IMG/VR virus record: IMGVR_UViG_3300014492_000028
Coordinates: 1 to 26,753 of that record
Length of the DNA: 26,753 nucleotides
Source: a virus
Strand: one strand, 5' to 3'
Shown piece by piece: positions 1 through 26,753 of the stretch; the first letter of the stretch is position 1; each line of letters starts with the position of its first letter. Both the position numbers and the translations under genes were made by a program. The notes under the pieces are model-generated. The model saw nothing but the letters and a program-made list of their open reading frames with translations. It ran no database searches and was not told the origin of the DNA.

Positions 1-512
1 CCCTCACTGTGAGTTGCACGGGCTGCCAGGCGCAGAGCGTCACGGCTATCCAGTGGACGATCACGCTACCCGCGGGTGTCTCGCTGGGCGCACCTGTCGC
101 GGCTAGTGCGTGGGCTGCTGCTGGCAATATCGCGTATTGCAATCCGGCCAACGGGACGTGCATTGTCGCCGGCGGAACCGCTGTGGTGGCGGATGGTGCC
201 GTCGCGACAATTCCGCTCACGTTTGCGACCGCGGGGAGCGATTCACTGGCGCTCAGCGGGTTATTCGCGGCGGCTGAGATCAGTGGCGCCGGGGTGAACG
301 TGAACGGCATGACATCCGGCAGTCCGGCAGCGATCAAAGTCCTGAGCCCATGCGATCTCAATAGCGACGGCGTGGTGAACACCGCGGACGTGCAGATCAT
401 GATCAATGCCGCGCTTGGGATAACGGCTTGCCCAATCAGCGGGATCACCTGCAATCTGGTCGCAGTGATTAACGAGATCATCGCGGCGAATGGCGGCGCG
501 TGCAAGAATTGA
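1..512 (+). CDS. Cohesin-like/dockerin-like protein, C-terminal part (5' truncated by window)
   Basis: The frame is open to the left edge, so the gene starts outside the window; a GTG at 9 is probably internal. The first ~110 residues are a Ser/Ala/Gly-rich beta domain with small Cys motifs (SCTGC, CNPANGTC) of the kind seen in cohesin-like exported proteins. A dockerin-like Ca-binding segment follows: CDLNSDGVVNTADVQIMINA keeps the D-x-N-x-D-G loop. The second repeat (CNLVAVINEI) has kept its helix but lost the loop acidic residues. Such cohesin-plus-dockerin tails are frequent in Acidobacteriota exported proteins (family knowledge); host assignment is inference. It converges on the fibre gene with only 19 bp between stop codons and no terminator visible. 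It may be a host gene at a prophage edge or a phage-carried adhesin; the sequence does not decide. Confidence 0.7.
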   Translation, partial: LTVSCTGCQAQSVTAIQWTITLPAGVSLGAPVAASAWAAAGNIAYCNPANGTCIVAGGTAVVADGAVATIPLTFATAGSDSLALSGLFAAAEISGAGVNVNGMTSGSPAAIKVLSPCDLNSDGVVNTADVQIMINAALGITACPISGITCNLVAVINEIIAANGGACKN

Positions 513-531
513 GTTGGCGCTCGGCGGCGAA

Positions 532-1224
532 TTACATCGAGAATCCATACACGCGCACCGTGCCGCTGGCGATATTACCGCTGCTGTCGAAGAGCTTGAA
601 GGCGTTGATCGCGCTCCCGCCAGAATAGGCCCCCCGCGTCTCGATCCCCTGGAAAAGCGAGCCCGAAGTCTCGTAGGTGAGGGAGGCGACGATACGCGGA
701 TACGGCGCCGTGCTGGCCGGCAGTACGAGCCTGCACGGGCCACAAACGCCGTAGTCGCCGCTGTTGCTCAGTCCATCTGAGGTAGAGCTCAAATCGAACT
801 GAGTGGAGACTCCTCCGCTTACTCCCGCGCCTCCGGAGTTCCATCGCGTGGCAGCGGTATTATAATTACTGCCGGTGTCGTAGGTGCTCCCGCCGTCGCT
901 CGATACCTGCATGCTGAGAATCCCGCCAGATGTGGCGCTCACCAGTCCGAGAAACTCAATCAAATAATCGTCATAGCTGCTGCTGTACCAACCATCGAAA
1001 ACCAGACTAGCGGAAGCCGATGCAGTGTGCTCCTCAAGCAACACGAGCGCGCCGCCTCCCCCTCCGCCGCCACCTGTCGCCACTTGCACCCAGGCCGAAC
1101 CGGTATCGTAGTAGGCGTTGCCTGCGTTCGCACCGGTGGAGACGAAGAACAGTCTGCCCGGTATGCCCGCGGTTGGCAGGTTGGAGTAGATATCGTAGAT
1201 CGTCACGCTTGCGAGAGTACTCAT
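532..1224 (-). CDS. Putative tail fibre / minor tail protein
   Basis: 230 residues starting MSTLASVTIYD. The ATG at 1224 is chosen because GAGGAA lies 5 nt upstream; a longer frame to 1245 would overlap the preceding gene and lacks this signal. The N-terminal ~55 residues follow a pattern common at the start of phage fibre modules: a short beta segment, then AGIPGRLFFVST and AYYDTGSAWVQV. A run of eight glycines forms a hinge near residue 60, followed by a beta-rich Ser/Gly/Thr domain of about 165 residues with no catalytic motif that I recognise. It is the last gene of the tail operon, 7 bp after the hub-fibre gene, which fits a distal virion part. Receptor binding is an inference from position and composition. 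Confidence 0.7.
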   Translation of the reverse strand: MSTLASVTIYDIYSNLPTAGIPGRLFFVSTGANAGNAYYDTGSAWVQVATGGGGGGGGALVLLEEHTASASASLVFDGWYSSSYDDYLIEFLGLVSATSGGILSMQVSSDGGSTYDTGSNYNTAATRWNSGGAGVSGGVSTQFDLSSTSDGLSNSGDYGVCGPCRLVLPASTAPYPRIVASLTYETSGSLFQGIETRGAYSGGSAINAFKLFDSSGNIASGTVRVYGFSM

Positions 1225-1231
1225 AGGTTCC

Positions 1232-3979
1232 TCAGTTGGGCACACCGACGACGGTTACAATGTCGCCGATGGCAAAAATGAAATTGGAATTTCCATCCGT
1301 CAGTGATTCGGAGTGCGTGTCGGTAGCCGGCGTTATCCAACTATCGTCGTAATCGGTGCTGCTGTTCTTCGTCAACACCTGTCCGGCTGTTCCGCCAGCC
1401 GGGACGAACTGACCGACCACGCCCGCCACAGCGTTGCCGCTGGCGTCGTACTGCAGCGGATCGCCAGTCGCGCCAGCTGACCCGCTCGCGCACTGCATCT
1501 GCTCCGTGTTGCCGGTCTTTGTCCCGACTTTAATGTCCCCGCCGCCAGTGCCGAATACCGGCTCGTTGAGCGTCAGTGCTCCGGTGGAATGAGTCACCGT
1601 CCCCTGTGGGTTGGCCTGCACGATAGTGGTCTGCGCGGGTGGCGCGCTCCCTGGGTTTGCGTCAAACGAAACGCTGACATAGGCCATCTCCGTGCCGCCG
1701 GCCAGCGCCAGCGAGCTAGTGAAGCTGCCAGCACCGGGAGACGCCACGGCGGCGGCCTCGGTTTCGACCCCCGTGTATCCTGCGAGAATCTCTGGTGCAG
1801 TCACTGTAGGAACCCCGGAAAGGGCGTTATTGGCGAACGCTGTCACCACTACGTTGCCAATCTTCCCTATCGTGATCGCGGGAGGCGTGTCGAGATTTCC
1901 GCCTGTGGTATCAATCGGCCCTAATGGGTTAATGCCGCCGATGGTTCCCATAACAAGTCCACGCGGCGGGTCAATACTTACAAGCAAGGCGCCGGGCGCA
2001 GCGGCAGCGCTTGCGAACGTGTACCACAGGCTAATCGACGGAGGGAAAATTCCGGTGTACCCTTGATGTGCGGCCAGCACGTAGGTGTTGCTTTGACTGT
2101 CAGTAGGCTGCGTTTCCGTCGAATTCTGTGCGACAAATAGCAAGTCCCCGATATTGACATTCTGCGGAAAAGCGAGAGGCGGTGGATTGATCCCAATGCC
2201 ATCGCCCGCAAACCCAGCCACGTAGTTGCCCGGCACGGTCGTACTCTGTCCCGTGATCGGCGTCGATGGAGTGATGAGGGTGAGCGTGGCCTGATCGCGA
2301 TTGATAAATTGCGTCAAGGCGGTCAGTGCATTGCCAATGTTGGCGCCGCCGAACGCTGTGTACTGCCACATAATCACGCCATCTATCGTGGTCATCTGGA
2401 CGGTGGCGATCAGGTAATCGCCGCTGGGGATTCCAGCTTCGGGTAGCGCGATGGACTGGAGTTGCCCCGTCGCGAGCCCCGGTCGCAGCGTGTAGAGTTG
2501 GCAGGTGGTCGCTGGCTCGCCGTACTCGATCTCGTAAGCGGTCGCGAACGCCAACAGATCGGCCGGCAGAATCGGCTGGGTGATCTGGTCTGAGTACTCG
2601 TAAGTGGCAGATGTTCCCTCGATGGCCTGAAGCTGCTGGAGACTCGCGACGTTCGGCGCTTGCGCCACGGCTGGCGACAGCGGAGTGTATGTCACATTCA
2701 GCGTGTCGGAAGGAGCCAACACCGTGCCGCCGCTGTCCTGCGTGAGTACCGCAGACCCCTGCGACCAATACCAGTCCACGCCGGTGTCGACGCCGAGTAC
2801 ACCGACAGTCTGGCTCCCGGCGTTCAGCGTGATCGTGGGAGCCGCGCCGACGGGTTCCGGCAGGTTGAACGTCACCGCCGTGCCGTTGCCGGTTACAATC
2901 GCCTGGAGCGTGTTGAGCAGCGTCTGAGTGCCGATGATGTAGACGGTGTTCGCCATCTGGTTGTGAGTTGCGGTAACCGACTGCTGGTACGGCGTTTCGC
3001 CCGCCAGGAGATCATCGCCGCTCGTGATATTCCACGGCGCCAAAACAGCCGTGCGGGTCGCGAGAATGAACGTGCGCCAGGCATCGGTCGTCCAATACCA
3101 AGCTGTATCGTCAGTGGAGACCAATCCGACGATCTGATCGAGGAGTTGCCCGATGTTGGCGCCGACCGCGCACGCGAGGGTAATATCCGGCGCCGTCGAG
3201 ACGCTGACCGCCACGCCGTCATCGCTGACGTAGTCCAGCACGACCTGGCGAAAGACCTGGTCTCCCGCGACTGAGGTAAACGTCTGCGGATTCGCCGGAG
3301 GTACCACGCGGCGGCGCGCGAGGCCGCTCCATGACACGCACTGCGCCGACCAGGAGTACGGCACGCCAGTCACACCAGGCATGCTCGAGGTCGTCAATGA
3401 GTCGATGTAGCCGCCGAAGACTTCCAACGCGCCGTCGGTCGGATCCGTGCGCGTGAGGTACACCGGCTGGCCCAACAGGATCGGTCCGAATCGGTCCACG
3501 TAAGGATTGTCCTCGTCGCCGAGAGTGTTGAACGTGCTGAATTGCATCGTGTCGTTCGTCCCGGGCGCGATTGACGAATTGAACTGGAATTGCAAGGGCA
3601 AGGTGGTGGCGACATCGGAGGCGATGGGGCACGGGCGGTACAGGATGACGGTCGCAAACCCCGAGTTGTAGATGCTCGTGTCGGGCGCAGCGGTAAGGGT
3701 GACTTCGGTCGGCGACACGTACGCCGCGACGGTGGTGTGGAACATCCCCCCCTGCACGAAATACACCGGCGGCATGTCGGCGTCCACCGGGCCACCGCCG
3801 ACGATAGCAATCGGCATTCCGACGTCTGACGGGTCGAACGTGATCGACGGGCGCGGATTGTAGACCGTGCCGAATGCCATGTCGGTCAGGCTGGTGCTGC
3901 TGGCTACCGCGCGGCCAGTTCCGCAGATGCCCAAATACAGGGTAAGAGACTGCGAATTGGGAACTGGAACGTAGCTCAA
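1232..3979 (-). CDS. Tail hub protein fused to fibre-like C-terminus
   Basis: 915 residues, initiated at TTG 3979 that overlaps the tape-measure stop as TTGA; a GGGGG-containing purine stretch lies about 8 nt upstream. Region ~150-420 looks like a tail hub: GQPVYLTRTD, then EVFGGYIDSL, then AGDQVFRQVVLDYV, then IGQLLDQIVGL, the usual order in hub proteins that cap the tail tube. About 590-790 is an extra beta-sandwich-like domain (VNIGDLLFVAQNSTE). The last ~120 residues carry a fibre signature (GTAGQVLTKNSSTDYDDSWI and SESLTDGNSNFIFAIGDIV). Its place directly after the tape measure is the canonical hub position. No peptidase or glycosidase motif is recognised. Hub assignment is good; the function of the inserted domain is unknown. 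Confidence 0.78.
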   Translation of the reverse strand: MSYVPVPNSQSLTLYLGICGTGRAVASSTSLTDMAFGTVYNPRPSITFDPSDVGMPIAIVGGGPVDADMPPVYFVQGGMFHTTVAAYVSPTEVTLTAAPDTSIYNSGFATVILYRPCPIASDVATTLPLQFQFNSSIAPGTNDTMQFSTFNTLGDEDNPYVDRFGPILLGQPVYLTRTDPTDGALEVFGGYIDSLTTSSMPGVTGVPYSWSAQCVSWSGLARRRVVPPANPQTFTSVAGDQVFRQVVLDYVSDDGVAVSVSTAPDITLACAVGANIGQLLDQIVGLVSTDDTAWYWTTDAWRTFILATRTAVLAPWNITSGDDLLAGETPYQQSVTATHNQMANTVYIIGTQTLLNTLQAIVTGNGTAVTFNLPEPVGAAPTITLNAGSQTVGVLGVDTGVDWYWSQGSAVLTQDSGGTVLAPSDTLNVTYTPLSPAVAQAPNVASLQQLQAIEGTSATYEYSDQITQPILPADLLAFATAYEIEYGEPATTCQLYTLRPGLATGQLQSIALPEAGIPSGDYLIATVQMTTIDGVIMWQYTAFGGANIGNALTALTQFINRDQATLTLITPSTPITGQSTTVPGNYVAGFAGDGIGINPPPLAFPQNVNIGDLLFVAQNSTETQPTDSQSNTYVLAAHQGYTGIFPPSISLWYTFASAAAAPGALLVSIDPPRGLVMGTIGGINPLGPIDTTGGNLDTPPAITIGKIGNVVVTAFANNALSGVPTVTAPEILAGYTGVETEAAAVASPGAGSFTSSLALAGGTEMAYVSVSFDANPGSAPPAQTTIVQANPQGTVTHSTGALTLNEPVFGTGGGDIKVGTKTGNTEQMQCASGSAGATGDPLQYDASGNAVAGVVGQFVPAGGTAGQVLTKNSSTDYDDSWITPATDTHSESLTDGNSNFIFAIGDIVTVVGVPN

Positions 3980-6900
3980 AATCGCGCCCCCTGCGCTCTC
4001 AGATTTGCCACCAGAGTCGAACTCACCACGGCACTAATCTGCGCCGTCATGGCCGCCGTGTTGATACCGATGGCCCCGCGTGCGTCGACATTGATCGTAA
4101 CCTGCTGTGCGCTGCTGTTCGTCCCGGTGCTTGTGGGCCCAGGCGCAAACGGATTATAGCCGGGTACTGAGTTGATCGGCGTCGACACCGGAGGAGCGGT
4201 AGGTCCTTGCGGGTTGCCCGTGCCGGATCCGGTCACCATGATGACGCCCCCTACGCTGGACGCGGTGCCGGATCCGCCCGTTGCCGTTGCCAGCGGTTGC
4301 GAACTCACTGTCGATCCGGTCGCGATCTTCTCCACGAGGCCCGCGACGGCTTCGGCAATCTGTTGAGTCGCCGTCGTCGATGCCGCGACCGCAGTGGCCA
4401 AATTGAGCAGGCTTTGGCCATTGCTCGCGAGCTCCTGCACCGCACCCCCCACCGCGCCTGTCACTGACGAGAGATCCCCAGATCCTGCGGTAGAGTTCAC
4501 GGTGTTGCTGACCGTCTCGGTAATCGCGCTGACCGTCCCGCCGCCGCCAGAACTCGCGGCTCCAGTCGTCACTGCCCACACTTCGCCAACCGCCTGGTGC
4601 GCCGTGACGGCCTGATAGCTGCCGCCATCTATCGCCGAGGTGCCGCCGCCGCTCGATCCGCCAACGCTCGTCGTGCCGGCGGTTGACCCCGTGGAGACGG
4701 TACCCGTGGTCGTGGTTGTCGTGCCGCCAAGTGTGCCGCTGACAATGATCGGCGATTGTGCGCCGCCCGTGCTGCCCGATGCGCCGCTCGATGCTGTGCT
4801 GGATGCTCCGCTGGATGCTCCGCTGGCCGCAGTCACCGCCGTAGGCGTGTAGTTGTCGTTGTAGCCGAGCTCGTTGTACGATGCCTCGACCTGCTGCGCG
4901 TACGCGAGCCCCTTCCACGCAACTAGATCGTCAAACTGCGCCTGCGTGAGATTCGGCGTGTACGTCGCCGACTCGATAGGTTGCCCAAAAGAGCCGATGC
5001 CAATCTGGCTGACTTTCCAACCCGGCCCACCGCTGTTGTATCCGCCGCCCGCGTTCGCGCCGCCACTCGCCGCCGATGTGGCCCCACTCAAGCCACTGAC
5101 TGCGGATGCGATATCGCTCTCGACTTGCTGCACGGCTGTCGCGACCGATTGCAGTTGGGTGACGTTGGCTGCGAGGGCCGTCGTGGCTGTGTCGACGCTG
5201 GCTGTGAGATTAGGATAGGCAGCGCTCAGCGAATCCACTAAAGTCGTCCCTTGCCCTGTCGCGGTGTTGAGCTCGGTCTGCGCGGTTGCGAGCGCCTTCT
5301 GCGCGCTCTGCACTTGGGCGTAGGTCGCGGTGCCATTCTGGTAGGCCGTGGTGAGGTCATTGACCTTCGCCTGTGCCGCGGCAACGGCGACGGTCGCCAG
5401 CGAGTACGCATCCGTCGCGCCTTGCAGCCCCGTGTTGAGGACCGCCATTTCCTGGTCGAGCGCGACTTGTGCATTCAACTGCTGAGTGAGGGCTTTCTCA
5501 TATTGCTGCCCGACGTTGGCACCCGCCTGCATTTGCGCGCCAAGATCCGCTACTTTGGCCGATGCCTCGGTGAGCGCCGAGCGCAGCCCGGCAAGGGGCC
5601 CGCTCGATAACGTCGTCATGATGACGCCGAAATTCGGCATCGTGGATTGCAGTGCTTCGATGGTCGTGTCGAGACCGGTGAATCCGGCGACTGTCGGGCC
5701 GAGGTCCTGATAGAGATTCTGAAGTCCAGCCAAGACTTGGGCTTGCGACGGGACGATGGCGGCCATGTACTGCGCGTAGTTTTCGGCAGTCGTGTTTAGC
5801 CCTGTCAGTTCCTTTTGCGATGCGGCGTAAGCGGCCTGGAGGTTATTTTCGGCCGCGAGAACCTGCGCGCGACTTGCCGTGCCGGCGGCGTACGCGGCGT
5901 TCGTGTCGTCGAGCGCGGCCTTGAGCAGATCGAGCTTCGCAACAGATTGATTGTACGCGTTCGTCGCCAGGTCCACGGCCGCGGTCGCATCAGCCTGCTC
6001 GTTAGCCTGCTCTTGTTGTGCCGAGACGACGAATCCGGTCTGAGCCGCCAGTGTCGTGGCCGCCGCCGTGATCGCGTCCATGGAGCCGGGGACTGGAGCG
6101 AGAGAGACGCCGGCGGCTGTCGCAGCGGAAGCCATTTCCTGATGCGCCTTGGCGACTTCCTCAGCGCTGGCAACCAACCCGTTGTAGATCGGCGTGCCCG
6201 TCAGCATGGACTGATTAAGGGCGTTGAAGGTGTTCCGCGCCTGGTCGAATTTGGTCTGCGCGACGGCGACCGATGTGACCACCTTATCAACCGATTGCTG
6301 CAACGGGGTGAGCCCACCATTCAGGCCCTGCGTTGCGGATGCGGCGTCCTTCATCGATGCCGCGAGCGCGTCGGTGGCAGTCTTTGACTGAGTGGCAGCG
6401 GTTTGGAGCTTATTCAATTCAGCGGTCTGCGCCGCCGTCATCTGTGTCGCGCCAGGGATCACGCCGGTCAACAGCTGCACGCCATCTGTCAGCAGATTGA
6501 TGTATTGCAGGGTGACTTTAATCGGATCTGAGTTTCCGACGGCGGTGCTGAACAGAGCCCATGCCGCTTGTGCGCGGTTCGTTGGGTCGACGACGTTAGC
6601 GGCCTCAGACCCGAGTTGCTCAATCGCAGGGATCGCGGTGCTGGCAATATTTTGACCTAGGGCCGCCGCAGTCCCGGTGACATTAACGAACGTGTCTTTG
6701 AGATCTCCGAAGTGAGCGGCTAAGATCACTACGGCAGCGGCTACGGGCAGTGCTACTGCCGATACTCCAGCCAGCCCTCCGGCCAGTCCAGCAGTCCCCA
6801 CTGCTTCAGTAGCCCCAATCGCTGCTCCTTCGGCCACTTCTGCCCCCGCAGTGACCTCTCCCAGCCCCGCCACTGCGGTTTCACTGGCCCCCAGTCCGAG

Positions 6901-8046
6901 CAGCGTGGCAGCCTCAGCCAGTCCGTTTATCCCAATAGCCGCCGCCGCAGCAATGCCTGTCAGCGGAATGGCGGCGGCAACAAGCAACGCAACAGCGACG
7001 GCAGCGTCCTTGACCGGGCCTGGGAGCGCATTGAAGTCGCTCACCATCTCTTGGATGAATGGCAGGATATCTGTCTTGGTGAATTGCAGCAGGTCCGAGA
7101 TTACAGGCAGAATTGCCTGCCCAACCTGCACCATGATGCCTTCCCAGGCGTTTGCAAGCTGCTGCCACTGGCCGCCGAAGGTCTGCTCTGCAACCTCTTG
7201 CGCGGTCCCGCCGAGACTCGATAGCGCGGCATTAAAGACATCGACTTGCGTGGCTTGATCCGGCAGGGCTTTGACCATGCTCGCGACGGTGGACGCTGTT
7301 GCATCAGCGCCTGGCACGACTTGGTTAAAGGCATCCGCCAAGCCTGAGAGCGAAATACCCATGTTTAAAAGAGCTCTCGCAGACACCGTGCCGGAACTTG
7401 CCATCCGGTCGAACATGCTAGCCGCGGAGTCGATATCGGTGCCCATCAGGGCGGCACCATTCGCGATCAGCCCAAGTTCACCCACCACGTCAGCAGATGG
7501 TCCGAGTATCTGCTGCATGCGCGTGGCGGCCGTCAATAGCGACGGCATCGACAGACCGTCAGCCATGCCCAACTGCTCCAGGCCTTGAATGGTCGTCTCG
7601 GCCTGCTCGCCGCTGCCGGTGATGGTCGTCAGCGCGATTGACGCGTGAGTGATGGCGTCGGCGGCGTCGAGCGCCTCCGTGCCGAGTTCCTTCAGCCCTT
7701 CGGTAATGACGAGCGCTTCGCCGACCGCCGTCAGTTGCTCTGCCAGTCCCGATAGGCCGCCGCCGGCTTCTTCCGCCGCGCTGCCGGCCGACGACGCCGA
7801 TTCTGCGAAGCTGTCGAGTCCGTCGCCCGCTCCGTCCGCAGCCGGCCCGATGGGGTCGAGCGCCGCAGTGACGACGTCAGCGGCGTCGGAGATGGACGAG
7901 ACGCCATCGTTGAATGCACCAGCGACTGCCTCGCCAGCCGCCTCCGCGTCGGACTGCGCCTGCGAGTAGCTGGCCTTGAGTTCCGAGTAATCCCCGGTGA
8001 TGGATACGCCAATAGCGCCGATAATCTCTTCGCTCGCGTCAGCCAT
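3976..8046 (-). CDS. Tail tape measure protein
   Basis: 1356 residues, the longest gene in the window. ATG 8046 has AAGGAG 8 nt upstream and overlaps the end of the frameshifted chaperone frame by 8 nt. Region ~130-340 resembles the conserved tape-measure core (LLNMGISLSGLADAFNQV; FGGQWQQLANAWEGIMVQVG). Two hydrophobic stretches at ~348-386 and ~418-445 are typical membrane-active segments. Residues ~560-1000 are Ala/Gln/Thr-rich helix with recurrent AxxNLQAAY-like heptads, and ~1000-1310 is low-complexity Gly/Ser/Thr. In siphoviruses the protein sets tail length at roughly 1.5 angstrom per residue, suggesting a tail near 200 nm (inference). The flanks (chaperones before, hub after) are canonical. 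Confidence 0.95.
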   Translation of the reverse strand: MADASEEIIGAIGVSITGDYSELKASYSQAQSDAEAAGEAVAGAFNDGVSSISDAADVVTAALDPIGPAADGAGDGLDSFAESASSAGSAAEEAGGGLSGLAEQLTAVGEALVITEGLKELGTEALDAADAITHASIALTTITGSGEQAETTIQGLEQLGMADGLSMPSLLTAATRMQQILGPSADVVGELGLIANGAALMGTDIDSAASMFDRMASSGTVSARALLNMGISLSGLADAFNQVVPGADATASTVASMVKALPDQATQVDVFNAALSSLGGTAQEVAEQTFGGQWQQLANAWEGIMVQVGQAILPVISDLLQFTKTDILPFIQEMVSDFNALPGPVKDAAVAVALLVAAAIPLTGIAAAAAIGINGLAEAATLLGLGASETAVAGLGEVTAGAEVAEGAAIGATEAVGTAGLAGGLAGVSAVALPVAAAVVILAAHFGDLKDTFVNVTGTAAALGQNIASTAIPAIEQLGSEAANVVDPTNRAQAAWALFSTAVGNSDPIKVTLQYINLLTDGVQLLTGVIPGATQMTAAQTAELNKLQTAATQSKTATDALAASMKDAASATQGLNGGLTPLQQSVDKVVTSVAVAQTKFDQARNTFNALNQSMLTGTPIYNGLVASAEEVAKAHQEMASAATAAGVSLAPVPGSMDAITAAATTLAAQTGFVVSAQQEQANEQADATAAVDLATNAYNQSVAKLDLLKAALDDTNAAYAAGTASRAQVLAAENNLQAAYAASQKELTGLNTTAENYAQYMAAIVPSQAQVLAGLQNLYQDLGPTVAGFTGLDTTIEALQSTMPNFGVIMTTLSSGPLAGLRSALTEASAKVADLGAQMQAGANVGQQYEKALTQQLNAQVALDQEMAVLNTGLQGATDAYSLATVAVAAAQAKVNDLTTAYQNGTATYAQVQSAQKALATAQTELNTATGQGTTLVDSLSAAYPNLTASVDTATTALAANVTQLQSVATAVQQVESDIASAVSGLSGATSAASGGANAGGGYNSGGPGWKVSQIGIGSFGQPIESATYTPNLTQAQFDDLVAWKGLAYAQQVEASYNELGYNDNYTPTAVTAASGASSGASSTASSGASGSTGGAQSPIIVSGTLGGTTTTTTGTVSTGSTAGTTSVGGSSGGGTSAIDGGSYQAVTAHQAVGEVWAVTTGAASSGGGGTVSAITETVSNTVNSTAGSGDLSSVTGAVGGAVQELASNGQSLLNLATAVAASTTATQQIAEAVAGLVEKIATGSTVSSQPLATATGGSGTASSVGGVIMVTGSGTGNPQGPTAPPVSTPINSVPGYNPFAPGPTSTGTNSSAQQVTINVDARGAIGINTAAMTAQISAVVSSTLVANLRAQGARF
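4779..4830. repeat. Short degenerate tandem repeat inside tape-measure gene
   Basis: A 12-bp unit, CTGGATGCTCCG, occurs twice without change (4799-4810 and 4811-4822), flanked by degenerate copies. It encodes an SGAS/SSGA tetrapeptide repeat in the flexible C-terminal Gly/Ser-rich region. The copy number keeps frame, so changes here would alter linker length rather than inactivate the gene. Confidence 0.6.
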
Positions 8047-8784
8047 TTCGGGACTCCTTCCGTTCAGGAATGTTACTTACGACGTGGAGGCCGCTCGCGC
8101 GCACCTTCTCAGCCTGTCGGGCATATGCGCGGATGAACGCCTGTTGAATGTATTGGCGACCATTCTCGAGATTCTCTTTCTGCTCTTTGGTGTACATGGG
8201 GATGTTGCGCGCACGGCACCATTCACGTTTGAGCGCCGTGAACTCCACATGCGTCAGCAGCCAAAAGGGAATCTCTGAGCGTCCGAGTCCGTCGCTTGAC
8301 GTCCCGAAGGCCCAGAGATTGAGGAAATATTCATCCGAAAATGGCAGCGGCTCTACGCCATCAGCGCGTTGCCGATCCTGGCCGCTTCCGTCTGTACTGG
8401 AGGAACCGCCGCCAGCTTCTTCCGCCGCTCCTCCGCGGCTTTTTTTAGCGCCTCGGTTACGGCGGTTTCGACCTCCGCAAAGTCGACGATCTGAGTGGCC
8501 CAATAGTCAGCGGTTGGAACCGACTCGAGTTCCAGGGTCTGACACGACTTGTCCAGGAAGTTTTCCGCTACCATGCACGAGAACAGAATCACGTAGTTCT
8601 CGACGCACTTCAGATTCGGCGGCGCGGTCTTAGTGTGCGGCGGCAGAGTCGGTGCGAGTGCTTCGCCCAACTGCACGGGTTCGATGCCACGACGGCGCAA
8701 GAGGAACTGCGCCGCGAGAGAGAAACGCACGGTGAGATCTTTGTGCTCACCGACGGTGATGGTCGGGTATTTAATGCCGGTCAT
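8039..8784 (-). CDS. Tail assembly chaperone, long form made by -1 frameshift (lambda gpGT-like)
   Basis: Join of 8784-8440 and 8440-8039 on the minus strand, base 8440 being read twice. Codons 1-115 are shared with the short chaperone up to L113-K-K; after the slip the next codon is AGC and 133 further residues follow (S-R-G-G-A...), giving 248 residues. The extension has a Ser/Gly hinge, a conserved-looking FSDEYFLNLWAFG segment and a helical basic C-terminus. It has no good start or ribosome site of its own, is open without stops across the overlap, and ends 8 nt inside the tape-measure start, exactly as expected of the T part of G/GT systems. Such long forms link the tape measure to tail tube subunits during assembly and are absent from the virion (family knowledge). 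Confidence 0.85.
8353..8784 (-). CDS. Tail assembly chaperone, short form (lambda gpG-like)
   Basis: 143 residues from ATG 8784, with AAGGAG 8 nt upstream. It reads past the slippery site in zero frame and ends at TAG 8353-8355. The sequence is helical with a Lys/Arg/Glu-rich end (ALKKAAEERRKK). The first part (GEHKDLTVRFSLAAQFLLRR) looks like the beta-then-helix start of siphovirus chaperones placed between tube and tape-measure genes. The assignment rests on position, length and the frameshift signal rather than on a diagnostic motif. It is expected to be made in excess over the long form. Confidence 0.85.
   Translation of the reverse strand: MTGIKYPTITVGEHKDLTVRFSLAAQFLLRRRGIEPVQLGEALAPTLPPHTKTAPPNLKCVENYVILFSCMVAENFLDKSCQTLELESVPTADYWATQIVDFAEVETAVTEALKKAAEERRKKLAAVPPVQTEAARIGNALMA
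8399..8446 (-). promoter_or_regulatory. Programmed -1 ribosomal frameshift signal
   Basis: On the minus strand the heptamer A AAA AAA (8446-8440) is in the register X XXY YYZ relative to the short chaperone (CTA AAA AAA GCC). Downstream, GGAGGA (8434-8429) is fully complementary to TCCTCC (8404-8399), starting 5 nt after the heptamer, a usual spacer for a stimulatory stem. In addition GCCGC (8439-8435) can pair with GCGGC (8428-8424), so an H-type pseudoknot is conceivable, although its first connecting loop would have no free nucleotides. The heptamer and frame are seen directly; the structure is an unmodelled prediction. Confidence 0.85.
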
Positions 8785-8796
8785 CTGGTCAGCTCC

Positions 8797-9255
8797 TTAC
8801 GTGGGACCAGCGCCATAGACGGGCGTGATCGAACCGTCGATAGCGATAGTGCAGCCGGACGCCATCAGCGCCTTGCCGATGCTCGCGTCAATCGGGAACT
8901 TGCTCAAGTACCCGTTGAACAGCAACTGACAGTTGTCGGTGCCGGACGCGAGCACGACTTTCCACTGCTGGAGCACGGGCGGCGCCGCGATGACCAGATT
9001 GAACAGGCCCTCGTCCTGCGTGCTGGACGGCTCGTAATACAGGTCGAACGTCATGTCGCCGGGGTTCAGCAGCGTGGCGAGTTTGCGGTGCGCCGTGCTG
9101 GTCTGGTTGGATACGTCGACGACATCAATCGCGATGCCGCCAAACTTGACGTTGCCGATACGTGCCTGAAGCACGTAAGTGGGAGGCGACGTTGGGCCGC
9201 CGAGATACAACTGGCTGTTGAAAGATGCGATTGCCGGAAGTGCTAATGAACTCAT
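8797..9255 (-). CDS. Major tail tube protein
   Basis: 152 residues, ATG 9255 with AGGAG 8 nt upstream. The pattern VDVSNQTSTAHRKLATLLNPGDMTFDLYYEP and later LFNGYLSKFPIDASIGKALM is that of lambda gpV-like/phi13-type tail tube proteins: a beta-barrel subunit with a long loop, whose second half holds a PIDASIGKA-like segment conserved in many tube proteins. It sits directly before the chaperones and tape measure, the canonical place for the tube gene. Size (150-200 aa) fits. Subunits should stack as hexamers around the tape measure. Confidence 0.9.
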   Translation of the reverse strand: MSSLALPAIASFNSQLYLGGPTSPPTYVLQARIGNVKFGGIAIDVVDVSNQTSTAHRKLATLLNPGDMTFDLYYEPSSTQDEGLFNLVIAAPPVLQQWKVVLASGTDNCQLLFNGYLSKFPIDASIGKALMASGCTIAIDGSITPVYGAGPT

Positions 9256-9265
9256 TGGTGTTCTC

Positions 9266-9694
9266 CTAAGTGTTCACGTTGTTGAAGATGCGATAGGTGA
9301 GAATTTCCACCCACGCGGGTTGTGGCTGAACCTCATAGTCGAGGCGTGCTTGTTGCGAGAGTTTGAAATTGGCGGCAGCGCCGCCGGTGGCGAATCCATT
9401 CGACGGAAACCATACCGTCACGAGATAGTTAGCGAGTGCCTGCGCGACCAGCGAATCGAGGTCGCGACACTCGATCTGCATCATGACTCCGTCAAGTGCT
9501 AACGGGCCGCTCTGCACGTACGGTAGCACGTCCGAGACTTGTCGAGTGACGACACACGAACTCCTGTAGATGAACCCCTTCGGTAGTTGAATTGGGAACC
9601 AACAGAACACCGCGGACTGCTGAAGATACCCTTGCAGCGTCGTGTCGACTTTGGCGGCGTTGAACAGTTTGGCTTGCAGAGGGGTGAAGCTCAT
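9266..9694 (-). CDS. Tail completion / terminator-like protein
   Basis: 142 residues starting MSFTPLQAKLF at ATG 9694, which overlaps the preceding stop as ATGA and has GGGAG 8 nt upstream; an in-frame start at 9709 would add five residues without support. The layout, a short protein just before the tube gene with a central mixed alpha/beta region (FCWFPIQLPKGFIYRSSCVV; LDGVMMQIECRD; SLVAQALANYLV), resembles gpU/HK97-gp10-neighbour tail completion proteins (DUF3168-like), in which the middle of the domain reports on a test for periodicity and lines the tube end. The family match is by shape and position only. Confidence 0.68.
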   Translation of the reverse strand: MSFTPLQAKLFNAAKVDTTLQGYLQQSAVFCWFPIQLPKGFIYRSSCVVTRQVSDVLPYVQSGPLALDGVMMQIECRDLDSLVAQALANYLVTVWFPSNGFATGGAAANFKLSQQARLDYEVQPQPAWVEILTYRIFNNVNT

Positions 9695-10032
9695 GACACG
9701 AACTCCCATCCTACTTCCGTGTTATCGGTCATCCCGAGAAGTGCCCACGCCTTACCCCCGAGGTCGATGCCGCTGCCATTCGTGTTCGATTGCAATTCAG
9801 CCGCCGGGCGTGCGCCGCCGAAAACATAATCGTTATCGTTGGTGTGCCACGGCCCGACGTCGAGCACCTGCGCAATACATCGCGCATTGTTCAGCGGGTT
9901 CCACAGCCGGACGAAAGAGCCGAGCGCCTTCTCCGAAGGCAACGCGACGAAGCACACGACGAGATCGATCACATAGCCAGAGGCCGTGGCCTTTCCGACC
10001 AATCCCTCGTTCGTGGCTTTGACGGTTATCAC
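9691..10032 (-). CDS. Double-psi beta-barrel (RlpA/barwin-like) protein in the neck module
   Basis: 113 residues from GTG 10032, which overlaps the upstream stop as GTGA and has GGTGA 4 nt upstream; a TTG at 10050 would add six residues but lacks a ribosome site. The core pattern is that of double-psi barrels: GKATASGYVID, a hydrophobic strand with ALPSEKALG, then AQVLDVGPWHTNDNDYV and GIDLGGKAWALLGM followed by VGWEFV. In this fold the DVGPW and GIDL aspartates often lie in the active cleft of glycan-cleaving enzymes such as RlpA and MltA (family knowledge). No signal peptide is present, so a virion or cytoplasmic location is likely. It lies between stopper and tail completion genes with overlaps on both sides. 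Whether it is catalytic or only structural cannot be told. Confidence 0.72.
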   Translation of the reverse strand: MITVKATNEGLVGKATASGYVIDLVVCFVALPSEKALGSFVRLWNPLNNARCIAQVLDVGPWHTNDNDYVFGGARPAAELQSNTNGSGIDLGGKAWALLGMTDNTEVGWEFVS

Positions 10033-10457
10033 AAGGTCACCAGCTTGCAAGTGACGCGCGTCATCTGAGACTGGCTGTCGCTTTCCACGCCACTGATCTG
10101 GTACTGAAACCCATCGATCAGCGCGATCCAGGCGCCCTTACCATCAGGATTCTCACCGCGCCATCCAGCATCGAGCAGTGGATACCATGCGTCGAGCAGC
10201 ACGTGGTGTGTTTCGGACCCGCGGATCTCGTCCAGTTCGCGCATTTCGGTCGCGACGATACTGCCTGAACTCTCCGGCGGCGCGGTGCACGGGATGTCGA
10301 TCAGCCCAGCCACGTTGGTGTACGCGAACTCGATTCCGCCCTGCGCGTCCTGCAGCGGGACAGGCTCCTGCGCGGTGAATAGCGAGACGAACAACCCCGT
10401 TCCGATGGCGGCTGGCATCACGCCGGAAATCGCGAGAGTGATTGCAGCCTGGTTCAT
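10029..10457 (-). CDS. Putative head-tail stopper / head completion protein
   Basis: 142 residues, ATG 10457 overlapping the preceding stop as ATGA; AGAGGG lies about 12 nt upstream. The last half is beta-rich (HHVLLDAWYPLLDAGW; KGAWIALIDGFQYQISGVESD; TRVTCKLV), the shape of small stopper proteins in which a beta barrel plugs the connector. SETHHVLLDAWYP resembles the ISTHRIRVR-like strand of SPP1 gp16-type proteins only loosely. Position after the adaptor and before the tail completion gene supports the call more than sequence does. The N-terminal ~30 residues are hydrophobic (ITLAISGVMPAAIGTGLFV) but probably not a membrane helix given interspersed Gly/Pro. Confidence 0.55.
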   Translation of the reverse strand: MNQAAITLAISGVMPAAIGTGLFVSLFTAQEPVPLQDAQGGIEFAYTNVAGLIDIPCTAPPESSGSIVATEMRELDEIRGSETHHVLLDAWYPLLDAGWRGENPDGKGAWIALIDGFQYQISGVESDSQSQMTRVTCKLVTL

Positions 10458-10849
10458 GATTGCGTAATCACCCTCTGTTGCTTGAGCACTTCAGTGAGTA
10501 GCGAAACAATCTGCCCGGCCTCTACCGTCGAATGCTCCATCGATGCAAGCCGCGACACCACGTCGGCGAGCACCTGCGCCACGCGTTCATTCGTGTTGCT
10601 CTGATTTTCCAACTGATTAGCAACGTTCACGTTGACCTGGCTCTGCACGCCCATGAATTCCTTTAGCATGACAATCAGGTCCATTACCTGTTTGTCGATA
10701 GCCTCTTCTTTGGCGAGCCGCTTTGAGTCGGACCCTTCGAGCCGCGTGATGTTGGCTTTCATTTGGATGATCACGGCAGTAACCGTGACGACGCTCCCTA
10801 GGATAGATATAAGCCCGACGCAACAAGCGATAACTACCTGCCATGTCAT
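10454..10849 (-). CDS. Membrane-anchored coiled-coil protein (holin- or XhlA-like in layout)
   Basis: 131 residues, ATG 10849 sharing one base with the upstream stop (TGATG), GGAGG 9 nt upstream. One long hydrophobic helix spans residues ~5-29 (VVIACCVGLISILGSVV...), followed by a charged helix predicted to form a coiled coil (residues ~35-68, ~85-128, with LADVVSRLASMEHS). One transmembrane segment plus a coiled coil is the layout of small phage membrane proteins including haemolysin XhlA-type and some class III holins, but no diagnostic motif is visible. It lies among connector genes rather than in a lysis cassette, so a role in DNA entry or lysis is only an inference. Confidence 0.6.
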   Translation of the reverse strand: MTWQVVIACCVGLISILGSVVTVTAVIIQMKANITRLEGSDSKRLAKEEAIDKQVMDLIVMLKEFMGVQSQVNVNVANQLENQSNTNERVAQVLADVVSRLASMEHSTVEAGQIVSLLTEVLKQQRVITQS

Positions 10850-11298
10850 CACCACGAGCCTCCGGTCTGCCGCTGTAGTTGCGCAATCCAGCGGTCGCGG
10901 AACGCCCAAACGGTGTTGCACTGCTCGTAGATAGCGAACGCCCCCGAGTTGTCGTCCATGTCGAGATAGCGCTGCGCGGTGTCCTGGAGCGCCTTCGCGG
11001 CAGCCGCGGGGGACAACTTCACATCGAGCAGTCCGACGACATTCGCAAGCCGCGCAGAGTTGCCCGCGAGAGAGTTGAGCGCCAGGGCCGCAGCGCGAAG
11101 GAAGTTGCTGGGGGTCTGCGGTAAGTTGAGCGCTCCGTTTTGATAGGAGTAGAACATCGACGATTGCCACATCGCCTGGTTGATCTGCATGAATCCGTTG
11201 ATCTCTTCGTCGGAAAAGATCGGGCTCGATTCCGAGGTGTCTGGGACTAAGAGGCGTACGAAAAACACCGGCGTTCCAGGAATATATGACCAACTCAT
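10849..11298 (-). CDS. Head-tail adaptor (connector) protein
   Basis: 149 residues from ATG 11298; an in-frame extension to 11400 would run through the terminator hairpin, so the shorter start is chosen. VRLLVPDTSES..PIFSDEEINGFM at residues ~14-37 follows the pattern of gp6/gp15-type adaptors (VR..I.D.....f.DeeI), which bind the portal ring. After that come two or three helices rich in Ala and Leu (AAALALNSLAG; LLDVKLSPAAAAKALQDTAQRYL). It is the first gene after the capsid terminator and leads the connector block. Good family fit. Confidence 0.75.
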   Translation of the reverse strand: MSWSYIPGTPVFFVRLLVPDTSESSPIFSDEEINGFMQINQAMWQSSMFYSYQNGALNLPQTPSNFLRAAALALNSLAGNSARLANVVGLLDVKLSPAAAAKALQDTAQRYLDMDDNSGAFAIYEQCNTVWAFRDRWIAQLQRQTGGSW

Positions 11299-11325
11299 CA
11301 GAATCCGTCTTCTCGCCTGAAATCT

Positions 11326-11369
11326 AAAAAACCGCCGCCCACCCTCCTCAGAGTGATGCGGCGGCTTCT
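11326..11369 (-). terminator. Intrinsic terminator between major capsid and adaptor genes
   Basis: On the minus strand CCGCCGC (11364-11358) pairs with GCGGCGG (11338-11332), with a 19-nt loop, followed by six T (11331-11326). On the plus strand the T-rich TTCTTTTTT follows the stem, so it could work in both directions. A second small GC hairpin (CCCGG/CCGGG, 11382-11395) lies just upstream. It would cut transcription after the capsid gene and set a lower level for the tail genes. Confidence 0.85.
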
Positions 11370-11417
11370 TTTTTGCCGTCCCCCGGTGTGCCGGGTCCAT
11401 TCCGCCCCAGTGGCGAA

Positions 11418-12845
11418 CTACGATCCGCTCCCGTTGGAACCCACCCAGCTTCTGCCGTCAATTGGCGATCCGCCCATCACGCCCATGATCTTGAGGTTCT
11501 GATTGTTGCTCCAGAAATTGCCCATGGTGGGGTCGGGGCCGCCGCCCATGCGTTGGGTCGTCGGAATCTCGCTGAAAAGCTGTGGCTCCTTGAATCCAGT
11601 CAATGCGCCCCATTCGACGCCGGGCCGCTCCTGAGACTTCGGATCGCAGACCAAGAACCAGGAGTGCGGATTGTTCGTCGCGACCAAAGTCAGGTACGGG
11701 TCATAGATCAGCGTAAGATTTTCCATGGCCCAGTTTTTGACACGCAGCAACTGGCCGATGGTATTGGAAGTGGATGTTCCCGCGCTACCGCCCTGGTTCG
11801 ATTGGAGGGTTTCGAGGGAGTTCGCCATACTCTTCGCGATGCCGTAGTCGCTCGCGCCGTACACGAGATACATCGGGGCGCCGATCATGATCGGATCACC
11901 GGTCGCGTCCAACTGGCCGGCCAGAATGGTGTAGGCGTCGACGATGGCCTGCATGCTGAGACGAGGATTACTTACGGTGGCGCCGTTCGCAGTGGTCAAC
12001 TGATTGTGGTAGCCCGACTGAAACAGAGGATTAGCGCTCGGGGTCGAAGTGTTCGGCCCGTTGATGTCGCAATACAGGCTGGTGATGAACTTGGCAATAC
12101 CGCGGTTGCCCTTGATGGCCAAGCGCTTTGGCACATCGCGGAAGATGCCCAGATCGTCGCCAACGAACGCCGCCCAGTTGATGCTAGCGGAAGACTGATA
12201 CAGCAGCGGCGAGTACGTCACTGCCGCGGTGCTGGTGGCCGATGTCGGCGGAATCGCTCCGTTCTGCGGGGCGGGTCCTAACATCGCCTGCTGCGGAGGC
12301 GGTGCGCCAGGATCGCTGCCGGTGTACGGCGTCACGAGGCCGTCGTACATATAGCGCTTGACCTGCCGGAAGTCGCGCAGATCCTTGTCCATGACCAGCG
12401 GCATATTGGTGATGGGCCACGCCGCGAAGTTGCTGTAGTACAGCCGGTCGAGCACGTCGGCGTACAGCGCCTGATAGTCGGTGACCGCCATCGTTTCGCG
12501 CAAGGACATCTGACGTCCCTGGTTGCTGTAGTAGGCGGGGTAGGTCTGGCGCATGTGCTCGACAAGCACCGGATTGCGCGGATTCAGCGCCTCACGCCAG
12601 AACACGGGATCGAGCTTGCCGCTTATGACATCGCTCAGGACTCGCGCGGCCTCGTTGACGCGCCGGTTGTGCTGCGCGTTCGACTTCTGCGCGGCAAGCT
12701 GATATCCCCGCAGGTGAGGGGTCAGCGCGTCCGTCGACCAGTCTGCAAGCTGGCCGGCGAACTCCATGGCGCCACCGTTGCGTGGCATCCCTCCGAACTG
12801 ATCGGTACCGGGGGTAAATTCGGGTGCTCCAATTTTCAGCGGCAT
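11418..12845 (-). CDS. Major capsid protein (HK97-like fold expected)
   Basis: 475 residues from ATG 12845 with GGAG 9 nt upstream; the TTG at 12860 would overlap the decoration gene. The N-terminal ~90 residues are helical (delta-domain-like, LRGYQLAAQKSNAQHNRRVNEAARVL). The main domain contains FVGDDLGIFRDVPKRLAIKGNRGIAKFI and late motifs LRVKNWAMENLTLIYDPYLT and HSWFLVCDPKSQERPGVEWGAL typical of HK97-fold capsid proteins (long spine helix, then the A domain). It sits after protease and decoration genes and before the connector block, and carries a strong terminator behind it. There is a Pro/Gly/Ala-rich insertion near residues 175-215. Function is safe; exact family not fixed. Confidence 0.9.
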   Translation of the reverse strand: MPLKIGAPEFTPGTDQFGGMPRNGGAMEFAGQLADWSTDALTPHLRGYQLAAQKSNAQHNRRVNEAARVLSDVISGKLDPVFWREALNPRNPVLVEHMRQTYPAYYSNQGRQMSLRETMAVTDYQALYADVLDRLYYSNFAAWPITNMPLVMDKDLRDFRQVKRYMYDGLVTPYTGSDPGAPPPQQAMLGPAPQNGAIPPTSATSTAAVTYSPLLYQSSASINWAAFVGDDLGIFRDVPKRLAIKGNRGIAKFITSLYCDINGPNTSTPSANPLFQSGYHNQLTTANGATVSNPRLSMQAIVDAYTILAGQLDATGDPIMIGAPMYLVYGASDYGIAKSMANSLETLQSNQGGSAGTSTSNTIGQLLRVKNWAMENLTLIYDPYLTLVATNNPHSWFLVCDPKSQERPGVEWGALTGFKEPQLFSEIPTTQRMGGGPDPTMGNFWSNNQNLKIMGVMGGSPIDGRSWVGSNGSGS

Positions 12846-12846
12846 T

Positions 12847-13248
12847 TTATGCGTCTCCAAATCGAATGCCGGTCGCGGTGTTGGTCGCGCCGGATGTCAC
12901 GCCGGGTCCGGTCTCGTCGATGCGACCAAACGGCGTGTCGGTGGTCGTGCCGGTGATCAGCAGACCGGTTGTTACGTTCGTGGTCGCGTCGAGAGTTCCG
13001 CTGGCATACAGCGAAGCGCCAGGTCCGAGTGCCTCTGGGGTGAATGGCGAGTGTGTCGAGGAACCTACCACGGTGCCAGTAAACGTGCCGCTGAAATAGA
13101 ACACCGCGCCGCCGCTGTTGCTCTGGTAGTCATTGAGCGCACAAGCAGGCGCGGTGCCAACGAGCACGAGGTCGCCGCTCTTGACTGTGGACGGGCAAAT
13201 GACGAATCTTGCGTTCGTCGGCGCTCCCATGTACAGTTGATCTTTCAC
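12847..13248 (-). CDS. Capsid decoration protein, DUF2190-like
   Basis: 133 residues from GTG 13248, one base after the protease stop, with GGTGA upstream. It shows the order seen in DUF2190/lambda gpD-neighbour proteins: a start like MKDQLYMGAPTNARF, then VKSGDLVLVGTAPACALNDY, a beta strand with VFYFSGTFTGTV, then GASLYASGTLDATTNVTTGLLITG. Members bind the outside of the capsid lattice (family knowledge). It ends one base before the capsid ATG, suggesting coupled translation. Confidence 0.78.
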   Translation of the reverse strand: MKDQLYMGAPTNARFVICPSTVKSGDLVLVGTAPACALNDYQSNSGGAVFYFSGTFTGTVVGSSTHSPFTPEALGPGASLYASGTLDATTNVTTGLLITGTTTDTPFGRIDETGPGVTSGATNTATGIRFGDA

Positions 13249-13249
13249 G

Positions 13250-14890
13250 TTAGTTCACCCGCCCCTTCACCGCGCGGTCGAGCACCTTGGCGTCGGCGTT
13301 GCCGCCCAGCAAGCCGGCCCACGATTCACGCACGGAAACCTCTTCAGCCTTCTGCTGATCGGTGACGCGCTGCCGGTCGGCCTCGGTGAGTTCCACCGGA
13401 GCGCCCGCGCCCATGCCGACCACGAGTCTGCTAGTCCCCATCGCGGCGCCGAATCGGGTAAGTTCTGCGCTGACCGACTCGCGGAACTTGGTCGCGTCCA
13501 GGGCCCCGTCGGTATTCATCGGCAGGTCCTTCGCCAGCACGGTGTCCATGATGTACTCGCGCTGGGCTTCGTTGATCGACACGCCGCTGAGGATTCGTGC
13601 GCCCTCGGTGATTGCATCGCGGCGCAATTCCTTTTTGACCAGCGACTCTAAAAGCCGCTTCTCGTTTGCTTCCATGACGTCTCCTCTGGCGCCTGGCGCC
13701 GATTCCTGCAAAAACAAACCGCCCGCGCCGGCTCGCGTAACCATGTCGCAGCCATCCGCACGAGTGAACTTTTCGAGTACCGGCAAACCGCCGCGCATCA
13801 CAGGTCGGCCAGCTTCCACGAGCGCGCGCCCGTTTGCCACGATCGACACGCCGGCGTACTGTCCCTTTTCCTGGATCGTCTGCGCGTGATCGCTGAAAGG
13901 CTTAATGTCGGAGTAGATGCCGGGGCCCTGATCTTTGCCGCCGCTCATGTAGCTTTCAAGCCACACGCCGTCACTTCCGAGTACCGCACCCCAATCCTTG
14001 ACGCTACCCTCAGGGCGCGCAGCCTCTTCGGCCTTCGTCGGATGGTCGATGCGCATCGGCAGGCCAGCGTAAAAGATCTTGTCCGCGACGGCCTGCTTGA
14101 GAGCCGATTCGGTGTAGTACGCGCTGGAGCCAGGCCCAGGCGCGATGATCTTGATTTTCTTGCCGGCCGCGAACGTCTCGCGCAGTTCCATGTCCACCGA
14201 GAACGCGCAGGATTCCTTGACCTTGATGTCGCCCGCGGCGTCCGCTGAAGCCGACTCTTTCGTGTCGGTGTCGTCCTGCCAGGCTTTCGGCAGTTCGCTC
14301 GCCCAGCCCTTTGCCTTCGCGATGCGGATGATGTTCGCCTTGATCGTGTTGGTCGAGTTGTTGTCGCTGCCGGCGCGTCCGATGCTCGCAGCCGCAGCCG
14401 CGACGTCCTCTTTTTTCAGGATCGGGAAACTTTTGCCCTTGCCAGCGAAGTCACCGGATCCGGCCGCATCCCGTTCTTTCTTCGAGACGAACCGCTCGCA
14501 CAGGGGAATCGCGCCCTTGCTGTACAACCTGGCCGCTTCCATCGCCGCGTATGCGCCGCCTTCGTCCGGTTGCTCCTCGTAGGTCATGCGCGGCGCGACC
14601 TTGACGGCCTTCGAGGTGTCAACGGTGTAATCGGTGTCGCTCGAATCGGTGCCCTTGGAGTACGGCGCCTTCATCGTGTTGGACTCGCCATTGCCGCTGC
14701 ACTGGTAGATGCAATCGCCGTCGTCCTCATCGCCCGTGTGGTCGATGTAATTGCCGTACGAGGGGGTGCCTTCGTGCGCCTTGGACACGCCATCTTGCAG
14801 CTTAGATCGGAGTTCGTTCGACGAAAGGGATTCGGCGGCCTCTTGAAGTCTTTGCGCCAAAACCAGATAGCCCGCGCGGAGGATGCTCAC
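13250..14890 (-). CDS. Prohead protease fused to scaffold-like region
   Basis: 546 residues from GTG 14890. Residues ~40-205 hold a phage-specific module: YIDHTGDEDDGDCIYQC, then MKAPYSKG, then DFAGKGKSFPILKKEDVAAA and IGRA, as in DUF6582-like regions of other phage head proteins. A protease domain spans ~235-400: IDHPTKAEEA (candidate catalytic His283) and YAGVSIVANG (candidate Ser349), the H...S spacing of HK97-type prohead proteases. The last ~140 residues are charged helix and likely act as scaffold. No ribosome site is visible, and a -10-like hexamer lies 7 nt upstream. It precedes decoration and capsid genes, as expected. The third catalytic residue is not assigned. Confidence 0.78.
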   Translation of the reverse strand: MSILRAGYLVLAQRLQEAAESLSSNELRSKLQDGVSKAHEGTPSYGNYIDHTGDEDDGDCIYQCSGNGESNTMKAPYSKGTDSSDTDYTVDTSKAVKVAPRMTYEEQPDEGGAYAAMEAARLYSKGAIPLCERFVSKKERDAAGSGDFAGKGKSFPILKKEDVAAAAASIGRAGSDNNSTNTIKANIIRIAKAKGWASELPKAWQDDTDTKESASADAAGDIKVKESCAFSVDMELRETFAAGKKIKIIAPGPGSSAYYTESALKQAVADKIFYAGLPMRIDHPTKAEEAARPEGSVKDWGAVLGSDGVWLESYMSGGKDQGPGIYSDIKPFSDHAQTIQEKGQYAGVSIVANGRALVEAGRPVMRGGLPVLEKFTRADGCDMVTRAGAGGLFLQESAPGARGDVMEANEKRLLESLVKKELRRDAITEGARILSGVSINEAQREYIMDTVLAKDLPMNTDGALDATKFRESVSAELTRFGAAMGTSRLVVGMGAGAPVELTEADRQRVTDQQKAEEVSVRESWAGLLGGNADAKVLDRAVKGRVN

Positions 14891-14897
14891 GCCGCCG

Positions 14898-14927
14898 ATA
14901 ATAAATCGAATGTACTCAATCGCGCAA
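14898..14927 (-). promoter_or_regulatory. Candidate promoter for the capsid operon, close to the start codon
   Basis: On the minus strand TTGCGC (14927-14922), an 18-bp spacer and TATTAT (14903-14898) lie 7 nt before GTG 14890. The -10 matches TATAAT in 5 of 6 positions and the -35 in 3 of 6. With this spacing the transcript would begin at or near the start codon, i.e. be leaderless. No ribosome site is visible before the GTG. Confidence 0.45.
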
Positions 14928-14979
14928 GAAAAGAGCCGGATGTTTTTTAAAACACCATTGCGCTATGATGTTTGGGCAT

Positions 14980-15267
14980 ATGGCAGATATCGCCGAGAAG
15001 GCTTGCTCGAAATGCGGGAAACCGCGCGAAGGAAAAGACCGGTACTGCAAAGAATGTCGCGCCACCTACAACCAGGACTATGGCGCTCGCGACGAGTGGC
15101 AGGCTGAGCGCCGCGGCATTCTGCGCGGCATTCTCGGCATGCGCCAGCACGTCGCCGATTACTTCCGCCAGTGGCCTGGTCGCCCGTTCATGGGCGCCGA
15201 GGTGGCGTCGGTGATCGACTCGCTGCCGGGGCCGGCGGTGGCCGACGAGAGTCCGAAGGAACGCTAG
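14980..15267 (+). CDS. Small zinc-ribbon protein
   Basis: 95 residues from ATG 14980 (MADIAEKACSK); an ATG at 14965 would add five. C9-x-x-C12 and C23-x-x-C26 form a classic four-cysteine zinc ribbon (ACSKCGKPREGKDRYCKEC). A helical segment follows (~40-63, DEWQAERRGILRGILGMRQHV) and a Pro-rich end. Such tiny ribbons are frequent in phage genomes and often have unknown roles (DNA binding or assembly). It is divergent from the protease gene and converges on the fibre gene on the other side. A TATGAT hexamer at 14964-14969 is close upstream, without a clear -35. Confidence 0.7.
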   Translation: MADIAEKACSKCGKPREGKDRYCKECRATYNQDYGARDEWQAERRGILRGILGMRQHVADYFRQWPGRPFMGAEVASVIDSLPGPAVADESPKER

Positions 15268-15294
15268 GGAGAGTCAGGCGGGCCGTCCCGTGCG

Positions 15295-16359
15295 TTACTG
15301 GAGATAGAAATTGGGGATTCCATTCGTGCTGTAGGCTGTGCTCGCCAGGGACACGGCGCAGGTGCCGCTTAGTACGCCGCTAGCCGATGTACACCCAGTC
15401 ATATTGCCGTTGTAGAAAGGCCCCAGCATCGTAGCGTAATTACAGTATATTTTGCCAGTTGTTGCAGCTCCGGTGAAAATGAGGATATACGTCCCTGGAG
15501 AAAGAGTCACGGTACCCTCGCTACAGGTGTTTGTCCAGACCGTATTTGCTGTTGGAATATTCGTGCCGGTCGTCGGATGGCAGAGAATGGTGCCGCTCGT
15601 GTTGATTATCGCTAGAGAATATAGATTGCCCCCATCGGTAGTCTGCGATACTGCAAAGATTGCCCCGAACGAAACTGATACATCCAACGTAAACCCCCAC
15701 CCGTTAACATGATTGGCACCGCTATTGGGTGTGTTGCTGCCGCCCTGCCATGTGCTCATATATCGGGTGATTACGGTGGCCGTCGGGAGTGCGCCCCCAT
15801 CTTGAATTTGATTTCCCGTGCCCGAAAATTGCGCGATATGATTCGACGTAATAGAGCCAGTGGAATAGTTAGCATTGCAGGTCGAACCGAGTGTGCAGGT
15901 CGCTCCGTTGACGGTGGTCGCTGGGTTAGACAGCATCGCGTTTGTGACGCTGCCACATGTCGGAACGCCGGACGAACTGATCGACGTGACCACCTGGTTC
16001 GTGCACGTGCCGCCCGGCGTCGAGCCGTTGATCTTCGTGCAGGTGATGGCACCCGTGGCCGTATTCGCAGTGCAATCGCCAGAGAGAGTGAATCCGCCGA
16101 ATGTGGACGAGCCCGCGTTAAATTGGATTTGCCCCGTCGTGCCCCCAGGGTTGGCGCCGCCGCCGCTGCCGTTGAGCTTCGTCCAGGTGCCCGCATCGCA
16201 TCCCCAGAGGTTGCCGCTCGTGGCGTTCCATCGCAATGACGCCCCGGTGGAGCACGCGCCGGACGGATCGACGGACACAAACTGTATCGGGCTCTGCGGC
16301 GGTAGCGGCTGCGCGAACGCGCCGGCCGAGAATGCCAGGAAGATTAGCAGGCGTCGCAT
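15295..16359 (-). CDS. Secreted fibre-like protein with signal peptide
   Basis: 354 residues from ATG 16359, chosen because the upstream part of the longer frame (to 16785) is Arg/His-rich and translates the shadow of the next gene. It begins MRRLLIFLAFSAGAFAQPLP, a good Sec signal peptide with a likely cleavage after the AFA near residue 17. The body has fibre motifs: GGTTGQIQFNAGSSTFGGF, SGDCTANTATGAITCTKING, and an about 16-residue CTNQ...PTCG module, with ~12 cysteines. The last ~170 residues are beta-rich. Fibre motifs suggest a virion structural part, but a signal peptide does not fit virion assembly in the cytoplasm. It could be an exported host-coat protein carried by the phage. The start shares one base with the preceding gene (TAATG). 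Confidence 0.72.
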   Translation of the reverse strand: MRRLLIFLAFSAGAFAQPLPPQSPIQFVSVDPSGACSTGASLRWNATSGNLWGCDAGTWTKLNGSGGGANPGGTTGQIQFNAGSSTFGGFTLSGDCTANTATGAITCTKINGSTPGGTCTNQVVTSISSSGVPTCGSVTNAMLSNPATTVNGATCTLGSTCNANYSTGSITSNHIAQFSGTGNQIQDGGALPTATVITRYMSTWQGGSNTPNSGANHVNGWGFTLDVSVSFGAIFAVSQTTDGGNLYSLAIINTSGTILCHPTTGTNIPTANTVWTNTCSEGTVTLSPGTYILIFTGAATTGKIYCNYATMLGPFYNGNMTGCTSASGVLSGTCAVSLASTAYSTNGIPNFYLQ

Positions 16360-16676
16360 TACGTGGCCCTCGACACACTCAACGTGTCGCCGGTCTTGAT
16401 CAGCACGTAGACGTTCCGGAAATCGTACCGGTCGGTGGCGAACGCAATCGGCGGCGCGAATTGCCCGTTGTTCGGAGTGCCGATGGGGATTCCGTTTGTC
16501 GCGCTGATCGTGCTCGGTCCCATGCGACTGGTGCCTGTGCTGGCGAGCATCACAAGCTGATACCACTTCGTGTCCCAGTTTGCCTGGACTTGGAGCACAC
16601 CGCCGATCTTGAGCAGCGTGATGAGTTGGACAACGGTGCCACCGCCCACGATGTCGTCGTACGTGAGAATTTCCAT
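16359..16676 (-). CDS. Unrecognised 105-aa protein preceding secreted fibre gene
   Basis: ATG 16676 with no clear ribosome site. The sequence is mostly beta: MEILTYDDIVGGGTVVQLIT, LLKIGGVLQVQANWDTKWYQ, then RYDFRNVYVLIKTGDTLSVS at the end. No domain is recognised. A longer frame reaches 17171 but is an antisense shadow of the plus-strand gene at 16794-17207. It is coupled to the fibre gene through TAATG and could encode a small accessory virion or assembly part; this is inference from position only. Confidence 0.6.
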   Translation of the reverse strand: MEILTYDDIVGGGTVVQLITLLKIGGVLQVQANWDTKWYQLVMLASTGTSRMGPSTISATNGIPIGTPNNGQFAPPIAFATDRYDFRNVYVLIKTGDTLSVSRAT

Positions 16677-16682
16677 GCCCGA

Positions 16683-16712
16683 ATGGTACACTGATTTCCA
16701 TGGTGACCACAA
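16683..16712 (-). promoter_or_regulatory. Candidate promoter before the 105-aa/fibre gene pair
   Basis: On the minus strand TTGTGG (16712-16707), an 18-bp spacer and TACCAT (16688-16683), then 6 nt to ATG 16676. Matches are only 3 of 6 and 4 of 6, but the layout equals that at 14898-14927 and 17439-17468. Confidence 0.28.
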
Positions 16713-16793
16713 CCCTGGGATCGCAAGGGTGGCCGTGGCTTGAATCTGGCCACCCTCCAGGGGATCTGGCAACCGGCGTGCACATCCCCGTGC

Positions 16794-17207
16794 ATGACTA
16801 ACGAATTCCTGCAAGCGCTGCGCGTCCAAGCTGACGGGCTGCGCACCAAGATTAGCCACGCGTACCACGCGACCGGCAACGCCACCCCACGGACCACGGG
16901 ACAAGCACCGTTCCCCCAGCCTAACCCTGCCAAGGGCGAGTCCTTCCCCGTGCCGCCGCTCGATCCGAGCCAGCCTGCGCGACTCCCGCAGACTCCCTAC
17001 GGCGCGATAGATCTTGCCGATCTCGATGCACATTCTGCCCGCCTGGTGGCCATGATCGACGCCGAGATCAAGCGCGGCCCCAATAGCCAAGAGAACGAAC
17101 TGCGCATGCTGGATCGCCGCCCGCTGCTCGGTGAAACTCAACAGCAGACCGAGTTCCGCCTGAAGGCGCAAGACTACGACAACCCGCTGGTGGCGAGGAC
17201 TGTCTAA
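16794..17207 (+). CDS. Unrecognised 137-aa protein
   Basis: ATG 16794 gives MTNEFLQALRVQADGLRTK; a TTG at 16740 would add 18 residues. It has an N-terminal helix, a Pro-rich middle (~40-72, e.g. PFPQPNPAKGESFPVPPLDP) and a charged helical C-terminus (DLDAHSARLVAMIDAEIKRG) ending PLVARTV. No recognised family. TAA is followed at once by the ATG of the small membrane gene, so the two are likely co-transcribed. No ribosome site is evident. The function is unknown; its plus orientation sets it apart from the head operon. Confidence 0.55.
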   Translation: MTNEFLQALRVQADGLRTKISHAYHATGNATPRTTGQAPFPQPNPAKGESFPVPPLDPSQPARLPQTPYGAIDLADLDAHSARLVAMIDAEIKRGPNSQENELRMLDRRPLLGETQQQTEFRLKAQDYDNPLVARTV

Positions 17208-17375
17208 ATGGCATTCGTCGCGGTGTTGGCCCTGGTGCTGCTGCTGATCGCAGCGCTAGGGCAGTCGTGGTGGTGGCGCGCCGGGGAGCTGTGGTACGGT
17301 GGCGCCGCGTTCGCGTGGGGATGTTTCTTCCTCGCCGCGTACCTCACGTGGCCGACGGTTTCCCGGTTGCTGTAA
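17208..17375 (+). CDS. 55-aa membrane protein
   Basis: ATG 17208 directly abuts the stop of the preceding gene. The translation starts MAFVAVLALVLLLIAALGQS and continues with an aromatic turn (WWWRAGELWYGG) and a second hydrophobic helix (AAFAWGCFFLAAYLTW), giving two likely membrane segments separated by ~12 residues. Two-helix, ~55-residue proteins include small holins or membrane toxins (class-level knowledge), but there is no adjacent endolysin. It is below the usual length cut-off for gene finders. Real coding is supported by coupling and hydrophobic periodicity, not by a family match. Confidence 0.6.
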   Translation: MAFVAVLALVLLLIAALGQSWWWRAGELWYGGAAFAWGCFFLAAYLTWPTVSRLL

Positions 17376-17383
17376 CGAAGGGA

Positions 17384-17424
17384 AGCCCGGTGTCTGAGGA
17401 ATTCCACCGCAGGTCCACCGGGCT
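17384..17424 (+). terminator. Inverted repeat after the small membrane gene
   Basis: AGCCCGGTG (17384-17392) pairs perfectly with CACCGGGCT (17416-17424) around a 23-nt loop, nine bases after the stop. No T tract follows, so rho-independent termination is doubtful; it may be an RNA-stabilising or attenuating hairpin. Confidence 0.4.
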
Positions 17425-17438
17425 CCTCACTACGCCGT

Positions 17439-17468
17439 TTGAAAAAGGTTAAGGGAAACCGCTAGAAT
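17439..17468 (+). promoter_or_regulatory. Candidate sigma-70-like promoter of the gp10-like gene
   Basis: TTGAAA (17439-17444), 18-bp spacer, TAGAAT (17463-17468); each hexamer matches the consensus in 5 of 6 positions. ATG 17475 comes only 6 nt after the -10, so a transcript would start at about the ATG. No good ribosome site lies in the gap. Confidence 0.55.
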
Positions 17469-17474
17469 CTTACC

Positions 17475-17873
17475 ATGAATCTGCGCGCAACGCCCACATT
17501 TCGAGCGGGCAGTTTTTCTCGTCTCGAAGCGCTCCTCATCCCCAAGCTGACCGTCGGTGCGCAGAACGCGGCGTCCGCGGTGCTCGAGATCTCGCAGCAG
17601 CGGGTACCGGTGAAGACCGGGGAGCTCAAGGCCAGCGGAGGAACGTCGGTCGAATGGACGGGGACGCGCGTCTCCGGCAACGTGACATACAGCGCGCCTT
17701 ACGCGGCGTATGTGGAATTCGGCATTCGCCAGCGCGGCGCGGCGGGTGAGTGGGCTGGGCCGTACAGCTACAGCGAGGGAAATGGGTTTGCCGGCTTCGG
17801 CTACATGCGCGGGGCTCTCGACATCGGCCGGCCGCAGATCATCACGGCGTTTCAGGCCGCACTGGGAGTTTAA
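17475..17873 (+). CDS. HK97 gp10-like neck protein
   Basis: 132 residues from ATG 17475. The pattern VPVKTGELKASGGTSVEW, then VSGNVTYSAPYAAYVEFGIR and a late MRGALDIGRPQIITAF is diagnostic of HK97 gp10-family proteins, which act at the head-tail interface: the TG-L motif follows the central helix, and APYAAYVEFG is the loop to strand near the end. Length matches the family (110-160). It is odd that this neck gene is on plus, far from the adaptor/stopper genes, and preceded by its own promoter candidate. Its stop overlaps that of the gene on the opposite strand (TTAA, 17870-17873). Confidence 0.85.
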   Translation: MNLRATPTFRAGSFSRLEALLIPKLTVGAQNAASAVLEISQQRVPVKTGELKASGGTSVEWTGTRVSGNVTYSAPYAAYVEFGIRQRGAAGEWAGPYSYSEGNGFAGFGYMRGALDIGRPQIITAFQAALGV

Positions 17874-18145
17874 GCCTGGTCAGGAAGCAGGAAGCACGGG
17901 GTTGCCCAATCTAAATGCGCGGCGCCCGCAGTGTTGAGATTGAGAGCGTTTAAAAGCGCCGAACCCGCATCCCCGTAAGGCTCGACTGCCGTGATTTTGA
18001 CGAACTTATCGCCGCGCTGATGATAGGGAGTCGCTGCAGCTAGGTAGAACTCGGTACCCGCGGCCAGGTCGCCGAAGTGAAATTCACGTACCTTCTTTGT
18101 CACGCTCGCGCGCGCCGCTTCGTGCTGATCCGTTTTGTGTTTCAT
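17870..18145 (-). CDS. Unrecognised 91-aa protein
   Basis: ATG 18145 with GAGGAG/GAGGAA just upstream. The first 20 residues are charged (MKHKTDQHEAARASVTKK); the rest is mixed beta: EFHFGDLAAGTEFYLAA, then GDKFVKITAVE, then NALNLNTAGAAHL, ending FLLPDQA. The F-G-D-L...G-T-x-F start followed by a K-I strand recalls a group of small phage barrel proteins of unknown role; I cannot place it. It closes the portal-to-MuF operon and converges on the gp10-like gene with overlapping stop codons. Confidence 0.65.
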   Translation of the reverse strand: MKHKTDQHEAARASVTKKVREFHFGDLAAGTEFYLAAATPYHQRGDKFVKITAVEPYGDAGSALLNALNLNTAGAAHLDWATPCFLLPDQA

Positions 18146-18151
18146 CTTTCC

Positions 18152-19171
18152 TCACTCCTCTTCGTCTTCAGAGCCGCTGGGTTTTCTGAAGTTCACGACG
18201 CATTGGCAGTTCGGGTGAGCCGTCGGCGCGTCATCACCGCTCGGGAAGTCATCGTCAATGTCGATCCATCCAGCCGCCTCGTTGTCTTCGCAGACTGGGC
18301 ACGGGTCGCCCGATTCGGTCTCCCAGGCGTGCTCATCGTAAAGCAGATCGAGTGCCGTCTCGCGCCGGCCAGCGTTGTATGCGTCGGCGGCCTCAGTTTG
18401 CGCAATCAACCCGGCGCGCGTCTCACTGAAGTCGTCGAACGTCTCAGTGATCGCTGACACGATGTCGTTGTAGCTGCCGCCCTTGTCCCACGCCGTCGCG
18501 ATGGAGTCCTGTAGCCGCTCGATACTGGTCTGATTCAAGCCTCCCGTGAGTTTCGTCAGGCTGTGCTTGCGCAAGTACTCCCCTGCCAGGTCCGCGCCGG
18601 TCGTGCCGCCGAGAGATTCCGCCGCCGCGGTAATCAGATCGGAGATGGCCGAATCGTACTCGCTGGTTTCGCCGGCGCTCGCGGAGAACGTCAGCGGGTG
18701 GAGCGATGTCGGCACCAGGGCGCGCGCGAAGGTCTTGCCGCCCTGCGAGGATTCTCGGAATTCCCGCCTGTCAGTGTAACCGCTGTGCGTAACATCGGGA
18801 CCGACAGGGGGAATTCCACGAGGGTTTTCGAGGCCCCCGCTCGCGCGATTCCCGATTTCCTCCCGTGCGCCGTGGCTGGCCATGTCACAGCCCTTTGGAC
18901 TCGACACGCCGGGTTGACTCCGGACGACTACGGACTCCATTATTGCACTCTTTGGCGGGTGCAAGATAAGCTGGCGCTTGATCTTCGGCTTTACCGCCGC
19001 CAGCGCCGTCTTGCGCTGCCGCTCGAAGTAGTGCGCGATCACGGCCTTGATGCGCTTGCGGGCCGGCGCGACATTCCGGGAGTGACGCGGGTGCTTCAGG
19101 CCCTTCGGAGCGGTCGCTTCGAGCAGCGCGGACAGGTCGTTCGCGGCGGATGTGATAGCGTGGAGGCTCAT
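18152..19171 (-). CDS. MuF-like minor head protein
   Basis: 339 residues from ATG 19171, which overlaps the KTSC gene stop as ATGA; a GTG at 19330 would run over that gene. The N-terminal ~100 residues are basic helix. The C-terminal domain starts near residue 245 with TRAGLIAQTEAADAYNAGRR, the MuF/SPP1 gp7 signature, followed by the metal-binding pattern C291-P-V-C294 ... H319-P-N-C322-x-C324 and an Asp/Glu tail. These proteins bind the portal and are packaged in small number; some eject with DNA (family knowledge). Only small genes separate it from the portal, as usual. Confidence 0.88.
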   Translation of the reverse strand: MSLHAITSAANDLSALLEATAPKGLKHPRHSRNVAPARKRIKAVIAHYFERQRKTALAAVKPKIKRQLILHPPKSAIMESVVVRSQPGVSSPKGCDMASHGAREEIGNRASGGLENPRGIPPVGPDVTHSGYTDRREFRESSQGGKTFARALVPTSLHPLTFSASAGETSEYDSAISDLITAAAESLGGTTGADLAGEYLRKHSLTKLTGGLNQTSIERLQDSIATAWDKGGSYNDIVSAITETFDDFSETRAGLIAQTEAADAYNAGRRETALDLLYDEHAWETESGDPCPVCEDNEAAGWIDIDDDFPSGDDAPTAHPNCQCVVNFRKPSGSEDEEE

Positions 19172-19638
19172 TTTCCCATCCGATGCACCGCGAACAGCGG
19201 CACGATGCGCCAATGCCTGGAGGGTCCGACCATCACCGGCTTGAAGTTCGTTCCGCATGCCGAGCACTCGAAGTGTTCGGCATTCGACGGCGCCCCACCG
19301 AAGAAACTCGTGAGTTGACGACGGCAGCACTTGTCCGCGTCCTCGTCGATCACGTTAAGCGGGCCGGGTGTCTCCACGGCCAGTGGAGCGGCCCGCTCTG
19401 GTTTGCTCTGGCTATCTTCCGCGTTACCTCCTTTCGTGATCAGAATTGCGGTGCATAAACCTAACCGCGGCAGCGTATGGCCCTTCGTCTCCGAGACGGA
19501 AAGAATGCACCATTCCGCAGCTGTGACGCTTGGATGCGCATATAGCGAGCCGTCCTTGTAGCGCACCAGCAGCACGCGTTCCTCTTCCAGGTACCCGATG
19601 GCCGCGATGTGCGAGGAGTCTACTGGTGTGAGTTTCAT
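19168..19638 (-). CDS. KTSC-domain protein with C-terminal cysteines
   Basis: 156 residues, ATG 19638 overlapping the previous stop as ATGA. The first ~48 residues follow the KTSC domain (VDSSHIAAIGYLEEERVLLV, then KDGSLYAHPSVTAAEW). The later part has CC104-105 and FECSACG (C125, C128), a possible zinc knuckle. KTSC domains are short beta-alpha modules often found in phage and RNA-associated proteins; their action is not established. Overlaps on both sides support expression in the portal operon. Confidence 0.75.
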   Translation of the reverse strand: MKLTPVDSSHIAAIGYLEEERVLLVRYKDGSLYAHPSVTAAEWCILSVSETKGHTLPRLGLCTAILITKGGNAEDSQSKPERAAPLAVETPGPLNVIDEDADKCCRRQLTSFFGGAPSNAEHFECSACGTNFKPVMVGPSRHWRIVPLFAVHRMGK

Positions 19639-20069
19639 ATGCGGGTGGCTCTGAAGAACGAACTGTAATTGCTCACGACCATCTTTTGGAACGCGTAGTT
19701 TTTGACCTTTCCGTCAATCACCTGTCCGACACCGCATGGCCCGACGAACCCACTGGGGGACTTGCCTCCGAACCAAGACACCTTGATGAACACTGCTCCG
19801 TTGTGAAATTGCGACTCCGTAACGATGCCAAGCAAGCTTCCGATTTCGTCGGTACCTTCAGGAGGGTACGTGGTCACTGTCGCGCCGAGCGCCGAGGTGG
19901 CCATAGTTTTCAGAGCCCCCTTGGAGTAACGACGTCCGCAGCTGTTCACGCTGCCGTCCGCTACTAGTATCCATTCGTTGACGCCGCCAGGACGACTTAT
20001 TTCCGCTATTGCCACTGCCGCGGTCGCAATCGCTCCGGCCGCGATCACTCCAAATGTTCGTCGTTTCAT
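19635..20069 (-). CDS. Exported/membrane protein with Tat-like N-terminus
   Basis: 144 residues from ATG 20069 with GGAG 9 nt upstream (an alternative ATG-like extension to 20111 has no site). It starts MKRRTFGVIAAGAIATAAV: twin arginines then a hydrophobic stretch of ~15 residues, i.e. a Tat-like signal or N-terminal anchor. The mature part contains VNSCGRRYSKGALKTMATSA, GIVTESQFHNGAVFIKVSW and GGKSPSGFVGPCGVGQ with two cysteines. No family recognised. Its ATGA overlap with the KTSC gene places it in the portal operon, where an exported product is unexpected. Confidence 0.65.
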   Translation of the reverse strand: MKRRTFGVIAAGAIATAAVAIAEISRPGGVNEWILVADGSVNSCGRRYSKGALKTMATSALGATVTTYPPEGTDEIGSLLGIVTESQFHNGAVFIKVSWFGGKSPSGFVGPCGVGQVIDGKVKNYAFQKMVVSNYSSFFRATRI

Positions 20070-20100
20070 CGCTGCACTCCAGTCTTCTAATCTCCAAGTT

Positions 20101-20325
20101 TCAATCTGCACCTTCCTTGTCGTAAATGCTGCCAGTGCGCACGATGGATAGTACTGAGCATTCCATCGTGCCTTCTTCCTTCAGCGGTCCTGTCACGATT
20201 TCTCCGTCCCATTCTCGGATATCTCCAGTGCGGGACACCAAGCGGAACGTTTGCATTACGGGAATCGCGAACAGTTCCGCGAACGCTGGCTCGGGAGTGG
20301 ATGTGAAATCCCAACTGATGTCCAT
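20101..20325 (-). CDS. Unrecognised 74-aa protein after portal
   Basis: ATG 20325 directly follows the portal TAG, with GGAG 5 nt upstream inside the portal end. The protein is a compact acidic beta-rich unit: MDISWDFTSTPEPAFAELFA, then RLVSRTGDIREWDGEIVTGP and an end with SIVRTGSIYDKEG. The WDGEIVTGPLKEEGT segment resembles strands of small barrels. No domain recognised; position suggests an assembly or structural accessory. Confidence 0.6.
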   Translation of the reverse strand: MDISWDFTSTPEPAFAELFAIPVMQTFRLVSRTGDIREWDGEIVTGPLKEEGTMECSVLSIVRTGSIYDKEGAD

Positions 20326-22371
20326 CTAATCTCCGATGTGCGCTTCGATAGCGTTGGCCAGCCGCGCGAAAGCCTCTTTCACTTTCGGCGCGGGCGTCTG
20401 CTGGTTCTGGTTCTGAGTCGCCGTCGCCATCGTAGCTTGCACATCTGCCGGGGTCGGCTGCACTCCCGGAACGGGTGGGGTTTTCGGTATCGGAGGCGGC
20501 AGCACTTCCTTGGTGCGGTCGGGGTCGTACTTGTCTTTACCGGTTGACGGATACATTTTCTCGACGAGTTCCTCTGCATTTTCGATGCCCAGTTGCTGCA
20601 TCAGCCACAGCACGCCTGTCTTCTCGTCGACGCCGACAATCTGGCCGCCTTTATTGTCCAACGTCATGGCCTCGACCCCAGCCTTAACCAACGCAGCCAT
20701 GTCGCCCTCGCGAATGGCCGGGAAGTTTACGCGGACCTCGATGTCAGTCGCGGCCTTCTTGCTCGCCTCGCGGAATACCCAATGTCTCGCACCTGTCTGG
20801 GTGCTCTTGATCTGACGCGGCGCCGCTATGATGCGCACGTCGCCCGGGAGCGCGGCGGCCTCCCGCAGTTTGCCGCTGGGCGCCGTGAGCGAGCGCTTGA
20901 GCATGAAGCCCACAATGACTGTGAGATCCTCGATCCACTCTTCCTGGATGCTGAGGAACACCGTTTCGGTCGGCCGGTCTAAGCTCATTGCGGTCGCAAG
21001 GTTGCCGGTGCTGACGTCGCCGAGGAATGTTTCTGGCATCCCGACAGTCGCACAGCACATCAACACATACCGCCGCACGTCCTCGGGGCTGAATGTTGCA
21101 CCCTGAACCTTGAAGGCGTCCATCGACGTGCCGGGTCCGCTGACCCACGTGGCACCGGCTACCGCCGGCGGGTTCGTGTCGTAGATCGGACTGCCGGGTC
21201 CCACCTGCGTTTCCAGTTGTTGTTTAATTCCTTCAATGGCCTGCTGACCGCCTTTAGTCGAAATCTTCGTCGCGAACTGCGAGAGAGACTGCCGGACGGA
21301 CGCGCACGCCTCCAAAAATCGCCGAGATTCCTTGGCCCAGTCCACCATCGGATAGACTGGCGGGCAGCCGAAAAGCCACTTGCCTACCGTGCCGATTTTG
21401 CGATGGTACACCGGCGCGTCCCACATGACCGGGTACCCCTTGATGGATTCCGGTTTCACCGTCGGCTCGTAGTCGATGGCCGGGTACCACGCCTGCATGG
21501 TCGTGGTGGCCTGCGATGCACTCACAGCATCGTGCGCCCGCTGCGTCCAGATGCGCTGGTAGTACTGCGGCACGTCGGCGTCGTCTGGATCGGTCCAGAT
21601 GTCCTGAATCTCGGTCGCATCGATGGTGCGAATATCGCACTCGCCGGTGGCCTTGTCCGGGAAGAACACCCAGAACAGATTGCCGTCGGTGTCCTTCGAC
21701 CGCTGCTGCGCGGTGAGTGCCACGTGCCCCAGCACTTTCTGATTGCGACGGATGAAATCCTGAATCGCATCGTTCGCTGTCTCGTCGTCGGTGGTGACGT
21801 CGAAGCCGCGGGCGAACACGTACTCCGCGCGAACGTTCACCAGGCGCCGCACGATCGGATTTTTTATCCAGTACAGCCGGCAGATGAGAATAATCTGCTG
21901 AATCCCCCAGCGCGTGAACTCCAGCCACGAGTAGTTGATTTCCCGCTGCCAGTTCACGTTCTGCAGGAGCAACTCGTACATGCCGTAGGCGCCGAGCGGC
22001 GAGACGTCGCCCACCGGCCCGGCCTCTTTCAGTCCCAGCGATTCCGCCAAACGCACGGGCAGGCGCACGGTCGGGGCCGCGCCGCCAATCTCCGCGCCGA
22101 CTTGCCACGGGCCAGCGCCACACATCGCGTTGGCCTCGACGATCTCGGCAATGTAGCGCTGGTGCTGTTCAAATCGCTGCGCGTCACGGGCCTGCTTGTC
22201 GTCGGCAATGTCCACCAGGGCGCGGTTGATCTCGCGTTGATCCTGAAGCCGGCGGTGCTCGCGTTGCAGGTCGTTTTCGAGGTGCTTGGCTTCGGACAGT
22301 GCGGTCGCGATGATGGCGGTAGGCTTCGGCTTTCGGATGCGGTCGATCAGGCTGCGGAGTCGTGCTCTCAT
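20326..22371 (-). CDS. Portal protein
   Basis: 681 residues from ATG 22371. Residues ~25-85 form a charged helix (LENDLQREHRRLQDQREINR). The body reads as a siphovirus portal: IKNPIVRRLVNVRAEYVFARG near 170, DGNLFWVFFPD, an AWYPAIDYEPT segment and the late SPEDVRRYVLMCCATVGMPETFLGDVSTGN near 420, then AMSLDRPTETVFLSIQEEW. The C-terminal ~100 residues are Pro/Gln-rich. Such proteins form the 12-mer through which DNA enters. No clear ribosome site lies before the ATG; a weak TAAACT hexamer is 7 nt upstream. Length is high but within the range for portals with an extended N-terminus. Downstream genes match. Confidence 0.9.
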   Translation of the reverse strand: MRARLRSLIDRIRKPKPTAIIATALSEAKHLENDLQREHRRLQDQREINRALVDIADDKQARDAQRFEQHQRYIAEIVEANAMCGAGPWQVGAEIGGAAPTVRLPVRLAESLGLKEAGPVGDVSPLGAYGMYELLLQNVNWQREINYSWLEFTRWGIQQIILICRLYWIKNPIVRRLVNVRAEYVFARGFDVTTDDETANDAIQDFIRRNQKVLGHVALTAQQRSKDTDGNLFWVFFPDKATGECDIRTIDATEIQDIWTDPDDADVPQYYQRIWTQRAHDAVSASQATTTMQAWYPAIDYEPTVKPESIKGYPVMWDAPVYHRKIGTVGKWLFGCPPVYPMVDWAKESRRFLEACASVRQSLSQFATKISTKGGQQAIEGIKQQLETQVGPGSPIYDTNPPAVAGATWVSGPGTSMDAFKVQGATFSPEDVRRYVLMCCATVGMPETFLGDVSTGNLATAMSLDRPTETVFLSIQEEWIEDLTVIVGFMLKRSLTAPSGKLREAAALPGDVRIIAAPRQIKSTQTGARHWVFREASKKAATDIEVRVNFPAIREGDMAALVKAGVEAMTLDNKGGQIVGVDEKTGVLWLMQQLGIENAEELVEKMYPSTGKDKYDPDRTKEVLPPPIPKTPPVPGVQPTPADVQATMATATQNQNQQTPAPKVKEAFARLANAIEAHIGD

Positions 22372-22419
22372 GTGGCTGAGTTTAGCGCAAGCGTGTGGTT
22401 GTGGGGGAATTTCTCTCGC

Positions 22420-23217
22420 TCATGGCAGTGGACTCCTCGTGTCTTTCCAGCACAGCAACTTCGCCGGGTCCCAGCAGAAGTCAAAGCCCGGCGGGTATTG
22501 GTCGTAGTGGACTCCCCAGCCTTTCGCGTGCTCCTCTGCGCAGCGCCGCGCGAGCCGGGTCTCGATCTTCGCCTTGGCCTGGGCCGGCGTGCGGAATGGG
22601 TAGTGCTTCATCACGAACTTCTGCGGATAGACGCGCATGCCGGGGAACGTGATCTCGTGGCCGCCGCCGGCGAGTTGCACGCGCCCGACATTCTTCCATA
22701 GCTTGCGGTTCGGGATTCGGCTGATGCAGTCGGCCTCGTCGTAATGCTGGAAAAAACTCTCCGGCGTCATACTGCCGACCCAGCCGAGATCGGCCCATGT
22801 GCGATCCACGCAGTAGAACTGGAACACGCGGAAGTCGATGGCGTTGAAGCCTGCCATTTCGACGCCGCATACGTGATCCACGAGACGATAATTCGGGTTG
22901 GGACTGCGCCGCCACTCATCCGCGTCGCTGTACATGCACCAATCGGCGTCGGAGTCCGCGGCCAGATCCTCGATGCGCTTGAGGATCGCAGTGCAGTTCT
23001 GGATTGGGTCGGGGCCGGACTCCGGAAAACTCTCGAAAGTCACGCCCTCGCCCAGTCCGCGATGTAGGACGGAGAAAGCGTGCTCGATCCCGAAACTGCC
23101 GTCCTTGCTCCACCCGTCGAGGACATGCACCGCGCAGCCCTGCTCCTGCAGATGGCGCAGCGTGTGCGGGAGGATGTCGGCTTCGTTGAACACGGGCATG
23201 TAGACTTGGATCTTCAT
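22420..23217 (-). CDS. Glycosyltransferase, GT-A fold, family 2-like
   Basis: 265 residues, ATG 23217 overlapping the preceding stop as ATGA. MKIQVYMPVFNEADILPHTL is the family 2 start; WCMYSDADEW at ~93-102 gives the D-x-D metal site; VLDGWSKDGS and, after ~184, GGHEITFPG...KHYPFRTPAQAKAKIETR match the HYPxR-x-x-Q end of the Glyco_tranf_2_4 type. Sugar donor and acceptor cannot be inferred. It is the last gene of the cassette, 48 bp before the portal. It is cytoplasmic by composition. Confidence 0.85.
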   Translation of the reverse strand: MKIQVYMPVFNEADILPHTLRHLQEQGCAVHVLDGWSKDGSFGIEHAFSVLHRGLGEGVTFESFPESGPDPIQNCTAILKRIEDLAADSDADWCMYSDADEWRRSPNPNYRLVDHVCGVEMAGFNAIDFRVFQFYCVDRTWADLGWVGSMTPESFFQHYDEADCISRIPNRKLWKNVGRVQLAGGGHEITFPGMRVYPQKFVMKHYPFRTPAQAKAKIETRLARRCAEEHAKGWGVHYDQYPPGFDFCWDPAKLLCWKDTRSPLP

Positions 23218-23429
23218 TCATTAACGACCTTGGCTGGCGATACGAACGCCGCAATAACTTCAAGCATTTTGACTAAATCGTCTTTCCGTGGATACGCCTG
23301 ATAATGAATCCTGACCACGTCCCCCACGCGCGCCTCAATGATGATGTCGCAACACTGCTCAGGGACGAGACCAGCCTTGTGAAGGGATTCCCAGAGATCT
23401 ACGCTAGGCACGACTGTCGTTTGCGTCAT
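23214..23429 (-). CDS. Unrecognised 71-aa protein in sugar-modification cassette
   Basis: ATG 23429 and stop 23214 both lie in ATGA overlaps with the flanking methyltransferase and glycosyltransferase genes, the main evidence that it is real. The sequence (MTQTTVVPSVDLWESLHKAG ... CCDIIIEARVGDVVRIHYQA) has an N-terminal helix, then a beta hairpin with a CC pair and a short C-terminal helix. Layout is like a small regulatory or carrier protein, but no family is recognised. Confidence 0.6.
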   Translation of the reverse strand: MTQTTVVPSVDLWESLHKAGLVPEQCCDIIIEARVGDVVRIHYQAYPRKDDLVKMLEVIAAFVSPAKVVNE

Positions 23430-24034
23430 GACTTCCTCTCCCAGTACCAGAACGGCCCCACGTGCTGCGCGTCGGGCAGTAGGTCGTGCACCGCCTCAAT
23501 CACGCCGAAGCACGGTGTCACGCCGTCGGCCTCGAATCGCTGCGTGTAATCGTCGCCGCAGAGAATCACCTTCGCCTTGTCCTGATAAAGTTCGATGTCG
23601 TGACGACAACCGGCGTAGCTGTGGTCGCCATCGAGATACACCAGATCGGCGAATGGTACCTCACCGATGACGAATCGCGAGTGGCCCTTGATCGGCGTGA
23701 TCTTGTGCCAGACGCCGCTTCGCATCACGTTGTCCCGGAACAGCGGGAAGAAGTCGCGCGGCAGGTCCCAACGTCGCAGCGTGCCGACCAGATTGTTTTC
23801 GCTCTCGTATGTGGCGCCCTCGAACCAGGTGTCGACGCAGTAGACTTGTTGGATAGACTCGAACTGAGCAAACCAAACCGCCGACAGCCCAAGGAAAGAG
23901 CCTACTTCAACGACCGACTTTATCTCGCGCTCGCAAATCAGGCGAGTCAGTGTCAGGCGGTTGGCTTGCGCGAACCATCCGGGAATTAGCGGACTGGCGA
24001 TATTTGGAAATACATTGAAGACCGTATTGATCAT
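23426..24034 (-). CDS. Class I SAM-dependent methyltransferase (Methyltransf_24-like)
   Basis: 202 residues, ATG 24034 in an ATGA overlap. Motif I is VVEVGSFLGLSAVWFAQ (E43-V-G-S-F-L-G), motif II acid D68 in VYCVDTWFEG, and LVYLDGDHSYAGCRHDIELY at ~132-150 followed by GDDY (160-163) matches the Methyltransf_24 group, which methylates sugars and small molecules. This family often sits next to glycosyltransferases in glycan modification loci (family knowledge). Target unknown; a sugar hydroxyl is a reasonable inference from its neighbours. Confidence 0.85.
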   Translation of the reverse strand: MINTVFNVFPNIASPLIPGWFAQANRLTLTRLICEREIKSVVEVGSFLGLSAVWFAQFESIQQVYCVDTWFEGATYESENNLVGTLRRWDLPRDFFPLFRDNVMRSGVWHKITPIKGHSRFVIGEVPFADLVYLDGDHSYAGCRHDIELYQDKAKVILCGDDYTQRFEADGVTPCFGVIEAVHDLLPDAQHVGPFWYWERKS

Positions 24035-24822
24035 TTGCGACTCTTTCCTGGTGCGAAGCCGTGCAATTCCGGCCAGTGGCCGTGCTTCTCCATGAACAGT
24101 TCCTCGTGCGCTCTGACGTCGTGCGGATGATCGGGATCGTGGCGGAACGTGGACTTTAGGCCGGTCGACTCCGGCAAGTGGTCGACCAGCACGCCGTCGT
24201 ACACACCGAGCTTAAGGCCCGCCTGGCGGATGCGCAGCGAGTAGTCGTCGTCTTCGAGTCCGTAGCCGCGGGCACCCGGTCCGCCAGCGTTGACGCTGAA
24301 TCGCTCATCGAGCAGCCCGACGCGGTCGATGGTTGACCGCGGGATGTAGACGCATGCGAACACGAGCATGACTTTTTCTTCGCGGATCTCGTCGCCGCCG
24401 CGGTTAACCAGGTTGATGGTGCCGACTGATCCGTGCGTGAATCCGGGACACATCGCGCCATAGCCGAATAAGTTACAGGCATCGCTGAGAGAGTTGAACC
24501 CGAGATACGTCTTCAGTAGTGCATCGTCATTAAGTAGCACGACGTCAGGCCCCGCATCTCGCCCGATAATGTAGTTCCATTTTTCGCGACTACCTGCGAA
24601 GTTGATCCCGATATTGACGTTTCGCGCGAAGATGAACGGCTTTGCGCCTTCGATCCGCTGACAGTTGTTTCGGTTTAGCCAGTCACGGCTACTGCCATCC
24701 CATTCTATGCCGTCGTCTACGACGATAACCACAGCCGTCTCGCCCATCTCGCGCAGAGTATCGACACACTTAGTCAAGTTGCCGATGTTCTTCGAGCAGA
24801 TCACGATAGAGTAGGGGTTCAC
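24031..24822 (-). CDS. Glycosyltransferase family 2-like with C-terminal galactosyltransferase-like block
   Basis: 263 residues from GTG 24822 in a GTGA overlap, with GGAGG 7 nt upstream; the ATG-like frame to 24918 runs over the previous gene. SIVICSKN and TAVVIVVDDG form the nucleotide-binding start, VVLLNDDALL (N98-D-D) the metal site, and YGLEDDDYSLRIRQAGLKLG (~187-206) the ED acid cluster seen in N-acetylgalactosaminyltransferase-type GT2 enzymes. Donor and acceptor unknown. Both flanks overlap neighbours, so it belongs to the cassette. Confidence 0.85.
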   Translation of the reverse strand: MNPYSIVICSKNIGNLTKCVDTLREMGETAVVIVVDDGIEWDGSSRDWLNRNNCQRIEGAKPFIFARNVNIGINFAGSREKWNYIIGRDAGPDVVLLNDDALLKTYLGFNSLSDACNLFGYGAMCPGFTHGSVGTINLVNRGGDEIREEKVMLVFACVYIPRSTIDRVGLLDERFSVNAGGPGARGYGLEDDDYSLRIRQAGLKLGVYDGVLVDHLPESTGLKSTFRHDPDHPHDVRAHEELFMEKHGHWPELHGFAPGKSRK

Positions 24823-25154
24823 TTCACCGCCTCCATCATCACTTCGCCAGAGACTACAAATTCTGCATTGACCATTAAAGGAGGGAAGGCCTTGATATCG
24901 AACCGTATCATGAAGCAACTCATGCGGTACCGGTACGTGGTTCCAGTGTCATCTGCGTTGCGCCAATACAGTACAGCAGACTGCTTCTTGGGAGGACAAT
25001 CCATAATCGTTGGGAGGTGGTCGAGTGGCTCAAACAGCTTTACCTTTGGGACTTCAATGAGCGATGCTTGAGCCTCGGGAACCGGCAGGCCGCCGATGAT
25101 CGGCACAACCGCCGCGCCAACTCCGAACAGTTGCAGCAAATCGCGCCGTTTCAT
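24819..25154 (-). CDS. Exported protein with Tat-type signal
   Basis: 111 residues from ATG 25154 in an ATGA overlap with the methyltransferase. MKRRDLLQLFGVGAAVVPII with AQA near residues 28-30 is a good twin-arginine signal (R-R-D-L-L) with signal peptidase I site. The mature ~80 residues: EVPKVKLFEPLDHLPTIMDC, then SAVLYWRNADDTGTTYRYRM and a short hydrophobic beta end. No domain recognised. A periplasmic protein inside a cytoplasmic glycan cassette suggests an envelope target, which is inference. Confidence 0.65.
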   Translation of the reverse strand: MKRRDLLQLFGVGAAVVPIIGGLPVPEAQASLIEVPKVKLFEPLDHLPTIMDCPPKKQSAVLYWRNADDTGTTYRYRMSCFMIRFDIKAFPPLMVNAEFVVSGEVMMEAVK

Positions 25155-25873
25155 TTCACCGCCTCCAGCCGCGCCGCGAACTTCCAAACCTCACAGCTCA
25201 CGCCACAGTACTGTGGAGCGTGTGCGCATGTGCTAGCCGCCATTTCGGTGTATTTCCGCTCTGTCACTCCGAGCACATTAAACCGCGCCGTGATGCCGTA
25301 CGCCGCGGCAAAGCGCTTGTGCGCCGGCGATCCGTCAGTGTAGTACTGGAGCGCGTTCGGCGTCCAAGATGACACGTGCTGTGGATCTTGGAAGTGTCCC
25401 GCGCCCTTCGCCGCGTCGGGGCACTCCATGGTCAGGGTGCCGCCGGGCTTGAGCACGCGCCACGACTCGTTCATGACGTGGATGCGGCCCGACCAGTGAC
25501 GCTCGTCGAATCCCCTGGCGCGGCCGGGCAGATACTCTCCGCGACGATCTTCCATGCACTGCCCGCACCACTGATCACCCGAATGCTGACAATCTCCAAT
25601 GTGCTCGAAGATGTCCGCGGCGTAGATCTCGTCCACGCTGGAGTCGTCCCAGGGCCACGGCAGCGCCAGGTCGGCTTGTTGGAATTTGTACGCGACCACG
25701 CTCTTGACAGTACCGAGGCAGCCCTTGCCGTCCGGTCCGCGGCGTGTCGGATCGACCTCGATCTGCGCTACCTTCGTGTCCCCGAACAGCACCGCCTCTT
25801 TGCCCAGCGCGATGTCCACGTTCAGCCACTCGCCGCCGCGCAAAGAATCACTACAGCCAAGGTTTAGCCTCAT
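25151..25873 (-). CDS. Class I SAM-dependent methyltransferase with cysteine insert
   Basis: 240 residues from ATG 25873 in an ATGA overlap; the longer frame to 26101 is a shadow of the next gene. MRLNLGCSDSLRGGEWLNVD is motif I with D20 binding ribose; IYAADIFEHI (~83-92) and WRVLKPGGTLTMECPDAAKG (~138-157) are Methyltransf_11 motifs. Between them lies a short Cys/His stretch, C95-x-H97 and C103-x-x-C106, possibly a zinc site, and TCAHAPQYCGVSC near 216-227 adds more. This is unusual for the fold. Target unknown. Confidence 0.83.
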   Translation of the reverse strand: MRLNLGCSDSLRGGEWLNVDIALGKEAVLFGDTKVAQIEVDPTRRGPDGKGCLGTVKSVVAYKFQQADLALPWPWDDSSVDEIYAADIFEHIGDCQHSGDQWCGQCMEDRRGEYLPGRARGFDERHWSGRIHVMNESWRVLKPGGTLTMECPDAAKGAGHFQDPQHVSSWTPNALQYYTDGSPAHKRFAAAYGITARFNVLGVTERKYTEMAASTCAHAPQYCGVSCEVWKFAARLEAVK

Positions 25874-26697
25874 AGACTGACCCTCTTTCCCATCACTCTC
25901 GTGCAGAAGACGTCGAATTCGTTCGCGCGGCGCCATACATCGCCGGCCAGCATCACCTCGCGGGGAATCTGCTCCGTGCCGCCTGCGTGCATCTGGCAGA
26001 CCATGCGCGGAGAGTCGTCGCGCGTGACAGCGGCAGGAGCCCAAGGCGCCTTTGGGATACTCGACACGCCCAGGCACTTCTTCGCGTTCTTCAGCCACCA
26101 ACGTTGGTCCTCATGCGGCGCGTCGTCGAACGGGCACGCCTCCCAGGATGCTCGCGTGTAGAGCATCGATGCTCCGGCACACCATCGCGGTTCGTGGTTG
26201 TGGTATATCCACGATTCTCCGAGGTTCTCGCAGTCGGGGGCGGGCGTTTGCCATTCGCCTTTGACATGCGCGTTGAAATGACGCGTGTCCCAGAAAAGCA
26301 ACTCGCGGTATCCGACGCACTGCTTGCCCGACGCTTGGAGTAGCGCGACCTGCTCTTCGAGCCGGCGGGAGTGAGACCAATCGTCCGAGTCGAAGTGCGC
26401 GATGAGATTGGCGTTAAAATGATCCACCGCGCACCAATTAGCAGCGTTACGCAGCGCGCCGATTGTGGCCCCGTTCATGTCAGGCATCCACACCGTGGTG
26501 ACGTTATATTCGCCGTAAGGAGTCCTCTTGACTGGCTCTTTGCCAGAGTCCAGGATTAGCAATAACTTGGCAACGTACGTCTGTGCTTTGTAGCTTGCGA
26601 TAGCGCGGTTCACCATTTCGGCACGACCGTTGACCAGCATCACGCAGCAGACTGTCGGACTCATTTGGAACTCCGGATATTCGTGCGCCTGGCTCAT
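25870..26697 (-). CDS. Glycosyltransferase family 2-like
   Basis: 275 residues from ATG 26697, placed in an ATGA overlap with the partial gene upstream; an ATG-like start at 26718 would add seven residues and overlap that gene more. VCCVMLVNGRAEMVNRAIAS is the family-2 start, LIAHFDSDDW (D103-S-D-D106) the metal site, and DDAPHEDQRWWLKN (~191-204) the ED acid for catalysis. Several cysteines and a MHAGGTEQIP end. The acceptor is unknown. Confidence 0.85.
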   Translation of the reverse strand: MSQAHEYPEFQMSPTVCCVMLVNGRAEMVNRAIASYKAQTYVAKLLLILDSGKEPVKRTPYGEYNVTTVWMPDMNGATIGALRNAANWCAVDHFNANLIAHFDSDDWSHSRRLEEQVALLQASGKQCVGYRELLFWDTRHFNAHVKGEWQTPAPDCENLGESWIYHNHEPRWCAGASMLYTRASWEACPFDDAPHEDQRWWLKNAKKCLGVSSIPKAPWAPAAVTRDDSPRMVCQMHAGGTEQIPREVMLAGDVWRRANEFDVFCTRVMGKRVSL

Positions 26698-26753
26698 TCG
26701 CCGCTCCTGATCTTCCACTCGATATAATCACTCGCCTGATTCCAGCCATTCAC
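26694..26753 (-). CDS. 3' end of another cassette gene (5' end outside window)
   Basis: On the minus strand the frame from the right edge reads VNGWNQASDYIEWKIRSGE and stops at TGA 26696-26694, overlapping the glycosyltransferase ATG as ATGA. Only 19 residues are visible, so family is unknown, but the overlap shows the cassette continues to the right. Confidence 0.55.
   Translation of the reverse strand: MNGWNQASDYIEWKIRSGE

Follow-up and report, generated by a model that had tools for sequence, protein, structure and literature searches.

What is a run of overlapping glycosyltransferase and methyltransferase genes doing directly ahead of a phage portal gene? The window, that is, the whole 26,753-nucleotide stretch analysed here (IMG/VR record IMGVR_UViG_3300014492_000028, from a soil virus), carries such a run of seven genes on its minus strand, from 26697 down to 22420. 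Five of them encode enzymes, namely three glycosyltransferases of GT2 type and two methyltransferases; the other two are an ORF of 71 aa and one for a protein with a twin-arginine signal (Table 1). An earlier note on this DNA had described these seven overlapping genes before the portal, and we recovered all of them; with refined starts, all six junctions are 4-bp start/stop overlaps, and a 48-bp gap separates GT_C from the portal gene, whose previous identification was right. The suggestion that the cassette replaces the terminase region was wrong, as contig L002, which is 100% identical to the window and reaches past its right edge, encodes TerS and TerL about 1-2.6 kb beyond that edge, with a 158-aa ORF upstream of GT_A; the cassette is therefore placed between TerL and portal. 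We consider it probable (about 0.62) that this cassette, set in the head operon, serves to decorate a virion protein, one of the head, with a methylated glycan.

Table 1. Cassette genes, the portal flank and structural genes of the window.
Feature	Position	Strand	Description
GT_A	25870..26697	-	GT2-type glycosyltransferase, 275 aa, first cassette gene
MT11	25151..25873	-	SAM methyltransferase, Methyltransf_11-like, 240 aa
Tat-type small protein	24819..25154	-	111 aa, twin-arginine-type N-terminus (MKRRDLLQLFGVGAAVVPIIGGLPVPEAQA)
GT_B	24031..24822	-	GT2-type glycosyltransferase, 263 aa, GTG start, NDD and GxED motifs
MT24	23426..24034	-	Methyltransf_24, O-methyltransferase-like, 202 aa
u71	23214..23429	-	71-aa protein without assigned function
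GT_C	22420..23217	-	GT2-type glycosyltransferase, 265 aa, last gene ahead of portal
Portal protein	20326..22371	-	PHROG 10963, E 4.8e-55; downstream flank of cassette
Mu F-like minor head protein	18152..19330	-	Pfam Phage_Mu_F, E 3.3e-8
Ser/Thr-rich (26%) small protein	12847..13248	-	just ahead of capsid gene
Major capsid protein	11418..12860	-	Pfam Phage_capsid_4, E 1e-16; PHROG major head and protease protein, E 2.8e-12
Tail tube protein	8797..9255	-	PHROG 158, E 2.8e-8; Pfam Phage_TTP_11, E 2.5e-5

As single sequences, only MT24 clears the Pfam cut-off (Methyltransf_24, E 8.9e-11), its solved relatives being O-methyltransferases, while GT_C, GT_A, MT11 and GT_B fall under it and retain their catalytic motifs across aligned homologues. 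GT_A alone matches Glycos_transf_2 at E 1.5e-4, 33 of 35 homologues match GT2 models of Pfam, D103, D105 and D106 are invariant in 35 sequences, and heparosan synthase B and SpsA are the nearest solved relatives. GT_C alone matches Glyco_tranf_2_4 (E 3.3e-4); 30/31 homologues of its type match GT2 models and the motif DADEW is invariant among homologues. GT_B is 46-71% identical to homologues at the same position, among which N98, D99, D100, E190 and D191 never vary, and it matches a PHROG glycosyltransferase (E 0.0028); each of the three thus combines a GT2 profile match, weak by Pfam for GT_B, with a conserved DxD-type motif. The match of MT11 (E 0.0015) is sub-threshold and its motif LNLGCS..NVD is invariant in six homologues. 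Compared with relatives, the five enzymes are under purifying selection (dN/dS 0.07-0.35; 0.07 for MT24, 0.24 for MT11), and none of the window's transferases has a transmembrane-like segment. AlphaFold models of GT_A and GT_C, built on shallow alignments, reached pLDDT 43 and 46, too poor for a fold search. The twin-arginine-type protein has a sub-threshold TAT_signal match and belongs to a phage-only family whose members, scattered among relatives (L005, L066, L067, L068, L131 and L163), have RRD.L..FG.GA..VP in common; u71 has no homologue among the relatives searched save in the identical contig. A pathway of closely coupled glycosyltransferases and methyltransferases is supported; a single pathway for all seven genes is a more tentative reading, since these two small proteins are not conserved cassette members in relatives.

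The arrangement terminase, cassette, portal recurs in related phages: among 20 distinct loci in which TerL and portal are both seen, 19 have GT_A between them, in intervals of 4.1-9.0 kb. The cassette thus sits within the structural operons of phages, which excludes the possibility, raised earlier, that it is confined to host genomes and stands apart from any phage genes. As for its age in the lineage, GT_A is ancestral, with 49 of 51 sequences grouped in a single clade (support 100/99), one unassigned row apart. Intervals open with GT_A and usually (59/65) end with GT_C or a relative; the middle varies, with FkbM and TylF methyltransferases, epimerases, Gfo/Idh/MocA, cupin and PIG-L proteins, methyl and rare-sugar enzymes turning up repeatedly. 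The families c4, c5 and c7 are also common there and carry acidic D-x-D-like motifs, and the tests made of them gave no significant hit in Pfam or PDB; a tally of glycosyltransferases per interval that counted c4 and c7 was set aside. One relative, L161, has no recognisable cassette, and the cassette is consequently dispensable to the lineage. In a second, unrelated phage lineage the same families stand behind the major capsid gene, GT_A following at 1.4-2.5 kb from the start of that gene in all 15 distinct loci. As to the host, of 396 genomes searched for prophages in the phylum around L109 a single one had the portal, on a 3.9-kb contig of an Acidobacteriia MAG, and L184, a contig from that phylum, bears the portal of the second lineage with GT_A; both are only suggestive of a host phylum.

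Which molecule would receive the glycan? The closing glycosyltransferase offers one indication. Against solved structures, the GT_C-type profile matches GmaR best (E 5.6e-14, 55.5 bits), followed by 7msk (1.4e-9, 41 bits) and chondroitin synthase (31.9 bits), with SunS at E 5.5e-6 and 29.2 bits. The alignment to GmaR spans no more than some 130 residues, all in its GT domain, which is reported to glycosylate flagellin (PMC9638930), and the match drops to E 0.91 when just the eight nearest GT_C sequences are used. Judged by best matches, the family is nearest to protein and peptide glycosyltransferases of the GmaR and SunS type. GmaR and the SunS/ThuS-type peptide S-glycosyltransferases are among its closest solved structures over the nucleotide-binding half; whereas GmaR, a flagellin O-GlcNAc transferase, has TPR and antirepressor domains, GT_C proteins (~265-300 aa) have neither.

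Gene content and order, the fixed position, conservation across the lineage, purifying selection and catalytic motifs are observations; what follows on enzyme activity, the sugar and its acceptor, the sequence of steps and any advantage is our inference. GT_C would attach the first sugar, in the cytoplasm, to a Ser or Thr residue of a plentiful head protein, whether capsid, decoration protein or possibly the tail tube; GT_A and GT_B would lengthen the chain, and MT24 and MT11 would cap its sugars by O-methylation, with host nucleotide sugars as donors. Plausible benefits of the glycan would be protection of the particle or adjustment of how it adheres. The major capsid protein is a candidate acceptor and the tail tube protein an alternative one; the Ser/Thr-rich protein ahead of the capsid gene, with a weak head-decoration match (E 0.12), is possibly a decoration protein and an acceptor. 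The capsid C-terminus is enriched in Ser/Thr (4.6 versus 2.6 per 20 residues), a feature that we rejected as an acceptor signature since cassette-less isolates also have it and it does not discriminate. As relatives exchange the middle genes, each phage's methylated glycan would differ. One may go further and see a glycotype locus organised like a capsule locus, in which the glycosyltransferases at either end are conserved, the final one starting the glycan on protein, and enclose exchangeable sugar-making and methylating genes, giving a phage-specific methylated capsid glycan, the same set being tied to the capsid gene in the unrelated lineage; we regard the odds of this extended proposal as even.

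Three targets had been proposed earlier, virion, host envelope and DNA, and a virion protein is left as the best since DNA and lipid-linked host-surface targets are disfavoured. It is nonetheless worth considering, as an unlikely alternative, that soluble glycosyltransferases and methyltransferases expressed late modify the precursors of lipopolysaccharide or exopolysaccharide and so prevent superinfection or the re-adsorption of released particles. A phage glycosyltransferase between portal and capsid genes of Gratiaviridae was interpreted as surface remodelling (PMC8008677), GT_A resembles polysaccharide synthases, a variable cassette with conserved ends recalls capsule or O-antigen loci, and the Tat-signal protein implies some export. 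The comparison with gtrABC serotype-conversion clusters, which share the carriage of glycosyltransferases by a phage, argues otherwise: a GtrA flippase occurs in 0/29 relatives (control matched in 7 genomes), no glycosyltransferase of the window is membrane-bound, an integrase occurs in only 4/29 relatives, the cassette lies in the packaging operon, and its closing enzyme is nearest to protein glycosyltransferases. The head-operon position suggests timing, not target. That same resemblance does not single out a particular protein, and a host or defence protein could be glycosylated, or host sugar pools disturbed, at assembly time with the particle itself unmodified. We find this improbable: genes with such aims are usually early, whereas the cassette is tied to portal or capsid genes in two unrelated lineages.

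Decoration of a modified base against restriction by the same enzymes seems more improbable still. Phage glycosyltransferases are able to glucosylate DNA (summarised in PMC12619734), a DNA (N4/N6) methylase lies within the interval of L012, and in LuckyBarnes, whose portal is distantly related, a predicted dCMP-hydroxymethylase accompanies two glycosyltransferases (PMC6588365). Nevertheless, the thymidylate-synthase/dCMP-hydroxymethylase family occurs in 0/29 near-genome-length relatives, with a control matched in 9/14; Tet/JBP was likewise found in 0/29, but the control genomes gave no match either; and the methyltransferases are of O-methyltransferase, FkbM and TylF types. Reading the cassette as a set of auxiliary metabolic genes for carbohydrates is scarcely credible, even though GT2 genes of soil vOTUs are listed as carbon-utilisation genes (PMC11924767), because the transferases and methyltransferases are biosynthetic, no hydrolase is found among recognised interval families, and the site in the packaging-head operon is fixed.

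Glycosylation of a virion protein has a precedent in Corndog, whose virion proteins are reported as glycosylated, with the glycosyltransferase gp38 named essential for capsid glycosylation (PMC12363180). Cluster O mycobacteriophages carry an O-methyltransferase and three glycosyltransferases between portal and protease. The soil cassette is like that of Corndog and Catdawg in having overlapping glycosyltransferase and methyltransferase genes within the head operon (in the mycobacteriophages, three glycosyltransferases and an O-methyltransferase inside the portal-capsid operon), but it lies between TerL and portal, whereas that of Catdawg lies between portal and protease, and its content is far more variable. 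The profiles of GT_A, GT_C, MT24 and MT11 do not match Catdawg enzymes, which are matched by the relatives' TylF family (46 bits) and weakly by a widened GT_B profile (18 bits); the two cassettes would thus be alike with mostly unrelated enzymes. Isolate phages searched by DNA and protein for GT_A, GT_B and GT_C gave no match. Methanoculleus virus Blf4, Microcystis phage MinS1, Arthrobacter phage Kukla, Glutamicibacter phage Montesquieu and Caudovirus D_HF5_3 have portals of the same family (25-31% identity), placed directly after TerL or after two short ORFs, and none has a glycosyltransferase annotated between the two genes.

To our knowledge, few phages, mainly mycobacteriophages, have been shown to encode glycosylation of their own virions. 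The conserved loci suggest that virions may, as a rule, be glycosylated throughout this soil lineage, with a variable methylated glycan, and that such glycosylation may also occur in a second, unrelated one. If this is true, many soil-virome glycosyltransferases classed as carbon-cycle auxiliary metabolic genes would in fact serve the particle coat, and soil viruses may fall into coat types much as bacteria fall into capsule types; this would bear on how particles survive, how they adsorb to soil and how hosts are recognised.

The cassette lies in an IMG/VR virus record of 26,753 bases (the window) and consists of seven minus-strand genes, with the portal gene 48 bp beyond the last of them; within it all neighbouring genes overlap by exactly 4 bp at ATGA or GTGA junctions, which bears out the stop/start coupling that the earlier note had described from the sequence. 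The note's naming of GT2-like and Methyltransf_24/11 enzymes also holds: the Methyltransf_24 protein (MT24) was the only cassette protein to clear the Pfam cut-off in single-sequence searches, while the three GT2-type glycosyltransferases (GT_A, GT_B and GT_C) and the Methyltransf_11-like protein (MT11) are assigned through homologue alignments and the homologues' own Pfam matches. GT2 models recognise almost every homologue of GT_A and of the GT_C type. The DxD-type motif of GT_A (D103, D105, D106) is kept among 35 aligned sequences, GT_B homologues keep NDD and ED motifs, GT_C homologues a DADE motif, and the SAM-binding motifs of both methyltransferases are likewise retained. The cassette enzymes show dN/dS values of 0.07 to 0.35 and are therefore maintained.

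Gene order past the right edge could be followed in a related contig, L002 (IMGVR_UViG_3300037199_000154), which is 100% identical to the window across 6,884 bases and adds 2,572 bases encoding TerS, TerL (4-bp overlap), a short ORF resembling a ribbon-helix-helix protein and a 158-aa ORF, after which the cassette follows. The earlier note had placed the cassette where the terminase region would normally be; since TerS and TerL lie just past the window, it separates TerL from the portal and does not replace the terminase. Two different TerL profile families occur at this one site, next to TerS, cassette and portal genes that are themselves related; the pattern looks like an exchange of TerL inside the lineage.

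Profile scans with the portal, GT_A, GT_B and GT_C gathered more than 100 viral loci. Among the 20 that hold both TerL and portal (duplicates removed), GT_A lies between the two in 19, the interval measuring 4.1 to 9.0 kb, and the exception has GT_A upstream of TerL (L159). Cassette proteins had served as queries for some of these loci, so the scan by portal alone samples more fairly: GT_A is upstream of the portal in 27 of 32 loci with at least 8 kb of upstream sequence, and four of the remaining five carry other cassette genes. In the fifth (L161), which has an integrase, no glycan cassette could be recognised upstream; it offers a natural comparison for the cassette's role. Among isolate phages, the closest in the portal family (25-31% identity) have no glycosyltransferase annotated between TerL and portal; the two genes follow each other at once or with two short ORFs between them. 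In a tree, 49 of 51 GT_A sequences of this lineage fall in one strongly supported clade; the first gene of the cassette was therefore inherited with the lineage.

Features in the window and in other contigs
Feature	Location	Remark
Cassette	window 26697 to 22420 (-)	GT_A, MT11, Tat-signal-type protein, GT_B, MT24, 71-aa unknown, GT_C (transcription order)
Tat-type gene	window 24819-25154 (-)	111 aa, twin-arginine-type N-terminus
Direct repeat TGGAGGCGGTGAA(A/G)TGA	window 24823-24834; 25155-25166	brackets Tat-type gene
Protein with MKRRTFGVIAAGAIATAAVAIA	window 19635-20111	directly behind portal
Tat-type small-protein family	L066:14265-14690; L131:12249-12596; L005:7528-7929; L163:4961-5587; L068:13862-14290; L067:13965-14354	
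TerL, first family	L002:358-1602	
TerL, second family	L012:794-2224	also L005, L010, L045, L115
Collagen-like Gly-X-Y proteins	L043:6999-8177; L184:2-1507; L059:12808-14787; L082:12021-13858	beside glycan cassette

The ends of the cassette are conserved and its middle varies. In a survey of 65 intervals upstream of the portal (640 ORFs; many intervals are cut by contig ends), the cassette opens with GT_A, and in 59 the gene before the portal is GT_C or c0, a relative of it (hhalign probability 97.8%). What comes between them differs: methyltransferases (FkbM, TylF, Methyltransf_24), NAD-dependent epimerases, an RmlD/methyltransferase fusion, Gfo/Idh/MocA oxidoreductases, cupin/FdtA-like proteins, a PIG-L deacetylase, a TOD1/MUCI70-type glycosyltransferase and ORFs labelled HNH-like by eye. 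These are the types that would be expected for the synthesis, transfer and O-methylation of unusual sugars.

Many GT_B matches fall in a second, unrelated lineage of larger phages, with TerL (phrog_9), portal (phrog_12) and capsid (phrog_10) proteins from other families. Behind their major capsid gene come GT_A, often MT11, GT_B and lastly c0/GT_C; in all 15 distinct loci GT_A lies 1.4-2.5 kb from where the capsid gene starts, and for c0/GT_C the distance is within 9 kb in 9 of 10, figures that give the position of the cassette and not the share of phages carrying it, since these loci were found through GT_B. Two contigs from Acidobacteriota-phylum genome assemblies, one with the portal of the window's lineage (L109) and one with a second-lineage portal and GT_A (L184), hint at hosts in that phylum. 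In the second lineage, and in other places too, the glycan cassette has collagen-like proteins as neighbours; Gly-X-Y repeats such as theirs are glycosylated in some bacteria, so these proteins are possible acceptors.

The earlier note had proposed a glycan on virion, host envelope or DNA, and of these the virion is the likeliest: the best reason to favour a head-protein target is that the same families go with head genes in both lineages. Both other targets are disfavoured by screens of 29 relatives, mostly of near-genome length (38-86 kb), which carry limited weight because virus records may be incomplete. For the host surface, GtrA was found in none of the 29, a tyrosine integrase in only four, and the window's transferases have no transmembrane-like segments. 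As to DNA, a thymidylate-synthase-family base modifier occurs in none of the 29, and a Tet/JBP search gave no match among them, nor did its control. We therefore read the genes as a virion-glycan cassette, with a probability of roughly 60%.

Within such a virion-glycan cassette, profile relatives suggest a division of labour. The GT_C/c0 profile is closest, among solved structures, to GmaR (E 5.6e-14) and 7msk (1.4e-9), which we take to be a ThuS-type enzyme, and lower down it finds SunS (5.5e-6); all three are protein or peptide glycosyltransferases, with chondroitin synthase (8.6e-7) scoring in between. The top solved relatives of GT_A are enzymes that build chains (heparosan synthase B, 1.9e-9; SpsA, 1.5e-6), with GmaR far below. 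GT_C may thus initiate the glycan on protein and GT_A would extend the chain. The glycosyltransferase domain of GmaR attaches N-acetylglucosamine to flagellin (PMC9638930).

Each copy of the repeat that brackets the Tat-type gene forms a ribosome-binding and stop/start junction, and relatives that lack the gene at this position have a similar junction once; it looks like a gene inserted through duplication of its own junction. The protein directly behind the portal has another twin-arginine-like N-terminus and no family match. Small phage proteins that share a conserved Tat-type N-terminus form a family whose members lie in or near glycan cassettes and, in one case, right behind a portal.

Our searches of the open-access literature found no description of a glycan cassette between TerL and portal. 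The nearest likeness is in the cluster O mycobacteriophages Corndog and Catdawg, where an O-methyltransferase and three glycosyltransferases lie between portal and protease; capsid peptides were scarce there, which made the authors suspect that the capsid is modified (PMC4351075), and, according to later work cited in PMC12363180, Corndog virion proteins are glycosylated and gp38 is essential for capsid glycosylation. Compared directly with the Catdawg enzymes, the window's GT_A, GT_C, MT24 and MT11 profiles gave no match; the Catdawg set was matched only by the relatives' TylF enzymes (46 bits) and, weakly, by a widened GT_B profile (18 bits). Given a similar layout and no enzyme match, the window's cassette would most likely work as that of Corndog does while standing outside the Corndog gene set. 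Its parts are ordinary; their arrangement is unusual and consistent.

Follow-up and report, generated by a model that had tools for sequence, protein, structure and literature searches.

The window, by which we mean the whole 26,753-base virus record analyzed here, contains on its minus strand an open reading frame (ORF) of 111 aa, P0001, that runs from 25154 to 24819 and whose reality was confirmed by translation. A sequence-only reading of this DNA had put the gene at 24819-25154, and these positions were found to be right. A stop interrupts the plus frame there, and the gene is read from the minus strand. The translation begins MKRRDLLQLFGVGAAVVPIIGGLPVPEAQA and continues with SLIEVPK. A start at TTG 25187 would give the longest ORF, and was dropped because homologues begin at a Met that matches the ATG at 25154. 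The methyltransferase-like ORF upstream ends within the ATGA that holds this ATG, the stop of P0001 shares GTGA with the GTG at 24822 of a downstream glycosyltransferase-like ORF, and the stretch GGAGGCGGTGAA is found before both starts. P0001 is translationally coupled within a methyltransferase/glycosyltransferase cassette, and the earlier description of a glycosyltransferase operon holds. The relevant genes, called with a simple longest-ORF rule and not with a gene finder, are listed below.

25870-26718, minus strand: glycosyltransferase family 2-like, cassette (PF00535 E 0.00015, just below cut-off)
25151-25873, minus strand: methyltransferase-like, upstream of P0001 (PF08241 E 0.0015, below cut-off)
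24819-25154, minus strand: P0001, Tat-like leader protein (translation; ATGA/GTGA overlaps; Shine-Dalgarno-like GGAGG)
24031-24822, minus strand: glycosyltransferase-like, downstream of P0001, GTG start (weak PF02709/PF00535 and PHROG glycosyltransferase matches)
23426-24034, minus strand: methyltransferase, cassette (PF13578 E 8.9e-11)
22420-23217, minus strand: glycosyltransferase-like, cassette, adjoins the portal gene (PF13704 E 0.00033, below cut-off)
20326-22371, minus strand: portal protein, marks the structural module (phrog_10963 E 4.8e-55)
19635-20069, minus strand: P0002, second Tat-like leader gene, 144 aa (translation)
8797-9255, minus strand: major tail protein, MTP (phrog_158 E 2.8e-8)

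The methyltransferase and glycosyltransferase matches of the cassette range from weak to clear. The start of the gene at 25151-25873 is placed at the ATG of MRLNLGCS and its low end is exact, and the gene at 24031-24822 has homologues in related phages. Capsid, tape measure and major tail genes are found farther along the window, past the portal gene, and homologues of the window MTP were detected in 7 of the 8 records searched.

The second Tat-like gene, at 20069-19635, had also been noted before; it is present (MKRRTFGVIAAGAIATAAVAIAE), and its mature part is unlike that of P0001. P0002 is not matched by PF10518, has no convincing family match in Pfam, PHROG and further libraries, and showed neither a match to its own virion proteins nor an MTP segment; its only relative found is L009 (same contig as the P0001 copy L002, below), with 66 aa at 100%. 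Folded alone, it reached a pLDDT of 52, with no match below E 0.001 in a viral library and no PDB match with a Z of 5 or more. The idea that P0002 resembles the head maturation protease of this phage was rejected, as its alignment scores against four proteases were no better than those of shuffles. Directly downstream of P0002, at 19168-19638, is a KTSC-domain gene (PF13619 5.5e-7), homologues of which come after the portal gene in related phages.

Leader, linker and cargo of P0001 and its homologues

Three parts were distinguished in P0001.

25065-25154, minus strand: leader, aa 1-30 (KRRDLLQ, an uncharged stretch, AQA before S; from sequence)
25029-25064, minus strand: conserved linker, aa 31-42, SLIEVPKVKLFE (L32-P36 and E42 invariant in three homologues)
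24822-25028, minus strand: variable cargo, aa 43-111, of no known family (family, PDB, fold and relative comparisons)

The twin arginine within KRRDLLQ, R3-R4, is followed by an uncharged hydrophobic stretch, LLQLFGVGAAVVPIIGGLPVP, and by an AxA site after residue 30, so that P0001 has the elements of bacterial Tat substrates (PF10518) and the clear cleavage site reported earlier. The PF10518 (TAT_signal) profile gives P0001 13.4 bits, below the curated cut-off of 22.7, and we therefore refer to it as Tat-like and not as a confirmed Tat member; the signal predicted by the sequence-only reading is recognizable by eye and falls short of the profile. When a Tat-like rule was applied to all 807 possible starts in the window, 3 were found (2 genes), and residue shuffles under the same rule gave a mean of 1.7 and a maximum of 5. 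The leader of P0001 alone does not exceed chance; its conservation does, because R3, R4, the leader and the linker are kept in two diverged homologues over many synonymous changes. If the leader is functional, P0001 would work like a Tat substrate.

The two diverged homologues are P0003 (118 aa), in a related phage (G001) whose portal is 68% identical to that of the window, where the gene is placed elsewhere in the same kind of cassette, and P0004 (131 aa), also beside a glycosyltransferase, in a phage (G007) that is otherwise unrelated to that of the window. A later comparison showed the MTPs of the window and of G007 to be distant homologues (25% identity). Invariant in the three proteins are the twin arginine, D5, L6, L7, F10, G13, A14, P18 and the LIEVP of the linker (motif LIEVP[KR][VI]), and only 35-38% of third codon positions agree; an AxA-like site is absent from P0003 under the rule of this analysis. 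Conservation ends near the linker. Residues 13-46 of P0001 and P0004 gave a z of 15.5 and the remainder a z of 1.0; for the leader/linker and cargo, the values were 10.9 and 0.3 in P0003/P0004, and 8.9 and a borderline 2.4 in P0001/P0003. The linker, which lies behind the predicted cleavage site, is thus better conserved than the cargo.

Closer copies of P0001 were found in two records. L002 carries a 100% copy, with the same DNA across 6,884 bp. In L003, from another metagenome, 77 of 77 residues are identical to P0001, with DNA differences in the matched stretch. Comparison of L003 (IMGVR_UViG_3300048809_000046) with window 24924-26753 showed 759 bp at 99.3% identity, comprising the end of the methyltransferase and part of the P0001 gene, with the neighboring glycosyltransferase only 55% identical as protein; this contrast is mosaic exchange within the cassette. 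When 16 window sequences were compared with locus L021 of G007 by tblastn, P0001 alone matched at E 0.01.

No P0001 copy was recognized in the other related phages whose cassette was read, other small genes filling the slots, and no relative of the family was found among 191 pattern matches in bacterial and archaeal genomes. Against isolated phages, P0001 gave one chance-level match (E 0.9) and P0003 none. Sugar genes surround all three members of the family, so a link to virion glycosylation is possible, and the gene directly downstream is glycosyltransferase-like in the window and in L021 and an epimerase in L004. We also noted a diverged second copy of the 23426-24034 methyltransferase in several relatives (L004 7374-7868, L006 7489-7989, L007 7451-7909 and L011 1746-2204), followed there by an epimerase gene that the window does not have; the slot between the two holds different small genes by phage.

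The cargo of P0001 itself matched nothing in sequence searches of Pfam, NCBIfam, PHROG and the PDB, nor did it match proteins of its own and related phages (best own-contig rank 24 of 34). The absence of a PHROG match extends to phrog_158 and P0001 is not placed among the major tail proteins; aligned with the MTP by hhalign, it gave a probability of 0.1% and showed no MTP-like segment. A resemblance to the MTPs of relatives was at best marginal (21 of 1000 shuffles) and was dropped. AlphaFold2 models of P0001 with its two homologues were unusable (pLDDT 37, pTM 0.23). As the window is a fragment, a virion partner of the P0001 cargo might lie outside it.

A class of short Tat-leader proteins in viral contigs

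Viral contigs were scanned with the motif MN[RS][RS]D[FL][FL]K, which misses P0001 and P0002 (both start MK); these were added by hand. The scan gave 59 stretches/ORFs that reduced to 50 distinct ORFs, with RR in 48 of the 50 although the DNA pattern also permitted Ser. Closed viral ORFs were nearly all short, 45 of 47 being at most 180 aa, with a median of 118. Genomes of bacteria and archaea, scanned for this DNA pattern, returned at least 118 stretches, 80 of which were used; among the matches listed, only 3 of 63 closed ORFs were at most 180 aa and the median ORF was 436 aa. The viral proteins are short in comparison to usual Tat substrates. The earlier statement that such signals are rare in phage genes needs revision, since one motif gave this many viral ORFs, nearly all of them short. 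Six ORFs of less than 60 aa were left out before alignment A3; L057, a HicA-like ORF without RR, was kept in A3 and is under the 65-aa limit of later sets.

Genes for phage DNA polymerase, portal, terminase and tail proteins are among the neighbors of the survey genes. As in the P0001 family, leaders were similar where cargo was not: z was 17.8 for the leader and 0.3 for the cargo in G023/G042, 13.5 and 0.4 in G030/G018, and 30.1 and 2.1 for the two genes of G018. The presence of two leaders in one phage is also not particular to the window, being seen in contigs G018, G028, G043 and G044. Those of G044 (L255; 884-1309 and 5740-6216, minus strand) are paralogous Tat-leader proteins, 32% identical over 101 residues.

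When six survey proteins were compared with isolated phages, five had no match, and no good isolate was found among the phages compared. The sixth gave a leader-level tblastn match (E 0.8) to Caulobacter phages. A similar leader is present in gp262 of Caulobacter phage Ccr10 (KY555142.1 176870-177490; L204 2501-3121), which is annotated as hypothetical and is a possible isolate.

Beyond the signal itself, the short proteins are mostly unnamed by Pfam or PHROG. That they form a class, in which a constant leader and linker are joined to variable and sometimes self-virion cargo, is well supported; for P0001, membership of the leader family alone is shown, and the class is a more interesting object than this gene alone. 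The constant module and the self-virion cargo go beyond what the sequence-only reading could see, and its overall interpretation is partly supported.

Cargo segments and the phages' own virion proteins

Cargos of 45 Tat-leader proteins were compared with the ORFs of their own contigs, and 8 had a match below E 1e-3, in comparison to 59 among 1,472 non-Tat ORFs with a length of 65-180 aa. In three of the 8, the partner was a second Tat gene on the contig or the immediately preceding gene. The other five were to PHROG-named major head (G018, G034, G048 and G020) or major tail (G007) proteins; weaker matches were seen in G040 (0.003) and G050 (0.03) to the head protein and in G001 (0.013) to the tail protein. 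Counted by best own-contig match, 8 of the 45 cargos point to a major head (6) or major tail (2) protein (E 2e-12 to 0.03). The remaining 37 had no match attributable to a major virion protein, and some of these contigs are fragments that may lack the partner.

A shuffle test of the 45 cargos against 10 major proteins found 11 of 450 pairs at a level of at most 2 in 1000, and of these 8 were with the phage's own protein, 3 with a homologue of it and none with the protein of an unrelated phage. The 10 proteins were mostly chosen after the hits, so the own matches are selected and the foreign pairs are the fair null. Among non-Tat ORFs of similar size in the same 8 contigs, which were likewise selected after the matches, 1 of 252 had its best own match there. 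Control partners were 250 aa or longer in 15 of 57 non-Tat matches, and annotation of 10 of these 15 yielded a single major head protein and a single tail protein, part of which was major-tail-like; any tail proteins among the other 42 partners, all shorter, would escape this count.

The matched head proteins (phrog_14242, phrog_9953 and phrog_283) were met at a segment that differs from phage to phage. G018 (42.9%) and G034 (31.8%) match the N-terminus, G048 the C-terminus (46.7% over 30) and G020 the middle (33% over 66), with 24-61 aligned residues in the head cases, the weak ones of G040 and G050 among them. These last two are doubtful, because their Tat proteins are homologous to each other and yet match different regions of the head protein. 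Throughout, third codon positions were scrambled and amino acids kept, and the cargo segments are therefore not fresh copies. In comparison to a phage major head protein, the cargo is a fragment only, carried on a Tat-like leader and encoded kilobases from the head gene of the same contig. In three of the four strongest head cases (G034, G048 and G020), the gene is not among the virion genes and forms a row with a PolA-type polymerase gene on the same strand, interrupted in G048 by one gene of 96 aa. Taking position as a proxy, placement in the replication module would suit a product made before the virion proteins.

Other cargo resemblances were noted in passing. The cargo of G045 (L249, 2309-2960) is similar to the C-terminal region of its immediate upstream neighbor (E 5e-7), which PHROG groups with FmdB-like regulators. 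Two more cargos are virion-like. At L053 13831-14214 (minus strand), the cargo matches a PHROG head scaffolding family (1.4e-5), and at L062 2009-2443 (minus strand), there is a weak match to PHROG tail collar proteins.

The tail-tube cases are the two homologues of P0001, and the feature of the window that corresponds to one of them is the following.

9058-9129, minus strand: MTP residues 43-66, look-alike of the P0003 segment (hhalign)

The hhalign alignment of the MTP with P0003 spans 24 columns at 50% identity (P 6.8e-6). In P0003, HDMVDVSNIHSAARR corresponds to IDMVDVSNQTSTAHR in its own MTP, and in P0004, IQDVTTHNSNGEWM corresponds to VQDVTTHSTSGNWM; in both, the shared MTP region is that of residues about 40-66. 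Neither P0003 nor P0004 matches the MTP that goes with the other, only its own or a related one, though the two MTPs are distant homologues (25%). Within the MTP set this region ranks with the best conserved (12 of 15 columns invariant from column 43), a level that one other stretch equals. P0003 and P0004 share this segment with phage MTPs (phrog_158) but carry a leader, and no full tail-tube fold was seen in them. In the JBD30 MTP, residues 42-62 are described as a hinge loop that joins discs (PMC11445458), and in DSR2 immunity, a tube loop of residues 35-55 is described as inserting into DSR2 (PMC11087589). By residue number, and not by structure, the segment of P0003 and P0004 would fall at the hinge-loop position.

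A possible role as bait for host factors

Bacterial immunity can be triggered by the capsid, as in the case of CapRel. We tentatively suggest, from sequence comparisons, that the cargo of these proteins is a bait for host factors that recognize virion proteins, and that the leader directs it to Tat or the inner membrane. The leader would take the protein to the Tat translocase or the inner membrane, the cargo would present a piece of a virion protein that is recognized by some host factor, and the bait would occupy that factor and may bring it to the membrane or, through Tat hitchhiking, a known phenomenon (PMC4273604), remove it from the cytoplasm. The likeliest targets would be defense sensors triggered by capsid or tail-tube protein. 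Pieces of head protein in the periplasm would make little sense as virion parts, and could make sense as a handle on a cytoplasmic factor. DSR2 and Lit are described as immunity triggered by virion proteins, and DSAD1, a phage inhibitor of DSR2, as competing with the tube for this host sensor (PMC11087589). DSAD1 is a precedent by description; the accessible part of that paper mentions no Tat leader. Counting against the bait are the cargos of P0001 and P0002, which have no virion match, the 37 of 45 cargos with no attributable match, the change of the matched segment from phage to phage, and the setting of the P0001-family genes, which is a sugar cassette (close to the portal in the window) and not a replication module.

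The main rival to the bait is rather unlikely in our estimate, and is a possible reading that is neither the only nor clearly the best one. It holds that the exported or anchored cargo acts in superinfection exclusion or as a dominant negative, binding sibling virions or subunits through a mimicked inter-subunit segment (the tail hinge loop or the capsid N-terminus) and blocking injection or assembly. The self-specific similarity of the cargo and the place of the MTP segment at the inter-disc hinge-loop position would both suit this, as does the sequence-only reading, which had proposed superinfection exclusion. There is a precedent by description in Tab, the tail assembly blocker, likewise a phage protein that acts on virion assembly, which is encoded by a prophage between terminase genes and is linked to the tape measure protein in the accessible part of PMC10884400. 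However, head protein normally does not reach the periplasm, the place expected of a Tat product, and an assembly blocker directed at self would harm its own phage unless timed.

That these genes are neutral or transient, formed by recombination of a common leader with gene fragments and mostly functionless, is unlikely, although the cargo is variable, the genes are lineage-specific and related phages have other small genes in these slots. Against this reading, protein sequence has been preserved over scrambled third positions in leader, linker and cargo segments, starts are coupled, and 5 of 45 cargos match a major head or tail protein below 1e-3, far above the control. An accessory role in the sugar cassette, where an anchored or exported protein would aid glycosylation or would itself be an acceptor resembling the tail tube, with the Ser/Thr-rich MTP-like segment as putative acceptor site, agrees with the sugar-gene setting of P0001, P0003 and P0004 alike; we consider it quite unlikely, as the head-protein cases are near DNA polymerase genes. 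Most doubtful of these alternatives is that the N-terminus is a membrane or binding module of another kind, in which RR occurs by coincidence. Although P0001 is below the PF10518 cut-off and many survey leaders lack an AxA site, several with short uncharged stretches, 32 of 46 members are matched by PF10518 with E values of 0.05 or less, the cut-off is exceeded by 14 of 45 records, and RR is near-universal where Ser was permitted.

The bait may also be thought of more broadly, as a general device in which a constant Tat leader carries pieces of the phage's own capsid or tube and is made ahead of the virion proteins. Immune sensors would hitchhike on such a bait, to or across the membrane, before the late proteins appear. 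As a general statement this is improbable at present.

In the open-access PMC literature, we found no description of a Tat-like leader joined to self-virion fragments. An anti-defense bait for a sensor of virion proteins would follow a known principle, and the new combination would be that of the Tat-like leader with the self fragments. Tat leaders in phages are not isolated curiosities and include a recognizable class of short ones. If the pattern holds, one leader presents changing cargo, some of it taken from the phage's own virion, at the host membrane or past it. Should the bait reading be true, the cargo segments would indicate which epitopes sensors read, and the small genes would allow this to be tested directly.
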